Positions 1 to 64,000 of a stretch of 64,000 nt of DNA are shown here, piece by piece (position 1 is the first letter of the stretch; the number at the start of each line of letters is the position of its first letter). The notes beneath the pieces were generated by a model. It did no database searches. It saw nothing but the letters and a program-made list of their open reading frames with translations, and had not been told where the DNA came from. The translations under genes were made by a program, and so were the position numbers. The DNA lies in NCBI RefSeq assembly GCF_002197845.1, contig NZ_NIDE01000017.1:666712-730711 (forward strand), read 5' to 3'. The stretch comes from Fimbriiglobus ruber (lineage in GTDB: Bacteria; Planctomycetota; Planctomycetia; Gemmatales; Gemmataceae).

Positions 1-1
1 G

Positions 2-2143
2 GCTTACGCGACACTCGGGCTCTTAACCGAGTTTCAATGGTCCCCCGCGCCCTACGTGTTCAAAGCCCGAAGCCTGCTCTACGCCCAGCGGTTGTTAGCG
101 CGCGACCCGAAGTCGCCGACCGCCCTTCAGTACCGGGCCTACGCCGCGGCCCTGGCCGGTCTTCACAGCCTCGCACTGGCCGATCTGGCGAAAGCCGGCC
201 CGACCACGGGGCAGCCGGCCTGGGTCGAGACGATCGATGCGTTCGTCCACTTCGACCTCGGCCGCCTGGCCAAGGTCCAGACCGCGGCAGACGCGCCACT
301 CGTCCGCCTGCTGACCTACATAGCGAAAGAGGAGCCGGAGACCGAAGCCGCGATGGCCATCGCCGGGCGCGAGTTCTTCAAGACCGAGCCCGAATGTTAC
401 CGCGTCCATGAAGCGCTGGGTCGGCTCACGGGAGTGAGTACCGGGCACCAGGTTCTCGCCGCGAGCCACGAAGCGTTCGCGGCCGGGTTCACCCAACGAA
501 TCCGGGAACAACCCGGCCTGCCCAAGGCCGTGGCCGACCTCGTGACCGGCGACCGCATGACGCCGGAAGCGGAGGCCGACGTGTACGACGCGCTGCGGGC
601 GGCCGGCAAACCGTCCCTCGACCGCGGGGAGCCGTCGTGGACCGCCCTCGGGTCTCTTCTCCGCGACGTCCGGCTCTCCCTCGCCTGGCAACGGTTGTAC
701 TTCATGGCCGACCGGCTGGCCGTCCCGACGGCGGACGCCGCCCGTCAGTACGCCGTCATTCTGGCCGGGCACCCCTTCATGCCGGTGATCGAGAGCTTCA
801 CCGTCGACCGCCACCGCGACCCGGCCGGTTTCAAGTCGAAACTCGAGACCGTCCCGTACCAGAACATCGACACCCGGTCCGGGTGGTTCTCGGTCTGGTG
901 CAATTCGGCCGACCCGACCCACCGTATGTCCGAGATGTCCCGGAGGCAAAACGGCTGGGCGTACCAGGATCTGGCCCGGTGGTTGTACGCCTCGGGCGAC
1001 CAGGACAATTTTCGGTCCCGGCGGGCCCCGCAGCTCGGCCGGATCAGCCCGCACTCGCCGATCGCGTCCGGGATGCTGGCGTCGTTCGTAGCGACGGGCA
1101 CTGAGCCCGCGGCCGACGCCGCCAAACTGGCGGAGATCGAAAAGAAATTCCCCGACTCGGCGATGGTCCAACGGCGGCTAGCCCAACGCCACCAGGCCGA
1201 CGGCCGCGTCGAAGACGCGGAACGGTGTTACCGGCGGTGGGTCAAACTCTCCCCGGACGGTCGGGCGTACCGGGAGTTGGCCGCGGTTTACGCCAAGTTG
1301 GGGCGAGAGGATCAGTGGAAGAAAGCGTTGGAAGACTCGTTGAAGGAAGAAGATTTCGGCCTGGACCACGCCCAGACGCGGGTCCAGTTGGCCCGCTTTT
1401 ACATGGCCAAGAAAGATTTCAAGCAGGCGGAACCCTACGCCCTGGAGGCGGCCGAGAGCTACGCCCAGTGGGCTCTGTTGTGCGCGGCCGAGTGCGAGGT
1501 GGGGCTGGAAAAATGGGACGAGGCGAACGCGCTCTACCGGGCGAACGCCGGGCGGTACACCGGTGGGGCGCTGACGTGGTACTTTACCTGCCGGCAGACC
1601 GGGCGGATGCAGCGGACCGCGGCCGAGGAAGCGGTCACGGAATACCTGGCTACGTTCGAGGGGCGAATCCCTCCGAATGTTGCGTGGCAAGCCGGCCGCT
1701 TCTACCTGCTGTCCGGAAAGACGAAGCTGGCCCGCGAGCAGTTCGCGGTGGAGTTCGCCCGCCGCCCGTCGTCGCTCGCGGGACTTTTTGCGGCCCTGAC
1801 GGCCGACGCAACCAAGGATGTTAAAGAGCGAGACCGGATACTCGACGAAATGGCAAAACTGAACGACGATTACATCAAAAAGCTGGCGGCCACGATCCAG
1901 AAGTGGACGGCCGCCAAGGAAGTTCCGGACGCGAAAGCGATCGACGCCTTGCTGGCGGGGCGGCACCCGGGTGAGCAGTCCGACGTCGGGATGCTGATCG
2001 CCTGGTGGCTGGACAACCGCGGGGCCACGGAGCGCGCGGTCGAACTCTGGGAGAAATGCGCGGCCATTAAGGTGGGCACGCTCTGGATGAGGATACACAC
2101 CGTGGGGTTCCTGGAAGATCACGGCATCAAGGCGAAACCTTGA
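2..2143 (+). CDS. TPR-repeat protein, 5' end outside the window
   Basis: The reading frame is open to the left edge of the window, so the true start lies upstream; the GTG at 56 is only the first start-like codon inside the window. The product is helical and alanine/leucine rich, with tetratricopeptide-like helix pairs spread through it, for example around the RRLAQRHQADGRVEDAERCY and ARFYMAKKDFKQAEPYALEA stretches. The C-terminus (DNRGATERAVELWEKCAAIK) is another repeat-like pair. No catalytic domain is visible in the part seen, although a domain could sit upstream. Planctomycete TPR proteins are often the C-terminal part of kinase or sigma-factor fusions; that is inference here. It converges on coaD with a 36-base gap. 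Confidence 0.75.
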   Translation, partial: AYATLGLLTEFQWSPAPYVFKARSLLYAQRLLARDPKSPTALQYRAYAAALAGLHSLALADLAKAGPTTGQPAWVETIDAFVHFDLGRLAKVQTAADAPLVRLLTYIAKEEPETEAAMAIAGREFFKTEPECYRVHEALGRLTGVSTGHQVLAASHEAFAAGFTQRIREQPGLPKAVADLVTGDRMTPEAEADVYDALRAAGKPSLDRGEPSWTALGSLLRDVRLSLAWQRLYFMADRLAVPTADAARQYAVILAGHPFMPVIESFTVDRHRDPAGFKSKLETVPYQNIDTRSGWFSVWCNSADPTHRMSEMSRRQNGWAYQDLARWLYASGDQDNFRSRRAPQLGRISPHSPIASGMLASFVATGTEPAADAAKLAEIEKKFPDSAMVQRRLAQRHQADGRVEDAERCYRRWVKLSPDGRAYRELAAVYAKLGREDQWKKALEDSLKEEDFGLDHAQTRVQLARFYMAKKDFKQAEPYALEAAESYAQWALLCAAECEVGLEKWDEANALYRANAGRYTGGALTWYFTCRQTGRMQRTAAEEAVTEYLATFEGRIPPNVAWQAGRFYLLSGKTKLAREQFAVEFARRPSSLAGLFAALTADATKDVKERDRILDEMAKLNDDYIKKLAATIQKWTAAKEVPDAKAIDALLAGRHPGEQSDVGMLIAWWLDNRGATERAVELWEKCAAIKVGTLWMRIHTVGFLEDHGIKAKP

Positions 2144-2179
2144 CCGGGCGACACGTACCAGGATCGTGGCCGCCCGCCG

Positions 2180-2683
2180 CTACTTCCCCGCCCGCACCTT
2201 CTCGATCAGGGCCGCCTTTACCGGCTCCGGGAGGAACTTCGTCAGGTCGCCGCCGAGCTTTGCGATCTGGCGGAGGAGCGAGCTGCTCACGTGCGAGAAC
2301 TCCTCCTTCGCCATGAGAAAGACCGTCTCGATCTCGGGATCGAGGTTCAGGTTCATCAGCGACATGGTGAACTCGTACTCCATGTCGCTCAACGTCCGCA
2401 GGCCGCGGACCATGATTCGCGCATTCGCGTCGCGAACGAACCGGACCGCCAGACCCTCGAACTTACACACTTCGACGTTGCCGAAGTCGCGCGTGATCGC
2501 CGAGAGTAGCGCGGCGCGCTCGTCGATGTCGAAGAGCGTCGATTTGTCCGGGTTGATCCCGACGCCGACGATGAACCGGTCGTACAGCCGGCTGCACCGC
2601 TGGATCACGTCCAGGTGGCCGAGGTGGACCGGGTCGAACGTCCCGGTGTAAACGGCAACGCGCGGGTTGAGCGAATTCGGCAC
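2180..2683 (-). CDS. coaD: Phosphopantetheine adenylyltransferase
   Basis: CoaD transfers AMP from ATP to 4'-phosphopantetheine, the penultimate step of coenzyme A synthesis in the cytoplasm. The nucleotidyltransferase signature GTFDPVHLGH lies at the N-terminus, followed by the family landmarks LAVRFVRDANARIMVRGLR and DMEYEF, and the late VSSSLLRQIAKLGGD segment. A GTG at 2683 is chosen as start because GGAGG lies six bases upstream and it gives 167 residues, the usual size for the family; the ATG at 2725 would add an untypical 14-residue extension. It lies 54 bases downstream of the aminotransferase on the same strand and may be co-transcribed with it. Assignment is firm. Confidence 0.93.
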   Translation of the reverse strand: MPNSLNPRVAVYTGTFDPVHLGHLDVIQRCSRLYDRFIVGVGINPDKSTLFDIDERAALLSAITRDFGNVEVCKFEGLAVRFVRDANARIMVRGLRTLSDMEYEFTMSLMNLNLDPEIETVFLMAKEEFSHVSSSLLRQIAKLGGDLTKFLPEPVKAALIEKVRAGK

Positions 2684-2737
2684 AACGAGCCTCCGCGTGG
2701 TGAACCATTCAGGAATCGAGGCCAACCAACGGACCGG

Positions 2738-3871
2738 TCAACCCCCGTCCGCCACGACGCGGAGGAACCGGTCGATCTCGTCTTCGGTGTTGTATGCGTG
2801 CGGGCTCACGCGGAGGCGGTCGGCGCGGACGTTGACGATGACCCCCGCCGCCCGACACCGCTTCATGATCTCCTTCGGCGGCGTGCCCGGTTTGGTGAGT
2901 GACACGATCCCGGACTTGTCGGGTTCGCGGCGACTGCTGAAAACCTCCAGGCCGAACTCCGGCGCGCGGGCACAGAGGTAGTCGGTCAGTTCGATGATGC
3001 GCCGCGAGACCGCGTCGATTCCCGCCCCCAGGAGCAGTTCCAGGCTCGCCCCCAGCGCGGTGATGCCGGGGACGTTCAGGGCGCCACCTTCCCACCGGCC
3101 GGCGTGGGGCTTGAGCCGGAAGTCGATCGTGCTGTAATTGAACGAGTGGACCACGCTGTGGGCGCCGACGCCGATCGGGTGCAAGCGGTCGACCCACTCG
3201 CGGCGGACGTACGCGATGCCCGCCCCCTCGGGCGCCAGCAGCCATTTGTGCCCGTCGGCAGCCAAAGCATCGATCGGCAGTGCCTGGACGTCGAGCGGGA
3301 AGACGCCGAGCCCCTGGATCGCGTCCACGAAGAAGAAGACACCGCGCTCCCGGCAGAGTTCGCCCAGCGCGGCCAGGTCCGTGCGGAAGCCGCTGCCGTA
3401 TTGCACGAAGCTGGTCGCGAGAACCCGCGTCCGATCGGTCATCGCCGCGCGGACGTCGTCGATCTCGACGCGGTTCCCGCGGCTCGGCACCGTTCGGACC
3501 TCGACGCCGCGACTGGCGAGGTTCAGCCACGGGTACTGGTTCGACGGGTATTCCTCGGCCGCGAGGATGACGTTGTCGCCCGGCGTCCACGGGTATCCTT
3601 CGGCGATCAGCCCGATACCGGTGGTCGTGTTCGGCACGAACATGACGTCGTCGGCCGCCGGCGCGTTGATGAGCTGGGCCGCCAGGCGCCGCACGTGTGC
3701 GACCCGGTCGACCCAGAACAGGATGTCGGCCAACCCGTTGCCGGCCAGCCGGCTGGCGTACTCGGCGAGCGCCGCGACGGCCGTGTCCGGGATCGGCGCG
3801 ACGGCCGCGTGGTCGAAGAACGCCCAACGGCCGGTCACGGGGAAGTGCGACCGAAATGCAGCCCAGGTCAT
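2738..3871 (-). CDS. PLP-dependent class V aminotransferase (cysteine desulfurase-like)
   Basis: A fold-type I, pyridoxal-phosphate enzyme of the class V aminotransferase/SufS-like family. The start of the domain reads FFDHAAVAPIPD, then NTTTGIGLIAEGYPW (cofactor phosphate region), VDAIQGLGVFPLD (Asp contacting the PLP ring) and DGHKWLLAPEG, which holds the Schiff-base lysine. The ATG at 3871 is preferred because it starts just before the conserved domain and gives 377 residues; the frame stays open upstream to 4069 but that part would overlap the divergent protease gene and looks non-coding. The substrate cannot be read from sequence: isopenicillin-N epimerase-like, selenocysteine lyase-like and cysteine desulfurase-like members all share these motifs, and no Fe-S assembly genes are adjacent. 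Confidence 0.88.
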   Translation of the reverse strand: MTWAAFRSHFPVTGRWAFFDHAAVAPIPDTAVAALAEYASRLAGNGLADILFWVDRVAHVRRLAAQLINAPAADDVMFVPNTTTGIGLIAEGYPWTPGDNVILAAEEYPSNQYPWLNLASRGVEVRTVPSRGNRVEIDDVRAAMTDRTRVLATSFVQYGSGFRTDLAALGELCRERGVFFFVDAIQGLGVFPLDVQALPIDALAADGHKWLLAPEGAGIAYVRREWVDRLHPIGVGAHSVVHSFNYSTIDFRLKPHAGRWEGGALNVPGITALGASLELLLGAGIDAVSRRIIELTDYLCARAPEFGLEVFSSRREPDKSGIVSLTKPGTPPKEIMKRCRAAGVIVNVRADRLRVSPHAYNTEDEIDRFLRVVADGG

Positions 3872-3961
3872 GCGAACTCCGGGGTAAAACCCGATACCCT
3901 GTAGATTGTGCGGCGCCGCCCCGGCCGTGCCAACCACCCCGCCCCACCCGAGTGCCCCGCC

Positions 3962-4738
3962 GTGATCGCCGAGCCGCAGCCCACGCCCTACGACCTGACG
4001 TTCCGGATTTTCCGTTTCCCGGTCCGCATCCATCCGATGTTTTGGTTGACGACACTTTTGACGGGCCAAACCTCGCTACAGAGGGAAAGCCCGCTGCCGC
4101 TGCTCGCGATCTGGGTCGCGGTGGTGTTCGTTTCGATCCTCGTTCACGAACTCGGCCACGCCTTCGCTTTCCGGTGGTTCCGTGCAGATTCGCGGGTGTG
4201 TCTCTACTGGTTCGGCGGGTTGGCCACGAGCAACAACCCGCCGGGCCGCCCGTGGCCGTCGATCGCTGTCTCACTCGCCGGCCCGGGGGCTGGGTTCATA
4301 CTCGCGGCCATCGTTTTCGCGACGAATCGGGCGTCCGGCTGGAGCGTACAGTCTCTGTACACCTACGAGGCATATTACCAACTCATGTGGGTCAATCTGG
4401 CTTGGGGGCTCATGAATTTGCTCCCCGTGCTACCGCTCGATGGCGGGCAGGTGTGTCGGCAACTCTATCGAATTGGGGGAGCGCGTCGCTCCGAAGAGGC
4501 GGCACTCAAGACGTCGGTCGCGGTCGGTGCGGTCGTCGCGGCCTACGGTCTCATGGACTACCTCGGCCAACCGCGCGCCTTGTTCAACGAAATCCCGTCC
4601 GAACTCCGGTTTCAATCGCTGTTCACGACGGTTCTGTTCGCGCTACTGGCGTACGGAAGTTATCAGGCACTCGAACAGTTGCGGAGCTACTCGCCCTGGG
4701 AAAGCTCGTACGACGACACGCCGTGGCGACGGCGATGA
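3962..4738 (+). CDS. M50 family site-2-protease-like membrane metalloprotease
   Basis: An intramembrane zinc metalloprotease of the M50/rhomboid-unrelated site-2 class. HELGH, the zinc-binding and catalytic motif, follows a hydrophobic segment (VAVVFVSILV), and the second metal-binding motif NLLPVLPLDGGQ lies about 90 residues later in another membrane segment. Several further hydrophobic stretches indicate four to six membrane passes. No CBS or PDZ domain is present, so it is a minimal member. The GTG at 3962 is my preferred start; the frame also permits a GTG at 3908, which would add 18 residues rich in arginine and proline. It diverges from the aminotransferase gene. The natural substrate (for example an anti-sigma factor) cannot be inferred from neighbours with confidence. 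Confidence 0.85.
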   Translation: MIAEPQPTPYDLTFRIFRFPVRIHPMFWLTTLLTGQTSLQRESPLPLLAIWVAVVFVSILVHELGHAFAFRWFRADSRVCLYWFGGLATSNNPPGRPWPSIAVSLAGPGAGFILAAIVFATNRASGWSVQSLYTYEAYYQLMWVNLAWGLMNLLPVLPLDGGQVCRQLYRIGGARRSEEAALKTSVAVGAVVAAYGLMDYLGQPRALFNEIPSELRFQSLFTTVLFALLAYGSYQALEQLRSYSPWESSYDDTPWRRR

Positions 4739-4915
4739 GAAACGACTTCCAGGGAACCTGAGAACAAGGAGGCCGCGTGACTGTCGGGGGCACAGCCCGT
4801 GTCGTGTCGAATCAGAAAGTCTCAAAATATTTCTGTCGGTCTGTCGATTTCGGCCCTTCCGTGCGTCGTGAGGGTGACCCGTGGTGGGTCGCGTCCCCCA
4901 ACCGAGGAAAGACCA

Positions 4916-5293
4916 ATGAAGTACATCATCCTGATTTACGGCGGCGAAAATGCCTGGCACGGCATGCCCGAAGCCCAGATGCAAGAAGAACACGCCAAGT
5001 GGATGATGTATACTCAAGATATGGTGGCCGCCGGAGTTATGGTCGCCGGGGCGTCGCTGAAGCCGATCGCGACGGCCACGACCGTCCGCGTCCGTGGCGG
5101 CAAGACCGGGACGACCGACGGCCCGTTCGCCGAGACCAAGGAACAACTCGGCGGGTATTACGTCATCGATGTGCCGAACCTGGACGACGCGGTGAAGTGG
5201 GCCGCCCAGTGCCCGGGAGCACTTTACGGATCGTTGGAAATCCGCCCGCTCGGGATCATTACCTCTCCGGACGGCGCGGTTTCGATGCAATAG
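4916..5293 (+). CDS. DGPF/YCII-domain protein
   Basis: A 125-residue YCII-related dimeric alpha/beta-barrel protein of the DGPF subgroup. The N-terminus MKYIILIYGGENAW, the TTDGPFAETKEQLGGYYVID segment containing the signature DGPF, and the ending EIRPLGI are typical. The ATG at 4916 is preceded by GAGGAAAG at good distance; the open frame upstream to 4799 reads as non-coding. It lies 65 bases ahead of an ECF sigma factor carrying a C-terminal extension. That pairing is characteristic of the ECF42 group, in which DGPF proteins are encoded next to the sigma factor and are its likely targets or partners. Biochemical function of DGPF proteins is not established. Confidence 0.88.
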   Translation: MKYIILIYGGENAWHGMPEAQMQEEHAKWMMYTQDMVAAGVMVAGASLKPIATATTVRVRGGKTGTTDGPFAETKEQLGGYYVIDVPNLDDAVKWAAQCPGALYGSLEIRPLGIITSPDGAVSMQ

Positions 5294-5358
5294 CGTAAGA
5301 CGGATTGCGGGCGGGGCTCCGAACGCCCGCCCGCATTCGTCCGGCGCCCGGGGCACCG

Positions 5359-6606
5359 ATGCTTAGTCAGATCCTGGATCAGGTGTTCCGCCGCGAATCG
5401 GGCCGCGTCCTGGCGGGATTGATTCGCCGCCTGGGCGATTTCGATCTGGCTGAGGACGCCCTTCAGGACGCGTGCGCGAAAGCGCTGGAGGCGTGGTCGC
5501 GAGATGAGCTGCCGGACAACCCCGGCGCCTGGCTCGCGGCCGTGGCGCAGCGGCGGGGAGTGGACGTCCTCCGTCGTCGCAAGCCCACGCAGCCCCTGCC
5601 CGACGTGCCGGCCCGGGACGACGAACCGGATCCCGTGACGCCCGCAACCAGCGTCGGCGACGACCGCCTCCGATTGCTATTCACCTGCTGCCACCCGGCG
5701 CTCGGGCACACGGCCCAGATCGCCCTCGCCTTGCGCACGCTCGGCGGGTTGACCACCCGGGAAATCGCGCGGGCCTTCCTCGAACCGGAACCGACGACCG
5801 CACAGCGCCTCGTCCGGGTGAAACAGAAGATCCGCGAGGCCGCCATCCCGTATGAAATTCCGGGAAAGGCCGACCTGCCCGAGCGGTTCACCGCCGTCCT
5901 CGAAGTCGTGTACCTGATTTTCAACGAGGGGTACGCGGCGACGGACGCGGCCGGGTTACTCCGCCCGGACTTGTGTACGGAGGCCATCCGCCTCGCCCGC
6001 CTCGTGGTGGAATTGCTTCCGGACGAACCGGAAGCCCGCGGGTTGCTCGCCCTCGTCCTCCTGACGGACGCCCGGCGGGCCGCGCGGGTCGGTCCCGACG
6101 GCGAGCCCGTTCCCCTTGAAGAACAAGACCGCACGGTGTGGGACCGTGCCGCGATCACGGAAGGGACGGCCGTACTCGATGCCGCGCTCCTGTACCGCCG
6201 ACCGGGGCCGTACCAAATCCAGGCCGCGATCGCGGCACTCCACGGGGCCGCCCCGACCGCCGACCGGACGGATTGGTTCCAGATCACCGGGCTGTACGCC
6301 GCCTTACTTCGTCAGACGCCGACGCCGGTCGTGGAGTTGAACGCCGCGGTCGCGGTGGCGATGACCGGACAGCTTCAGAGCGGGCTGGACTGGATCGCAT
6401 CCTTGGAAAACCGGGGACTCCTGATCGACTACTACCTGCTCCCGGCCGCGAAGGCCGAACTCCTCCGCCGCGCGAGCCGTCTGGCCGAGGCCGCGGGGGC
6501 GTACGAGCGGGCGCTGGAACTGGCCCGCAACCCGGCCGAGCGCGGCTACCTTCAGCGACGACTCCGCGAGGTGAGCGGGTCGGACGATACCATGACCTTA
6601 AAGTAA
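5359..6606 (+). CDS. ECF42-type RNA polymerase sigma factor with C-terminal TPR-like extension
   Basis: A 415-residue sigma factor that directs RNA polymerase to alternative promoters. Region 2 is the N-terminal segment with GDFDLAEDALQDACAKALEAW, and region 4 includes LRTLGGLTTREIARAFLEPE (helix-turn-helix). The remaining ~220 residues form the extension seen in ECF42 (DUF6596), with IFNEGYAAT and helical TPR-like repeats near the end (AKAELLRRASRLAEAAGAYE). No anti-sigma gene is adjacent, and in this group the extension itself is thought to control activity. The ATG at 5359 is chosen since it begins just before region 2; the frame opens slightly earlier at 5305. It converges on the PQQ gene with an 8-base gap. 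Confidence 0.9.
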   Translation: MLSQILDQVFRRESGRVLAGLIRRLGDFDLAEDALQDACAKALEAWSRDELPDNPGAWLAAVAQRRGVDVLRRRKPTQPLPDVPARDDEPDPVTPATSVGDDRLRLLFTCCHPALGHTAQIALALRTLGGLTTREIARAFLEPEPTTAQRLVRVKQKIREAAIPYEIPGKADLPERFTAVLEVVYLIFNEGYAATDAAGLLRPDLCTEAIRLARLVVELLPDEPEARGLLALVLLTDARRAARVGPDGEPVPLEEQDRTVWDRAAITEGTAVLDAALLYRRPGPYQIQAAIAALHGAAPTADRTDWFQITGLYAALLRQTPTPVVELNAAVAVAMTGQLQSGLDWIASLENRGLLIDYYLLPAAKAELLRRASRLAEAAGAYERALELARNPAERGYLQRRLREVSGSDDTMTLK

Positions 6607-6614
6607 ACGTGCCC

Positions 6615-7862
6615 TCACTTCGCCGCGATCTTGTACAGGAACTTGTCGGTGCGGATCAACCAGGCGTTGCCGTCGGCGGCGTAGCTGGCCTGGACGCGGC
6701 CATCGAGCTTGTTCGTCGCCACCAACTCGAACGTCTTGCCAGCCTTGATAACGGACGCCGTACCGGTCTCGTTTTGCAGGTAGATGTGGCCGTTCGCGAA
6801 TACCGGGGCCGAGGTGTACGCGCCGGGGACGCGCTCGCGGAAATGAACCTTGCCGGATTTGGCGTCGAAGCAGGTGACGATGCCGGAATCGGAGACGGTG
6901 TACAACTCGTCGCTGACCAACAGCGGCGAGGGGTCGTGCGGGGCGTCCTGCTTGGTACGCCAGGCTACGGTGGCCGTCACTTTGCCGCCGTCCGGCACGA
7001 GCTTGATGGCCAGCAACCACGCGGTGTCGAAGCCGGTCGACATGAACAGCATGCCGTGCCCGAACACCGGCCGCGGGACGAGCGAATAGCCGTCGTAAGT
7101 GATCGCCCAGATTTCCGCCCCCGTCTCGGCGTCGAACCCGTTGACCACGTCGCTGCCGGGCGCGACGATCATCGTCGTCTTGTCGAACGTCACCACGAGC
7201 GGCGTACCGAACGAGAAGGCTTTCTTGGCCGGCTGGCTCCGTTTCGCCACCCAGACCACCTTGCCCGTCACCTTGTCTAGGGCCACCAGCTCGCGGCGGC
7301 CGGGTCCGTCGATGCAGAAGTACAATTTCCCGTTCCACACGACCGGCGACCCGCCGTTGCCGTGGACCGGGGCGTATTTCAGTTCGCGGTTCGTCCAGAC
7401 GACCTCCCCGGTCTTGGCGATCAGGCACGCGGTCCCCTGGTGCCCGAAGTGGACGTACACATGATCGCCGTCGATGAACGGTGTCGGGCTGGCGTGGCTG
7501 TTCTTCGCGTGGATGCCGGGCGCGGTTTTGCCGTCCTGGCTAAAGACTTCTTTGTCCCACACCACGGCGCCGGTCTTGGAATCCAGGCACAAGGTCCGGA
7601 GCGACTGGTCCGCGTTCTTTTCGGGCCCCTGGGGTACGGCCGTTGTCAAGAAAATCTTTCCCGCCACAACGACCGGGGACGACCACCCCTTTCCAGGAAT
7701 CGGCACTTTCCAGGCGACGTTCTTGTCCTCGGCCCACTCGGTCGGCAATCCGGTGCCGCTGGCGTGGCCCTGTGCGGTCGGTCCCCGGAACTCCGGCCAG
7801 TCCGCCCGGGCGGCCGGGGCGAGCGCGAAAGTGAACACAACGAGCGCGACGAGGCGTGACAT
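6615..7862 (-). CDS. Secreted PQQ-type beta-propeller (BamB-like) protein
   Basis: A 415-residue exported protein made of repeated PQQ-like propeller blades. The N-terminus MSRLVALVVFTFALAPAARA is a clear signal peptide. The mature start DWPEFRGPTAQGHASGTGLP is the common opening of planctomycete PQQ-binding-like proteins. Blade signatures such as GKIFLTTAV, LDSKTGAVVWDKEVF, LIAKTGEVVWTN, LDKVTGKVVWVAK and FDAETGAEIWAITY recur at about 40-60-residue spacing. It shares the fold with BamB and with quinoprotein dehydrogenases, but no enzymatic partner or heme motif is present, so a scaffold or binding role is more likely. It sits alone on its strand, convergent with the sigma factor gene. Confidence 0.88.
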   Translation of the reverse strand: MSRLVALVVFTFALAPAARADWPEFRGPTAQGHASGTGLPTEWAEDKNVAWKVPIPGKGWSSPVVVAGKIFLTTAVPQGPEKNADQSLRTLCLDSKTGAVVWDKEVFSQDGKTAPGIHAKNSHASPTPFIDGDHVYVHFGHQGTACLIAKTGEVVWTNRELKYAPVHGNGGSPVVWNGKLYFCIDGPGRRELVALDKVTGKVVWVAKRSQPAKKAFSFGTPLVVTFDKTTMIVAPGSDVVNGFDAETGAEIWAITYDGYSLVPRPVFGHGMLFMSTGFDTAWLLAIKLVPDGGKVTATVAWRTKQDAPHDPSPLLVSDELYTVSDSGIVTCFDAKSGKVHFRERVPGAYTSAPVFANGHIYLQNETGTASVIKAGKTFELVATNKLDGRVQASYAADGNAWLIRTDKFLYKIAAK

Positions 7863-7991
7863 GCGTGGGCCCGGCGTAAAGGTGGGGGTGATATCAGCGG
7901 GAGGGTACGATTATGGATAGCTGCTGGCCGAACCCTGGCAATACGAACGGCACGAGCCGGTCGTGAAGAATACTGGTAGCGCAAAAAGCAA

Positions 7992-8040
7992 AATCGCGGT
8001 CGCGACGGCCGGAATCATCCGGGCCGCCACGACCGCGATT
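7992..8040 (-). terminator. Intrinsic terminator of the DUF1559 gene
   Basis: A perfect 11-base stem (AATCGCGGTCG at 7992-8002 with CGACCGCGATT at 8030-8040) encloses a partly paired interior. On the minus strand the stem is followed by TTGCTTTTTGC. It lies 22 bases beyond the stop of the DUF1559 gene, as expected for a Rho-independent terminator. Confidence 0.75.
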
Positions 8041-8062
8041 GCGTTCTTCGAATCTTTGCCGC

Positions 8063-9097
8063 TTACCAGTCCGAGCCTGGGAGGTCGCCAGCCGACCGCG
8101 TCCCGACCGCTTGGAAGGTGGCCGTGCTGATGCTGTTCGTGACGAATCGGACCGAGCCGTCGCCCAGTGCGGCGTTTACCCCGCCCGTGTGCTTGCTGCG
8201 CGGCGCTGCAAATACCGTGGCGCCAACGGTCATGTCCGTCGCACCTGTGGCAGTGCAGGGAGCTTTATAGTTTGGATCCGGGGACGGACACCCCGTCTGA
8301 GGACACGCACAGGTGTCACCATTGCTATTTCCGCGCAGCACGTCCGCGATTGTACTGTTTGGCGGATTGACAGTCGAGAACAAGGCCGAGCCCATGTTGC
8401 CGAGGTAAATATCGCCAGGAACACCGCCCCACTGGGGGACACTTACCGACAACCGTTCGGAGAGCATGACCGTGTTGCTCGTACCGTCCGTGATGTCGGT
8501 CATCTTGGTCTGGGCGCGACCGGTCACGCCTTGACCGTGATTCACATAAAAGATCCCGGGTCCGGCGGTGATTGTTCCGGACACTTTCTCCGCATAGTGG
8601 TTTCCGGGGCCGACGCTCGCGCAGTAGCTGCCGCGCGACCGCATCCAATTGGTGCCCGGTTCGTCAGTCAAGGGGGAGATGTCACTGGGGCAGTAAAACG
8701 TGCTGATCAGGGCCATCATGGCCGCAGGTTGATCCGGAATTTGGCTAAGATTCTGAGTCGTCATGCTATCAGGGAGCCCCGTACAGCCGTTGAACACGGA
8801 TGTCTGTTCGATGTAAGGCAGAATGTTCAGCGTCCACGTGTAGTCGTTGAAGTCGTCGAACTTCCGCGCGTAAGGAAACTTCTGCATCGTGTCGTGATAG
8901 GCGTGAAGCCCGATCGCGAGTTGCTTCAGATTGTTCGTACATTTCGCGCGGGCGGCTGCCTCGCGAACCTTTTGTACCGCGGGAAGCAACAGACCAATCA
9001 GAATGGCAATGATGGCGATGACGACCAGCAGTTCGATCAGAGTAAACCCGCGCCACAGCTGCCGGTTCGATCGCCCGAGTCGGGCAAGTCGGAGCAT
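8063..9097 (-). CDS. DUF1559 protein with prepilin-like N-terminus
   Basis: A 344-residue type IV pseudopilin-like protein of the DUF1559 (SBP_bac_10) family, expanded to very high copy number in planctomycetes. The prepilin cleavage/methylation site is [18 protein letters not shown] with cleavage expected between Gly and Phe, followed by the hydrophobic helix and the typical [17 protein letters not shown]. The C-terminus carries the family's [19 protein letters not shown] motif. These proteins are presumed to be processed by a prepilin peptidase and exported to the cell surface or periplasm; no assembly ATPase is encoded nearby. It diverges from a small lipoprotein gene 290 bases away, a combination often seen with this family. 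Confidence 0.95.
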
Positions 9098-9387
9098 GAT
9101 TGACGATCCTCAGGGGAGTAGAGAAACGACGTAAAATAGCCGCGACTAATCGGCGGATAGTCGGTTCATACGGGCGATCTGCGTGCCACAAACCGCACAG
9201 AAAAGAGATTTCCGAATCGCGCGCCGTTGGCACAACGGCCACTGATAAGACGATACACTCAACTATTCCATTCGCGCTGTTTGCGAGAAAACGCGAGATG
9301 GCTCTTGTTACTCTACCAAGCTGGGCGGTATCTTCGAGGAAAGAATAGGCGAACTCCCGCCCATTCTTGTTTTAACCTCTCTTCGGA
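9098..9387. promoter_or_regulatory. Divergent intergenic region between DUF1559 and lipoprotein genes
   Basis: This 290-base spacer separates two divergently read genes and must hold both promoters. It is less GC-rich than its surroundings, with runs such as AAGAATAGG and TTGTTTTAACC near the lipoprotein start. I see no clear operator repeat and cannot assign -35/-10 boxes with confidence. Confidence 0.4.
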
Positions 9388-9843
9388 ATGTTTGCCATGC
9401 CGAATGCGAAGTTTCTAAAAAATCTCATGATCATACCGCTCGCACTCTTCCCCCTCATAATACTGGGTTGCGGTGGCGACAGCGCTTCGGTCAGCGGGAC
9501 GGTGACCTACAAAGACGTACCAGTCGAAAAGGGCAACATCGCTTTTTACCCCGCCGAAGGCAAAGGGCAGTCGGCGGGCGGCGAAATTATCAACGGGAAA
9601 TACACGGTCAAAGGCGTTACGCTGGGTAAGAACCGCGTCGAGATTACCTCATCCGCAAAGATGAAAGGGCCCCCGCCTTCCGGCATGGCTGATTCGATCA
9701 AGAACCCGCCCGCTCTTGACCTGTCGACCGTAATTTCCACGAAGGCCACCGGGAACAACGCAATCCACGAGATCACGTCGAGTACAACACTGGATTTTGC
9801 GCTCAAGCCGGCAGTCGCGACGGACGGGAAAGAAATCAAATAG
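9388..9843 (+). CDS. Small lipoprotein with carboxypeptidase-regulatory-like fold
   Basis: A 151-residue predicted lipoprotein. The N-terminus has positive residues, a hydrophobic core (IIPLALFPLI) and a lipobox ending LGC, so the mature protein would start at Cys and be membrane anchored. The sequence after it (SASVSGTVTYKDVPVEKGNIAFYPAEG) matches the common planctomycete pattern in which a single beta-sandwich, carboxypeptidase-regulatory-like domain follows the lipobox; GGEIINGKYTVKGVTLGKNRVEI continues it. Such genes are regularly found beside DUF1559 genes, as here. A second ATG at 9397 is an equally good start. Function unknown. Confidence 0.8.
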   Translation: MFAMPNAKFLKNLMIIPLALFPLIILGCGGDSASVSGTVTYKDVPVEKGNIAFYPAEGKGQSAGGEIINGKYTVKGVTLGKNRVEITSSAKMKGPPPSGMADSIKNPPALDLSTVISTKATGNNAIHEITSSTTLDFALKPAVATDGKEIK

Positions 9844-9955
9844 AAGTCCACTGACCCCAACAGAAGACATGCACTGACGATCCGGCCGCACCAGCCATTC
9901 GGCAACGGATTGTGTGACCATTTCCGTCGCACTTGCGGTGCAAAGGACCGGCTGC

Positions 9956-11797
9956 ATGCGGACGTCGCACCTTATTGCCGTCGTTGTAGGACTTGCTTCC
10001 GCGGCGGCGTGTTGGTGGGGATTTCGCCCGGCGCCGACGATTGACAGCCCGTCTCCTGCCACGCAGCCGGCACCCGCGACCGTCCCCACGAGCCCCGTCC
10101 GCTTTAACGAAGTCGCCCGCAGTGCGGGCATCAATTTCTGCCACCAGGATGGTGCTACGCCGACGCTTTACACCCCCGAGATGATGGGGAGCGGCGTCGC
10201 GTGGATCGATTTCGACAAGGACGGCTACCCGGACCTGTTCTTCGTTCAAGGCGGCCAGTTTCCCCCCGACCCCAACGCCCCGCCCGCCGGACCGACGAGC
10301 CGGCTTTACCGAAACCAGGGAGACGGGACGTTTATTGACGTCACGGCTCGGGTCGGTCTCGTCACGCCCGGATACGGTCAGGGCGTGACCGTGGGCGACT
10401 ACGACAACGACGGGTTTCCCGACCTGTTCGTCACCCACTTCAACGGCGGCTGGTTGTATCACAACGAACCGGACGCGGCCGGCGGTCGGCGGTTCCGCGA
10501 CGTGACCAAGGAAGCCGGCATCGCGGTTTCCGGCTGGTGTACCAGTTGTGCATTTGGCGACCTGCACGGGACCGGCCACCTCGACTTGTTCGTCTGCCGG
10601 TATTTCGAGCTGGATTTGAAAACGTATCCCGTCTGCACCGAAAAAGGCCCCGACGGTCCGGTCCGAACCGCGTGTCCTCCCAAATACTTCCCCGGTACCC
10701 GCAGCTTTTTGTTCCGCAACAACGGCAACGGGACGTTCACCGATATCTCCGACACGGCGGGCCTCGAAAGCGGCGGGAAGGCGCTCGGGGTCGTCATTCT
10801 CGACCTGGACGGGGACGGCCGGCAGGACATTTTTGTGGGAAACGACGAGGTGTCGAACCACCAGTATCAAAATCTGGGGAGCGGCCGGTTCCGGTCGGTC
10901 GGCGTCCTCACCGGGACGGCCGCCACGGCCCTCGGCCGGCCGATGGGTAGCATGGGAATCGAGGCCGGCGACATGACCGGGAACGGCCGGCCCGACCTGT
11001 TCGTGACCACGTTCTTTCACGAAAGCACCGTTTTATTTCGCAACCAAGGGAACAACTTTTTCACGGACGTCAGCCAGGGGGCCGGGATGTTCGCCCCGAG
11101 TCGGGACAAGGTCGGGTGGGGGACGGCTTTGTTCGACGCCGACAACGACGGCAACCCCGATCTGTTCGTCGCCAACGGGCACATGCACCGCGAAGCGGCG
11201 CGGATGATGATCGACGAAACCGGCCTCCCACAGATGTACGCCCAACTCGCCCAGTTCTTCCGCGGCAACGGCCGGGGCCTTTTCCGGGAAGAGTCGGAAG
11301 CCGTGGGCCCGTACTTCCGGACTCCCTGGGTCGGCCGCGGCGTGGCGCAGGCGGATTACGACAACGACGGCCGCGTCGACCTGGCGATCAATCACAACGG
11401 CGGCCCTCCCGCACTCCTCCGCAACTTGTCCGACACACCGCACCACTGGGTCCGGTTGGAACTGGAAGGCTCGCGGCAGCGGAACCCGGCCGGGAGCAAC
11501 CGGGACGCGGTCGGGGCGGTGGTCACCGTCCGCGCTGGCGGGCGCTCGTTCGTCCGCTTTCTGAAGGGGGGCGGGAGCTACTATTCCGCCCACGATACGC
11601 GCATCTCGGTCGGCCTCGGCGATGCGACCAGGGTAGACGAGATCACCGTTCGCTGGCCGAACGCGGCCGGGACCGTCCAGCGGTTCGGGCCGCTCGCGGC
11701 GGACCGAGGCTATCGGTTGCTCGAAGGGGTCGCCGAACCACTCCCCGCGGTCGGCCCGGTGCCGCGCCACTCGCCACGACCGGAGATAACGCCATGA
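9956..11797 (+). CDS. CRTAC1-family FG-GAP repeat protein (first of pair)
   Basis: An exported protein of about 613 residues built from FG-GAP/VCBS integrin-like propeller repeats, ending in an ASPIC/UnbV domain. The N-terminus contains one hydrophobic segment (LIAVVVGLASAAACWWG) as signal or anchor. Calcium-binding-type repeats recur: DFDKDGYPDLFFVQGG, DYDNDGFPDLFVTHF, DLDGDGRQDIFVGND, DADNDGNPDLFVANGH and DYDNDGRVDLAINHN. The ASPIC part is HHWVRLELEG through SNRDAVGAVVTVRAGGRSFVRF. The ATG at 9956 is preferred to a GTG at 9914. It overlaps the next gene by ATGA, indicating translational coupling to a paralogue. The role is probably extracellular binding or scaffolding; no enzymatic activity is established for the family. 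Confidence 0.88.
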   Translation: MRTSHLIAVVVGLASAAACWWGFRPAPTIDSPSPATQPAPATVPTSPVRFNEVARSAGINFCHQDGATPTLYTPEMMGSGVAWIDFDKDGYPDLFFVQGGQFPPDPNAPPAGPTSRLYRNQGDGTFIDVTARVGLVTPGYGQGVTVGDYDNDGFPDLFVTHFNGGWLYHNEPDAAGGRRFRDVTKEAGIAVSGWCTSCAFGDLHGTGHLDLFVCRYFELDLKTYPVCTEKGPDGPVRTACPPKYFPGTRSFLFRNNGNGTFTDISDTAGLESGGKALGVVILDLDGDGRQDIFVGNDEVSNHQYQNLGSGRFRSVGVLTGTAATALGRPMGSMGIEAGDMTGNGRPDLFVTTFFHESTVLFRNQGNNFFTDVSQGAGMFAPSRDKVGWGTALFDADNDGNPDLFVANGHMHREAARMMIDETGLPQMYAQLAQFFRGNGRGLFREESEAVGPYFRTPWVGRGVAQADYDNDGRVDLAINHNGGPPALLRNLSDTPHHWVRLELEGSRQRNPAGSNRDAVGAVVTVRAGGRSFVRFLKGGGSYYSAHDTRISVGLGDATRVDEITVRWPNAAGTVQRFGPLAADRGYRLLEGVAEPLPAVGPVPRHSPRPEITP

Positions 11798-13626
11798 AGT
11801 TTTCGCCGGTCTATCTTTTCGCGGTGGTCTGCATCGCCCTCGTCGCGGTTGGGGCAGTCTTGTTGTACCCGTCCGCGACCAACGACCGCGCGACACCGGA
11901 CGGCGGGACGGCCGTGGTCGCCCCCGCAGCCGACACCGCGTCTGCCCCACAGCCCGCGCCCGAGCCGGTTCTGCCGCCGGGCGTGCAGATCCGGTTCGTC
12001 GACGCGACGGCCGCGGCCGGCATCCGGTTCGACCACTTCGACGGGCGGACCGACATGGAATACCTGATGGACTCGACCGGCCCCGGCGCGGCCTGGATCG
12101 ACTACGACCAGGACGGGTTGCTCGACCTGTTCCTGGTCCAGGGCGGCCCCTTCGCCCCGCCGTATCCTCCCCAAACATTGACTTCAAAGCTCTATCGCAA
12201 CCTGGGCGGCGGGAGGTTCGAGGACGTGACCGCCGCAGCCGGCGTGGGGCACGTCGGCTGCGGACAGGGCGCGACCGTCGGCGACTACGACAACGACGGG
12301 TTCCCCGACCTGTTTGTGACGTGCTACGGCAAGCCGAACGTCCTTTACCACAACGTCCCGGACGGCCGCGGCGGCCGACGGTTTGAGGACGTCACCGCGC
12401 GGGCGGGGATGGCCGACCACCCGGATTGGAAAGCGCGATCGAACTGGAGTACGAGCGCCACGTTTTTGGACTACGACAACGACGGCAAGCTCGACCTGTT
12501 CGTGTGCAGTTACGTGAAGGTCGACCTTCCCCACTATCCGGAATGTATCTCAAACCGAACGAAACGCCGGGGACCGTGTCCGCCGAGCCGGTTCGAGGGG
12601 ACGAAATGCGTCCTCTACCGGAACAACGGGGACGGGACGTTCACCGACGCAACTCACGCAGCCGGGGTCGACAGCCCGAACGCGAAGGGGCTCGGCGTCG
12701 TCGCCCTCGACTTGGACGACGACGGGCTCGTCGATCTATTCGTGGCCAACGACGGCGTACCGAACTTCCTCTTCCGAAACCTGGGTGGCGGAAAGTTTGA
12801 GGCGTTCGGGCCGGCGTGCGGGTGCCTGGTCAATTTGGTCGGTACTCCACAAGCCTATATGGGCATCGCCGCTGGCGACCTCGACGGCGACGGCCGGCCG
12901 GACCTGTTCGTGACCGCGTTCGCTGGAGAAACGAGCAGTTTCTTCCGCAACCTCGGCCGCTGCCTGTTTCTCGACGTGACTCAGGGGACCGGCCTCGGCC
13001 CGCCGTGCTGGAACCGGCTCAAGTTCGGCACCTGCGCCCTCGACATCGACCGCGACGGGAGCCTTGATCTCGTGGTCGCTAACGGGCACATCGCACGGTA
13101 CATCGACGCCGACGGTGACCCGACCAACACATTCAGGCAACTCCCGCAACTCTTCCTGAACGACGGCCGCGGGCACTTTCGGGAGTTTTCGAAGCAAGCC
13201 GGGCCGGCGTTTCAAAAGACTTACGTCGGCCGGGCGTTGGCCCAGGCGGACTACGACAACGACGGCCGCACCGACCTCTACCTCGCCGACAGCGGCGGGT
13301 CGGCGGTCCTCATGCACAACGAGACGACCACGCCCAACAATTGGGTTCGTTTGGAACTTCGCGGGACAAAGAGCAACCGCGACGCGATCGGCGCCAAGGT
13401 CACGTTCCACGTCGGCGGGCGCAAACTGGTCCGCCACCGCGAGGGGGGCGGGAGTTACTTGTCGGCCCACGACCCGCGGCTACTGGTCGGCCTGGGCTCT
13501 GCGACGGCGGCCGACAAGGTCGAGATCCGCTGGCCGTCCGGGCTGGTGCAGCAGGTGGGACCGTTGGCCGGCGGCCGCGGCTACCTTGTGACGGAAGGTC
13601 AGGACAAGGTGGAGCCGCGGCCGTGA
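11794..13626 (+). CDS. CRTAC1-family FG-GAP repeat protein (second of pair)
   Basis: A 610-residue paralogue of the preceding gene, starting at the ATG that overlaps its stop codon. It begins MKFSPVYLFAVVCIALVAVGA, a single hydrophobic segment for export or anchoring. FG-GAP repeats include DYDQDGLLDLFLVQGG, DYDNDGFPDLFVTCY, DYDNDGKLDLFVCSY, DLDDDGLVDLFVANDG and DLDGDGRPDLFVTAF; the ASPIC/UnbV end reads NWVRLELRGTKSNRDAIGAK and REGGGSYLSAHDPRLLVGLG. The same frame is open far upstream inside the first gene, but that is a shadow. Tandem CRTAC1 pairs suggest the two proteins act together, perhaps as a heteromer; this is inference. Confidence 0.88.
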   Translation: MKFSPVYLFAVVCIALVAVGAVLLYPSATNDRATPDGGTAVVAPAADTASAPQPAPEPVLPPGVQIRFVDATAAAGIRFDHFDGRTDMEYLMDSTGPGAAWIDYDQDGLLDLFLVQGGPFAPPYPPQTLTSKLYRNLGGGRFEDVTAAAGVGHVGCGQGATVGDYDNDGFPDLFVTCYGKPNVLYHNVPDGRGGRRFEDVTARAGMADHPDWKARSNWSTSATFLDYDNDGKLDLFVCSYVKVDLPHYPECISNRTKRRGPCPPSRFEGTKCVLYRNNGDGTFTDATHAAGVDSPNAKGLGVVALDLDDDGLVDLFVANDGVPNFLFRNLGGGKFEAFGPACGCLVNLVGTPQAYMGIAAGDLDGDGRPDLFVTAFAGETSSFFRNLGRCLFLDVTQGTGLGPPCWNRLKFGTCALDIDRDGSLDLVVANGHIARYIDADGDPTNTFRQLPQLFLNDGRGHFREFSKQAGPAFQKTYVGRALAQADYDNDGRTDLYLADSGGSAVLMHNETTTPNNWVRLELRGTKSNRDAIGAKVTFHVGGRKLVRHREGGGSYLSAHDPRLLVGLGSATAADKVEIRWPSGLVQQVGPLAGGRGYLVTEGQDKVEPRP

Positions 13627-13703
13627 GATCCTGGTTCCAAGTGCGATCGAGACGCCCGCTAACGCCGATTGTCCGACACGGGATTAACCAACACGGGGTA
13701 GTC

Positions 13704-14126
13704 ATGGCACTGAGAGATCCGTTCGCCGCTTATACGGCGGAAGGCAACATGAATGCCCAGATGGTATGTAACGCGTTAATCGCGGCCGGAATCGAAGCCG
13801 TCATGAGTGAGGACATTTCCGGAGCCGGCGTCCGGTTGGGCGGACTCAACCCATCCATCGTTTGGATCGAGCGGGCAGATGCTGAGCGGGCGCAATCGAT
13901 TTTGGAAGAATACGACAGTCGCCCGGCCACCCGGCGACAACGCAACGAAACCGGCGGACCGATTGAGGTGGTTTGCGAGGAGTGCGGAAAGCGCTCGACG
14001 TTCCGGGCCGCCGAGAACGGGACGGTTCAGCACTGCTCGCACTGTCGGGCTTACGTTGATGTCGGAGGCGAGCCGGAAATCGAGGGCTGGGACGATACGC
14101 CCGGGGAAGAAGAAGCGAAGGCGTGA
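13704..14126 (+). CDS. DUF2007-like signal protein with C-terminal zinc ribbon
   Basis: A 140-residue protein. The first ~75 residues (PFAAYTAEGNMNAQMVCNALIAAGIEAVMSED through GLNPSIVWIERADAERAQSILEEY) resemble the DUF2007 putative signal-transducing domain, a PII-like ferredoxin fold. The second part carries two CxxC pairs, CEECGK and CSHC, about 20 residues apart, which would form a zinc ribbon. The ATG at 13704 is the sensible start; the frame is open upstream to 13341 only as a shadow of the CRTAC1 gene. It lies 77 bases after that gene. Function unknown; the combination is common in planctomycetes. Confidence 0.8.
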   Translation: MALRDPFAAYTAEGNMNAQMVCNALIAAGIEAVMSEDISGAGVRLGGLNPSIVWIERADAERAQSILEEYDSRPATRRQRNETGGPIEVVCEECGKRSTFRAAENGTVQHCSHCRAYVDVGGEPEIEGWDDTPGEEEAKA

Positions 14127-14161
14127 CCACTCGCTTCCTCGCCCCCTTATGAGCCCGCGTC

Positions 14162-15379
14162 TCACCCGTGCGCGACCGGCCGCAGCAATCGGCACGTGTA
14201 TTTGCCGAGTCGGTTGAGCAGGAAGTAATTCAGCATGCCGCTCGTGGCCTTCGCACCGACCTTGGCGACCATCCGGGCGGCCGCGAACTCGTAGAACGGG
14301 CCGCCGGGGTGGAAGAGTTGCTGGAGGTGTTCCTCGGTCAGCGATTCGAGGTCGTTGAGCTGGCCCGCGAGGTAGGCGTTGAAGAAGACGCGGCCGAGCA
14401 ACACGGCCGTCCCCGCGTTGCCGGCCCGCAGGTTGTACACCTGGCAGAGGTCGGCGATCATCGCGAACCCGAAGTAGACCGTGGCCGCCGAATCGACCAG
14501 CCCGTTCGGGGCCAGCGCAGTCACCACCCCGGTCCGCTTGGCCCAGTACTTCACCCGCTCGTCGGCCGCCGCGTCGAGTCGACCCTGAAACCCGTCCCGG
14601 AACCGCGTGAACCACTGGCCGGACGAGCCGAACCGCGCGGGGTCGAGTAGTTCGTCGCGGATGGCCATCAATTCCGTTGCCATCGCGGGTGTCACGCCGA
14701 CCCGGGCGAGTTTCTTGCGTTCCTTCTCCGTCTGGATCGGAAACTTACGGAGGTAGTCTTCGAGCCGTGCTTTGGCGTCAGCCGATTTAGCCAGGGCAAG
14801 CCACCGCAACCGCGTCCGGGCGTGCAACTCTTCCAACCCCTCGACCCGTAACTGACGGTTCCGCTGGAGACAGGCGTAGAGCAGGGTCAGCCGGAGCATG
14901 GAGTACAGCACCGCCCCGCTGAGCAGCGCGAGCCCGGCGTAACCGGCGTACTGCGCCCAAGTCGGCTGTGTCGCCAGGGTCGCCAGGATGTTCAGCACCT
15001 GGGAATACAAAAACAGCCCGAGCGCACCGGCGGCCCCGACCAGGATCGCCGCGGCGAGCGGGTGGGCGAACCAGCCGGCCCAGCGAATCACGGCCGGGTC
15101 GGACGCGAGCATTTCCTCAGCCTCGGCCAACTCGCGCAGCGCCTGCGCTTCCTCGGCGTCGTTCAACCGCCGACGCTCGTCGTCCGTCAGCGGGGCGGCC
15201 CGCGCCGGGATCTGCGGCGGGCGGCCGAGGTCGGTCTCGCCGGCGCGGAGTACGGGTTCCTCGGGCTCGGGCGTGGGAGCCGGTTCCGAAACACGAGGCT
15301 CGGGCATCGGGGGCTTGATCCCAGCCACCGGGATTCCGAGCCGGTCGTCGTCGTCCAACAGTGCGGCGGACATACCCAT
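14162..15379 (-). CDS. YcjF/DUF697-like membrane protein
   Basis: A 405-residue membrane protein. The first ~110 residues are acidic and proline-rich (EPRVSEPAPTPEPEEP), predicted disordered and cytoplasmic. Two membrane segments follow (HPLAAAILVGAAGALGLFLY and YAGYAGLALLSGAVLYSM), then a long helical region and a conserved C-terminal domain (TALAPNGLVDSAATVYFGFAMIADLCQVYNLR, AVLLGRVFFNAYLAGQLND) that matches the DUF697/YcjF pattern. E. coli YcjF is linked to a stress operon with the GTPase YcjX, but no such GTPase is adjacent here. Starts at 15379 and 15373 are both possible; the second is better spaced from GAGGGG. Confidence 0.72.
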   Translation of the reverse strand: MGMSAALLDDDDRLGIPVAGIKPPMPEPRVSEPAPTPEPEEPVLRAGETDLGRPPQIPARAAPLTDDERRRLNDAEEAQALRELAEAEEMLASDPAVIRWAGWFAHPLAAAILVGAAGALGLFLYSQVLNILATLATQPTWAQYAGYAGLALLSGAVLYSMLRLTLLYACLQRNRQLRVEGLEELHARTRLRWLALAKSADAKARLEDYLRKFPIQTEKERKKLARVGVTPAMATELMAIRDELLDPARFGSSGQWFTRFRDGFQGRLDAAADERVKYWAKRTGVVTALAPNGLVDSAATVYFGFAMIADLCQVYNLRAGNAGTAVLLGRVFFNAYLAGQLNDLESLTEEHLQQLFHPGGPFYEFAAARMVAKVGAKATSGMLNYFLLNRLGKYTCRLLRPVAHG

Positions 15380-15534
15380 ACCCCTCGCGGTCTCGGCGGG
15401 TTCCTGGTGGTTATTCGCCGGCCGACGGCCGATCTTTGCCGTGTCATTGTACCCGCGTCTTGCGGCCGGGTGGGGTCGCGTCTACCCTAATCGCAAGTCC
15501 CGCATCCGCCGGAATTTCACACGGAGTTAGACGC

Positions 15535-15828
15535 ATGAAATGGGCCGCCGTCATCGAATACATTCAGGACCAGGCGACAGTTAACGAGGTCCGCCCGGCC
15601 CACCGCGCGTACCTGACCAGCCTCCTGGAGACCGGCAAACTCGTCTGCGCCGGTCCGTTCCTCGACAACTACGGGGCCTTGATCGTTTACGAAGCCGAGA
15701 CGGAAGCGGGCGCGGAAGAACTCATCCGTAACGACCCGTTTCATGAAGCCAAAGTGTTCGTCCAGTGGAAAATCCGGCCGTGGAAGTGCGTGTTCGGCAA
15801 CCCGCAATTGCTGCCGCCAAACGGGTAG
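15535..15828 (+). CDS. YCII-family protein
   Basis: A 97-residue dimeric alpha/beta-barrel protein of the YCII family. It begins MKWAAVIEYIQDQATVNEVR and contains RPAHRAYLTSLLETGKLVCAGPF, the family's conserved core with His and Asp/Glu residues thought to form an active site, and ends in FVQWKIRPWKCVFG. The ATG at 15535 follows GGAGTTAG. It is monocistronic, between a membrane protein gene on the other strand and an oxidoreductase. Distinct from the DGPF protein at 4.9 kb, with which it shares only the fold. Function unknown. Confidence 0.85.
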   Translation: MKWAAVIEYIQDQATVNEVRPAHRAYLTSLLETGKLVCAGPFLDNYGALIVYEAETEAGAEELIRNDPFHEAKVFVQWKIRPWKCVFGNPQLLPPNG

Positions 15829-15860
15829 AGCCAATTCCGTAGGGCATCGACCATAACAGC

Positions 15861-15898
15861 ACAGCGGGCTCGGCGGGAGATTCTCGCCGGGTCCGCTG
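15861..15898 (+). terminator. Imperfect hairpin after YCII gene
   Basis: CAGCGGGCTCGGCGGGAGA can pair imperfectly with TTCTCGCCGGGTCCGCTG, about 35 bases beyond the YCII stop. There is no T run, so its role as a terminator is only possible. Confidence 0.4.
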
Positions 15899-16000
15899 CG
15901 TGATAGACGCTGTTCGCGCCGCCGGTTGCGGGCGGGCGGTTGTGGGCGTAGGTTATCCGCACGATTTTCCGTCCCGATCCTCGCCGCTCACTCCTCTACC

Positions 16001-17002
16001 ATGAGCCAAAAAATCCGCTGGGGCATTCTCGGCGTCGCCGCCATCAACGACCGCCTGATGGAGCCCTTCCATACCGCGAAAACCTCGGACATCCGGGCCA
16101 TCGCGAGCCGGACGCTGCCGAAGGCCAAGGACTACGCGGCCAAGAACAACATCCCGGTCGCCTACGGCAGTTACGAAGAACTACTCCAAGACCCGAACAT
16201 CGACGCGGTCTATATCCCGCTCCCGAACCACATGCACGACGAGTGGACGCGGAAGGCGGCCGACCACGGCAAGCACGTCCTGGTCGAGAAGCCGATGACG
16301 GTCCACGCGAAGGAAGCCGAAGCCCTCGTCGCGTACTGCAGGTCGAAGAACGTCCGCCTCATGGACGGGTTCATGTGGCCGCACCACCCGCGGACGCACA
16401 AGCTCCGCAAGTTCCTCGACGGCGGGGCGATCGGCGACGTGAAGAAGGTCGTCGCCGCGTTCACTTTCAATCTGGAAGGCTTGCCCACCGGGAACATCCG
16501 CATGCAGCCCCAAGCCGGCGGCGGCGGGTTGCTCGACGTGGGGTGTTACACGACTTACGCGATCCGCTGGTGGATGAAGGCCGAGCCGGTGAAGGTGTTC
16601 GCCCGCGCGGCCTACGTGAATGACGTGGATGTGGGCATGAGCGGCGTCTGGACGTTCGCCGACGGCCGTACCGCGACGTTCGACTGCGGCTTCACCCACC
16701 CGCTACGGACGTGGGTCGAGATCGTCGGCACCGAGGGCGTGGTCCGGGTGCCGAACATGTGGATTCCGGACGACCAGGCGGTGTTCCAGGTGGTCCGCCA
16801 GAAGGGTCTCTTCGACCAGTCGATCGAAGAAATCGCGACCCCCGGTGAGAACCAGATGGTTCACATGCTCGACGACTTCGCGGCGGCCGTCTTCGAGAAA
16901 CGTGAGCCATACCCGAACCCGGACGAGGCTGTGAAAACGGGCAAGGTACTGGACGCCCTGGCGAAGTCCGCACGGGAAGGGCGCGAAGTGGAAGTGGGCT
17001 GA
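16001..17002 (+). CDS. Gfo/Idh/MocA-family NAD(P)-dependent oxidoreductase
   Basis: A 333-residue soluble oxidoreductase. The Rossmann segment reads IRWGILGVAAINDRLMEPF, followed by AIASRTLPKAKDYAAKNNIP and the typical VYIPLPNHMHDEWTRKAADHGKHVLVEKPM, where EKP is the family's catalytic/cofactor motif. The C-terminal half is the GFO/IDH substrate domain (GGGGLLDVGCYTTYAIRWW). Length and order fit enzymes acting on sugars, such as D-xylose 1-dehydrogenase-like or glucose-fructose oxidoreductase-like members, but the substrate cannot be read. No Tat or Sec signal is present in the chosen form. The ATG at 16001 is selected since the frame upstream (from 15926) is not protein-like. Confidence 0.9.
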   Translation: MSQKIRWGILGVAAINDRLMEPFHTAKTSDIRAIASRTLPKAKDYAAKNNIPVAYGSYEELLQDPNIDAVYIPLPNHMHDEWTRKAADHGKHVLVEKPMTVHAKEAEALVAYCRSKNVRLMDGFMWPHHPRTHKLRKFLDGGAIGDVKKVVAAFTFNLEGLPTGNIRMQPQAGGGGLLDVGCYTTYAIRWWMKAEPVKVFARAAYVNDVDVGMSGVWTFADGRTATFDCGFTHPLRTWVEIVGTEGVVRVPNMWIPDDQAVFQVVRQKGLFDQSIEEIATPGENQMVHMLDDFAAAVFEKREPYPNPDEAVKTGKVLDALAKSAREGREVEVG

Positions 17003-17020
17003 GCCATGACGCAATGCCTT

Positions 17021-17059
17021 CCGGCGCTCGGCGCGGGTCCGACCCGCGCCGAGCGCCGG
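17021..17059. terminator. Perfect 19-bp inverted repeat between convergent genes
   Basis: Bases 17021-17039 and 17041-17059 are exact reverse complements around a single central C, forming a nearly uninterrupted palindrome. The right arm is part of a 40-base tandem repeat. Placed 19 bases after the oxidoreductase stop, it could terminate transcription, though there is no T tract. Confidence 0.55.
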
Positions 17060-17139
17060 ACGCCGAACGGCGGGGTCGGAGACCCGCGCCGAGCGCCGGA
17101 CGCCGAACGGCGGGGTCGGAGACCCGCGCCGAGTGCCGG
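17041..17139. repeat. 40-bp tandem repeat, 2.5 copies
   Basis: Positions 17041-17080 and 17081-17120 are identical 40-base units (beginning GACCCGCGCCGAGCGCCGGA), followed by a partial third unit to 17139 with one substitution (GAGTGCCGG). It lies in the 160-base gap between two convergent genes and encodes nothing obvious. Each unit repeats one arm of the neighbouring palindrome, so alternative hairpins can form. Confidence 0.9.
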
Positions 17140-17163
17140 GCGAATAGCGGAAAAGCTGGAAAG

Positions 17164-18765
17164 CTAGCGCAAGTCGTAGCGCATCACCACCGCGTCCCGG
17201 AAGCGGATTTTCTCCTCACACTTGCCCATGCCGTCGAGGTACGCCTGGATCGCGTACTCTTCCGTCGACTGCCGGTGGGCGATGAGTACCCACACCCGCT
17301 TCTGCCCGCGGAACGGCCGCAGTTCTTCCTGGAACCGGCTGATATCCTTGTCGCGATTCTCGACGCCGACCCGGACCGCCTCGCGCGGGAACGGGTATTG
17401 GGGCTGGTAATACTCGAAGGCTGCGGACGCGGCGTAGAAGACGTAAGCCTGATCCCCGGCCTGCCAGTTCTCGTGGGCGTACGCGATCACTTCCCGGGCG
17501 TCCTCGGCGTGGATGGGCCGCTTGATGCCCATGTAACACTCGTGCGCGGGGGCGATGAAGAGGGCCACCAGAAAAACCAGCCCGGACCAGCGGGCCACGC
17601 CTTCCAGGCGCTCGGCGATCAGGACTGCGCCGTACCCGACGACGACCAGCGCGGCCGGGACCGCGAAGATCAGTAGCCGCCCGGCGAACGGGTACTTGTG
17701 GAGGCCGGAGGCGAGCAGCGCCAGGACGAGCGGCGTGACCGTGGCGACGAGCAGCCGCCAGTCGGCCCGGGCCATCGCCAGACAGCCGATCAGGAAGCAG
17801 ACGCCGGCCAAACCCGCGGCGTGGATGATGTCCGGCTCGAACCCGGCGGGGGCGATGAAGAACGCGAAGAAGTGGTGGAAGATCCACATGATATCGCCCG
17901 GCCGCGTCGGCGGGAGGGGCATGAACTTCCCGGCCCAGTAGTCGAGGAGGTACTGGTTCATGCCGAGCTTGCGGGTGAACAGGAAGTAGCACGTCGCGAA
18001 GCTGACGCCCCAGGCGGCCACGACGGCGCAGCGGGCGGCCAGGGCCGGCCAGTCGCGGCGGACCGCCGCGTCCGCCAGGGCCGCCAGCCCGACGCCGCCG
18101 AGGACGAACGCCGCCGGGTGCGAGAACCAGACCGCCAGCGCCCCGCCGGCCGCCAGCGCGACCATCCGCCACCGCCCGGCCTCGCTCCGCCACACGGGCA
18201 GGCCGAGTAGCATCAGCCCGACGGCGATCGTGGCGTCCAGGCCGTACTGCTTGAACTCGGCCGAGTACCCGATGAGGTACGGGGCGAGCGAGAAGAGGAT
18301 GACCGCCGCCCGCGCGGCCGCCAGCGGCAGCGCCCGGTACGCGAGCGGCACGAACAGCGCTAGCCCGATCAGGCCGGCGACGAACGACGGCAGCCGCAGC
18401 ATCAGCTCGCTCCCGCCGAACGCCGTGGTGACGGTCTTGCACATCAACAGGTAGCCGACCGGCGCGCCCTGGTTCAGGTCGAGCGGTTCGAGCAATTCGG
18501 GCGACGTGCGGTAAACGACATTGAGGGCGAGCATCGCCTCGTCGATCCAGAGCGACTGGTTCCGCGCGTACGCGAACACCCGCAGCCCGGTGCCGGCCAG
18601 AATCGAGGCGACCACGAGTACGACCGGGACGGCTGCCAGGAGGCGCGCCCGCATCGGGCGGGGGGCTGGCACCGCGGGCGATTCGACCACGACCGGCTCT
18701 CTCATCGAAACCGACTCCCCGTCCTCAATCGCGAGCAATCGGTTGTGTGGCGTCACACGTTCCAT
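17164..18765 (-). CDS. Glycosyltransferase family 39-like membrane protein
   Basis: A 533-residue multi-pass membrane protein of the dolichyl-phosphate-mannose/ArnT-like GT39/GT83 class, which moves a sugar from a polyprenyl-phosphate donor to an acceptor on the outer face of the membrane. After the first membrane segment (AVPVVLVVASILAGTGLRVF) comes WIDEAMLALNVV, carrying the conserved acidic residues of the first periplasmic loop. Around ten further hydrophobic segments follow, and the C-terminal ~130 residues are soluble (EDAREVIAYAHENWQAGDQAYVFY). ATG at 18765 is preferred over a TTG one codon earlier. It is monocistronic; acceptor unknown. Confidence 0.82.
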   Translation of the reverse strand: MERVTPHNRLLAIEDGESVSMREPVVVESPAVPAPRPMRARLLAAVPVVLVVASILAGTGLRVFAYARNQSLWIDEAMLALNVVYRTSPELLEPLDLNQGAPVGYLLMCKTVTTAFGGSELMLRLPSFVAGLIGLALFVPLAYRALPLAAARAAVILFSLAPYLIGYSAEFKQYGLDATIAVGLMLLGLPVWRSEAGRWRMVALAAGGALAVWFSHPAAFVLGGVGLAALADAAVRRDWPALAARCAVVAAWGVSFATCYFLFTRKLGMNQYLLDYWAGKFMPLPPTRPGDIMWIFHHFFAFFIAPAGFEPDIIHAAGLAGVCFLIGCLAMARADWRLLVATVTPLVLALLASGLHKYPFAGRLLIFAVPAALVVVGYGAVLIAERLEGVARWSGLVFLVALFIAPAHECYMGIKRPIHAEDAREVIAYAHENWQAGDQAYVFYAASAAFEYYQPQYPFPREAVRVGVENRDKDISRFQEELRPFRGQKRVWVLIAHRQSTEEYAIQAYLDGMGKCEEKIRFRDAVVMRYDLR

Positions 18766-19013
18766 CAAGAAATCCTCAGCGGTTCGTCACGGAGGCGAAC
18801 AACGGAGGGGAGATGGTAACAATTACATAGAACGAGGGTCAACCCCACGAATGGGAGGGGCGGAAGGTGTAAAAAAGGATGGCGGCACGATGCCGAGTAT
18901 TGAGACGGACACCGGAGTCAGCTCAGAACACCTGTCGCCGCGCGGGGTTCTGGAATTTTTTCGGAACTTCATGCCTCGTGGCTGCCTCTAACACTCATGG
19001 GAGGCTGATTCGC

Positions 19014-19985
19014 ATGTCTACTCTCGCCGCCCGACTGGTTGGCCCGTTGGTTCGTTGTCTCGCACTCGGCGTTTTCGCTTGCGTTGTGGCCGGTGCCGCG
19101 CGTGGGCAAAACGAACCGGAAGAGGCTCCGACGCCACGCGCTTACGGCACCGAGACGCCGGTCGATCCCGACCCGGACGCCAAGTACAAACTGAATACCG
19201 ACAGCCTCAACTTCAGCAACATTCGGGACGACCAGCCGATCGTCAAAACGAGGGACCAAAACCGAGGCGAGTTCGACGCTCTCAACGACGTCATCCTCCA
19301 CGCCCGGCAGTTTACGACCGCGGACCTCGAAGCCCACGCCAGTAAGGACGTGATGCCGCGGGATCTCATGACCGAGGTCCGCAAAGACTACCAGTTCCAG
19401 CTGATGTCATTTGAAGGGCGGCTGGCCCGCCTGCGGCGCTGGCCCGAGCCGACCGAAGCGGTGGCCGCGGCTAAGGTTAAGAATGTGTACGAGGCGTGGG
19501 TGTGGATTAGCCCCAAGCGTGGGCCCGAGCTGGTTTGCGTGCTGCTGACCGAACTCCCGCCGGGGTTGGAGCCGTCACTGGAGTTCAACCCCACGAAGCC
19601 GGTGCGGTTCGCAGGGTATTATTTCAAACTCATGCGGTACGAGTCGGCCGAAGCGAACCCGAAAGATCCGACTCGCAACCAGATGCGCCGCGCCCCGCTC
19701 CTGATCGGCCGCGGCATCTCGGTTATTCCGGAGCAAGGAATCAACGTCGGAAATACGTGGCTGGAAGGCTTCGTACCGGGTATCCTGGCATTAATCGGCG
19801 TGATCGCGGTGGTGACTCTCGGGCTGACCTGGCTGTTCGGCCGCGGCGACAAGACGCTGCGGCGGGAACTCGCCGCCCGACGGGGGCGCAACCCGTTTGC
19901 CCAGGGGGCGGAAACTGGCGGCGAGTCTTCGGGCTCGCCCCAGGTCGATCTGCCGCCCCACGACCGCCACGATACCCCGGCCTGA
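19014..19985 (+). CDS. Exported membrane-anchored protein of unknown function
   Basis: A 323-residue protein not assigned to a family. It has a signal peptide (RLVGPLVRCLALGVFACVVAGAARG), a soluble region of ~210 residues (FDALNDVILHARQFTTADLE through the RAPLLIGRGISV segment), one C-terminal membrane helix (FVPGILALIGVIAVVTLGLTWLF) and a short basic, Gly/Ser-rich cytoplasmic tail. The ATG at 19014 has GGGAGG upstream; the frame upstream is not coding. It precedes the terpene-cyclase-like genes on the same strand but a hairpin separates them. The layout (periplasmic domain, single anchor, short cytoplasmic tail) is clear; the function is not. Confidence 0.7.
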   Translation: MSTLAARLVGPLVRCLALGVFACVVAGAARGQNEPEEAPTPRAYGTETPVDPDPDAKYKLNTDSLNFSNIRDDQPIVKTRDQNRGEFDALNDVILHARQFTTADLEAHASKDVMPRDLMTEVRKDYQFQLMSFEGRLARLRRWPEPTEAVAAAKVKNVYEAWVWISPKRGPELVCVLLTELPPGLEPSLEFNPTKPVRFAGYYFKLMRYESAEANPKDPTRNQMRRAPLLIGRGISVIPEQGINVGNTWLEGFVPGILALIGVIAVVTLGLTWLFGRGDKTLRRELAARRGRNPFAQGAETGGESSGSPQVDLPPHDRHDTPA

Positions 19986-19993
19986 CGACATTC

Positions 19994-20029
19994 GGCGTAC
20001 ATCCCCGAGTCGTCCCGGGGGTGTACGCC
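19994..20029 (+). terminator. Hairpin after membrane-anchored protein gene
   Basis: GGCGTACATCCCCG (19994-20007) pairs with CGGGGGTGTACGCC (20016-20029) with one G-T wobble, giving a 14-base stem and 8-base loop, then CGCCCTTTCATTTGGC. It lies 8 bases after the stop codon, consistent with an intrinsic terminator. Confidence 0.75.
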
Positions 20030-20116
20030 CGCCCTTTCATTTGGCTTTAGGTCTCTCTGGCCCGGGCCGTCTGGCGGTTTCCGCCGTACCGGTCCTCACA
20101 CGACGGAGGTCAACGC

Positions 20117-21701
20117 GTGGCTGCTCCCGCACCGGACAAGAAACTGGTCGACAAGCCGGCAGACAAAGCGGCGGTGATCCGCGTCGTCCAGGGGGCCGAA
20201 GAGACCCCGAACCAGCGGCTGGTCCGCAAGCACATCCCGGCGTGGGTCATCAGCGGCGCGGTTCACGTCGCCCTGATTGTTACCCTCATCCTGGTCGACC
20301 GGCTGATGCCCAAGGCCGCCGCCCAGCCGCCGTCGAATACGGAAATCGCCGTCGTCAACGACGACAGCGAGAAGGACCAGAAGCAACCCGACCTGACCAA
20401 CCCGGACATCGGGCTCGACTCCGAACTGCCGGCCGCCGTCCAGAACGACAACGTTCAGGACGTCAACGTCGATACCAAAGTCGTGGCTCCCGACGCCGGG
20501 ATTCAGGACGCGACCTCGAACGTCAAGCAAGACATCATCCCACCGGCCGGCATCGGCGACCCGTCGATGAACCCCGGTGCCGTCGGCGACGCCGGCGCGG
20601 TCATGGCCGGGGCCGGAGGGGGCTCGGACGGCGCGGTGATGAATTCCGGTTTCAACGGCCGCGGGAACGCGACCAAGAGTAAGCTACTCGCCAGCGGTGG
20701 CGGTAACTCGGCTTCCGAAGCGGCGGTGGCCCGCGGTCTCGTCTGGCTGGCGAAGCAGCAGCGGGCGAACGGGTCGTGGGTGTACGACGGGTCGAGCGGT
20801 GGTGACACCTGCGCGGCCACCGGCATGGGACTCCTCCCGTTCCTCGCCGCCGGCCAGACCCACAAGGTCTCGAAGGACAACAAGTACAACAAGAACGTCG
20901 AAGGCGGGCTGAAGTTCCTGATCAACAACCAGAAGCCGGACGGCAGCTTCAACCAGTCGACCGGCATGTACTCGCACGCGATCGCCACCGTTGCCCTGTG
21001 CGAGGCCCTGGGATGACCGGCGACCGATCGAACCTGCTCGGGCCGACCCAGCGGGCGGTCAACTACATCGTCAAGGGCCAGGGCGCGAACGGCAGCTGGG
21101 GTTACAGCGCCGGGCCAACGGGGACACGTCGATCGTCGGGTGGCAGATCCAGGCCCTCCAGTCGGCCAAGCTGTGCAAGGATCTGGTGGTCCCCAAGGAA
21201 ACGTTCGCCAAGGCCAGCAAGTTCCTCGACTCGGTCCAGACCGGGTCCGGGTCCCAGTACGGGTACAACTCGCCCGGGGCGACGCCGACGCTGACGGCCG
21301 TCGGTCTGTTGTGCCGGTACTACGCGAACGGGTGGGGTCCGAACAACCCGGGGATGGCCAAGGGCGTCGGGTACCTACTGAACACGTGGAAGCCGACGCC
21401 GGCCCGGATGGACATGTATTACTACTACTACGCCACCCAGGTGCTGCACTTCTTCGAGGGGGCCGAGTGGCACCGGGACTGGAACCCGGCCATGCGGGAC
21501 ATGCTCGTCAAGCTCCAGGTTCCCGCCGACAAGCCGGCCCTATCCGGCAGTTGGGATCCGGATAGCTCGTGGTTCGGCCCGCACTGCGGGCGGCTCGGGC
21601 AGACGTGCATGAGCCTGCTGACGCTCGAGGTCTACTACCGGCACCTGCCGCTCTACAAGCGGGACAACGCCGGACTCAAAGAACTCGAACGCGCCCGGTA
21701 A
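20117..21701 (+). pseudogene. Terpene-cyclase-fold (prenyltransferase/squalene oxidase repeat) protein, copy 1, frameshifted
   Basis: The GTG at 20117 follows GGAGGT. The N-terminal ~40 residues lead to a membrane segment (PAWVISGAVHVALIVTLILV), then a linker of about 130 residues and alpha/alpha-barrel repeats (ASEAAVARGLVWLAKQQRANGSWVYDG). Relative to copy 2 (from 21860), one G is missing in the run at 21010-21012 and another at 21112-21114, so the frame closes at 21016; the rest of the protein continues in other frames to 21701. Without those losses the product would be about 528 residues. Either this copy is broken or the two G runs were miscalled. Apart from these two bases the last ~946 bases are almost identical to copy 2. 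Confidence 0.85.
20748..21692 (+). repeat. Near-identical direct repeat, left copy (partner 22470-23416)
   Basis: The 3' parts of the two terpene-cyclase-fold genes match over ~946 bases with an offset of 1722, growing to 1724 after the two missing G bases. I found only two substitutions when reading them side by side (GGTGGTGAC versus GGTGGCGAC, and CACTGCGGG versus CACTACGGG). The homology stops abruptly at the last four codons. The pattern suggests recent gene conversion or a recent duplication. Confidence 0.9.
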
Positions 21702-21732
21702 CGCCGGCCCGCGTCTCCCGATAACACGACAC

Positions 21733-21756
21733 CCCCGCGGACTCTCCCCCGCGGGG
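21733..21756 (+). terminator. Intrinsic terminator after copy 1
   Basis: CCCCGCGG (21733-21740) pairs with CCGCGGGG (21749-21756), then TTATTTTA follows. This is a classic GC stem plus T-rich tail, 31 bases beyond the copy 1 stop. Confidence 0.85.
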
Positions 21757-21859
21757 TTATTTTACGCACCCGCAAAATCAATCTGTTGCCGGCAAGCACG
21801 TCAATGCCAGCCACGTGCGGCCTTAACCGTGCCGGCTTCTTCTCGACAGAGGTGTTCAC

Positions 21860-23425
21860 ATGGCTACTCCTGTAGCGCGCAACAAGGCGGCCCTCATCCG
21901 TGTGGTCCAGGGGGCCGAAGAGACCTCGCACCAGCGGCTGGTCCGCAAGCACATCCCGGCGTGGGTCATCAGCGGCGCGGTTCACGTCGCCCTGATCGCC
22001 ACCCTCATCCTGGTCGACCGCCTGGTGCCCAAGGTGGTCGTCGGGGACGACGTCCGACATCGAGATCGCCGTCGTCCCGACGACATCGAAAAAGAGCAGG
22101 TACCCGTCGATTTGACGGAACAGGACCTCGGGCTCATCCCCGAACTGCCGCCCGCGGTCGAGAGCGAAAAATTGGGTAAGAATAACATCGATAATCCAAA
22201 CCTCGACACAGACCCCGGGGTTTTGATCGCGCCGGGGGCTGTTGAGCGAGACGTGATGCCCCCGCCCGGCATAGGCACACCGTCTCTAACGCCCGGTGCG
22301 GATGGTGATAATAAGGGACTTGCGGTACCGGGGGCCGGCACTGGTGCGAGTGGAGTGATGGCGAACCCCTCATTGCTCGGCCGCAGTGGCGAAACGAAAA
22401 GCCGCCTCTTGCGCGATAATGGCGGCTCGCCCGAGTCCGAGGCGGCGGTAGCGCGCGGTCTCATCTGGTTGGCGAAGCAGCAGCGGGCGAACGGGTCGTG
22501 GGTGTACGACGGGTCGAGCGGTGGCGACACCTGCGCGGCCACCGGCATGGGACTCCTCCCGTTCCTCGCCGCCGGCCAGACCCACAAGGTCTCGAAGGAC
22601 AACAAGTACAACAAGAACGTCGAAGGCGGGCTGAAGTTCCTGATCAACAACCAGAAGCCGGACGGCAGCTTCAACCAGTCGACCGGCATGTACTCGCACG
22701 CGATCGCCACCGTTGCCCTGTGCGAGGCCCTGGGGATGACCGGCGACCGATCGAACCTGCTCGGGCCGACCCAGCGGGCGGTCAACTACATCGTCAAGGG
22801 CCAGGGCGCGAACGGCAGCTGGGGTTACAGCGCCGGGGCCAACGGGGACACGTCGATCGTCGGGTGGCAGATCCAGGCCCTCCAGTCGGCCAAGCTGTGC
22901 AAGGATCTGGTGGTCCCCAAGGAAACGTTCGCCAAGGCCAGCAAGTTCCTCGACTCGGTCCAGACCGGGTCCGGGTCCCAGTACGGGTACAACTCGCCCG
23001 GGGCGACGCCGACGCTGACGGCCGTCGGTCTGTTGTGCCGGTACTACGCGAACGGGTGGGGTCCGAACAACCCGGGGATGGCCAAGGGCGTCGGGTACCT
23101 ACTGAACACGTGGAAGCCGACGCCGGCCCGGATGGACATGTATTACTACTACTACGCCACCCAGGTGCTGCACTTCTTCGAGGGGGCCGAGTGGCACCGG
23201 GACTGGAACCCGGCCATGCGGGACATGCTCGTCAAGCTCCAGGTTCCCGCCGACAAGCCGGCCCTATCCGGCAGTTGGGATCCGGATAGCTCGTGGTTCG
23301 GCCCGCACTACGGGCGGCTCGGGCAGACGTGCATGAGCCTGCTGACGCTCGAGGTCTACTACCGGCACCTGCCGCTCTACAAGCGGGACAACGCCGGACT
23401 CAAAGAACTCGAACGGGTGCGGTAG
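21860..23425 (+). CDS. Terpene-cyclase-fold (prenyltransferase/squalene oxidase repeat) protein, copy 2
   Basis: A 521-residue protein with a short cytoplasmic N-terminus, one membrane helix (HIPAWVISGAVHVALIATLI), a low-complexity linker and an alpha/alpha-toroid with repeats such as ESEAAVARGLIWLAKQQRANG, GGLKFLINNQKPDGSFNQ and NYIVKGQGANGSWGY. It lacks the DXDD motif of class II cyclases, so cyclase activity is doubtful; in planctomycetes this fold is usual in secreted proteins of unknown role. Between about 22043 and 22089 the local frame looks shifted: another frame reads SDIEIAVVP, matching NTEIAVVN in copy 1, whereas the called frame gives an arginine-rich stretch. GAGGTG precedes the ATG. 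Confidence 0.85.
   Translation: MATPVARNKAALIRVVQGAEETSHQRLVRKHIPAWVISGAVHVALIATLILVDRLVPKVVVGDDVRHRDRRRPDDIEKEQVPVDLTEQDLGLIPELPPAVESEKLGKNNIDNPNLDTDPGVLIAPGAVERDVMPPPGIGTPSLTPGADGDNKGLAVPGAGTGASGVMANPSLLGRSGETKSRLLRDNGGSPESEAAVARGLIWLAKQQRANGSWVYDGSSGGDTCAATGMGLLPFLAAGQTHKVSKDNKYNKNVEGGLKFLINNQKPDGSFNQSTGMYSHAIATVALCEALGMTGDRSNLLGPTQRAVNYIVKGQGANGSWGYSAGANGDTSIVGWQIQALQSAKLCKDLVVPKETFAKASKFLDSVQTGSGSQYGYNSPGATPTLTAVGLLCRYYANGWGPNNPGMAKGVGYLLNTWKPTPARMDMYYYYYATQVLHFFEGAEWHRDWNPAMRDMLVKLQVPADKPALSGSWDPDSSWFGPHYGRLGQTCMSLLTLEVYYRHLPLYKRDNAGLKELERVR
22470..23416 (+). repeat. Near-identical direct repeat, right copy (partner 20748-21692)
   Basis: Partner of the repeat at 20748-21692. A second, shorter stretch of near identity covers the 5' parts of both genes (about 20186-20310 and 21905-22030), while the linker between them is diverged. 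The mosaic favours conversion of selected segments over a simple recent duplication. Confidence 0.85.
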
Positions 23426-23436
23426 GTCATAAGCGG

Positions 23437-23454
23437 TGGCCCGGCACCGGGCCA
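23437..23454. terminator. Hairpin between convergent genes
   Basis: TGGCCCG and CGGGCCA flank a GCAC loop, 11 bases after the copy 2 stop and 29 bases beyond the stop of the small Pmp3-like gene. It could end transcription from both sides; no T run is present. Confidence 0.5.
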
Positions 23455-23482
23455 TCATCAGTTATCACGACCAAGGTCACGG

Positions 23483-23683
23483 TCACGCGTAGTACCCGGC
23501 GACCGCCTGCAACAGGGAGTGGTTTCGCCGTTCGATGTTGTACTTCTCCAGGACGGCGAGGGCGTGCAGCAGTCCGGGAACGTAAAAGAATGCTGTCAGA
23601 ATGATGTTCTTGGCAGCCTGAGACGGTCGACCGGCGAGTGAAACGGCCAGCGGGGGGCAGACCAACGCGACTAATGTGAGCAC
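23483..23683 (-). CDS. Pmp3/YqaE-family small membrane protein
   Basis: A 66-residue hydrophobic protein with two membrane segments. The first carries LVALVCPPLAVSLAG and the second IILTAFFYVPGLLHALAVLE, matching the YqaE/Pmp3 (UPF0057) layout with PP in helix 1 and a PG(L/I)(L/I)HA motif in helix 2. The start is a GTG at 23683 because GGAGG sits at ideal distance upstream; a longer frame to 23821 exists but its extra part is not protein-like. Members are stress-induced plasma-membrane proteins thought to affect membrane potential or ion leakage. It stands alone, upstream of the PstS paralogues on the same strand. Confidence 0.82.
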   Translation of the reverse strand: MLTLVALVCPPLAVSLAGRPSQAAKNIILTAFFYVPGLLHALAVLEKYNIERRNHSLLQAVAGYYA

Positions 23684-23840
23684 GGCTCGTCCTCCATCTT
23701 CACCTGGAACCCATCGCAAATTCACACTAACCGCCAGGTGATGAATCGAGACTGAGAATCGCGTGAAAACAAGGTGAGACCCGCGCAAGACGTCTTGCAA
23801 GGTCGCTCCAAGCGTCCTCATCGCGCCGGCAGCCGTGGAA

Positions 23841-24929
23841 TTATCTCGCGGCGTGAATCGATTGAATCACCCGGTCCGCACGGGCGACGAGTTCGTTCGG
23901 TAAAGGGGCGTAAGCCGTGCGGCTGGCGAATTGTTGCCCGTCGTGCGTCACCCAGTTCAAGAAGTCGACAACGACGCGGCGGCGCTCCGCCGGCTGAGAT
24001 TGGTAACAGACCGCCCAGATCACGCCACAGATCGGGTACACATCGGCCCCGGATCGGTTCGTCAGTTTGAGCTCTGAATCCTCACTCACCCAGGCCGCCC
24101 GGGCGGCTGCCGTCATGTTCTCCGGCTCGGCCCGGATGAACGCAGTCTTGTCGCAGTTCTGGACGGCTCCGTACTGGAGGTGCAGGTCGATGTCGAACAC
24201 GTTGACGAGGTCGAGATACCCGATCGCCCCTTCGGTCAAGTGAACGGTGTCGGCCATCCCCTGGCTCCGGGCCACGCCCGCGCCGACCGGCCACACGACC
24301 TCGCTCCCGACGCTGCCCACTTCATTCCGCCAAAGTTCGCTGGCGCCGGCAAGATACTCGGTGAACAAGCTGGTGGTCCCGCTCGAATCCCCACGGTGGA
24401 CGACCACAACCGGTACGTCCGGTAAGGCGACCCCCGGGTTGATCGCTCTCAGCGCGGGGTCATTCCACCGGGTGATCTTGCCCAAGAACAGCCCGGCCAA
24501 AACGTCGGCCGTAAAGTTCAGCGGCGGCTTGTCTTCCAACGACTTGATGTGGTAGACCGGCACGACCGCACAGATCACGACCGGGACGTGAGCAATTTCC
24601 CCGCCCTTGGCTCGGGCCGCGTACTTCTGTTTGTCGGTCAGCGGGGCGTGGACGAACCCGATCGCGTACTCCCCGTCGAGCGTTTTCGTCACCCCCGCCG
24701 TCGAGCCCGTCGAATCGTACTCGACGTCCACGCCGCTGTCCTCTCGGTAAGCGGCGCGCCAGCGGTTCTCCAGGATAATTTGCGCGACCGAAGTGCCACC
24801 CGTCTTGAGCCGAACGTAGGCCGGTGCCGTGCTCGTTTCAAAAAGAGAGGACGAGTAAAACAACAGCAGGCTCGGACCGACACCGACGAAAACGATGGCG
24901 ATAAGTCTGACGATCGTACCCCGGCTCAT
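23841..24929 (-). CDS. PstS-like phosphate-binding protein, paralogue 1
   Basis: A 362-residue substrate-binding protein of the phosphate ABC transporter family with an uncleaved-looking N-terminal hydrophobic helix (VRLIAIVFVGVGPSLLLFYS). Phosphate-contact segments are present: KTGGTSVAQIILENRW, DSTGSTAGVTKTLDGEYAIGF and VVVVHRGDSSGTTSLFTEYLA. Most PstS proteins start the first motif with GA(G/S)xT; here it is TGGTSVA, so ligand details may differ. It is closely related to the protein at 25509, with ~70% visible identity, and both genes have CTCGGGAGAGC just upstream of the start. No pstC, pstA, pstB or phoU gene is in the window. Confidence 0.85.
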   Translation of the reverse strand: MSRGTIVRLIAIVFVGVGPSLLLFYSSSLFETSTAPAYVRLKTGGTSVAQIILENRWRAAYREDSGVDVEYDSTGSTAGVTKTLDGEYAIGFVHAPLTDKQKYAARAKGGEIAHVPVVICAVVPVYHIKSLEDKPPLNFTADVLAGLFLGKITRWNDPALRAINPGVALPDVPVVVVHRGDSSGTTSLFTEYLAGASELWRNEVGSVGSEVVWPVGAGVARSQGMADTVHLTEGAIGYLDLVNVFDIDLHLQYGAVQNCDKTAFIRAEPENMTAAARAAWVSEDSELKLTNRSGADVYPICGVIWAVCYQSQPAERRRVVVDFLNWVTHDGQQFASRTAYAPLPNELVARADRVIQSIHAAR

Positions 24930-25127
24930 CCCGCTCTCCCGAGACCAAACAACACGGCGGGCCGCCCCCGAACGGAACGAACCCGCCGCGAACAGCCCGC
25001 GTCCACGAACGAATCACATCAGTGGCAATTCAACCCACGGAGAATCGATGGGGATCGGCCGCACTGGATAAGAGTTAGTGTCGTAGCGCCACCCACGACA
25101 CGTCAAACCTATTTTCGGGCCGGCACG

Positions 25128-25150
25128 AAGAATGAGAAAAAAGTTCACAA
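25128..25150 (-). promoter_or_regulatory. Conserved element upstream of PstS paralogue 1
   Basis: Read on the gene strand the segment is TTGTGAACTTTTTTCTCATTCTT, about 200 bases ahead of the start. A near match lies 147 bases ahead of paralogue 2 (26747-26770), and similarity continues for ~15 bases beyond. Conservation in otherwise unlike spacers suggests a shared promoter or operator. It is not a recognisable E. coli-type Pho box. Confidence 0.45.
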
Positions 25151-25308
25151 TCTCGCGAGCCGCTCGGGAATCATCAGATGCGAATCGTGACCTGTGTCGG
25201 CTCGTTGTTGGTATCTCTCGGCTTACCAACGAGATACGGTTATCCTGTTTGTATGCTCATGAGACTTGGGGCCACAAATACGAAGTGCCAGTCGCCTCGC
25301 CTGCCCCC

Positions 25309-25480
25309 GCGGAATTGGCTTCGTTTGGTAAAAACAGGTGCCGGGCACCTCAGCGGCCAACTTCAGACCGCGGCCATACGACGCGGAATTGGCTTCGTTT
25401 GGTAAAAACAGGTGTTGTCGTCGCTCAGGGACCGGGGCTTGAGCCCCGGTGGGATTGGGTTCGTTTGGTAAAAGCCGATG
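25309..25480 (-). repeat. 32-bp interspersed repeat, three copies
   Basis: The unit starting GCGGAATTGGCTTCGTTTGG is identical at 25309-25340 and 25383-25414, and a degenerate copy lies at 25449-25480. Spacings are 74 and 66 bases. Read on the minus strand each unit gives a short open stretch resembling FYQTKPIP or LPNEPNP. It lies in a spacer and looks like a dispersed genomic repeat, not a CRISPR array, because spacers differ and the third copy has decayed. Confidence 0.85.
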
Positions 25481-25508
25481 CCAAAAGGGCCTGCCGCGTT
25501 GGCGATCG

Positions 25509-26600
25509 TTATTGGGCCGATTTAATCGACTGGATCGCCTGATCCCCACGGGTGACCAGTTCCGCCGGTAGGGGCGCGTAGGCGGTGCGGCCGGCGAACT
25601 TCTGGCCGTCGTGCGTGGCCCACTGGAGGAAGTCCGAGACGTTCTTGTAGTGGGCTGCCGGTTGGGACTGGTAACAGACCGCCCAAATGATGCCGCAGAT
25701 CGGGTACGCATTGGCCCCCGACCGGTTCGTCAACTTCAGCGCGGCGTCACCCGATCCACCGGCGGCGGCCCCGGCGGCCGCCGTCATGTTTTCCGCTTCG
25801 GCCCGAATGAAGCCGGTCTTGTCGTGATTCTGCACGGCCCCGTGCTGGAGGTGCAGGTCGATGTTGAACACGTTGACGAGGTCGAGGTATCCGATCGCCC
25901 CTTCGGTCAGGTGGACCGTGTCGGCCATCCCCTGGCTCCGGGCCACGCCCACGCCGACCGGCCACTTGACCTCGCTGGCCGCCGGCCCGATCTCCTTGCG
26001 CCAGAGTTCGCTGGCGTCCGCAAGATACTCGGTGAAGAGGGCGGTGGTCCCGCTCGAGTCCCCCCGGTGGACGACCACAACCGGCAGGTCCGGGAGGGCG
26101 ACGCCCGGGTTGATCGCCTTCAGCGCCGGGTCGTTCCACTTGGCGATCTTGCCCAGGAAGAGTCCGGCCAGGACGTCGGCCGTGAAGTTCAGCGGCGGCT
26201 TGTCTTCCAGTTCCTTGACGTGGTACACCGGCACGACCGCGCACACGACGACCGGGACGTGGACGACGTCCCCCCCTTTGGTCTTGGCCGCGTCCTTCTG
26301 CTTGTCGGTCAGCGGGGCGTGGACGAACCCGATCGCGTACTCCCCGTCGAGCGTCTTCGTTACCCCCGCCGTCGAACCCGTCGAGTCGTAGGCGATCTCG
26401 ACGTTCTTTTTTTCCCGAAAGGCGCTCTTCCAGCGGTTTTCCAGGATGATTTGTGCGACCGACGTGCCGCCCGTCTTCAACGGGACGTAGGTCGGGATCT
26501 CTTCTTTATTAAAAAAGCCGGGCGAATAGTAAACGACCGTGCCGAGACCGGCCCCGACCAGAATAATGACGAGCAGGCGGACGACGGTACTTCGATTCAT
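25509..26600 (-). CDS. PstS-like phosphate-binding protein, paralogue 2
   Basis: A 363-residue paralogue of the protein at 23841, with an N-terminal hydrophobic anchor (VVRLLVIILVGAGLGTVVYY), then KTGGTSVAQIILENRW, DSTGSTAGVTKTLDGEYAIGF and VVVVHRGDSSGTTALFTEYLA. Lysine replaces arginine at several surface positions relative to paralogue 1, and a Gly/Ala-rich insert (AAAGAAAGGSGDA) occurs near residue 280. The ATG follows CTCGGGAGAGC. Family role is high-affinity phosphate capture in the periplasm for a PstCAB permease, which must be encoded elsewhere if these proteins serve transport. Confidence 0.88.
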   Translation of the reverse strand: MNRSTVVRLLVIILVGAGLGTVVYYSPGFFNKEEIPTYVPLKTGGTSVAQIILENRWKSAFREKKNVEIAYDSTGSTAGVTKTLDGEYAIGFVHAPLTDKQKDAAKTKGGDVVHVPVVVCAVVPVYHVKELEDKPPLNFTADVLAGLFLGKIAKWNDPALKAINPGVALPDLPVVVVHRGDSSGTTALFTEYLADASELWRKEIGPAASEVKWPVGVGVARSQGMADTVHLTEGAIGYLDLVNVFNIDLHLQHGAVQNHDKTGFIRAEAENMTAAAGAAAGGSGDAALKLTNRSGANAYPICGIIWAVCYQSQPAAHYKNVSDFLQWATHDGQKFAGRTAYAPLPAELVTRGDQAIQSIKSAQ

Positions 26601-26932
26601 GTTGCTCTCCCGAGGCGAAACCGGCGTGGAGAAGTCGCGAACGTGGCGGCCGCGAGGTCGAACGGCCCGCGAGCTAGACGGCGCGTTCGCGCCCAGTAGT
26701 CTTCTGACGCGGCCCGCCGGGAGTCAAAGGATTTCCGAACCGATATAAGAATAAGAGGAAAGTTTCACGAAACGTCGATTCGCGACAGCGCGAGCCCGTC
26801 TCAACCGGGTCACTCTGCAATTGGCTCGTCTTGGCGGCTGCGGTCAGAAGTCGTTGCCGTCGAAGCAGGAAAATGCTAATCCGTCACTCGGGGCGGTGAA
26901 CCTGCCGCCCGACGCACACAGGAGCGCACGCA
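26601..26932. promoter_or_regulatory. Divergent spacer between PstS paralogue 2 and the secreted methyltransferase
   Basis: This 332-base spacer has no supported gene. It carries the second copy of the PstS upstream element at 26747-26770 and a GGAG ahead of the methyltransferase ATG at 26933. Two divergent promoters are expected here; I could not pick out convincing -35/-10 pairs. Confidence 0.45.
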
Positions 26933-27820
26933 ATGCGAACGTTCTCACGATGGGGGCTGGCGGCCTTGCTGACGGCCGCCGCGGTCGGGCTGGCTGGTAA
27001 CGCGGGCCGGGCACGGGCTCAGGCCCAGGTGCCGGCCCAGGTGCCGGAGGAGAAGAAGCCGGCCGCGGTCAAATCCGCGATCAAGGTGACACTCCCGCAA
27101 GACGACGCGGAACTCCTGATCGAGGACAAGCCGACCAAGGCGACCGGGAAGTCCCGCGAGTTCATCACGCCCCAACTCGACGTCGGGGGCAAGTACGAGT
27201 ACAAGTTCTCCGCCAAATGGCGGCCGAACAATTACACGGTCATCACCCGCAACAAGACGCTGACGTTCAAGGCCGGCGACGAGATCGTGGTCGACCTGAC
27301 CAAGGACGACTCGAACGACAAGGCGGTCATCCGGTACGTCCCGACCCCGGACGACATCGTCAAGAAAATGATCGAGCTGGCCAAGGTCGGGAAGGACGAC
27401 GTGGTGTTCGAGCCGGGGTGCGGGGACGCCCGGATCACCGTCGCCGCCGTGAAGGCCGGGGCCAAGAAGGGCGTCGGCATCGACCTCGACCCGGAACGGG
27501 TGGCCGAGTCCAAGGAGACCGTCAAAAAGGCCGGGGTCGAAGGGAAAGTCGAGATCCGCCTCGGCGACGCGCTCGACATCAAGGATTTCTCGGACGCGAC
27601 CGTCGTCTTCCTCTACATGGGGAACGAGTTCGACATGCTCATCCGCCCGATCCTGTGGAAGCAGCTCAAGGTCGGTACCCGCATCGTCTCCCACCGCTTC
27701 GTGATGGGCGACTGGAAGCCGGAAAAGACGCTCCAGATCAAGGGCGACGACGGCGACGACTACGAAATCCACCTGTGGACGATCACCAAGGAAGTTAAAG
27801 ACAAGGCCGAGAAGAAGTAA
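26933..27820 (+). CDS. Exported TIGR03000-domain protein fused to a class I SAM methyltransferase
   Basis: A 295-residue protein with three parts. Residues 1-30 form a signal peptide (LAALLTAAAVGLAGNAGRARA). Residues ~45-125 are a TIGR03000 domain, a planctomycete-specific beta-sandwich (AIKVTLPQDDAELLIEDKPT, YEYKFSAKWRPNNYTVI). The rest is a Rossmann-fold methyltransferase: VVFEPGCGDARITVAAVKAG is motif I, GIDLDPERVAESKETVKKAG motif II, and VEIRLGDALDIKDF the next. It resembles protein- or histone-type class I methyltransferases more than rRNA enzymes. The combination puts an SAM-using fold behind an export signal, which is unusual because SAM is cytoplasmic. Signal peptide use could be checked experimentally. 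Confidence 0.85.
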   Translation: MRTFSRWGLAALLTAAAVGLAGNAGRARAQAQVPAQVPEEKKPAAVKSAIKVTLPQDDAELLIEDKPTKATGKSREFITPQLDVGGKYEYKFSAKWRPNNYTVITRNKTLTFKAGDEIVVDLTKDDSNDKAVIRYVPTPDDIVKKMIELAKVGKDDVVFEPGCGDARITVAAVKAGAKKGVGIDLDPERVAESKETVKKAGVEGKVEIRLGDALDIKDFSDATVVFLYMGNEFDMLIRPILWKQLKVGTRIVSHRFVMGDWKPEKTLQIKGDDGDDYEIHLWTITKEVKDKAEKK

Positions 27821-27847
27821 CGGCGGCCGCGGGCAATGAGTCTTCTA

Positions 27848-27889
27848 CGGGCGGGGCGGGCTCACATCTTTGTGAGCCCGCCCCGCCCG
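27848..27889. terminator. Strong 19-bp hairpin between convergent genes
   Basis: A perfect 19-base stem (27848-27866 with 27871-27889) closes a TCTT loop. It starts 27 bases after the methyltransferase stop and lies 65 bases beyond the stop of the GNAT gene, so it can serve both genes. The sequence beyond it is not T-rich on either side. Confidence 0.75.
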
Positions 27890-27953
27890 CGTTGTGCCCA
27901 GTTTCTGGTGTGCCCGTCAACAGGACGTTCGGTGAAAAAGGTTAGTATGCAAG

Positions 27954-28457
27954 TCAGGCGAGTACGTCTTCGGCGGTCGAAATCGGCAGGTAGAGGTGCA
28001 ACGGGGCGTCGAGTAGCGGAGTGAAGCCGTACTTGCGGTAGAAAGCCGCTGCCTGGTCGTCGATCGCGTCCACCTCGACCGCGTATACGCCCAACCCTTT
28101 TGACAGGTCGAGTGCCCGCTTGAGTGCGTCGAGTAGCAACCCCTCGCCCAGCCGCATCCCTTGGGCCGACTGATCGACGGCCAGACGAGCCAACAGGACG
28201 ACCGGGATCGGGTGCTTCGGCAGCTTACGGGAAGCATCCGGCGGGACCTGTGCGAACGCGACCGCTCCGGCGGCCAGGGTGTAATACCCGAGGACGCGCT
28301 TCCCGCCCTTCGGAACGGCCACGAACGTCTTCCCCAGACGACGTTTCTCGTACTGGTTGACGCGGGAGTGGATGAAGTCGTCGAGCGGCGGCTTCCCGCA
28401 GGCGAAAGCGGCCCGCTCGTGCCCCTTGCCGAACAGCTCGACGACCCACTCAACCAC
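27954..28457 (-). CDS. GNAT-family acetyltransferase, probable toxin of a toxin-antitoxin pair
   Basis: A 167-residue GCN5-related N-acetyltransferase. VVLLARLAVDQSAQGMRLGEGLLLDALKRAL is the acetyl-CoA-binding motif A (QxxGxG-type, here QGMRLGEG), with DQAAAFYRKYGFTPL near the end. Size and the opening FDSGxxxLDxFIxxx-like stretch (FACGKPPLDDFIHSRVNQYEKR) fit the TacT/AtaT class, in which the enzyme acetylates aminoacyl-tRNA and blocks translation. The GTG start overlaps the end of the upstream small gene by eight bases, the usual antitoxin-toxin arrangement. Target tRNA and toxicity are not visible from sequence. Confidence 0.85.
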   Translation of the reverse strand: MVEWVVELFGKGHERAAFACGKPPLDDFIHSRVNQYEKRRLGKTFVAVPKGGKRVLGYYTLAAGAVAFAQVPPDASRKLPKHPIPVVLLARLAVDQSAQGMRLGEGLLLDALKRALDLSKGLGVYAVEVDAIDDQAAAFYRKYGFTPLLDAPLHLYLPISTAEDVLA

Positions 28458-28728
28458 GGCGGGCCTTGTGACGGGCTGCCGCCTTCTTGAGGGCCGGGGT
28501 GGGTGCCGGCGGGGCGGCCAGCAGCTCCAGAAAGCGGTCGCGGTCGCGGTCGGACAGCGGGGACGCAGACTCCTCGGCGAAGAGTAGATCGTCTTCGGCC
28601 ACCACCTTCGCCCGGCGTATCCGGACCTCCGTTTCGCTCACAAACTCGACGATGACGGTGGCGTTGGCAAACGACTTGGGCAGGACCAGTCGGGCTTTCG
28701 CGTCTGTGGTCCGAGTTTCGGTATGCAT
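28450..28728 (-). CDS. Probable antitoxin for the GNAT toxin (DUF1778-like C-terminus)
   Basis: A 92-residue protein encoded just ahead of the GNAT gene with an 8-base overlap. The ATG at 28728 has GGGAGG six bases upstream; the longer frame to 28779 is not needed. The C-terminal part (PLSDRDRDRFLELLAAPPAPTPALKKAA) matches the toxin-neutralising tail of DUF1778 antitoxins, which usually reads LSERDxxxFLEALxNPPxPNxAL. The N-terminus (TTDAKARLVLPKSFANATVIVEFVSETEVRI) does not resemble the usual ribbon-helix-helix and looks AbrB- or beta-barrel-like. As DNA-binding antitoxins repress their own operon, autoregulation is expected. Confidence 0.78.
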   Translation of the reverse strand: MHTETRTTDAKARLVLPKSFANATVIVEFVSETEVRIRRAKVVAEDDLLFAEESASPLSDRDRDRFLELLAAPPAPTPALKKAAARHKARRG

Positions 28729-28891
28729 TACGCCTCCCTCGCTCATGTTGGTAAGTAATGGTAACGCAAAGTGGGACACAAACTCAAGTGGGACGATCCC
28801 CGATGACCCCGGCGCGGCCCTTGTTCGGCCGCGCCGACGGGGCTACCATGTTTTACCTGCCGAGACTTTCCCCGCCCGAACCCGAGGGACC

Positions 28892-30817
28892 ATGATGGCC
28901 CGCTTCTCGTTCGTTTTCACCCTGGCCGCGGTTCTGGCGGCCGCCGGCTTCGCGACTGCCGGGTCGTCTAACAGTCTCCTCGACGTGTCCCCGGACGGCG
29001 GCAAGTTGCTCGTCGCGAACACGGACAGCGGGACCGTGACCGTGGTCGATTTGAAGACGCGGAAGGTCACCCTCGAACTGGCCGCCGGCGACCACCCCGA
29101 GGGAACGACGTGGGTCGGCACGGGGCCGGTCGGCCTCGTCACGGTGTACGGCGACGACAAACTCCTGTTCGTCGACGCGGACCAGAAGAAGATCGTCCAC
29201 ACGCTGAAAGTGGACGACGAGCCGTATGGCGTCGTGACCACCCGGGACGGGGCGTTCGCTTACGTTTCGCACGACTATCCCGGGACCGTGTCCGAGATCG
29301 ACGTGGCCGCGCGGGCCGTGAAGCGGACGTTCAAGGTCGGGGCCGGGTGCCGCGGGATCGCGCTGTCGACCGACGAGAAGACGCTGTATGTGACCGAGTT
29401 CTTCACCGCCCGCCTGATCGCCGTCGACCGCGCGTCCGGCAAGGTGGTGGATAAGTGGGAGCCGCACAGCGCGGACAACCTCGCCCGCCACGTCGTCGTC
29501 CACCCGACGCGGCCGAAGGCGTACCTGTCGCACATCCGCAGCCGGGTGAACGCGTTTGACGCCCGCGGGTCGATCTTCCCGCAACTTTCGTTCTGCGACC
29601 TCGCCCCGAAGCCCGCGGGCGAGAAGCGGCGGCGGTCGCTGGCGATGGACACTTACAACAACGTCTACGTCGTCACCAACCCGTGGGAGGCCGCCCTGTC
29701 GCCGGACGGGACCAAGATTTACACGATCTATGCCGGCACCGACGACATGAACGTGTCGCGGACCATCGACGACGACTACCAGGAAGTCGAGCGGATCGGT
29801 CGCGCGGTGACGGTCGGCAAGCACCCCCGCGCCGTCCGCGTGTCGCCCGACGGGAAGGAAGTCTACGTTTACAACACGCTCGATTACTCGGTGTCCGTAC
29901 TCAACGCCGACCTGAAGAAGCTCGCCTCGGTTCCCGTCTGCACGCCCGCCCACACGCCCGAATGGCGGCGGGGCAAGGAACTGTTCGAGACCGCGAAGCA
30001 GCCGATGGGCAGCGCCCGGTGGATCGCCTGTTCCTCGTGCCACCCGGACGGCCTGACGGACGGCCGCGTGTGGGAGAACCCGGAGGGGCACCGGAAGACG
30101 CCGAACCTGTTCGGCCTCGCCCACACCCACCCGCTCCACTGGTCGGCCGACCGGGACGAGGTACAGGACTTCGAGTACACGGTCCGCGGTAAGCTGATGC
30201 AGGGGGCCGGTCTGGCCCGCCACCCGCTCAAACCCCGGAAAACGTTCACCGAGTTTTCCGAACTGGACCAGAAGACGGCCAACCTGTCGCCGGACCTGGA
30301 CGCGCTGGCCGTGTACACCAACTCTTACGGCTTCCGCCTCTCGCCGCACGCGGCCGGACCGGGCAAGCTGACGGCCGAGGCCGAGCGCGGGAAGAAGCTG
30401 TTCTTCGCCGCCGAGACGAAGTGCGCGACGTGCCACTCCGGCCCGTATTTCACGGACGGCAAGCGCGAGCGACCGTTCAACTTGCACGACGTCGGCACCG
30501 GCGACGCCCCCACGGAAAAGCTCGGCCCCAAGTACGACACGCCGACGCTCCTGGGCGTGTATCGCGTCAACACCTATCTCCACGACGGCCGCGCGAAAAC
30601 GCTCGCCGAGGTGCTGACGACCTACAACAAGGGCGACAAGCACGGCAAAACCAGCCACCTCACGCCAACGGAAACCGACGACCTGGTCGCCTTCCTCAAG
30701 TCCCTGCCCTATGAGCAACCGCCGGACGAAACACCGAACACCGTCGAACACCGGATCAAGATGAAGCCGGTGACGGGGCCGGCCGTGGTGACGGGGGCGG
30801 CCGCGAGCGGGGGGTAG
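28892..30817 (+). CDS. Exported di-heme cytochrome c with YVTN beta-propeller
   Basis: A 641-residue exported protein. The ATG at 28892 begins a signal peptide (MMARFSFVFTLAAVLAAAGFATA); the frame stays open upstream to 28487 only as the shadow of the antitoxin gene. Residues ~25-350 form a YVTN-type propeller (LLVANTDSGTVTVVDLKTRKV, YVTEFFTARLIAVDRASGKV, VSPDGKEVYVYNTLDYSVSVLN). The C-terminal part has two c-heme sites, CSSCH and CATCH, as in MauG/cytochrome c peroxidase-like proteins. It could be an electron carrier or peroxidase; the partner is not known. A 13-base-stem hairpin follows the gene. Confidence 0.88.
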   Translation: MMARFSFVFTLAAVLAAAGFATAGSSNSLLDVSPDGGKLLVANTDSGTVTVVDLKTRKVTLELAAGDHPEGTTWVGTGPVGLVTVYGDDKLLFVDADQKKIVHTLKVDDEPYGVVTTRDGAFAYVSHDYPGTVSEIDVAARAVKRTFKVGAGCRGIALSTDEKTLYVTEFFTARLIAVDRASGKVVDKWEPHSADNLARHVVVHPTRPKAYLSHIRSRVNAFDARGSIFPQLSFCDLAPKPAGEKRRRSLAMDTYNNVYVVTNPWEAALSPDGTKIYTIYAGTDDMNVSRTIDDDYQEVERIGRAVTVGKHPRAVRVSPDGKEVYVYNTLDYSVSVLNADLKKLASVPVCTPAHTPEWRRGKELFETAKQPMGSARWIACSSCHPDGLTDGRVWENPEGHRKTPNLFGLAHTHPLHWSADRDEVQDFEYTVRGKLMQGAGLARHPLKPRKTFTEFSELDQKTANLSPDLDALAVYTNSYGFRLSPHAAGPGKLTAEAERGKKLFFAAETKCATCHSGPYFTDGKRERPFNLHDVGTGDAPTEKLGPKYDTPTLLGVYRVNTYLHDGRAKTLAEVLTTYNKGDKHGKTSHLTPTETDDLVAFLKSLPYEQPPDETPNTVEHRIKMKPVTGPAVVTGAAASGG

Positions 30818-30841
30818 AGAAGTCAGTAGTGTGCCCCCGAT

Positions 30842-30883
30842 AACGAGGCGAGCCTGGAGCATCCGTTCCGGGCTCGCCTCGTT
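30842..30883 (+). terminator. Hairpin after the cytochrome gene
   Basis: AACGAGGCGAGCC (30842-30854) pairs exactly with GGCTCGCCTCGTT (30871-30883) over 13 bases with a 16-base loop, 24 bases after the cytochrome stop. It separates that gene from the ECF-WD40 gene. Confidence 0.7.
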
Positions 30884-30961
30884 TCGCCACCGATTGTTGT
30901 CCCCTCGGAGCCTGTGGACGGGCAGTATCTGGCAGGTTCCCTGCTCACGCCCGAGGACGCC

Positions 30962-33853
30962 ATGGCAACCATTCCCGCGACCGTCGGCCGCCTGCTCACG
31001 GTCTGTCAGCCGTCACCCTCACCGGACGCCGTCCTGGTCGCTCGTTTCGTCGCGCACCGCGACGACGCGGCGTTCGCCGAACTCGCCCACCGACACGGCC
31101 AGATGGTGTTGTCGGTCGCCCGTCGTTCCGTCCGCGATCCTCACCTGGCCGAAGACGTGGCCCAGGCCGTGTTTCTGGTCCTGGCACGGAAGGCGGGCCG
31201 CCTCACGCGACCAGACCGGCTGGCAGGTTGGCTGTTCGGCGTCACCCGCCGGCTCGCCCAAAAAGCCGCGGTCCGCCACCACCGGGACGCCGGACGAACC
31301 TGCCCACTGACTGACATGCCAGCCACCCCGGATGCACCGTCGGAGTGGAACGGGCTGACCCAAATGTTGGATGAAGAGTTGGTCCGACTGCCGGAAGCCG
31401 AACGGGTCTCGCTCGTCCTCTGTTATCTGGAAGGGCTGACCCAGGACGAAGCGGCGCGATCGTGTGGCTGGAGCGTCCGGACGCTCCGTCGCCGACTCAC
31501 GGCCGGCCGCGAGCGGTTGCGGGAGCGACTCCAGCGGCGGGGCGCCGAATTGGGGACAGTCCTGGCCGCCCTAGCGGTCGCCCCAGCCACAGACGCGGGT
31601 GTCATCGGGCGGCTCGTTGCGGTTTTGAATGGGGCAGTCCTGTCCAATCGAGTGATGAGTTTGGCCCGGGCCGAGTTCTTGTCGGTGGGGTGGGGTAAGG
31701 TGGCCGGGTGGGTGGTCGCGGCGGTCGCGGTCGTGGGATTCGCAGCCGGTCTCGTGGCGGGATTTCAGCCCGAGTCACCGCCTCCCACGCCGACCCCGGC
31801 CGGACCGGCAGCCCAACCACCAGCCGCTGCCGGCGCTGAACCGGTCGCCGCAAAGCCCATCCAGCTCGGTTCGACCGAGCTCCACCACCCGGACATCCTG
31901 ACCCATTTGAGGTTTTCCAAAGACGGCAAGGAACTCATTTCTTACGGACGAGGAAAAGTCCGCCGGTGGGACAGTCGCACGGGTGCCGCTGTGCGCGCTC
32001 CCGGCCCACTGCACGATGTCCAAACCAGTTACGACAAATCGTTACTTTTCGCTGACGGAACGAGAGTCCTGTCATCGCATGTCGACAACGATCCCGAACG
32101 CTACTCCGTCCGCGAGTACGACTTGATAAACAACAGGTTTACCAAGCTCTTCGACATCCCCTCGCGTCCCGGACCTAACGGGCCACCGGACAAGTTCGGA
32201 CCCTATTGCGAACTCTCGCCGGACGAGACATTGCTGGTCGAAGGACATAGGGGGGCCGCCTATGTGTGGGATCTGAAGAAGAACGCGGTCCGGTATCGTC
32301 TCGCGATACCGGGGCCTCATTCGGGCGACTTCGTCTTTACCCCGGACGGGAAATTCTTACTCTCGGTGGACGACGACGAGGGTACCGTCAACTTTTGGAA
32401 TCCGGGGACGGGAGAAAAGGTCAAGGCACTCGCACAAGAGAACCCAGGGAAGGTCGGCTTCCAGAAAATCGCCGTGTCACACGACGGTCACTGGCTCGTA
32501 ATGGCGGGGGACAATCGCTCGACTCCCCGGACGGGCAGCAAAGTGATTTTTTGGGACCTCGAGGGCAAACAAGGCATCCGCGAGAGAGTACTGCCCGACG
32601 AATTAGGCGTGGACGGAACCATGAGTTTTGGGCCGAACGGCACGCTATACGTGGCGTCCGTCCCCATCAAAAAATGGGGCGTCGTTGTCACGAAATGGGA
32701 CGTTGCCGAAGGTACTCAGCTCGCCCGGTGGGACGGGCAACACATCGTCAAAACCGGAATGCTGACCTTGACCGTCAGCCCTGACGGCAAGACATTTGCG
32801 ATCGGAACATACGAGGGCGGAATCCATCTCATCAACACCAACACGGGCCGCGAAGTTGTCTCCCCCGAACGGCACGCGGTGGCTGTGGTCGGCGTGAGCT
32901 TCGATCCGACCGGGACAGAGGTGCAGACGGTCAGCGCCAACGGATCCGTCATGACCTGGAATTCCCGGACGAGTCGCCTGCAATCCCGACTAAACCCACT
33001 CTCCCCTGGCGAACCGCAAATCAAACAAAACCCGGGTGCAGTTGCGTCGGATAAGTACACCACCATCGTTGCATCACCGGACGGCCAGTGGCTATTGACC
33101 CAACACGCCCAGACGAGGCCGTACAAACGGGTCACCACGCTGTGGTCCACCGGCCCCAACGCGATGACGTACAGTTGGGATATTGACCTGGTTCGGGGAT
33201 TCATTCCCGTTCCAGGCGGCAAGCGGGTTGTGTGCCGCACCTTTGTCTCGGGCGGGGACCAACTCAGAGCCTGGGATGTTGCGGCCCAGAGTGAGTTGCC
33301 GGACATCAAACGGACGTTTGACGCCATCCAAACTCAGTACGTAATTTCTTCGGACGGCATGACGATTGTCTGTTGTGACGAGGTGTCGGCAGCGGGCTTC
33401 GATTTGAAAACCGGGCGTGAGCGGTTTTCCTGGAAACTCGCGGACCACGGCGTACTCGGGCGACCGATACCGGAGGGCACTCAACGGGCCGGGTTGATCC
33501 GGGCGCTAGCACTCTCACCGGACGGGAAGACACTCGCGATCTCGATCGGCGGGGCGATGTTCCTCGACCCAACAAAGTGGAAAAACCATCTAGTGTTGGT
33601 CGAAACCGAAACGGGGAAGGTGCTAAGGCGGTCATCCACGACGGAAACATTCGGCGAATGGCTGGCGTATTCACCCGATGGCAAATGGATCGCCGGCCCG
33701 GGCTGTGTTTGGAATGCGGCGACTCTCAAGGAAGTCCGGCGGTTCCCGGAACTGCCGACGGCGACGGCCGGCGCGTTCAGCCCCGACGGCAAGCGGGTGG
33801 CAATTGGCTACGTCAACGGTACGGCCGCGGTGTGGCCCGTAAATGCGGAATGA
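30962..33853 (+). CDS. ECF sigma factor fused to a membrane segment and WD40 propeller
   Basis: A 963-residue fusion. Residues ~20-195 are an ECF sigma factor: region 2 around DAAFAELAHRHGQMVLSVARRSVRDP and HLAEDVAQAVFLVLARKAGR, region 4 around LVLCYLEGLTQDEAARSCGWSVRTLRRRL. A membrane helix lies near 249-268 (GWVVAAVAVVGFAAGLVAGF), a Pro/Ala linker follows, and WD40-like blades fill the rest (FSPDGKRVAIGYVNGTAAVW, LSPDGKTLAISIGG, VSPDGKTFAIGTYEGGIHLI). The layout fits the planctomycete ECF group with WD40 extensions, where the propeller would sit outside the membrane and sense a signal. ATG at 30962 is preferred to an earlier GTG. No anti-sigma gene is adjacent. Confidence 0.9.
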   Translation: MATIPATVGRLLTVCQPSPSPDAVLVARFVAHRDDAAFAELAHRHGQMVLSVARRSVRDPHLAEDVAQAVFLVLARKAGRLTRPDRLAGWLFGVTRRLAQKAAVRHHRDAGRTCPLTDMPATPDAPSEWNGLTQMLDEELVRLPEAERVSLVLCYLEGLTQDEAARSCGWSVRTLRRRLTAGRERLRERLQRRGAELGTVLAALAVAPATDAGVIGRLVAVLNGAVLSNRVMSLARAEFLSVGWGKVAGWVVAAVAVVGFAAGLVAGFQPESPPPTPTPAGPAAQPPAAAGAEPVAAKPIQLGSTELHHPDILTHLRFSKDGKELISYGRGKVRRWDSRTGAAVRAPGPLHDVQTSYDKSLLFADGTRVLSSHVDNDPERYSVREYDLINNRFTKLFDIPSRPGPNGPPDKFGPYCELSPDETLLVEGHRGAAYVWDLKKNAVRYRLAIPGPHSGDFVFTPDGKFLLSVDDDEGTVNFWNPGTGEKVKALAQENPGKVGFQKIAVSHDGHWLVMAGDNRSTPRTGSKVIFWDLEGKQGIRERVLPDELGVDGTMSFGPNGTLYVASVPIKKWGVVVTKWDVAEGTQLARWDGQHIVKTGMLTLTVSPDGKTFAIGTYEGGIHLINTNTGREVVSPERHAVAVVGVSFDPTGTEVQTVSANGSVMTWNSRTSRLQSRLNPLSPGEPQIKQNPGAVASDKYTTIVASPDGQWLLTQHAQTRPYKRVTTLWSTGPNAMTYSWDIDLVRGFIPVPGGKRVVCRTFVSGGDQLRAWDVAAQSELPDIKRTFDAIQTQYVISSDGMTIVCCDEVSAAGFDLKTGRERFSWKLADHGVLGRPIPEGTQRAGLIRALALSPDGKTLAISIGGAMFLDPTKWKNHLVLVETETGKVLRRSSTTETFGEWLAYSPDGKWIAGPGCVWNAATLKEVRRFPELPTATAGAFSPDGKRVAIGYVNGTAAVWPVNAE

Positions 33854-33921
33854 ATACGCAATGCCGCGTCTCATGGTTGTCCGAGGTAATCCCACGGTGC
33901 GGAAGTCATCCCGAGGCTCGA

Positions 33922-35349
33922 TCAGTTCTTGCCCTTGATCAGACTCTCGATCAGTTGGCGGGGTTGGGAATCGCCCGGCGGAAGAAGTTGCTCGGCGGAC
34001 CGGAGGTTTCGCAGCCCCTCGTCCCTCTCTCCCTGTTCCATCAGGGCTGTTCCGAGGTAAAGGTATCCGTCGTACCGCTCCGGCCGGACCGCGATCGCGA
34101 GGCGGAGCTGCTTCACGCCCTCGGCTTTCTCCCCCAGGAGCAGCAACGCCCCGCCCAGACATCGATGGGCGTCGGCGCTGTCGGGTTTCCGCTCGATACT
34201 CGTGCGGAAATGCTCGACGCTCTCGCGAAGCATCGCACGGGCGACCTCGCGATCCGATTCCCGGGTCCATCGCGCGCTGCCCTGAATGTATAGCGTCACC
34301 GCCAACAGGTAGTGGGCGGGGGCGAAATCGGGGTCTCGTTTCAGGCTTTCCCGGAGGGATTGCTCGGCACGGGCGTGGTCGCCACTCAGACCGAGAACCC
34401 CCGCGGTCTTGTAGTAAATCTCGGCCGAGGGATGGGTTCGGCACAGATCGAGCAACAGTTTGAGCGACTCCCGCGTCTGCCCTTCTTCCTGTAAAGCGGA
34501 AGCCCGAAACAGACGGGCCTTCAACCCGACCTGCAGTGCTTCGAGATCGCGGACGAATAGGTCGGGCCAGTCGGGGTCTTTTGGCGCGCTGGCAGCCGCG
34601 ACCTGGTACCGGGAAGCCGCAGCGGTGTCGCCCGACCGTCGGGCGAGGGCGGCGAGTTGGACGGCCGCTTTCTGACGAACGGTCGGATGATCGACGGCGG
34701 ACGTTAGCCGGGCCGTGGCTGTCGGGAGGTCGTCCCGGGCGGCGGCGATCAGACCGAGGCCGAACAGTTCCCGCGGACCGGGGGCGTGTCCTTCGTCGCC
34801 CCGAAACAGCCGCTCGGCCTCGTCGAGTTGCCCACGATCCGCGAGGGTCTCGGCCAACCGCATCCGGAGGGCGTTGCGGTAGTCCGGGTCGGGGTGCCCG
34901 ATCTCCCACGCCCGACGGAAATCAGGCAGCCCCCGCGGGACGCCGTCGGTCTGGTTGAATTCGGCGTACAACCCGCGGTAGTAGGGCCACCGGGCGTCGT
35001 CCGTGTCGCGCCGGCCGGCCTCGGCGAAGCATTCGTCCGCCGCCGACTCGAAGTTGTGAGCCCGCAGCACCATCCCGTACCGGCCCCAGGCGTCCGCCGA
35101 ACGCAGTTCAGTCAGCAGCGTTTTGCGAGCCGCGTCGATGGTCTCGCGGACCTCGGGATCGGCGCCGTCCAGTGAGACCTCCGGCGGGGCCGGCGGGGTA
35201 GGACGGACCGCCCACCACGCCCCCACACCACCGATCGCCAGGAGTGCGAACACGACCACGCCCGCAACCGCCAGCCGACGGCTCCGCAAACCGCCGGCTG
35301 GCGGCGCGGGGACGGCGGGGCGATGTGGAATCGGGCGCGGGCGGGACAT
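33922..35349 (-). CDS. Membrane-anchored TPR protein
   Basis: A 475-residue protein with a short Pro/Arg-rich N-terminus, one membrane helix (RLAVAGVVVFALLAIGGVGAWW) and about nine tetratricopeptide-type helix pairs facing the periplasm, for example RLAETLADRGQLDEAERLF, YKTAGVLGLSGDHARAEQSL, DAHRCLGGALLLLGEKAEGV and YLYLGTALMEQGERDEGL. It lies 31 bases downstream of a CRTAC1 gene on the same strand, so the two are probably co-transcribed. CRTAC1-TPR gene pairs recur in planctomycetes and suggest the two proteins act together at the cell surface. No enzyme domain is present. Confidence 0.85.
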   Translation of the reverse strand: MSRPRPIPHRPAVPAPPAGGLRSRRLAVAGVVVFALLAIGGVGAWWAVRPTPPAPPEVSLDGADPEVRETIDAARKTLLTELRSADAWGRYGMVLRAHNFESAADECFAEAGRRDTDDARWPYYRGLYAEFNQTDGVPRGLPDFRRAWEIGHPDPDYRNALRMRLAETLADRGQLDEAERLFRGDEGHAPGPRELFGLGLIAAARDDLPTATARLTSAVDHPTVRQKAAVQLAALARRSGDTAAASRYQVAAASAPKDPDWPDLFVRDLEALQVGLKARLFRASALQEEGQTRESLKLLLDLCRTHPSAEIYYKTAGVLGLSGDHARAEQSLRESLKRDPDFAPAHYLLAVTLYIQGSARWTRESDREVARAMLRESVEHFRTSIERKPDSADAHRCLGGALLLLGEKAEGVKQLRLAIAVRPERYDGYLYLGTALMEQGERDEGLRNLRSAEQLLPPGDSQPRQLIESLIKGKN

Positions 35350-35380
35350 GATCGAAACCGTGTAAATGGGCGAGGGGGGG

Positions 35381-37120
35381 TCAAGGCGCTGGCGCGGTTC
35401 CCCGCCGCAACTCGATGGTCCGATCGGGGGGGCCGCCAGGGAAGGTTTCCCGCAAACCGTCGGGCCATAGAACTTCGATCGCGGTAACCTGGCCCGTCGT
35501 TCCGAGACCGAAATGGGCGACCGGAGAACTGGACGACAAATAGCTTCCGGCCGGGTTGACCCACCGCACCCACCGGCGATCCCCGGCGCGAACGATCACC
35601 TCGGCCCCGTAAGCGTCCCGGTTCAGCCGCGGATCGACCGCCCGCACTTTTAACCAGTGACCGCGGTTCGGGGCGACGTTCCGGAACAACCGGGCGCGGC
35701 CGCCGATCGTGGTGACTAACAGGTCTGGCGCGCCGTCGTTGTCGAAGTCGCCGACGGCCAACCCGCGGCCCACGTTCCGTGTCGCGCAGAACGCCGGGTT
35801 TCGCTGAGAAACGTCGGCGAATCGGCCGTCGCCCCGGTTGGCGAGGAGTTGATTCCGTTCGGCGTACGGACCCCAAAACGACGTACCGGCACCGGCGTCC
35901 GCCGGTTCTCCCCGGGTCACGCGGCCGTTGACGATGGCGATGTCGAGAAACCCGTCGTGGTCGAAATCGGCCATCACGGTCCCGAACCCGGTCCCCCGCC
36001 ACCGCGTCCCGGTCAGCCCCCGTCCGGCGGACTCGTCCCGGAACTGCCCCCGCGGCCCTTGCTTCCAGAGGGTATTTGTTTCGTTAGTCAGGTGGGCGAC
36101 GAATAAGTCCGCCAGGCCATCGTTGGCGACGTCGCCGGCCGCGACTCCCATGCCCGCGAACGCCTTGCCGGCGGCCGTGTACGCCACCCCCCGGGGCACC
36201 GCTTCCTCGGTGAAGGTCCGGCCTTGCTGATTGATCCACAAGCGGTTCGGCTTCGCGTCGTTGGCGATAAAAATGTCGGGCCAGCCGTCGCCGTTGAAAT
36301 CCCCACACAGAACCCCCAGCCCCGGCCCGGGAACCGTCCCGACGCCGGTCGCCAGACTCACGTCCTCGAACGACACCCGGCGGGTACCCGGCCCGGCGTT
36401 CCGGAACAACTTGGGGCTGGTGTCCCGGCCGCTGTTCGGCGCGCAGAAATCTCTGGCCCCGTTCAGTCGCGTACACGAGACCCCGGGGTCGATGTCGATG
36501 TAGTTGACGACGACGAGGTCGAGCCACCCGTCCCGGTCGTAGTCCAGGAAGGCCGCCGAGGTGGCCCAGAGCGGGTTAACCAACCCGGCCTCCTCGGTTA
36601 CATCCGCGAACTTGCCGCCCCCGAGGTTCAGGAACAGCCGGACGCCCCCGTATTGGGTGAGGAGGATGTCCGGCTTACCGTCGTTGTTCACGTCCCCGAT
36701 CGCCACCCCCATCCCGAACCCCGCCACCCCGAGCCCGGACCCTTCGGTGATATCCGTAAATGTGCCGCCGGGTTGTTGACGGAAGAGGCGGTTCACCGCC
36801 TTGGACCCCGGTCCGCCGTTCTGGATCAGGTAAATGTCGAGGAGTCCGTCGCCGTCGCAGTCGAAAAACGCACCCCCCGAGCCGATCACCTGGGTCATGG
36901 GATAATTCCCGGTCGGCCCGGCGTCGTGTACGAAGTCGAGCCCGACGCGGTCGGTGACGTCCTCGAACCAGGCCGGCCCGTCACTCCCGGGCTCATACTG
37001 CCTTTCCTCCGCTTCGGGCCGAATCGGCTCGCGGGCGGCGCAACCGACCAGGGAATACCAAATCACGGCGCCCAGAATTCCGATTGCGGCGGGAGAGCGG
37101 CGGACGAAGCCGTTGCCCAT
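35381..37120 (-). CDS. CRTAC1-family FG-GAP lipoprotein
   Basis: A 579-residue protein. The N-terminus (AIGILGAVIWYSLVGC) ends in a lipobox, so it is probably a lipoprotein. FG-GAP repeats follow (DCDGDGLLDIYLIQNG, DVNNDGKPDILLTQYG, DYDRDGWLDLVVVNY, DFNGDGWPDIFIANDA, DFDHDGFLDIAIVNGR, DFDNDGAPDLLVTTIG), and the ASPIC/UnbV domain is at the end (GHWLKVRAVDPRLNRDAYGA, LSSSSPVAHFGLG). It resembles the pair at 10-13.6 kb but carries the lipobox they lack. First gene of an operon with the TPR protein. A separate ~240-base spacer upstream has no gene. Confidence 0.88.
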   Translation of the reverse strand: MGNGFVRRSPAAIGILGAVIWYSLVGCAAREPIRPEAEERQYEPGSDGPAWFEDVTDRVGLDFVHDAGPTGNYPMTQVIGSGGAFFDCDGDGLLDIYLIQNGGPGSKAVNRLFRQQPGGTFTDITEGSGLGVAGFGMGVAIGDVNNDGKPDILLTQYGGVRLFLNLGGGKFADVTEEAGLVNPLWATSAAFLDYDRDGWLDLVVVNYIDIDPGVSCTRLNGARDFCAPNSGRDTSPKLFRNAGPGTRRVSFEDVSLATGVGTVPGPGLGVLCGDFNGDGWPDIFIANDAKPNRLWINQQGRTFTEEAVPRGVAYTAAGKAFAGMGVAAGDVANDGLADLFVAHLTNETNTLWKQGPRGQFRDESAGRGLTGTRWRGTGFGTVMADFDHDGFLDIAIVNGRVTRGEPADAGAGTSFWGPYAERNQLLANRGDGRFADVSQRNPAFCATRNVGRGLAVGDFDNDGAPDLLVTTIGGRARLFRNVAPNRGHWLKVRAVDPRLNRDAYGAEVIVRAGDRRWVRWVNPAGSYLSSSSPVAHFGLGTTGQVTAIEVLWPDGLRETFPGGPPDRTIELRRGTAPAP

Positions 37121-37364
37121 GGGACGCCCTTTTGCCCGAGACCGGTCGGTGATGATTTGAGGAGGCCGTCCGGGCCGCGAGAAGGTCCGAGCAGACCGGG
37201 TGCGATCGTCGACTAATCATTCAATTTTTACCTTACACCGGAAGAGTTGCAAGCCGGATTAACGCGCCACAGCCCTGACGAATCAGGGGTCATGGTCAGA
37301 ATATTTTGTGGCACTGGGGTTGTCGAACGGGTCGCCCGACCGAAACAGGTTCGGCTGGGGACGC

Positions 37365-37595
37365 TCAGTTTTTTCCGAGTACCAGGTCCACAACCCAGCA
37401 CCCACGAACATGCGGTCCGTTGCCCCGGCAGTGGGCGAGGATGTCGGCGCTGTCGCAGCCGGCGTTTTGGAGGGCTTCCGCCAGGATGAGCAGGCGGTCG
37501 AAGGCGCGGTCGGTGTAGGTGCTGGTAGACGGGGTATTGGTGGCCGCGCTGATATCGCTGTTCTTCCTCGGTCTCTGGCTGGGGTGTGCCGGCAT
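37365..37595 (-). CDS. Short ORF with a Gemmata-type LADALEEAGC...GPHVRGCWVVDLLLGK tail
   Basis: A 76-residue minus-strand frame. Its second half (LILAEALQNAGCDSADILAH and then GPHVRGCWVVDLVLGKN, ending at a stop) matches a C-terminal tail I recognise from large planctomycete paralogous families, in which it follows a longer body. Here that body is absent: the first ~25 residues (MPAHPSQRPRKNSD) are not like it. It is therefore either a stand-alone small protein or the remnant of a larger gene. No clear ribosome-binding site precedes the ATG at 37595. It reads away from the small-gene cluster starting at 37678. Confidence 0.55.
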   Translation of the reverse strand: MPAHPSQRPRKNSDISAATNTPSTSTYTDRAFDRLLILAEALQNAGCDSADILAHCRGNGPHVRGCWVVDLVLGKN

Positions 37596-37677
37596 CGTCG
37601 GATGGCGGCGGGGCCGCGCATAATGAGCGTGCGGTCCCCCCCACCGCACGACGGTTCTGACGCTGGAGGGCTTGCAA

Positions 37678-38079
37678 ATGGTCTGGTCGCGGCGGGCCGA
37701 ACAAATCCTTTTGCGCCTGATCGGCGAGCTGCCATCTGAGCAGCTGGACCCGACACGCACTCACACGGTCCGCCTGGGCGCTCTCCACATTGGAACCAGT
37801 ATGTGGGCCGATTACTACCTGCGGCCGAACGGCGACGTTGTGGTCGTCGGCGAGGACTATGACCACCCGGAGGTGGATACGGTATACTCGGACCGGAGCA
37901 ACGTGATGAAGCTACTGGTATGGGGGTCGAAGAGGTATCCGAAGTTGGGAGAGCTGATCCCGGTCCGTCCGCCCGGTGCCGTGGATTGCCCGTGCCGAGC
38001 CATCCCGATCTTCGCCGAGGGCAAGGTACTCTGCTCGAAGTGTGGCGCGCTGGGCTGGCTGGCACCAACAGTCACCTAA
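37678..38079 (+). CDS. Small protein with C-terminal CxC/CxxC pair, function unknown
   Basis: A 133-residue protein; ATG at 37678 with GGAGGG eight bases upstream. The N-terminal part has a helix (RRAEQILLRLIGELPSEQL) followed by strands (LRPNGDVVVVGEDYD), and the C-terminus has DCPC and LCSKCGALGW, which could bind zinc. I do not recognise the family with confidence; orphan proteins of this pattern occur next to immunity-type genes in planctomycetes. It is the first of a series of small same-strand genes to 39.8 kb. The spacer after it is 96 bases. Confidence 0.7.
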   Translation: MVWSRRAEQILLRLIGELPSEQLDPTRTHTVRLGALHIGTSMWADYYLRPNGDVVVVGEDYDHPEVDTVYSDRSNVMKLLVWGSKRYPKLGELIPVRPPGAVDCPCRAIPIFAEGKVLCSKCGALGWLAPTVT

Positions 38080-38175
38080 CCGTCCGTAGCAATAGACCCC
38101 ACCTCTCGGCTGCCCCGGGCGGGTGCAAGTGCATCGTGGCGGGTCGCTGGGCTTTGGCGCTCGGCCGCACAGGAG

Positions 38176-38394
38176 ATGAGTCGCGCGGTGAGCGTTCTGA
38201 CCGAAATCGTGATGCCCATTCTTGCCATCCTCACGGCTTTGTGGGTAGGTGCGTTCTGGAGAGTCTTCATCCAGGGCGGCTGCGTCCGCGACGACTTCGA
38301 CGCGTGTCTCGCCCGCCGCTTTCGGGTGTTCATGGCGGGTGTGGCCCTGTGTGGGGTTTGGCTGGGCCTGCTCGTGCCCTTGCTTCGTCGCTGA
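38176..38394 (+). CDS. Small two-helix membrane protein
   Basis: A 72-residue protein with two predicted membrane helices (EIVMPILAILTALWVGAFW and VFMAGVALCGVWLGLLVPLL) joined by a short loop with two cysteines (GGCVRDDFDACLARRF). AGGAG lies directly against the ATG at 38176, so an alternative GTG at 38188 may be the real start. No family recognised. Membership in the small-gene cluster, strand and size support it as a gene. Confidence 0.55.
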   Translation: MSRAVSVLTEIVMPILAILTALWVGAFWRVFIQGGCVRDDFDACLARRFRVFMAGVALCGVWLGLLVPLLRR

Positions 38395-38491
38395 CGTGGG
38401 CAGTCCATAGCGGCTCACATGGGGCGGCCGCGGACCCGCTTTGTCCTGGCGCGGCCCGCGGAGCCTGGCAGTTCAGTGAACAGGTGTGAAA

Positions 38492-38809
38492 ATGTCCCAA
38501 ACCGCGTACCCACGCTTGTACCAACTGTTCGGGGCGTTCTTCCACCAGGACTGGGACATGGATGGCGACGACTGGCCGGACCTCATCCGCAACTTCGCCA
38601 AAGGGCAACCGCAATCCGAGCTGGGCGCCACGGCGATAGAGTTGGATCGGCTGCTCGCGGACTTTCCCGACGACGCGGCCCTCGACCACGAGCTGTTCCG
38701 CGTCTTGGGGTGCGGGTACGCCCCACTACCGGACGTGGGTGGACCAACGGTGCGTAGGTGGCTCGGTGAGATCGCGGCGTTCCTCCGCGCGGGAGCAAGG
38801 TCGGCATAA
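38492..38809 (+). CDS. CdiI-like contact-dependent growth inhibition immunity protein
   Basis: A 105-residue acidic protein. The pattern YPRLYQLFGAFFHQDWDMDGDDWPDLI, followed by ATAIELDRLLADFPDDAAL and ending in VRRWLGEIAAFLRAG, matches the CdiI/BcdI-type immunity family, which opens with a YPxLxxFFxxYFHQDW motif. Such proteins neutralise the toxic C-terminus of CdiA or other polymorphic toxins. No toxin gene is adjacent, so this is an orphan immunity gene. The ATG at 38492 is preferred; a GTG two codons earlier is possible. Flanked by 97- and 96-base spacers. Confidence 0.78.
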   Translation: MSQTAYPRLYQLFGAFFHQDWDMDGDDWPDLIRNFAKGQPQSELGATAIELDRLLADFPDDAALDHELFRVLGCGYAPLPDVGGPTVRRWLGEIAAFLRAGARSA

Positions 38810-38905
38810 CTACCGGCCGCAACGGACCCTGCTCGGTGTGGCCGGACTGTTGTACCCGGGACGTTGGGCCAAAGAGATTCCACAGGCAAGTTGGAGGTTC
38901 TCCGT

Positions 38906-39196
38906 ATGCAAGCCACGACGTTTGGTTCGTTCCCGGCGGCAGAGGTCCTCGCCGCCGAATTGGAGTCGCTGGCGGACCCGGCGGTGAGCCGCAAAGTGTC
39001 CCGCCTGTTGCAAGACCTGAACACGGGCTTGGCTCATCTCGCTGCCATCCCCGATCCCGGGTACCGCGGCCGGCTGGCCCTACTTTGGCGGGACGACGCT
39101 CTCGCACGGGCGGCGATCCACCCGGCGGTCGATAAGTTCGTGCGGAACGTGATCCACTCGCGTGCGAAGACGTTGCTGGGAGGCGATGACTCGTAA
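38906..39196 (+). CDS. Small helical protein of unknown function
   Basis: A 96-residue protein beginning MQATTFGSFPAAEVLAAELE, with GGAGG eight bases upstream of the ATG at 38906. It is mostly helical with the segments RKVSRLLQDLNTGLAHLAAI and PAVDKFVRNVIHSRAKTLL and has no cysteines or signal peptide. Not recognised. It belongs to the cluster of small genes after the CdiI-like gene and may be another immunity-type or anti-toxin-like protein; that is inference from context only. Confidence 0.6.
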   Translation: MQATTFGSFPAAEVLAAELESLADPAVSRKVSRLLQDLNTGLAHLAAIPDPGYRGRLALLWRDDALARAAIHPAVDKFVRNVIHSRAKTLLGGDDS

Positions 39197-39244
39197 CCCC
39201 GGCGGTGATGTCGTTCGCCGCACGGTCGGCGGAAGTGAAACGTC

Positions 39245-39522
39245 ATGAACGCGGCCGACCGCAAGCGGTTGGAAGATCTCCGCTACTCTCCCGAGGTCAT
39301 TGCCAGGACGGAGGAGGTTTGCGGGTGTGGGGGATCGAACGCCTCTTCGTCACGTGCTCATACTGCGGCAAGCCGTGCTACAATCCGGATTTGCCGGGTG
39401 GCAAGCGCCTTCGGAAGAAACTCCCCGCCGACCTCTTCCTCAAGCGGGATTTGCTGGGCTTCAAAGATCACGCCGGCGAAATGATTTGTTGGCCGTGTGA
39501 CGAGTGGGAATTTCAGTCGTGA
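39245..39522 (+). pseudogene. Small zinc-ribbon protein gene, apparent frameshift
   Basis: The frame opens at ATG 39245 (MNAADRKRLEDLRYSPEVIA), but the cysteine-rich half, TCSYCGKPC and later ICWPCDEWEFQS, lies in another frame. Adding one G to the run at 39329-39333 joins them into a 92-residue protein with CGCGG, CSYC and CWPC motifs, consistent with a zinc ribbon. An alternative is that the second half starts on its own at an in-frame GTG near 39326. As with the copy 1 terpene-cyclase-fold gene, the defect is a missing G in a G run, so a sequencing error is possible. Confidence 0.6.
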
Positions 39523-39612
39523 GGCGAACACGTTGTGCCGTCCGAGGTCGACGGCAATAATCGTGTCGACGGACACCGCCAGCCAGGTGGGCCCAGTGCC
39601 AGAGGACGCAGT

Positions 39613-39834
39613 ATGAGCCGGGAGCAACAGCCGGGGACGGTGAAGGGCCATCGAGTGATGTTACTGGCGGTCCGGTTGCTGAATGTGGGCTTCTTCGCGC
39701 TTGTCCTGAAGCAGACGAGCGTTCACACACCCGAATGCCTTCGGACTGTCCTCGTCAGTGTCCTCGTCGCACTCTCAGCTCTGGTGATTTGGTCGAGGTT
39801 CAATCTGGTATTCAAGCTTTTTAGCGTTTCGTAG
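39613..39834 (+). CDS. Small two-helix membrane protein
   Basis: A 73-residue protein with a basic N-terminus and two membrane helices (VMLLAVRLLNVGFFALVL and LRTVLVSVLVALSALVIW). The ATG at 39613 is preceded by GAGG nine bases away; the frame upstream to 39535 is not convincing. Last of the run of small same-strand genes beginning at 37678. No family recognised. Confidence 0.55.
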   Translation: MSREQQPGTVKGHRVMLLAVRLLNVGFFALVLKQTSVHTPECLRTVLVSVLVALSALVIWSRFNLVFKLFSVS

Positions 39835-39967
39835 ATGTCGTCTCGCGAGCGGCCGGGCTACCGAGCTGCGGCGGTCGACCCCGACGGGAATCCGGTTCTC
39901 GTCGACCAGCACGTCTGAGTTGAAGCCCGCCGTCGCAACACTCTCCCTCTGACCCGCAAGTGAACCC

Positions 39968-40975
39968 ATGCGCCTGATCCTCTTCGTCCTGTTCGTGCCG
40001 CTCCTCACGGCGGCCCTCGCCCCGGCGGCTGACCCGCCGGCCGACGTCTGTGCCACCAACAAGCGGCTCGGCCGCGGCGTCAATTTCGGGAACGCGCTGG
40101 AGGCGCCCAAGGAGGGCGAGTGGGGTGTCAAGCTCAAGGCGGAATACTTCAAGGCGATCAAGGCCGCGGGCTTCGATTCCGTCCGACTGCCGATCAAGTG
40201 GTCCGCCCACGCGGGCGCGACCGTCCCGTACACCATCGACCCCACGTTCGCCGCCCGAATCGACTGGGCGATCGACCAGGCTACGGCCAACGACCTCAAC
40301 ATCGTCGTCAACTTGCACCACTACTCGGAACTCGATTCCGACCCGGACGGCCACGCGGCGCGGGCCGTCGCGCTCTGGGAGCAGATCGCCGCCCGGTACA
40401 AGGACCGGCCCGCGAACGTCTACTTCGAGCTGGACAACGAGCCGCACGAAAAGCTCACCGAGGCCAAGTGGAACGCGATCCTGCCCAAACTGCTCGCGGC
40501 CGTCCGCGCGACCAACCCGACCCGCCCGGTGATCGTCGGCCCCGGCCAGTGGAACGGGATCTGGGCACTCGAAAAGCTCACCCTGCCGAAGGACGACCAC
40601 CTGATCGTGACCGTCCACTTCTACGACCCGTTCGAGTTCACCCACCAGGGCGCGCCGTGGGCGGCCGGGGCGGACAAGTGGAAGGGCCGGAAGTGGACCG
40701 GGTCCGCCGCCGAGACGGCCGCCATCACCAAGAAGTTCGACGCCGCGGCCGCCTGGGGTAAGGCCCACAACCGGCCGATCTACCTCGGCGAGTTCGGCGC
40801 GTACGAGGTCGCCGACACGACCTCCCGCGCCGCCTGGACTCGGGCCATCCGCACCGAGGCCGAGAAGCGCGGGTTCAGCTGGGCGTACTGGGAGTTCGCC
40901 GCAGGGTTCGGTGTGTACGACCCGAAGACCGACTTGTGGCGCGAGCCGCTGAAGGCGGCGCTGGTGGGGAAGTGA
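39968..40975 (+). CDS. Secreted GH5 family glycoside hydrolase (cellulase-like)
   Basis: A 335-residue secreted enzyme. Residues 1-21 are a signal peptide (LILFVLFVPLLTAALAPAA). The (beta/alpha)8 barrel shows RGVNFGNALEAP and VRLPIKW, then VVNLHHY, FELDNEPH with the acid/base glutamate at about residue 158, HFYDPFEFTHQG, and IYLGEFGAYE with the nucleophile at about 275. These fit the GH5 endoglucanase pattern (retaining, double displacement). No carbohydrate-binding module is present. It converges with the beta-helix protein gene, with which it could act in polysaccharide breakdown. Confidence 0.92.
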   Translation: MRLILFVLFVPLLTAALAPAADPPADVCATNKRLGRGVNFGNALEAPKEGEWGVKLKAEYFKAIKAAGFDSVRLPIKWSAHAGATVPYTIDPTFAARIDWAIDQATANDLNIVVNLHHYSELDSDPDGHAARAVALWEQIAARYKDRPANVYFELDNEPHEKLTEAKWNAILPKLLAAVRATNPTRPVIVGPGQWNGIWALEKLTLPKDDHLIVTVHFYDPFEFTHQGAPWAAGADKWKGRKWTGSAAETAAITKKFDAAAAWGKAHNRPIYLGEFGAYEVADTTSRAAWTRAIRTEAEKRGFSWAYWEFAAGFGVYDPKTDLWREPLKAALVGK

Positions 40976-41004
40976 ACTGATCCCGGCGCACGATGGACTG
41001 GTGG

Positions 41005-43863
41005 TCAGGGTTTAGCCAGGATCTGAAACTCCTGGAAGGCGGTGTTCTCGCCTTTTTCGGTCACGGGGGTGACGACCCACATCAGCCAGCGAAAGGTACC
41101 GACCGACGGATCGCCCGCGCGGCGGACGCGGGTGACCTGGAACTTGTCGACCGGAATGTGGGTCGTGTCCACTTCGATGATCGGGGCAAACGTGTTCGCG
41201 TCCCAACCGGGATCTCGGGCCGCGGTGCTGCCGAACAACACGAATCGTTGCGGGCCCCGGTTCTTGTTCTGGTTGAACGACCACGTTTTAATCTCGGCGA
41301 TGTCGATCGCCTTGCCCAGATCGACTTTGTAAGCCCCACCCACGGTGCCGTTCCCGAACACCGGACCATACCCCTCCGTGAGCCGGCCGTCGGATAAGGT
41401 CGCGACCGGATCGTTGAACGTCGCCGGCTTGGTCGTGATCGCCCGGACCGGCACGGTGCCGGCGGTCGGCGGCCCGGTATCCACCGTCACGTATGTATAA
41501 GCCGTGACGCGGACCGTCTTCGGTTGCTGCTTCCGGACGATGCCCACTTCGAGCGGTTCCCCGGCTGCTTCATTCTGCCGGCGCATGAGGTCCGCGAACG
41601 TCTTGACGGGCTTCCCGTTAACGACCTGGATCAAGTCGCCGGTTTCGATTCCCGACTTGGTTCCGCTCAACACCTGCACACCGCCCGCTTCCTTGCTGAC
41701 GCCAAAGGCGGAGTATTCCTCCCCCTCCAGATCCTTGACCGTCATGCCCTGCCAGTAGTGGACCGCGAGTACCGTGGGGGCGTTGCTGCCCCGAACCTTC
41801 GGTAATTCGGGCGTCCGGGCGATGGCTTTCAAGTCCGGCTTGCGCACGCCGAACTGGTCCATCGGGAAATTCTTGAAGCCCAGTTTCAAGGCCGGGGAGT
41901 CGGCCTTCACTCGGTAGTCTCCCCGGTCCGGATCGACAAACAGGGCGTCCGCCACCAGCGAATGCTCGTCCCGCTTCGATTGCCGGGCCATCTTGGTCGC
42001 CGGCGCGGGGGTGGTCAGTCCGGGTTGGTGGACCAGATTGTGGTCCATCTCGCGGCCCCAGGGCGTCGCGGGCATGCCGCCCGCCGGGAGGTAGTGGTCG
42101 GTCCCCAGGATGTTATGGCGGACCACGTCCTGGCTGTGCTTGTACCAAACGTGCGGGTGGAACCCGTTGTTGACGATGATGTTGTTCTCGACCGTCCTGA
42201 AGAAGCCCTCGCGGTTCTTCAGGCCGCCGTGGAGGCAGAGGTTGTTGGTGATGTGGTAGTTCGTTGAGCCGTCGTCGAGGTCGATGTCCCAGCCGTGGTC
42301 GCAGCGCCAGCGGTTGTTGCGAATGACGGTCGTCTGGGTCGCGTCCAGGACCGGCAGTTGCTTCTGCGCTTCCCACGTCTGGTCGTCGTTCAGGTTCAAG
42401 CCCGCGAGATCCCAGAAGCGGTCCCGCCCCCACGAATTGAAGGAGCCGTGGTCGCCCGTTTCCTTGACCGTGTCGAACACGTCGCAGAACTCGATGACGT
42501 GGCCGCCCCAGCAACCGTCGCCGATGTTGATGCCCGCGCGGGGCACGTCGTACAGCGAGCAGTGCCGCACGGTAATACCCCGCGCGAGTTCGATCTGCAC
42601 CGGGGCCGTTTGCTTCTCGACGCGGCCCGTGCGGTAAATCAGGCAATCGTCAACGACACAGTCGGCGGGGTAGTTGTTGGTCTTCGGTCCCGGCTCGCGG
42701 TCGAGCGTTGCTAACGTTTGCGAGGTGTCCTTCCAGTCCCGGGGCACCCGGGCCGCGTCGCGGTCGCCGACGAACGCCACGCCGTTCCCCCCGGCTTCGG
42801 CGATGTGGCAGCCGCGGACGGTCAGCCGGCGGTTGTAGTGGTTCACGAACACCGCGTTGCCGCCGACCTGGTCGAGGAAACTGTCCTCCAGGGAACAGTC
42901 CTCCGTGCCCGTGTAGAACACGGCCCCGCCCCGGTAGGTGGTCCAGTCGCTGCGGACCAGCGGTTCCTTGTTATCCATGAACGTCCGCGCCGCGTGGCGG
43001 AACGTCAGCCCGCGGAGGTTCACGAAGCGGACCGGCGCTTCGGCGGTGCCCCGGAACTCGACCAGGTGCCGGAGGCGGACGGCCTCGATTTGCGCCGTCG
43101 CCAGTTGGACGCCGGCCGGCGGGTAGAAGTACAGCGTGTTCGTCTTTCGATCGAGGAACCACTCGCCCGGGGCGTCCAACTCCTCAAAGATGTTCTCCAC
43201 GAAGCGGAACCGGCCGTGCATCGCCGACGGCCGGTTGTTCTGCCAACCGCCCTCGTAGGTGACGGTCCCGTCGTCTTTTTTGCCGGTGATGACGAAGTGA
43301 TACCCGCCCCACTCGCTCGCGTGCATCGCGTGGATGAAACCGCCACGCGGGTCGGCCCAGCGTTTGGCCCGCGCGGGACTCACGGCGTCGGCCGCGAAGC
43401 CGTTGTAGATGCGTTCGTCCGGGTTGAAGTTCGGGTAGCGAGCGAGGTGCTGCCGGGCCCCGCTGACGAACAACTGATCGGTGGCGAAGCCGTCCGGCAC
43501 CTTGGCCCGGCTGATGCCGTCCCGGAACGCCTCCCACGTCAGGTTCAGTTTCACGCCGCCACTGACGACCGGGGTTTCCTTCTCGTAGGCCCGATAGGTG
43601 ACCGGCGCCTCCTTCGTACCCGAATCCTCCGGGCCGAAGACCAGCGGCGTGGCCAGATAGTGCGTGCCGCCTCGCAGAAAGACGGTGACCGGGTGCCCCT
43701 GACTTCGCGCCCGGCGGGCGGCGATCTGGGCCTGATGCACCGTGGCGAACGGCTGCTCCTTGCTGCCCGACTTCGCGTCGTCGCCGTTCGGCGCGACGTA
43801 GAATTCGACGGCCGGCATCGGAGCCGACGGCGCGAGGAGCAGGGCGAGCAGGACGGCTTTCAT
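41005..43863 (-). CDS. Secreted parallel beta-helix protein with PDZ and C-terminal domain
   Basis: A 952-residue exported protein. The ATG at 43863 begins a signal peptide (MKAVLLALLLAPSAPMPAVE). The mature start FYVAPNGDDAKSGSKEQPFATVHQAQ is typical of right-handed beta-helix polysaccharidases such as GH141-like and related enzymes. Helical coils follow for ~600 residues (NAVFVNHYNRRLTVRGCHIAEAGG, RHCSLYDVPRAGINIGDG, ITNNLCLHGGLKN). Residues ~690-790 form a PDZ-like domain (GVQVLSGTKSGIETGDLIQVVNGKPVKT), and the last ~140 resemble a galactose-binding-like sandwich. Catalytic residues were not identified, so the substrate is unknown. A 26-residue longer start (43941) is less likely. Confidence 0.82.
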   Translation of the reverse strand: MKAVLLALLLAPSAPMPAVEFYVAPNGDDAKSGSKEQPFATVHQAQIAARRARSQGHPVTVFLRGGTHYLATPLVFGPEDSGTKEAPVTYRAYEKETPVVSGGVKLNLTWEAFRDGISRAKVPDGFATDQLFVSGARQHLARYPNFNPDERIYNGFAADAVSPARAKRWADPRGGFIHAMHASEWGGYHFVITGKKDDGTVTYEGGWQNNRPSAMHGRFRFVENIFEELDAPGEWFLDRKTNTLYFYPPAGVQLATAQIEAVRLRHLVEFRGTAEAPVRFVNLRGLTFRHAARTFMDNKEPLVRSDWTTYRGGAVFYTGTEDCSLEDSFLDQVGGNAVFVNHYNRRLTVRGCHIAEAGGNGVAFVGDRDAARVPRDWKDTSQTLATLDREPGPKTNNYPADCVVDDCLIYRTGRVEKQTAPVQIELARGITVRHCSLYDVPRAGINIGDGCWGGHVIEFCDVFDTVKETGDHGSFNSWGRDRFWDLAGLNLNDDQTWEAQKQLPVLDATQTTVIRNNRWRCDHGWDIDLDDGSTNYHITNNLCLHGGLKNREGFFRTVENNIIVNNGFHPHVWYKHSQDVVRHNILGTDHYLPAGGMPATPWGREMDHNLVHQPGLTTPAPATKMARQSKRDEHSLVADALFVDPDRGDYRVKADSPALKLGFKNFPMDQFGVRKPDLKAIARTPELPKVRGSNAPTVLAVHYWQGMTVKDLEGEEYSAFGVSKEAGGVQVLSGTKSGIETGDLIQVVNGKPVKTFADLMRRQNEAAGEPLEVGIVRKQQPKTVRVTAYTYVTVDTGPPTAGTVPVRAITTKPATFNDPVATLSDGRLTEGYGPVFGNGTVGGAYKVDLGKAIDIAEIKTWSFNQNKNRGPQRFVLFGSTAARDPGWDANTFAPIIEVDTTHIPVDKFQVTRVRRAGDPSVGTFRWLMWVVTPVTEKGENTAFQEFQILAKP

Positions 43864-44126
43864 GGGACGCTCATTGTTCCGAGGCGTTCGTTGAATCGAG
43901 ATCGAAGGCCCACTGGACTCGGGCTCGACTGTGACCGACAAAACCCTTGGGTCATGTTATCCCGAAGGCGGGCGGAGACCCGTCAGACACCGTCGTGGGC
44001 GGCGCCGTTCCACGCGGTATGCCTCGCGTGACCGGCGCGGGTCGGTTAGCATACCCCGATCCCACCGCCGCACGTGTTCGGCCCCTACCATCACGCAAGC
44101 CGCATTCTCGAACGAGGAGTTTCCGC

Positions 44127-45368
44127 ATGACCCTGCCGGTCCGCAACGGTTCGTTGACCGCCGCCGTTTGGCTCCTCCTGGCGGTGCCCGCCTCGGCCCG
44201 GGCGCAAGAACCGAGCTGGCCCCCGGAGAAGACCAAGGACGCCGAATTTACCGGGCGGAAACTGGACACCTACCAGCACGGCGTCAAGAAGGACTGGGGG
44301 TACGCCGCGCCCCAGCGGGACACGTTCCTGGTCCTCCACCCGAAGCAGGCGAAGCCGCACCCCCCGCTGTACGTCGTCCTCCATTCCGCCGGGCACGACG
44401 TCCACTCGTGCCTGGCCTGCACGACCAAGGTCGGCAACCACGACATCTACCACGCGCCGCCGGAGTTCTTCGCGCTCTACCTCGATTGCCGGGCCAACAA
44501 GGGGGACTGGTGGTGGGGGAGTGAAAAGTCCAAGGGCTCCGAGGTGTGCCCCACGGAAAAGCGGGTCATCGACACGGTGAAATGGGTGGCCAAGGAATAC
44601 GGGATCGACGAGAACCGCGTCTACCTGTGCGGGAATTCGATGGGCGGGAGCGGCACCCTGGGGATCGGGATGCGCCACGGCGACGTCTTCGCCGCCATCA
44701 AGGCGAACGTCCCCGCCCGGGTCGAACACGTCTCCAGCCGGATGTACTTCGCCCCACTAAAGGTGCCGGCTGACGTCACCCTCCCCGACCCCCCGATCGT
44801 GGTCGACTACTCCGCCCCGAACGACAGTTGGTCGAAGGGCCACGACACGTTCGCCAAAGCCATGAACGAGCGGAAGTACGCGCTGTTCCTGTACTGGGGC
44901 CCGTTCGGGCACGCGAACAACCACGAGCAGATCCTGAAGGTGAACGACCTGATCAACTCCTTCGACTGGCTGGGCGTCCAGAAGAACGAGTCCTACCCGG
45001 TGTTCACCAGCGCCTCGACCAACGACCCGTTGCCCTGGCCCGATCACCTCGCCGACAAAAAGCCGGGCCAGGTCAACGCGTTCTTCCGCTGGAAGACGGT
45101 GAGCGACACGGCGGACGCGGTCGAAACGCAACTGTTCCTGCTCACGGCGTCGAAGCTCAAAACGTCCTTCACCATCCCGGCGGAAGCGACCGCGGACGTG
45201 AGCCTGCGCCGGCCGCAGAAGTTGCGCGTCGCCCCGGGAGCGGCCGTGCGCTGGACGTTCGGCGCGGCCACCGGCGAGGCCAAGGCCGACGCGACGGGGT
45301 GCGTCACCATCCCCAAGTTGAAGGTCACAGCCGAGCCGACCACGCTGAGCGTTCAGCCAGTGAAGTAG
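44127..45368 (+). CDS. Secreted alpha/beta-hydrolase (carbohydrate esterase/PHB depolymerase-like)
   Basis: A 414-residue exported esterase-type protein. The ATG at 44127 has GAGGAG upstream and starts a signal peptide (TAAVWLLLAVPASARA). The hydrolase fold shows PPLYVVLHSAGHD, the nucleophile elbow YLCGNSMGGSGTLG (Ser in GNSMGG), and a late His near FGHANNH. Residues after ~310 form a beta-sandwich-like end domain. Family resemblance is to feruloyl/acetyl esterase and PHB depolymerase-like proteins. It diverges from the beta-helix gene, which supports a role in removing ester groups from polysaccharide. Confidence 0.85.
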   Translation: MTLPVRNGSLTAAVWLLLAVPASARAQEPSWPPEKTKDAEFTGRKLDTYQHGVKKDWGYAAPQRDTFLVLHPKQAKPHPPLYVVLHSAGHDVHSCLACTTKVGNHDIYHAPPEFFALYLDCRANKGDWWWGSEKSKGSEVCPTEKRVIDTVKWVAKEYGIDENRVYLCGNSMGGSGTLGIGMRHGDVFAAIKANVPARVEHVSSRMYFAPLKVPADVTLPDPPIVVDYSAPNDSWSKGHDTFAKAMNERKYALFLYWGPFGHANNHEQILKVNDLINSFDWLGVQKNESYPVFTSASTNDPLPWPDHLADKKPGQVNAFFRWKTVSDTADAVETQLFLLTASKLKTSFTIPAEATADVSLRRPQKLRVAPGAAVRWTFGAATGEAKADATGCVTIPKLKVTAEPTTLSVQPVK

Positions 45369-45735
45369 TCCTCTCGGCGCGGCAGCGCGGCGAGGCGGTT
45401 ATCGACGGCCAGACGGTCGACCCGGCCGCCATCGCGATCCCGTCCACCACTGCCCCGTTCGGCGAGAACGCAACCGCCTTGACGAGGCCCGTTCCCGCTT
45501 TCGTTGCATCCGAGCCGCCCTCCGTAACGGGACGTTCGGGGCTGTGGGGAAAGTGGACGGTGACGAGAACGCGGACAGCGCATTCGTCGGGGGCCGAACG
45601 GGCCGCTTCGGACCTGCGTGGGCGACGACGAAGACGAGATGTGGCAGAGGTTGCCGAGATGGCCTCAATGTGATGTGGTTCGGGTTTAACTCGGCGCTGC
45701 AGTATTACGTTCCCCGGCGACGTCACGAGTCGGGC
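45369..45735. other. Gap between esterase and Rpn-like genes
   Basis: No gene is supported in 367 bases. A minus-strand frame contains VKAVAFSPNGA, which looks like the opening of a WD40 blade, but the rest does not continue as one. It could be the worn remnant of a propeller gene or chance. Confidence 0.4.
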
Positions 45736-46602
45736 TTACGCGACCGGGAAAAGGTCGTCCCAGCCGCGCGCGTCCAACAAGCGATCGCCGAGTTCCTCCA
45801 GAAGGGACAGGTCCGTCGTCGCCTCCAGGGCCGCGGTGACGGTCGCCGGGGGCGGGCCGAATCGCTTCGTGCCCAGGCGCGAAATGATCGCCCGCGCTTC
45901 CACCAGCCGCCATTTCGTCTCCCCCCGGGCTTCGCCCCGGGCCAGGAGGGCTTGATACGTCGTTGACTCTTCCATTTGCAGTACCCCTTCAAGAAGGCGG
46001 TCGATGAACGCGCTCTCGTACCGCAAGCCCATTAACACACTGGTACACGCCCACAACTTCGCCACGAGCGGGCGGTCCGCCTCCGCCCCCAATCGCCCGC
46101 GAATCCGGTCGACGATCGCCGATACCCCTGTCCGGTCCGTGGCCGCGATCGGGGCGAGCGGGAGCAGAGCTAGCGGGCCGGTCAGGAACTCCTCCGGCGG
46201 CCGCTCCCACACGCGGATCACCCGATACTCGAACACCCGTGGGGAGCCGAGCGGGTTCGGGACCGCCCACGACCCGGTTACCGCCGGCATGTTCGCCGCC
46301 GGCCGCATCAGGACCACGACCGACGCCACGGCCAGTTCGTGCTTCTCGTACAACATCGCATTGTACTTCAGCACCCGGGGGACGAGCCAGCGGTCGGTGT
46401 TGGCCTGGAACTCCAGGTGGAGCAGCCACGGGTCCGACCCGTTCACCCGGATCACCTTGTCCGCCTCGGCGGTGACCGTCGACAGGTCCGCGTCGATGAC
46501 ATCCACCGGCCCGGGTGGCGGCTCTCGGGTGAGGTACGTGACCCACCTGGCCGGATCGGCGTCGAGCAGGTCTTTGCTCGTCGCGTCGTAGGGGTGGGGC
46601 AC
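45736..46602 (-). CDS. Rpn/PD-(D/E)XK-family nuclease or transposase-like protein
   Basis: A 288-residue protein of the group annotated as Rpn recombination-promoting nucleases or DUF4351-type transposase-like proteins. The catalytic region is in the first 70 residues: VDVIDADLSTVTAEADKVIRV then PWLLHLEFQANTD, where Asp, Glu and Gln match the PD-(D/E)XK arrangement. The middle contains YNAMLYEKHELAVASVVVLM. The C-terminal part is helical (GETKWRLVEARAIISRLGTKRFG), as in this family. A GTG start follows the methyltransferase stop by 27 bases. It is not flanked by terminal inverted repeats, so it is listed as a gene, not an insertion sequence. Confidence 0.78.
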   Translation of the reverse strand: MPHPYDATSKDLLDADPARWVTYLTREPPPGPVDVIDADLSTVTAEADKVIRVNGSDPWLLHLEFQANTDRWLVPRVLKYNAMLYEKHELAVASVVVLMRPAANMPAVTGSWAVPNPLGSPRVFEYRVIRVWERPPEEFLTGPLALLPLAPIAATDRTGVSAIVDRIRGRLGAEADRPLVAKLWACTSVLMGLRYESAFIDRLLEGVLQMEESTTYQALLARGEARGETKWRLVEARAIISRLGTKRFGPPPATVTAALEATTDLSLLEELGDRLLDARGWDDLFPVA

Positions 46603-46629
46603 CGAAGAGCCTCCGGAAGTCTCGTTGCT

Positions 46630-47469
46630 TCAGCCCGGATTGCGATAAACCCCGACGACCTCCGCGATGAAGTATTCGCGGACGAATGGCACGTGCTTGA
46701 GTGGGGCGACGCGGGAGTTGATTTTGTACTCGTGGTGGGCGCACTCGAACCCACTCTGGCCCATGACGCGGTCGTACTTCCCGACGGTCAGTCGGTGCAA
46801 CCCGAGGCTCTCCCATGTCGTTTCGGGCGAGAAGCCGCTCACCCGCATGACGGCCGGTCGCGGGAACAGCAGGTGCGTCCACCAGCCGGGGAGTTTGGCC
46901 CACATGTGCTTGCCGTGCGCGTGCCGCCACGGCGGCCCGAAACTGATGAGTAGCCACCCGCCCGGCCGCAGAACCCGGCGGAATTCGGCCACGAACCGCT
47001 CGGGCGTCGGCAGGTGTTCGATCACGTCGACGCAGAAAATGCAGTCGAACGACTGGTCCGGAAACGGCAGGTCGCCGCCGCCGTAGCAGACGAAGTCGAC
47101 GCCGGAGACGCCCATCCGCTCGGCTTCCGCGCGGGCGAAGTCCAGCTTGTAATCTTCGATGTCGATGCCGACCACCTCCGGGCACCGCTCCCGGACCCGC
47201 AGACTCAGTCCGCCGCCGCCGCACCCGAAGTCGAGCGTCCGCCCGCCTTCCCACTCCCGCGTGACGGCGGCGAACCGCTCGACCATCTGCACGCCCTTGG
47301 CGTATTCGTGGTCGAAGTAACTCCGGAGGAACTCGGCCCGCCGGCCGCTGCTGTGCAGCGCGACCAGTTTCGCCTCCTCCGGGTGACTGTTCGAGAAAAG
47401 GGACTGATACCGTTGGCAAAAGAATTGAGTAACCACGAACGACGCTCCATCGTAATGTTCACGCCCCAC
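46630..47469 (-). CDS. Class I SAM-dependent methyltransferase
   Basis: A 279-residue methyltransferase. Motif I is TLDFGCGGGGLSLRVRE, with GIDIEDYKLDFARAEAERMG after it and FDCIFCVDVIEHLPTPERFV and LRPGGWLLISFGPPW as post motifs. The C-terminal ~80 residues (AKLPGWWTHLLFPRPAVMRV) form an added helical part typical of enzymes acting on small molecules or glycans. GTG at 47469 is the only start seen. Upstream 340 bases have no gene. Acceptor is unknown; neighbours do not reveal a biosynthetic cluster. Confidence 0.85.
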   Translation of the reverse strand: MGREHYDGASFVVTQFFCQRYQSLFSNSHPEEAKLVALHSSGRRAEFLRSYFDHEYAKGVQMVERFAAVTREWEGGRTLDFGCGGGGLSLRVRERCPEVVGIDIEDYKLDFARAEAERMGVSGVDFVCYGGGDLPFPDQSFDCIFCVDVIEHLPTPERFVAEFRRVLRPGGWLLISFGPPWRHAHGKHMWAKLPGWWTHLLFPRPAVMRVSGFSPETTWESLGLHRLTVGKYDRVMGQSGFECAHHEYKINSRVAPLKHVPFVREYFIAEVVGVYRNPG

Positions 47470-47810
47470 CGCGGGCGTGTAGCTTCCGTGCCGGGAGGAA
47501 AGTTGTGTTTAAAATACAATTCGTCTCCTCCTCCTGCTACTTCAAAGATCGAGAGCAAAGTCACCGGCAGCCATCGGTGGGACCGCCGTCCCGGCGGTCT
47601 CTTCATTGCACACGAGCCCGGCAGCCGTGTCGCGTTCAACCCGTTCGACCTCCGCCTGGGGTTCTTCGCCGAGACGTCGCCCGGTCGGCCGACTATGAAA
47701 CATGCGAATTCTTGAAGGTCGCATCCGTTCCGAGTGAAAGATCCGCGAATACATTGGCCTTGGCTGACGCGCCCGCGTCTCTTCGTCCTGCTCGTTGCCG
47801 AGGTGTTACC
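47470..47810. promoter_or_regulatory. Divergent spacer between methyltransferase and sulfatase
   Basis: This 341-base spacer holds no supported gene. A small hairpin, GACCGCCG/CGGCGGTC, lies at 47581-47599. It must contain the two divergent promoters, which I cannot place. Confidence 0.45.
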
Positions 47811-49244
47811 GTGCTGCATCGTACACCTGCCCGGTGGCTGTTCGCCCTCGTTGCCGTTTTCGGCTTTTACTGGACCGCACCGGCCGCCGATCCCGTCAAG
47901 CCGCCGAACATCGTCTTCATCGTCGCCGACGACCTCGGGTGCTTCGAACTCGGGTGCTACGGGCAGAAACTCATTCACACGCCGAACATCGACAAGCTCG
48001 CGGCTGGCGGGATGAAATTCACGCAGTTTTACGCCGGCAACAACGTCTGCGCGCCGTCCCGCTGCTGCCTCATGACCGGCAAACACGCCGGGCACGCCGC
48101 CATCCGGGACAACAAGCAGTTCAAGAAGGTCGGCGAAGGCCAACAACCGCTGCCCGCGAGCGAAACCACCGTCGCGACGTTGCTCAAGGGCAAGGGGTAC
48201 GCGACCGGCGCGATGGGCAAGTGGGGCCTCGGCATGTGGGACACCACCGGCAGCCCACTCAAGCACGGGTTCGACCTGTTTTACGGGTACAACTGCCAGG
48301 CCCACGCGCACAGCCACTACCCGATCTACCTCTACCGCAACGCCGAGAAATTCACGCTGCCCGGGAACAACGGGAAAACGGGCGACACTTTCACGCAAGA
48401 CTTGTTCGAGCAGGAGGCAGTCAAGTTCCTCGACGCCCATAAAGACGGGCCGTTTTTCCTGTTCCTGCCGTTCATCGTCCCGCACGTCGCGGTTCAAGTC
48501 CCGGAGGACGCGCTGGCCGAGTACCAGGGTAAGCTCGGCGCGGACCCGGCCTACGACGGCAAGAAAGGCTACCTCCCGCACCCCGCGCCCCACGCCGGGT
48601 ACGCGGCCATGGTCACGCGGATGGACCGCAGTGTCGGCCGAATCATGGACAAGCTCAAGGAACTCAAGCTGGACGACAACACCCTGGTCGTCTTCACCAG
48701 CGACAACGGCCCGACGCACAACGTCGGCGGGGCGGACTCGACGTTCTTCCAGTCCGCCGGAACGCTCCGGGGTCTGAAGGGGAGCATGTACGAAGGGGGA
48801 ATTCGCATCCCGCTGATCGCCAGCTGGCCGGGCCACATCAAGCCGGGCAGTACGAGCGCGATGCCGTCTTACTTCCCGGACGTACTCCCGACCCTGTGCG
48901 AACTGGTCGGCGCGACGACCCCACCGGGTCTCGACGGCGTCAGCATGCTCCCGACGCTAACCGGCAAAGGGGAACAAAAGGACCACACGTGCTTGTACTG
49001 GGAGTCGCCCGGTTACGGCGGGCAGCAAGCCGTGCGGGAAAAAGATTGGAAGGCTGTGCGACAGAATCTCGGCAAGGGGACCATCAAAACCGAGCTTTAT
49101 GACCTCGCCACGGACCCGTCTGAAACGACCGACGTGGGTGAAAAGCACCCAGATGTCCTGACGCGGCTCGAAGGACTCATGAAAACCCAACACACCCCGT
49201 CGGCGGAATTCCCTCTCCAAACAATTGACGCGAAAAGAAAATAG
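47811..49244 (+). CDS. Formylglycine-dependent sulfatase
   Basis: A 477-residue exported arylsulfatase-family enzyme. The GTG at 47811 has GAGGTG upstream and gives a signal peptide (WLFALVAVFGFYWTAPAA); the longer frame from 47505 is not plausible. Conserved features: NIVFIVADDLG (metal-binding Asp pair), CAPSRCCLMTGKH (C-X-P-S-R; the Cys is converted to formylglycine), GKWGLG, PHVAVQVPE and TSDNGPTHN. Sulfatases of this subgroup remove sulfate from polysaccharides. An activating enzyme (FGE or anaerobic) must be elsewhere. It lies with GH5, esterase and beta-helix genes, in line with sulfated-polysaccharide breakdown. Confidence 0.92.
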   Translation: MLHRTPARWLFALVAVFGFYWTAPAADPVKPPNIVFIVADDLGCFELGCYGQKLIHTPNIDKLAAGGMKFTQFYAGNNVCAPSRCCLMTGKHAGHAAIRDNKQFKKVGEGQQPLPASETTVATLLKGKGYATGAMGKWGLGMWDTTGSPLKHGFDLFYGYNCQAHAHSHYPIYLYRNAEKFTLPGNNGKTGDTFTQDLFEQEAVKFLDAHKDGPFFLFLPFIVPHVAVQVPEDALAEYQGKLGADPAYDGKKGYLPHPAPHAGYAAMVTRMDRSVGRIMDKLKELKLDDNTLVVFTSDNGPTHNVGGADSTFFQSAGTLRGLKGSMYEGGIRIPLIASWPGHIKPGSTSAMPSYFPDVLPTLCELVGATTPPGLDGVSMLPTLTGKGEQKDHTCLYWESPGYGGQQAVREKDWKAVRQNLGKGTIKTELYDLATDPSETTDVGEKHPDVLTRLEGLMKTQHTPSAEFPLQTIDAKRK

Positions 49245-49563
49245 TTTGATATCACAGGAAAAATGACAAGCCAACGGTAGCGATGGCAGCAACTTTGCTT
49301 CCAAACGAGCTTGGGGTTCTACTTATGACCCCAAACTGATTCGCGGCATGATTATAGTCTGACAGAAAACCTGTTTTCCGAGTGATTCCTGATTCTAAGA
49401 TGGTGCAGTCGACTCGTGGGGACAAAATTCTCCACGGAATTCGATGACTCCGGTCGCAGAATTATGAGAAAGTAATTTATTCCGGACGATCTGGGTAGCA
49501 CAGCCGCTGCCCGTCTAAATGACCCGAATGTTTTCGCCCGACGCGACCGGCCCGCGGTAACCG
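49245..49563. promoter_or_regulatory. AT-rich spacer before the diguanylate cyclase gene
   Basis: This 319-base spacer contains no supported gene. It is clearly richer in A and T than the surrounding DNA, with GAGAAAGTAATTTATTCC just upstream of the next gene. Such base composition fits a promoter region or an acquired patch. Confidence 0.45.
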
Positions 49564-50772
49564 ATGAACGAGTACGCACACTACGACTTTCTCACCACGC
49601 TGATCCAGACGACGGGGATCGTGCTCGTGGCGGGGTTGTTGTTGCCGATGACTCGCGCGATCCCGGGACAGTTCTTGTGGTACTGGTCGTGCGGGTGGAT
49701 GTGCCAGGCCGTCGCCTTGCTGGCGATCTTCGGGGCGACGCAATTCCCGGCCGCCCGCGTTCCCTTCTTGATCGGTCACGAGTTCACCGAGTACCTGTTC
49801 GGCCTGTTGTTGTGGGCCGGGTGCCGCGAGGCCGCGACCGAAAATCGGCTCTGCCTCCGGGACGCGATCGTCCTGGCCCCGTTCGCGGCCTATTCGACCG
49901 TCTCGGTCCTCTTACTCGGCGACGTCACCCACCTCCGCCCGTTCCACGATGCCGCCATCGGCACGCTGTTCGTCCTGGCTCTGGCGTCGACTCGAGACTT
50001 CCGGATGGACCTGCAAACGCCGACGATCGGCCTGTGGGTGGTCCGAGGGGCACTGGTCGGGTTGGCCCTCCTCCACTGGCATTACGCGATGATCGACGGG
50101 TACGCGGTGTTCGGCCGGACGAATGAACCGCCGCAATACATGGCGTTCGCCCCCCTATACGACGTGCTGTGCGAGGTGGTGCTGGCGTTCGGTATGGTGA
50201 TGTTGGCGGCCGACCGGATGCGGGGCGCCCTGGAAGCCAAGAACCGTCAGCTGGCGGCCGCCACCGAGGAACTCGCCGCGGCCGCCCGGACGGACGCGCT
50301 GACGGGACTGCTGAACCGCCGGGCGTTCGACGACCTGGCCCGGGAACACGTGGACAAGTTATTCGCCGGCAGCATCGCGATCATCGACTTGAACAACCTG
50401 AAGCCCCTCAACGACACGCACGGCCACGCGGCCGGGGACGTGGCGCTGCAGCTCATCGCCCGCGCCCTGCGGGTCCACTTCCGGGTCACCGACCCGATCT
50501 TCCGGACCGGCGGGGACGAGTTCGCGGTGGTCATGATCGGGTGCGGGGAAGCCGACCTGCGCGAGCGCATGACCCGCCTCGACGACGCCCTCCTAAACCA
50601 GCGGTTGCCCGGGGTGGCCGGGGTAACGAACTTGTCCCTGGCCTGGGGCGTCGCCGGGTTCACCGCCATCGGGGAACTTCCTGCCGCCGTCCAGCGGGCC
50701 GACGCCGCCATGTACACCTGCAAGCGGCAGAAGAAGATGGCCGCCCCCCCCGAGCCGGCGCTGGCACCGTGA
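49564..50772 (+). CDS. Diguanylate cyclase with multi-pass membrane sensor
   Basis: A 402-residue membrane protein making c-di-GMP from two GTP. About six to seven hydrophobic segments occupy residues ~10-215 (for example LIQTTGIVLVAGLLLPMT and VVLAFGMVMLAADRM), then a short coiled coil (EAKNRQLAAATEELAAAART) leads into the GGDEF domain. DALTGLLNRRAF and IIDLNNLKPLNDTHGH are the family landmarks, and GGDEF lies at ~316-320. RVTD at 307-310, five residues ahead, is a product-inhibition I-site. No EAL domain follows. Upstream AT-rich DNA likely contains the promoter. Activity is expected; signal unknown. Confidence 0.92.
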   Translation: MNEYAHYDFLTTLIQTTGIVLVAGLLLPMTRAIPGQFLWYWSCGWMCQAVALLAIFGATQFPAARVPFLIGHEFTEYLFGLLLWAGCREAATENRLCLRDAIVLAPFAAYSTVSVLLLGDVTHLRPFHDAAIGTLFVLALASTRDFRMDLQTPTIGLWVVRGALVGLALLHWHYAMIDGYAVFGRTNEPPQYMAFAPLYDVLCEVVLAFGMVMLAADRMRGALEAKNRQLAAATEELAAAARTDALTGLLNRRAFDDLAREHVDKLFAGSIAIIDLNNLKPLNDTHGHAAGDVALQLIARALRVHFRVTDPIFRTGGDEFAVVMIGCGEADLRERMTRLDDALLNQRLPGVAGVTNLSLAWGVAGFTAIGELPAAVQRADAAMYTCKRQKKMAAPPEPALAP

Positions 50773-50965
50773 GCGGGCGGCCCAAACCAGTCTGCCCCGC
50801 CGTCTGCTACCGCGCCGGATTCCGCACGAACGCCTCGATGACCGGAAACGACCGGCCCCGCCCCGCCACACCAGCGACGTCATCGCGTTGACCTTCCCGA
50901 GCGACCGGTCGCGGGTGGCGACGCTGCTCGTGTCCCGCGGCAACCTGTCCGGGCAGGTGTACCTT

Positions 50966-52249
50966 TTACGTGTGCCGTAGTGCCTCGATCGGGTCGAGCC
51001 GGGCAGCCCGCCGGGCGGGGTAGTAACCGGACGCCAGCCCGACCAGGACCGACACCCCGAACGCCAGCACGGGAGACCAGACGCGGATGATGGCGGGCAT
51101 CCCGAATACCCCGGAGATCGTGTACGCCAGCCCCACCCCGAGAGCGATCCCGGCAACCCCACCGCCGCACGAGAGGACCAGCGTCTCGATCAGAAACTGG
51201 GTGGCGATGTCCCGCCGCTTGGCCCCGAGGGCCCGGCGGATGCCGATCTCCCGGGTCCGCTCGGTGACCGTCGCCAGCATGATGTTCATGATCCCGATGC
51301 CCCCGACGACCAGCGAAATGCCCGCGATCGCCCCCAGAATCATGGTGAACATCCGCTGCGTCTGCTCGGCCTTCTGCAACAGGTCGAGGGGAACGGTGAC
51401 GGCCACGTCTTTCCGCGGGTGGAATTGATCGATCACCGACTGGACGGCGACGGCCGTTCGCGCCACGTTCTCCACCCGGTCCACGGCGACCGTCATCTGG
51501 CTGATGTCGATCCGCTCGCGCTGGAACGACGACCCGGCCTTGTACGAAATGATCTCCCGCCCGAACCGCACGCGGTCGGTGGCGAACGGGATGAATACGA
51601 CCCGGTTGAGGTCCGCGTCCCCACCGCCCCCGCCGGCGGCCAGCGTCTTCGGTTCCGTGACCCCGATCACCACGAACGACCGCGTGCGGTCGATGTTTTC
51701 GATCGACACCGACCGTCCGACCGGGTTCTGGGTGGGGAACAACTTCTCGGCCGTCGCCGCCCCGAGAACGGCCACGTTCTCGAACCGCCGCTCGTCCGTC
51801 TCGTCGATCCACCGGCCGACGGCGATGCGCATGTTGTTCTGGGTGTAAAACTCCGGCGTCGCCCCGACGACCCGGCCGTCGATCTTGTTGGCTTGGTAGC
51901 GGACCGTCTTCCGGTACTCCCGCATGGGGGTGGCGGCGACGACGGTCGGGATGGTCGACCGGATGCGGTCCAGGTCGGCGTACGTCAGCCCGTAGGCCGC
52001 CATGTCGACCCCCTGGTCCGACCCGGCGTCGTCGGTCGGCTTGGTACTCCGAAGCACGATGGTGTTAGCGCCCAGATCCTCCAGTTGCTTGAGCGCCTGA
52101 TACCGGGCGGCCTCGCCGATCGCCAGCATGACGATCACCGACGCGACCCCGAGTACGATGCCCAACGCGGTCAGCGCGGACCGGAGCCGGTGGACGGCCA
52201 AGCTCCGGAGGCCGAGGCGGACTGCGTGATTGAGGCGATAAAAGCGCAC
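50966..52249 (-). CDS. MacB-type ABC transporter permease subunit
   Basis: A 427-residue permease of the MacB/FtsX class with four membrane segments: one near the N-terminus (LTALGIVLGVASVIVMLAIG), a large extracytoplasmic MacB-type core, and three near the end (MILGAIAGISLVVGGIGIMNI, FLIETLVLSCGGGVAGIALGV, VLAFGVSVLVGLASGYYPA). The end, ARRAARLDPIEALRH, is the family signature. Unlike MacB itself it has no N-terminal ATPase, and none is encoded in the window. It follows the membrane-fusion protein gene by 16 bases in one operon: TolC, adaptor, permease. Confidence 0.88.
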   Translation of the reverse strand: MRFYRLNHAVRLGLRSLAVHRLRSALTALGIVLGVASVIVMLAIGEAARYQALKQLEDLGANTIVLRSTKPTDDAGSDQGVDMAAYGLTYADLDRIRSTIPTVVAATPMREYRKTVRYQANKIDGRVVGATPEFYTQNNMRIAVGRWIDETDERRFENVAVLGAATAEKLFPTQNPVGRSVSIENIDRTRSFVVIGVTEPKTLAAGGGGGDADLNRVVFIPFATDRVRFGREIISYKAGSSFQRERIDISQMTVAVDRVENVARTAVAVQSVIDQFHPRKDVAVTVPLDLLQKAEQTQRMFTMILGAIAGISLVVGGIGIMNIMLATVTERTREIGIRRALGAKRRDIATQFLIETLVLSCGGGVAGIALGVGLAYTISGVFGMPAIIRVWSPVLAFGVSVLVGLASGYYPARRAARLDPIEALRHT

Positions 52250-52265
52250 GGGGGATCGTCCGGTG

Positions 52266-53906
52266 TCAGTTCTTGGCCGGCGCCGGTTCGGACGCGCTCG
52301 ACGGTGGTTCGGCGGCCGGCGGCGGCTCGCTGGCCTTGGCCGGGTCTTTTTCGTCCCGCGTCTTCAACTCGGCCGCGGCCCGAATCCGGGCGTCCAGCGT
52401 CACCTTGTCGCCCTCGGCCAGCCCGTCGAGGATCTGGACGAGTTGGTCGTTGCCGTCCCCCACCTTCACCACCCGCCGCTCGATCCCACCGCCGGTCATC
52501 ACGTAACAGATGTTCTTACCGCCCGACTCGGTGACGGCCTGGACCGGGACGGTGAGGGCGTCTTTGATCGTCTTGATCAGAATCTTCACGTCGGCGGTCA
52601 TCCCCGGCCGCAGGCCCGCGCCTTTGGGCAGGTCGTCGATCGTGACGTCGGTCTGGTATTCCTTCACCCCGCCGCGGCCGAACCCGTCGTTCGACGCCAT
52701 CGTGGCGACCAGGATCACCCGGCCGTGCAGCACCTGGTTCGGCAGGGCGTCCACTTGCAGGGTGGCCGATTGACCCTTCTGAACTTTCTTCACCACGGAC
52801 TCGTGGACCTTGAGCTTGACCTGCATGTCGTCCAGGTCCGGGAGGGTGAAGATCGGTTGCTGGAAGAAGAGTGTGGCCCCGGGCCGAATCTTGGCCGAGT
52901 CGTCCCAGAAACGCCGGTTGTAGTAGATGAGGATGCCCTCCGCCGGGGCCTTGACGACGCAGTTGTTGAGTTGGAGTTTCAGTCGTTCGAGTTGCTTCTT
53001 TTCCAGGTCGGCCGTCTTTCGGGCCGCTTTCATCTCGTTCTCGGCCTTCTCGGTGGCCGCGGCTTGCGTTTTTTTCGTCCGGTCCAGTTCGCGCTTGGCG
53101 TCTTTGGCCTTGGCTTCGAGTTCGGTCACCTTGCGGACCTTGGTAAACTTTTCGAGGACCTTCAGGTCCGCTTCTTGCTGGCGGACTTCGTACCGTTTGT
53201 TCTCGAAGTTCAGTTCCATGACCCGGATTTGTTCCATCTGGGCGAACCCTTTTTTCACCATGTTTCGCGTGAAGTCCAGGTTGTCTTCCGCCTCCTTCAA
53301 TTCCTTCTTGCCCTTCTCGGCCGCGCCCTTCCGCTTGTCGAGTTCGACGAGATATTCGCCTTCTTCGTAAGAATCGAAATCGATCTTTGCCAGGGTTAAC
53401 GCCAGGGCGGCCTTGTCGATCTCGCCCTCGGCTTTGTTCCGCTGGACCTCCAGGTCGTTCTCGGCCGCCTTGAGCTTACCGGCGGCCTGCTCCCACTTGA
53501 CCTCCTGCTCGCCGATCCCCTTCTGAAGGGTGTCGGTGTCGAACCGGGCGACCTCGTCCCCTTTTTTGACCCGCGTCCCTTCGGGAACGATCGTGGCCAA
53601 CTTGCCCCCGCCCTCGACTTCACACAAGACTTCGACCGCCTTGGAACTTTCCAACTCGCCACGGTCGGTGACGGTGATGACCAACTCGCCCCGCGCGGCC
53701 GTCGCGGTCAACACGTCGGTTGACTTCCGTCCCGGCAGTCCCCAGGTCACCGCGACGTACACGATCGCGGCAGCGCACCCGACCGCGGCCGTCGGCCGGG
53801 CCGCGCGTGCGACCCGCCCCGGGCGGGCGGGTCGCTGCGCGGGGGTATTACCGGGCGGGAGGGGGAGCGCCAGCGGGGGCGGCGTCTGCGGGTCTGGGGG
53901 CGGCAT
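52266..53906 (-). CDS. Membrane-fusion (HlyD/MacA-like) adaptor protein
   Basis: A 546-residue periplasmic adaptor. A Pro/Arg-rich cytoplasmic N-terminus and one membrane helix (TAAVGCAAAIVYVAVTWGL) lead to the lipoyl half (VITVTDRGELESSKAVEVLCEVEGGG), a long coiled coil of ~170 residues (ENDLEVQRNKAEGEIDKAAL and TELEAKAKDAKRELDRTKK), the second lipoyl half (VVKAPAEGILIYYNRRF) and the barrel/membrane-proximal domains. It joins an inner-membrane permease to TolC. The gene overlaps the end of the TolC gene by 59 bases. The coiled coil is longer than in most MacA proteins. Confidence 0.88.
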   Translation of the reverse strand: MPPPDPQTPPPLALPLPPGNTPAQRPARPGRVARAARPTAAVGCAAAIVYVAVTWGLPGRKSTDVLTATAARGELVITVTDRGELESSKAVEVLCEVEGGGKLATIVPEGTRVKKGDEVARFDTDTLQKGIGEQEVKWEQAAGKLKAAENDLEVQRNKAEGEIDKAALALTLAKIDFDSYEEGEYLVELDKRKGAAEKGKKELKEAEDNLDFTRNMVKKGFAQMEQIRVMELNFENKRYEVRQQEADLKVLEKFTKVRKVTELEAKAKDAKRELDRTKKTQAAATEKAENEMKAARKTADLEKKQLERLKLQLNNCVVKAPAEGILIYYNRRFWDDSAKIRPGATLFFQQPIFTLPDLDDMQVKLKVHESVVKKVQKGQSATLQVDALPNQVLHGRVILVATMASNDGFGRGGVKEYQTDVTIDDLPKGAGLRPGMTADVKILIKTIKDALTVPVQAVTESGGKNICYVMTGGGIERRVVKVGDGNDQLVQILDGLAEGDKVTLDARIRAAAELKTRDEKDPAKASEPPPAAEPPSSASEPAPAKN

Positions 53907-56112
53907 TGGTGGGGAGCCCTTGCTGGTCCAGTTGCAACTCTTCCAAGTCTAACAGAAGTTGGATGCGTTGCTGCTCGTAGTTAATGTAACTGGTCGCGAG
54001 CGCGTTCCGGGCCGCCAGGACGTTGGTCAACGCCTGGAGGAGGTTCAAGGTTGTGGTGTCGTTCGCCGTCCGCCGGTCGCGCGGGCCGAGGAGCGTGAGC
54101 CGGGCGTTCTCGTACTGGCGGGCTGCCGATAGAAGTTGCTGCCGCGAAATCTCGAACCCGAGCCGGAGCCGGGCGAGAACCCGGAGGTCCTGGCGGATTT
54201 GCTGTTCGATCTGATCAGACAGGGCCATGTAACTCCGCTTCGCCCGCTGGTAAGTGATCAGGCTGGCCCGGTACGTGTTCCGCTCGGCCACCCGGTTGAG
54301 CGGGCTGTCGAACTGGATGCCGACCGAATAATCCCCCCCTTTGGTGGAGAAGTCGAACGCCCTCGTCGTGACGGCCGGGTTCGTCCCGGGGGACGCCGTG
54401 GCGACCAGGTTCAGGTCCGCCTTGAGCGCGTTCGCGGCCACCGTGACCTGCCGCCACGTGTCGGTTATTGCCCCGAGCGCGTTCTGGAGATCGAGGCGGT
54501 TTTCCTTGGCGTAGGTCAAGGCGTCCGCCTCCCGAACGGTGACGTCGGGCAACTCGATCAGGTAGATCCGGGTCTGCGTCTGGGCCGCGAGAACCGCGTC
54601 CAGGAGGGTGAGGGCCTGTTTGGTGTCCTCGACCAGTGCTTCCCACGCCGGCAGTCGTTCCTTTTCCGTCACCCCGTCCCGGTGGCGGTCGATCCGGGCG
54701 ACCAGTTTCTTCATGTCGGCGGCGAGTTCCGGCGCCTGCCCGATCAGCGTCTCGTGCGCCGACCGGGCCCGGTCGCGCTGTTCCGGATCCTCGCCGGGGC
54801 GGGCGGGTCGTTCGAGCCGGCGGGTCCACGACTCCCGCTCGGCGACCGCTTTTTCGAGCGCGGCCGGGATTTGCCCCGCGAGGCCGCGGAGGGCCGCATA
54901 CTGGGCCTTGAGGTCCGCGACCGGCGGGGCCGCGCCGAGTTCCGCGAGCCGGGCCCGCTGGAACGCTTCGAGGTCGTCTCGCAGTTTGTCCGCGGCCGGG
55001 TCGGTGAGGACGAACCGGCTCAACAGTGCGTCGTCCAACTCGACCGGGATACGCGGTGGGAGGCCGAGCCGGAGCTTGAACGCGTCCTGGGCACTCTGGA
55101 GTGCGATGTCGGCGTCCAGGACCGCCGACCGGGCCGTGAGATAACTTTGGAAGAACTGGTCGAGTTCGACCACGGACGCCCGCCCGCCCCTGAATAGTTC
55201 CTTGTAGAGGGCGTACGTCTCCTGCTGGCGCTGCAAGTTCGCGCGGGTGTTTCGCACGGTCTGGAGCGCGAGCAAGAGATCGAGGTAGCCGCCGCTCTGC
55301 ACGGCCACCCCGGCCCAGAACTGTTTGCGAAACCGGGCGTAGTCCCGGACCGCGTAAAGCACTCCCCGCTCGCCCTGGGTCAGCGATTCCAGGCGGACCT
55401 GGCGGCCGGCGTTCCGCAAGAGCGGCTGGGTCAGTGTGAACGCGATGTTCGAGTGGAGTGACGCCGACCCGCCGGCGTACTCGAAAACGAACGCGTTCGC
55501 GAAGTCCACGAGGAGCTGGCCGCCGGCGGCGAAACCCTTGGTAAACCCAAAGTCGCTGGTCGGATTCAGGGTGTTCGTCTCCGTCGGGAAGCCGCCCGAC
55601 CCGGCGTTCGTAAACGTGTTCGATCCCCGGCCGTACCATTTCACGTCAAAATCGAACCGGTTGAGCGTGAGGGCCAGCGCCTGAAGGTAAACGTTTTCGA
55701 GCGCCGTTTGGTATTCCCGGCTGTTGACCAGCCCGATCTCGGTGGCGCTCTCCTGGTTCAATTTCAACGGCGTGGTCCCGTCGATCCCCAGGGCTTCCTG
55801 CCACCCCGGGGGCTCGATCACGTTCGTGACGCCATTCTTCTCCCACCCCGACGCCCCGCGCAACTTGTACGGGTGGGCCATAAAGCGTGCGGAGGCTAGA
55901 TCGTCTGGGGGTTTGGGCGGGGCGTCCGGGTCGAACGGGTCCGCGAGGCGCGAAAAGGGAGCTGGTTCGACACGGGTCCGGCCGATGTCGTACTGGGGCG
56001 ACATGATCCGTTCAGTGAGGATTGGGTAAGTCTCCCGGTCCGCCGATTCCCGGTAGTGCGAGCGCGTGCATCCGGCTAACGCCAGAGTGAAAATGAGCAC
56101 GCGAACCCGCAC
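53848..56112 (-). CDS. TolC-family outer-membrane efflux lipoprotein
   Basis: A 754-residue outer-membrane channel protein. The N-terminus VLIFTLALAGC is a lipobox-type signal peptide. About 150 residues of extra N-terminal region (DPFDPDAPPKPPDDLASARF) precede the two TolC-type helical halves; the repeat boundary is visible in QEGLGR-like stretches such as LLQALTNVLAARNALATSYINYEQQRIQLLLDLEEL at the end. At 754 residues it is larger than the usual ~450-500, with an inserted helical segment in the middle. First gene of the efflux operon. A GTG is the start. Substrate cannot be inferred. Confidence 0.86.
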   Translation of the reverse strand: MRVRVLIFTLALAGCTRSHYRESADRETYPILTERIMSPQYDIGRTRVEPAPFSRLADPFDPDAPPKPPDDLASARFMAHPYKLRGASGWEKNGVTNVIEPPGWQEALGIDGTTPLKLNQESATEIGLVNSREYQTALENVYLQALALTLNRFDFDVKWYGRGSNTFTNAGSGGFPTETNTLNPTSDFGFTKGFAAGGQLLVDFANAFVFEYAGGSASLHSNIAFTLTQPLLRNAGRQVRLESLTQGERGVLYAVRDYARFRKQFWAGVAVQSGGYLDLLLALQTVRNTRANLQRQQETYALYKELFRGGRASVVELDQFFQSYLTARSAVLDADIALQSAQDAFKLRLGLPPRIPVELDDALLSRFVLTDPAADKLRDDLEAFQRARLAELGAAPPVADLKAQYAALRGLAGQIPAALEKAVAERESWTRRLERPARPGEDPEQRDRARSAHETLIGQAPELAADMKKLVARIDRHRDGVTEKERLPAWEALVEDTKQALTLLDAVLAAQTQTRIYLIELPDVTVREADALTYAKENRLDLQNALGAITDTWRQVTVAANALKADLNLVATASPGTNPAVTTRAFDFSTKGGDYSVGIQFDSPLNRVAERNTYRASLITYQRAKRSYMALSDQIEQQIRQDLRVLARLRLGFEISRQQLLSAARQYENARLTLLGPRDRRTANDTTTLNLLQALTNVLAARNALATSYINYEQQRIQLLLDLEELQLDQQGLPTNAAPRPADAAPAGAPPPAR

Positions 56113-56354
56113 GGCGCATCCCCCTTGCTCCGCGTAGTCGGTCGATGTTCGACTGAATCAACGTGCTTTACCCGATTAATGAGAGCGGATCAAGACCAGG
56201 AATACGGTTGTCACGCGACACCTCGAACGACAGATGAACGGGGCGCTGTTCGAGTGCGTGGTGAAGGCTTGGCGGGCTCCGCACCCCAAGGTGGTGGTGA
56301 AGGATTTCCCCAGCTGTGACCCGCACACTTTCGCACACCGGCAATCGCCCCACG

Positions 56355-56951
56355 TCAGCCGTCCGGATTCGCGAGGATTTCACGCAACCGGTCGGCGAGT
56401 TCCGGGGGTACGCGGCCGAGCCAGCTTTGATCGACGAGGCCGACGTCGATGAGATCCTGGATGTGAACCTGGTCCTTCCGCCGGAACGAGGTGAGCTTCA
56501 TGCGAACAAGGGCTTCGAGCGGCAAGACGCGGAACGGCGGCGCGATCTCGTACTCCGCCACGTCCGGCGTCGGGAGCAGGTAGTCGTCGCGAACCTTTTC
56601 GTTGGAGAAGGCGACGTGGACTGCGTCCCGCGGCTTGGCGTCGGGGCCGTCCAGGAACATATCAACACTGGCGACGTGGCGGTAAACAAATCCTTCCGCT
56701 TCGAGTACTTGAATCGTCACGGGCAAGTCGGTCCGGCGGATCAGAATGTCGACGTCTTGGGTGTTGCGGACCGCAGCCACATCGACCCGCGCGACCCACG
56801 CCCCCACGGCGTTCCCACCGACGACCGCGTAAGGAATCCCGGCGCCGTCCAGGGCGCTCGTGACGCGGAGCAAGCGTTCGCGGACTCGTTCCACGGCGAG
56901 GACCATCCGGTCGAGAACCCAGGTGTCGGGAGGCTTCGTGTCCATGCCCAT
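56355..56951 (-). CDS. AbiEii-type nucleotidyltransferase, orphan (1)
   Basis: A 198-residue nucleotidyltransferase-fold protein. GAGIPYAVVGGNAVGAWVAR gives the GG motif, and TQDVDILIRRTDLP gives the D-x-D metal site typical of MNT/AbiEii-type proteins, then a helical C-terminal part (LEALVRMKLTSFRRKDQVHIQDLIDVGLV). The ATG at 56951 is preferred over a longer frame to 57107 that overlaps the next gene. AbiEii toxins normally have a partner AbiEi antitoxin gene; none is adjacent. It could be a lone nucleotidyltransferase. Confidence 0.78.
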   Translation of the reverse strand: MGMDTKPPDTWVLDRMVLAVERVRERLLRVTSALDGAGIPYAVVGGNAVGAWVARVDVAAVRNTQDVDILIRRTDLPVTIQVLEAEGFVYRHVASVDMFLDGPDAKPRDAVHVAFSNEKVRDDYLLPTPDVAEYEIAPPFRVLPLEALVRMKLTSFRRKDQVHIQDLIDVGLVDQSWLGRVPPELADRLREILANPDG

Positions 56952-57078
56952 ATCGTAACGGAATGGGCAGGACTGTGAGGCCAACAAACCCGAACGTCCT
57001 GCCAGAATTCGTTGGCGGGTCGTAAGATGCCGTCTGTCGGCCGGGCTTCCCGGTCGAGAGTCGGAGGGCAGTGTGTCG

Positions 57079-58458
57079 ATGCCGAGACCGAAGAAGCGCG
57101 TGGCCATCTACGCCGGGTCGTTCGACCCGCCCGGGGCGCACCACCGGCGGATCGCCGCGGCCCTCGCCGCCCGGTTCGACGAGGTCATCGTGTTCCCGTC
57201 CGGCCCCCGCCCGGACCGGCCGTCCGCCGACAGCTTGCCGATCCACCGCGCGGTCATGGCCGACCTGAACTTCCGCGGGCTGCCCCGCGTCCGCGTCGAG
57301 TTGAGCGATCTGGAGCGGAACCGCTTCTCCCCGAATCACGAATTCGAGATCCTGTTCGGCGGCCCGGACGTCGAACTATCGCACGTCGTCCCGGCGGCTG
57401 CCGTCGCGGGTGGGGTGGACGCGGCCAAGGTGCGGACCGAGTGGGAGGACGGGGAAGGGCTGTGGGCGTCCGCGCACTTCACCATCCTGCACGAACCCGA
57501 CGAGTCGCCCGACCCGGCCGCCCTCCCGCCGCGGCACGAGACGCTGGAAATCCCGGCGCACACGCCGTCCGCCCAGATCCGCTCGCGGCTGTTCGACGCC
57601 GAGGCGGTCGACGAACTCCTCTACCAGGACGTGGCGGCGTACATCCGCCGGCACGGCCTGTTCCGCCCGACGCCCCCGGCCCGGGAGTGCATCCACCGCA
57701 TCCCGAACCCGAAGCTGCGGCTCTTTTACGACCCCAAGCATCCGGAAACGGTTGCCGTCGCGGACCGGCTCCGCAAGTACGAGAGTCCGGACCCCGACAT
57801 GATCGTCTCGATCGGAGGCGACGGGACGATGCTGCGGGCGATCCGCCAGCACTGGCGCGACCGGCTGCCGTTCTACGGGCTGAACACCGGGCACCTCGGG
57901 TTCCTGCTCAACGACGCTGACGGGATCGACTTCTGGAACCGCGACCTGCGGCTGTACCAGCTCCCGCTCTTGTGGGTCGAGACGGTCGGGGAGGACGGCG
58001 ACCGCCGCGGCTCGCTCGTGTTCAACGACTGCTGGGTCGAGCGGGAGACCGGCCAGACGGCGTGGGTGGAGGTGTCGGTCAACGGCCACGTGCGGATGCC
58101 GCGGATGGTCGCGGACGGCGTGCTGGTGTCGACGGCCGCCGGGTCGACGTCTTACGCCCGGGCGATGGGCGCGACCCCGCTCCCGTTCAACGCTCCGCTC
58201 CTCACCCTGGCCGGGTCGAACGTCCTCAAACCCGAGTTCTGGCACCCGGCCGTCCTGACCATCGATTCGACGGTCACGGTCCGCAACCTCGACCCGAACA
58301 AGCGGCCGCTCCAGGGCTTTGTCGACGGCGTGGACGTCGGCCGGGTGCAGGAGATGACCGTCCGCGTCAGCAACATCGCGGCCGTCGAGCTGCTGTTCAC
58401 GCGGGCCCACGACCCGGTCGCGAAACTGGCTGTGCTGCAGTTTCCCCAGCCGGGGTGA
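57079..58458 (+). CDS. Fusion of NadD-like nucleotidyltransferase and NAD kinase
   Basis: A ~459-residue cytoplasmic protein. Residues ~10-200 form a NadD-like domain: AIYAGSFDPPGAHHRRIAAAL at the start and PSAQIRSRLFDAEAVDELLY plus VAAYIRRHGLF at its end, as in nicotinate-nucleotide adenylyltransferase. The usual HxGH motif reads GAHH: the first His is replaced by Gly, so activity is uncertain. From about 215 the protein is an NAD kinase: DMIVSIGGDGTMLRAIRQH with the GGDGT motif, GLNTGHLGFLL, ADGVLVSTAAGSTSYARAMG and PLQGFVDG. NAD kinase makes NADP from NAD and ATP. The fusion would couple the last NAD step to NADP formation. GTG at 57073 or ATG at 57079 may start it. Confidence 0.88.
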   Translation: MPRPKKRVAIYAGSFDPPGAHHRRIAAALAARFDEVIVFPSGPRPDRPSADSLPIHRAVMADLNFRGLPRVRVELSDLERNRFSPNHEFEILFGGPDVELSHVVPAAAVAGGVDAAKVRTEWEDGEGLWASAHFTILHEPDESPDPAALPPRHETLEIPAHTPSAQIRSRLFDAEAVDELLYQDVAAYIRRHGLFRPTPPARECIHRIPNPKLRLFYDPKHPETVAVADRLRKYESPDPDMIVSIGGDGTMLRAIRQHWRDRLPFYGLNTGHLGFLLNDADGIDFWNRDLRLYQLPLLWVETVGEDGDRRGSLVFNDCWVERETGQTAWVEVSVNGHVRMPRMVADGVLVSTAAGSTSYARAMGATPLPFNAPLLTLAGSNVLKPEFWHPAVLTIDSTVTVRNLDPNKRPLQGFVDGVDVGRVQEMTVRVSNIAAVELLFTRAHDPVAKLAVLQFPQPG

Positions 58459-58470
58459 AAAGAAGACGAT

Positions 58471-58663
58471 TTAGCCACAGAGGGCACAGAGTACACAGAG
58501 AAAGAGAGGGAAAACATGTGGAGTCGAGTGGCTAATTTGTCGGGCACAAATTTCGTTGAGTCCTGGTTGCCAGACTCAATTCGTTACGGGTAAAAACATA
58601 CTCTTAACACAACTCTCCGCTTTTGATCTCTCTCTGTGCCCTCTGTGATCTCTGTGGCTAAAT
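58471..58663. repeat. Inverted CACAGAG-rich repeat pair
   Basis: The left arm at 58471-58508 (TTAGCCACAGAGGGCACAGA and on) and the right arm at about 58627-58663 (ending CTCTGTGGCTAA) are inverted copies sharing three CACAGAG units each. The ~120 bases between them carry no gene. This is a widely dispersed planctomycete-type palindromic element of unknown function; it lies between the NAD kinase and TDH-like genes. A related pair follows the next gene. Confidence 0.8.
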
Positions 58664-58712
58664 GTTTGTGATCTTTGTGGCGAATTTCTGATCCCGAACC
58701 CTTTGAAGAACT

Positions 58713-59729
58713 ATGTCCCGTCAAGCATCGACTTTAATTACCGGCGCCTCGGGGGAGATGGGCCACGGGCTGATCGAGCGGCTGATCGCCCGGTCGGACC
58801 GGCCCGTCATCACGATCGACCTGAACCCGCTCGCCCCGGCCCTCGCCCGGATGGTGCGGAAGGAGTTCACCGGCTCCGTCCTCGACTCCCAGCTCCTCGA
58901 CCGGATCAACGCCGAGTACGAAGTCGATCAGGTCTTCCACCTGGCCGCCCTGCTGTCCACGCGGAGCGAGTTTTCTCCCGCGTTGGCCCACAAGGTCAAC
59001 GTCGAGGGGACGTTGAACATGCTGGAGTTCGCCCAGAAGGAGGGCGAGTCGCACGGCCGGCCGGTCGTGTTCTTCTACCCGTCGAGCATCGCCGCGTACG
59101 GCCTGCCCGACCTGGCTGCCAAGGCTGCCGCGGGCAAGGTGGCGGAAGACGTGTTCACCCGCCCGACCACGATGTATGGGGCGAACAAGCTCTACTGCGA
59201 ACACCTCGGTCGCTACTATGACCGCCACTTCAAGCAGCTCGCGGCCGACAGCCGGTCGGGGAAGGTCGACTTCCGCTGCATCCGCTTCCCCGGGCTGATT
59301 TCGGCCGTCACCGTCCCGTCCGGCGGCACGTCCGACTACGCCCCGGAGATGATCCACGCGGCCGCACAGGGCAAACCCTACGCGTGCTTCGTCCGCCCGG
59401 ACACGCGCATCCCGTTCATGGCCATGCCGGACGCGATCGACGCCATCCTCCGGCTCGTCGACGCCCCGAAGCCGAAGCTCACCCGGACCGAGTACAACAT
59501 CGGCGCGTTCAGCCCGACGACGGCCGAGGTCGAGAAGGTGGCCCGGGCGGCGTTCCCCGGAGCCAGCATCACGACCGCCGTGGACGCCAAGCGGCAGGCC
59601 ATCGTCGACAGCTGGCCGGCCGACGTGGACGACGGGGCCGCCCGCCGCGACTGGGGCCACGCCCCGAAGTACGGGTTCGACACCGCGTTCGGCGAGTACC
59701 TCATCCCGACGATCCGCGCGCGGTACTAA
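58713..59729 (+). CDS. NAD-dependent epimerase/dehydratase (TDH-like SDR)
   Basis: A 338-residue extended short-chain dehydrogenase. TLITGASGEMGHGLIERLIA is the cofactor motif GxxGxxG; VFHLAALLST and VNVEGTLNMLEFA follow. The catalytic YxxxK is in MYGANKLYCEHLGRYYD. The C-terminal part, including FRCIRFPGLIS and GGTSDYAPEMIHAAAQGKPY, resembles L-threonine 3-dehydrogenase-like SDRs, so threonine oxidation is a candidate role; the 2-amino-3-ketobutyrate ligase partner is not adjacent, so the substrate remains open. The gene lies between two inverted-repeat elements. Confidence 0.86.
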   Translation: MSRQASTLITGASGEMGHGLIERLIARSDRPVITIDLNPLAPALARMVRKEFTGSVLDSQLLDRINAEYEVDQVFHLAALLSTRSEFSPALAHKVNVEGTLNMLEFAQKEGESHGRPVVFFYPSSIAAYGLPDLAAKAAAGKVAEDVFTRPTTMYGANKLYCEHLGRYYDRHFKQLAADSRSGKVDFRCIRFPGLISAVTVPSGGTSDYAPEMIHAAAQGKPYACFVRPDTRIPFMAMPDAIDAILRLVDAPKPKLTRTEYNIGAFSPTTAEVEKVARAAFPGASITTAVDAKRQAIVDSWPADVDDGAARRDWGHAPKYGFDTAFGEYLIPTIRARY

Positions 59730-59744
59730 ACCCAAATCCATTTT

Positions 59745-59858
59745 CGCCGCAGAGGGCACGAGAGGGCACTTGAGAAGAGACAAAAAGAGCAATATAGTTA
59801 GTCTATGAAGATTAACGATTATTTAATTTGTCGTCTTCTCTCGTGTTCTCTGCGGTGA
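59745..59858. repeat. Second inverted repeat pair, CCGCAGAG type
   Basis: CGCCGCAGAGGGCACGAGAG (from 59745) and the inverted form ending CGTGTTCTCTGCGGTGA (to about 59858) flank ~45 AT-rich bases. The arrangement resembles the element at 58471-58663 though the units differ. It lies between the TDH-like gene and the second orphan nucleotidyltransferase. Confidence 0.7.
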
Positions 59859-59870
59859 TATCTTTTCTCT

Positions 59871-60614
59871 TTATGCCCCAGGTGGTGAAATCTCGTCGCC
59901 CCAATGCTCGGACTCCGCAATCCTGCCGCGCTTTTCCGCCTCCCACAGTTCCCGGAACTTATCTTGCACGAAGGTGTTCAACTCGTTCGTGAATTCAATC
60001 GGCAAGCCGAGTATTTTGATCAGTTCCAGCACGTCCGAGAGGTCTTTCAGTCTCCCGGGATTTGTCATACCAGAGGCGAGTTTTAACTCAATCAACATGG
60101 GGAGAGTGATGTAGTGAATTCCCTCGGCTTCGAAGCTCGCCTGTCGGGGGTCGGGGAACGAAACGGGCTTGGGTTTGCCATCCCCCGGGTAGTCACCTGT
60201 CGTGAGGAATTCAATCTTCACGCCGAATTGAGTGTCCCGTAGGTGCTTGCTGTTCGTAAACGGCGGGACATATCCGAGACCTTCGAGTTTTTCGTGAATG
60301 ACCTTGAGGTCGCTTTTGGTAACGAGCAGATCGACGTCTTCCGTGAAGCGGCGTACCCCGTGCCGGAACAGTGCCATCCCGCCCACTACGGCGTATGGGA
60401 TTCCAAGTGCTTTGAGCCGAGACGTAATCTTGTGCAACGCCTTGAAGACTGCACTATCTTCCTCGAAATGTCTGCTCCCCTGGCTCAATGCCCACCTCGG
60501 ATCGCGGTTAAGCAGCTCTTCATAAATCGGAACGCCCGGCGTCGCCACGACCTTCGTCGTGGTACCTTCTCTAGCCTTCTGGCGTTTCACTCGTTTGTCG
60601 TCGAGATCGGCCAT
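59871..60614 (-). CDS. AbiEii-type nucleotidyltransferase, orphan (2)
   Basis: A 247-residue nucleotidyltransferase-fold protein with the GG motif in LGIPYAVVGGMALFRHGVRR and the D-x-D motif in TEDVDLLVTKSDLK, then SDVLELIKILGLPIEF in its helical C-terminal part. It is related in fold, but not close in sequence, to the protein at 56355. The ATG at 60614 is preferred to a TTG two codons earlier. No antitoxin-like gene is adjacent. The local base composition is less GC-rich than most genes here, which may mark recent arrival. Confidence 0.78.
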   Translation of the reverse strand: MADLDDKRVKRQKAREGTTTKVVATPGVPIYEELLNRDPRWALSQGSRHFEEDSAVFKALHKITSRLKALGIPYAVVGGMALFRHGVRRFTEDVDLLVTKSDLKVIHEKLEGLGYVPPFTNSKHLRDTQFGVKIEFLTTGDYPGDGKPKPVSFPDPRQASFEAEGIHYITLPMLIELKLASGMTNPGRLKDLSDVLELIKILGLPIEFTNELNTFVQDKFRELWEAEKRGRIAESEHWGDEISPPGA

Positions 60615-61184
60615 AGTCAATCAATCTGCCGGTGGCCGTGGTGCTTAACAACAAAAAACAGGAGCGATGAAAACTGCCTGTCCGACCGCCCACTACCGCT
60701 ATTCTTGCACGGGCAGTGACGACCGCCAATGAGAATCCGTCAGCGCTCGTCGGCACCAGCCTTTCAAGCCGGATGACCAAAGCGGCCACCTCGTCGGCCG
60801 AGCTAACAAGCTGATCCCCCGAGCGGAGCGGTCCTCCCCCGACCTCAGACTAATCCCGTACACCGGATTGGGAGGCCGCCGTGTCCGACCGCCACTCGTG
60901 GACGTGGAGGGGACCACCGGGGGCACGGAACCCGGTCCCGAGGGAATTTCTGCGCTTTTTGCGCCTTGCAGCGCGTTTTCTGACAATGAATGGACCATGA
61001 CACGACTGCACGGAAAATTGTCGGCTCAGTGGGACGCGTTTCGTCGTCGAGCATCGACTTGCACGCGCGGGCCGGGGCCGGTTTTTGCGCGGTCGCGCGT
61101 AGGTTAGGATCGACCGAGGAATACGGTCCCGACAGTCCTTCAACAACCGGACTCGGGAGGTACGTGTGAAGGTGGTCGAACCAG
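60615..61184. other. Gene-free gap before the second ECF-WD40 gene
   Basis: No gene is supported in 570 bases; short open frames on both strands have no protein-like features. A small inverted repeat lies near 60951-60970 (GCGCTTTTTGCGCCTTGCAGCGCG). The promoter of the nucleotidyltransferase at 60614 is expected in the left part. Confidence 0.5.
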
Positions 61185-64000
61185 CTATCGTCCCAGCCGG
61201 TCCAGCGCGGCACGGGCTTCCGTCGTGAGCCGGGCTCCCGGCGCCCCGTCCGCGAAGGCGGCCAGGAGCCGGCGGGATTCGGCGTCGCCGACCTGCTCCA
61301 GCACTTCGACAGCACGGAGGCGGCGCAAGAGTTTCTGCCCCTGGAGCCGGTCCAAGAGTTGTCCCAAGCTCCCCGCGACTTCCGGCGATGGATCGCGGGC
61401 ACGGGCTTCGTTTATTGCCGATTCGGCCGCCTCGCCCAGCTTCTCAAGTTTATCGAAGGCTTTTGCTCGAACCATGAACTGGTCGCTGTCCAGGTCGCGA
61501 ATGGCGTCCGCCGTCTGCTTCGGATCGGCCCGCGGAACGATCTTCAACTGTTGCTCGATCAGCGGCACGGCCTGGCGGGGGGCGGCGCGGAGCGTGCGGA
61601 TGCCGTGGAACGCGATGGCGGCGTCTTGCGCGGCCAGGTCGGCCCAGGCGGCGTCGAGCTGGTCGGCGCGGAACCGCTCGGCCGGTTGGCGGCGGTCGAG
61701 TCGGCCGGTCGCGTCCCACATAAGGGCGGTCGTGTCGACGCTGCCCGAGGCGATCGTGCGGCCGTCCGGCGAGACGGCCACGCTCGTGATGGGAGCCTGG
61801 TGCCCGCGGAAGCGGTGCCGCACTCCTCCCGTGGCGACTTCCCAGACGATGCACTCGTTGCCGTGTTGACTGCCGCCGATCACGGTCCGCCCGTCGGGTG
61901 AGAAAGTCAGACAGTCGCATCTGTCTTGATCTCGATCAGAACATCTCACGAGGCGAACCTCTTTCGCAGTCGCTATTTCGTGGAAGCGGAGGTACGACAC
62001 ACCGCGGTTGTTCTCGACGGTGCTTGTGGCGTATACGAGGAGTTTCCCGTCCGGCGAAAAGACCGCGTCCCCGATATTTCCCTCCGACGGAATCTCGCGG
62101 ACGGATTTGCCGGTTTTCGTATCCCAAAGTACGACCACATGGTTCGTAACCGACGCCAACGTGCTTCCGTCCGGAGAGAAAACAAGACGGTAGTAGAATG
62201 TCGCTTTCGGGGATACCAGATCGTGGAGCATTTGACCCGTTTCCATGTCCCAAAGGCTGATGTGTTTATCGTACCAAGTGGTCGCAAGTGTTGCCCCGTC
62301 GCGCGAAAGAGCCAGGCAGCGGATTCCGTACGGGGAGCCGTATGGCGAGAATTGACGGATAACTTTCCCGTCGGTCGCGTCGAGAACTTGAATGGCCTTC
62401 GGCCCGTCACAGACGATGAATCGACCATCGGGCGTGAATACCGCGGGACGCCCTCCCTTCCACCGGCGGACCTGCTTGCCGCTGGACGTGTCCCAGAGCC
62501 GGGTCACACCGCCTTCACTGGTGATCGCCAGACGCCCGTCGGGCGAAAAAGCCAGATCCCCGATGTCATGGTCCGGGGCGTCCGGCCGGGCGAGGGGTTT
62601 GCCGGTGGCCGTCTCCCACAGGCGGAGCGTGTGTTCGCCACCATTGCTCGCGTGACTGGTCGTCGCCAGCGTCCGGCCGTCGGGCGATAACGCGATCGTC
62701 TGGATCGACTGGTTGTGGGCGCGGAACCTTCGAGTTTCCTTTCCGGTTTCCGCGTTCCAGAATTGGACCGATCCGTCCTTGTGGCCGGTAATTAACGCTT
62801 TGCCGTCTGTGGTGAAAAGGACGGCATTCAGGACCAAATCGGGGGGTGATGTGACGACCCACCGGGTATCTCTTCTTGCGATTTCCACCAGTCCGAGTTG
62901 GACGTGCTTGTCTCCAAGGCGTGTGACCGCCAGGAACCTCCCGTCGGGCGAAAAGGCCAGCGAATGGTCCTGCGTTCCGGCGTCGCTCCCGATCAGGGAC
63001 GACTTGCGAGCGGCCAGGTCGCACAGGTGAATCCCGCGCGAGTCCGCCACTGCCAGGGTCTTCCCGTCCGGCGAAAAGACACCCCGGGTGGCTTCCCCTT
63101 CGAGGGTCTTCACCGCGTATTGTTCTTTCCCGGTTTCCGTTTCGACGAGGTGGAACAGAGCGTCGCCCACCCCCCGCCGGCCGAGGCCGTAAGCCACCGT
63201 TTTGCCGTCCGGAGAGAAGGCGACCCAGCCGGCCAGAGGGGCCAACTGGCGGACTTCGCGGCCGGTCGCCGCGTCCCAAAGGCAAGTCGGCCCGTTGATC
63301 CGAACCCCGGCCAGCAGTTTTCCGTCCGGGGAGAACGCCAATTGGTCTACGCCCAGTTCCTGGATGCCCGGGATTCGGGCATCGGCGTCGAATCGGAGGT
63401 GTTCCTTCCCGGTGGCCGTTTCCCAGATGTGAACCGTGGTGCCCATCCCGGCGGACGCCACGTGTCGGCCGTCCGGGCTGAAGGCGATCGCGTAGGCGTG
63501 CAACCGGTGCCGGAACCGGATTGTTCCCAGGCGGGCGAGGGCTTCGGCCGGCAGGGGATCGCCGAACGCGTCCACGTGCGCCGGGGCTGCATTCTCAGCG
63601 ACGGCCCCGGCAGTTACAGGGGCAGCGGGTGGGCTCGGCTTCTCTCCCTCCGTCGGGCGGTTCGCCAGTGACCACCCGGCCAGGGCCAGGAACGCGGTCA
63701 AGACCGTCCCGGTCAGCACGACGCTCGTCTTGCTCACGCGGATCATCTCCCGGAAGAGTGTGGTGACGGCCGGCGGCGCCACGTCGACGACCGACGCGCC
63801 GGCCGCCAGTAAGCTGGCGATTCGAGCGGTGGATGTCGCCAGGGCGGCGGGGACATCGCCCCGGGCAGCGGCTTCGCCCAACGCGACCGCCGCGGCCAGC
63901 GCGACGCCGCGGCGACCGAGCCCCGCCTGCAGGCGGCTCCGCGCACGGTTCAGCCGGCTCGAAACGGTGCCTTCGGAGCACCCGAGTTCGGCGGCCGCCT
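61185..64000 (-). CDS. ECF sigma factor-WD40 fusion, N-terminus beyond the window
   Basis: The frame is open to the right edge, and the translation from 63998 reads AAAELGCSEGTVSSRLNRAR, which is sigma-70 region 4 (helix-turn-helix). Region 2 must be outside the window. A membrane segment (VVLTGTVLTAFLALAGWSLA) follows, then a Pro/Ala linker and about 12 WD40 blades (LAFSPDGKLLAGVRINGPTCLWD, VAVSPDGRTIASGSVDTTALMWD). The final ~150 residues (DSDQFMVRAKAFDKLEKLGEAAESAI) are HEAT-like helices. Same architecture as the protein at 30962, but with the helical end domain added. Confidence 0.9.
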   Translation of the reverse strand, partial: AAAELGCSEGTVSSRLNRARSRLQAGLGRRGVALAAAVALGEAAARGDVPAALATSTARIASLLAAGASVVDVAPPAVTTLFREMIRVSKTSVVLTGTVLTAFLALAGWSLANRPTEGEKPSPPAAPVTAGAVAENAAPAHVDAFGDPLPAEALARLGTIRFRHRLHAYAIAFSPDGRHVASAGMGTTVHIWETATGKEHLRFDADARIPGIQELGVDQLAFSPDGKLLAGVRINGPTCLWDAATGREVRQLAPLAGWVAFSPDGKTVAYGLGRRGVGDALFHLVETETGKEQYAVKTLEGEATRGVFSPDGKTLAVADSRGIHLCDLAARKSSLIGSDAGTQDHSLAFSPDGRFLAVTRLGDKHVQLGLVEIARRDTRWVVTSPPDLVLNAVLFTTDGKALITGHKDGSVQFWNAETGKETRRFRAHNQSIQTIALSPDGRTLATTSHASNGGEHTLRLWETATGKPLARPDAPDHDIGDLAFSPDGRLAITSEGGVTRLWDTSSGKQVRRWKGGRPAVFTPDGRFIVCDGPKAIQVLDATDGKVIRQFSPYGSPYGIRCLALSRDGATLATTWYDKHISLWDMETGQMLHDLVSPKATFYYRLVFSPDGSTLASVTNHVVVLWDTKTGKSVREIPSEGNIGDAVFSPDGKLLVYATSTVENNRGVSYLRFHEIATAKEVRLVRCSDRDQDRCDCLTFSPDGRTVIGGSQHGNECIVWEVATGGVRHRFRGHQAPITSVAVSPDGRTIASGSVDTTALMWDATGRLDRRQPAERFRADQLDAAWADLAAQDAAIAFHGIRTLRAAPRQAVPLIEQQLKIVPRADPKQTADAIRDLDSDQFMVRAKAFDKLEKLGEAAESAINEARARDPSPEVAGSLGQLLDRLQGQKLLRRLRAVEVLEQVGDAESRRLLAAFADGAPGARLTTEARAALDRLGR

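Follow-up and report, generated by a model that had tools for sequence, protein, structure and literature searches.

A single gene in the window (the whole 64,000-nt stretch of Fimbriiglobus ruber DNA analysed here; source genome 12.36 Mb, designated G000) is confirmed to encode an export-type signal, a TIGR03000 domain and a class I methyltransferase in one open reading frame. As judged from sequence comparisons, the product is probably a genuine methyltransferase of the extracytoplasmic space, with lysines of envelope proteins as its possible targets, and is likely to be active in place. The family identity of the methyltransferase, the export signals found throughout that family, and a permease gene linked to it in relatives are observations that go beyond the original prediction for this DNA. 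Should the enzyme work in the compartment that its signal points to, SAM would have to be present outside the cytoplasmic membrane, something that bacterial physiology does not take for granted; the permease linkage makes extracytoplasmic SAM directly testable.

Organization of the gene and its product

The gene and its associated features are arranged as follows.

26933..27820 (+): complete gene (signal peptide, TIGR03000 domain and class I methyltransferase), 295 aa, ATG start, TAA stop
26920..26924 (+): Shine-Dalgarno-like AGGAG, 8 nt 5′ of the ATG, from sequence
26933..27019 (+): predicted Sec/SPI signal peptide, residues 1–29, predicted cleavage after ARA, from sequence and a rule-based call
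27020..27070 (+): linker, residues 30–46, pLDDT being low as far as residue 40 or so
27071..27298 (+): TIGR03000 domain, residues 47–122, all-beta in the model, from NCBIfam and models
27326..27790 (+): aKMT-like seven-beta-strand methyltransferase domain, residues 132–286, from profiles, sequence search and Foldseek
27410..27433 (+): motif I, EPGCGDAR, residues 160–167, from the conservation table
27848..27889 (+): perfect 19-bp inverted repeat with a 4-nt loop, 3′ of the stop codon, a possible terminator with no T run, from sequence

The protein begins with MRTFSRWGLAALLTAAAVGLAGNAGRARA, followed after the predicted cleavage site by QAQ, and has an n-region with arginine, a hydrophobic core, and an A-x-A site. 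This agrees with the Sec signal peptide originally proposed, and a home-made signal rule, which 45% of background ORFs also pass, calls it SPI. The TIGR03000 domain said to come next is matched by the NCBIfam model with 78 bits (cut-off 43.1, E 3.7e-22), placing the protein in that family. The class I methyltransferase with an intact motif I is also borne out, as the Pfam models Methyltransf_25 and Methyltransf_31 exceed their gathering scores and EPGCGDAR is present. The equivalog model NF041081 (archaeal protein-lysine methyltransferase) scores 120 bits on residues 146–286, below its cut-off of 200, and the protein is not a member at that level; by fold and SAM motifs it belongs to the wider aKMT-like seven-beta-strand methyltransferase family.

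An AlphaFold2 model built with 88 sequences has a mean pLDDT of 90.4 and is confident from about residue 41 to 294, behind a leader of low confidence that contains one helix. The solved chains nearest in sequence are 5bxy, 5fa8 and 5jwj (E 2e-36 to 1e-33). In a Foldseek search with the model, 5bxy is the nearest solved structure (TM(target) 0.92, rmsd 1.0, 43% identity), and together with the aKMT structures 5fad and 5fa8 (TM(target) 0.90 and 0.92) it is far ahead of other matches. Modelled alone, the TIGR03000 domain is all-beta with a pLDDT of 87, and has no significant match among solved structures, the best being chain Y of 6hif from Kuenenia (E 0.031).

The archaeal comparator, the broad-specificity aKMT4 of Sulfolobus islandicus (5fa8, 5fad, 5jwj), shares the fold, the SAM motifs and 38% identity in the domain. 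However, it is a 161-aa chain that matches from residue 7 and lacks a leader, whereas the window protein adds a signal and TIGR03000. The bacterial comparator, 5bxy, is an SAH-bound ‘RNA methyltransferase’ from Salinibacter ruber, and is 100% identical across the 152 residues compared to the product of locus L214, whose leader reads MSRLRFLSVVLLALGLLLGHGPRSGYAQ and is Sec-like. The isolated catalytic domain of a protein with a signal can thus hold SAH in a crystal. Unlike the window protein, L214 is without TIGR03000 and its gene comes directly after a permease gene; the ‘RNA’ name is the depositors' label, and such names would come into question if the explanation given below is true.

Export signals across the family

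Leaders were scored with a rule that requires a positive n-region, a 9-residue uncharged core, and then either an A-x-A-like site or a lipobox, with any start codon before the domain allowed. The best 80 of 103 loci from a pattern scan of genome contigs (Planctomycetota, Cyanobacteria, Acidobacteria, Bacteroidota genera and Betaproteobacteria by record titles) were combined with loci from other searches to give 125 ORFs, or 122 after dropping three duplicates (L012 twice, and L013). The rule is passed by 113 of these 122 distinct ORFs (81 SPI, 21 SPII and 11 Tat-like), compared with 153 of the 343 remaining ORFs in these loci (108 with ATG; Fisher p 5e-23) and 5 of 250 readings in two wrong frames. 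A background of this size makes the rule permissive, but the family excess is nonetheless large. Seven of the nine misses (L046, L050, L065, L071, L077, L086, L087) have a leader by eye and L011 has a lipobox-like stretch by eye; the ninth is L002.

The closest loci in the window's family (L095–L123) all have an ATG and a Sec-type SPI signal before TIGR03000 (29/29), and a start after the signal peptide is rejected on this conservation. The original prediction had noted that a true start past the signal would leave the protein cytoplasmic. That reading is disfavoured by the same 29 loci and by the lipoprotein and Tat-like signals of more distant relatives, which are different routes to one and the same side of the membrane.

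A second sample was collected with the NF041081 profile, so that the choice of loci would not be biased by peptides of the window itself; group names follow the record titles of the centre loci. Matches are present in 15 of 146 cyanobacterial, 8 of 198 Bacteroidota, 27 of 149 Acidobacteriota, and 8 of 299 Pseudomonadota genomes. No genome match exceeds the 200-bit cut-off among the 15, 146, 198, 149 and 299 searched; the two-copy protein L020 scores 312.7 bits as a whole protein, owing to its two domain copies. Among the loci listed, 63 of 72 pass the signal rule, or 57 of 64 once the eight that overlap earlier loci (L200, L204, L236, and five in the array L144) are removed. By group the passes are Cyanobacteria 14/16, Bacteroidota 10/10, Acidobacteriota 25/28, and Pseudomonadota 14/18, with ten of the 18 Pseudomonadota loci coming from a single genome, G395. 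The nine misses include five with a hydrophobic start by eye (L231, L232, L249, L263, L267) and four that appear cytoplasmic (L209, L210, L253, L255); L244 passes the rule yet resembles L209, being by eye a long fusion without an obvious leader. Export signals are not peculiar to the window gene, and their presence across the aKMT-like bacterial family is well supported by these leader calls.

Conservation of the SAM site

We compared 29 domains from L095–L123 with 94 other domains. The motif I residues Gly162, Gly164 and Asp165 are invariant in all 29 close and all 94 other domains. Residue 160 is acidic, being Glu in the window protein and in 26 of the 29 close domains and Asp in all 94 others, and position 184 is Asp or Glu in every domain compared. 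A C-terminal SHxF..W block is also strongly conserved: Ser253 (92/94), His254 (76/94), Trp261 (89/94) and Trp282 (93/94) recur in the other domains, and all four are kept in 29/29. The invariant SAM-site residues lend no support to a degenerate enzyme. The option that the enzyme is simply not active, left available by the original prediction, is disfavoured because these motif I residues are invariant and because the 5bxy structure, which shows the catalytic part of a protein with a signal, contains bound SAH.

A LAT-like permease gene adjoins the enzyme gene in many relatives

A new observation here is that a LAT-like APC permease gene adjoins the methyltransferase gene, on the same strand, in five phyla and alongside varied enzyme architectures. 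Clustering of neighbours at 103 loci identified one permease family adjoining the enzyme gene in 30 of them, the arrays L144 and L145 included. In the pattern-scan set 28 of 80 loci (26 of 72 where at least 1,500 nt of upstream sequence exist) have it immediately upstream in the same orientation, and the other upstream neighbours are 10 on the same strand and 18 on the opposite one. Among the 494 non-methyltransferase ORFs of L015–L094 there are 30 permease ORFs, 29 of which are adjacent to the enzyme gene, the remaining one being an upstream piece of the L053 permease. A second permease gene occurs in L088, downstream and in the opposite orientation. The permease is present in 26 of the 72 loci listed for the profile sample, all on the same strand and five of them downstream (23/64 without overlaps), distributed as Cyanobacteria 13/16, Bacteroidota 5/10, Acidobacteriota 4/28, and Pseudomonadota 4/18. 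Loci without a permease outnumber those with one in both sets (52/80 and 46/72), the flanks being limited. Within the profile sample, no significant association between signal and permease was found (25 of 63 with a signal and 1 of 9 without; p 0.14).

The window's family contains 28 permease loci (at least 36% identity, among those listed with sequence; one is L020 again), and a methyltransferase gene lies within the flank of about 1.5 kb in 11 of them. The remaining 17 have no aKMT-like gene in this short flank, and the neighbours of 16 of these include no common exported SAM enzyme by eye. G000, the window's genome, has no permease match at E≤1e-30, and neither do near relatives such as G307, G315, G337–G339, G344, G346, G365 and G366, which makes the window gene independent of the permease. 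Genomes with close fusions (e.g. G300–G305, G328) have permease matches of only about 27–30% identity, which we take for general paralogues.

The L020 permease matches LAT-type APC exchangers (LAT1, y+LAT and relatives) in the PDB (E 2e-46 to 9e-34). The best model is TIGR00911 (L-type amino acid transporter), with 219.8 and 191.1 bits for two permeases, below its cut-off of 701.8. The permeases also differ from LAT1 in having GGWN(E/D)A where LAT1 has GGWNYL; all 29 readable scan-set permease ORFs are acidic at this site (3 of 32 being unreadable), as are the 17 unlinked permeases, whereas two more distant relatives are not. From the linkage only, we propose that the linked permease exchanges SAM and SAH across the membrane.

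Possible role of the enzyme

We lean, a little above even confidence, towards an exported and active aKMT-like enzyme that methylates an envelope target, with the permease supplying SAM in many relatives. The protein would be made with its Sec signal, cross the cytoplasmic membrane, and be trimmed as predicted. Outside, the TIGR03000 domain could serve as a spacer or a binding module. The aKMT-like domain would bind SAM and methylate a cell-envelope target, for which the side chains of lysines in exported proteins are the likeliest candidates, lysine being suggested by analogy with the aKMT family. The window protein would then be one branch of a widespread group of bacterial exported aKMT-like methyltransferases, and in many of its relatives the adjacent LAT-like APC permease would be the likely route for SAM in and SAH out. 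With no permease in G000 at the threshold above, SAM there would depend on a different carrier, on leakage or on an external source. The puzzle of an exported SAM enzyme, as originally raised, is real and is sharpened here; of the possibilities raised with it, inactivity and a later start are disfavoured, and action in the periplasm with supplied SAM is the option that we favour. A broader version, about which we are doubtful, is that several phyla methylate envelope proteins outside the cytoplasmic membrane with an exported or lipid-anchored aKMT-like enzyme and a co-encoded, dedicated permease swapping SAM and SAH, the TIGR03000 branch having lost the adjacency and the permease being missing or replaced in G000.

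An enzyme that is exported but is no longer a methyltransferase in place, its fold instead binding or sensing SAM/SAH or nucleosides or catalysing another reaction, is an unlikely alternative in which the role changed because the compartment would hold no SAM. Conservation of the SAM-site residues and the SHxF..W block, including positions beyond motif I, argues against it; it is consistent with the lack of a permease in G000, with the Glu that begins motif I in the window protein and most close relatives in place of the Asp of all 94 others, and with there being, to our knowledge, no established SAM pool outside the cytoplasmic membrane. SAM is made in the cytoplasm, and the target, or the enzyme itself, could instead be methylated prior to or in the course of translocation; the enzyme could also be kept inside by a later start or a retained signal. 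Translation might in principle begin at GTG codons at residues 33 and 37, and a few family members appear cytoplasmic, but a good ribosome site fits the ATG and the signals are at the same place in each of the closest relatives. As 21 distinct relatives are moreover called lipoproteins, and L002 in the same genome has its aKMT-like domain behind a signal and a PQQ_2 propeller (in a frame that holds a TAG), we consider such action improbable.

Compatible with our preferred explanation of an exported, active methyltransferase, and a serious if not the expected possibility, is that the linked permease moves an amino acid (a methylated product, lysine or methionine) and not SAM, or is linked for some other reason. 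LAT and related exchangers move amino acids, and the best model for the permease, although well below its cut-off, is that of the L-type transporters. The linkage, on the other hand, is specific and co-oriented and recurs in five phyla with varied enzyme architectures, and the acidic GGWNE/D residue is compatible with a cationic substrate, yet the 17 unlinked members are acidic too.

If true, the preferred explanation would mean that the membrane-bound lysine methyltransferases of mitochondria have a counterpart in bacteria. FAM173A/B (ANT-KMT and ATPSc-KMT), likened here from their published description, are mitochondrial, whereas the window protein is bacterial and contains TIGR03000, a domain not known from either FAM173 protein. 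As described in PMC9006661, they are aKMT-related, have an N-terminal hydrophobic putative membrane anchor and act on inner-membrane proteins, and lysine 52 of ANT faces the matrix; PMC5828452 reports that D94A in FAM173B abolished significant activity. We found no paper on a periplasmic or exported methyltransferase family of this kind in the open-licence PMC literature, and papers there on secreted methyltransferases concern the clubroot parasite and Mycobacterium tuberculosis.

Relatives and genomic surroundings

Matches at E≤1e-10 occur in 73 of the 95 genomes of the window's family. A wider-phylum sample, with at most 8 candidates scored per genome, has matches in at least 4 of 294 genomes, the window's own included. 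In a FastTree phylogeny the window domain, L095–L123 and L015–L017 form one clade of 34 domains (support 0.994), and TIGR03000 is present in 6 of 6 planctomycete relatives tested. The record with L015 and L020 is apparently also from the window's family, as L020 is present unchanged in G327. L020 (3470–5167, +) encodes a signal, TIGR03000 and two methyltransferase domains with KKEEPKK-rich linkers, directly 3′ of its permease gene. L002 (1495–3435, −), from the same genome as the window, combines a signal-like leader, a PQQ_2 propeller (85.7 bits) and an aKMT-like domain, but a TAG within the propeller breaks the frame. A pseudogene and an assembly error are both possible; in either case the locus gives a second example of fusion to a module of the exported type.

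Two Betaproteobacterial loci, L144 (4746–14737) and L145 (4427–12510), are tandem arrays of exported aKMT-like methyltransferases of ~280–340 aa with extra C-terminal sequence. Each has 6 detected methyltransferase ORFs and a permease at one end, and the genomes G394 and G395 have 17 matches each. A Spermine_synth domain protein (PF01564, 29.2 bits) lies inside the L145 array at 9841–11580. A second large neighbour cluster of 33 loci, whose representative (L039, 2066–3862) has PD40 propeller repeats, is taken for a generic family.

No operon is seen around the window gene, and its neighbours, two PstS-like genes and a GNAT/TacA-like pair, suggest no partner. Clustering of 20 regions from the window's family likewise identified no partner common to all, with a small exported protein in 3, although the neighbour listing is readable for 10, longer overlapping ORFs having displaced the methyltransferase in the rest. 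The two PstS-like solute-binding protein genes (PF12849) are similar and in tandem, at 23841–24929 (−) and 25509–26600 (−). On the other side, at 27954–28779 (−), a GNAT acetyltransferase gene lies beside one for a short protein matching TacA1 (27.2 bits, cut-off 21), an arrangement like that of TacAT-type toxin-antitoxin pairs. Three copies of a 33-nt repeat lie at 25308–25480 in the window, with distances of 74 and 66 nt between them. Allowing up to 2 mismatches, the genome contains 47 occurrences of the 22-nt core (0 in a reversed control), at several sites in runs with a spacing of ~73–76 nt.
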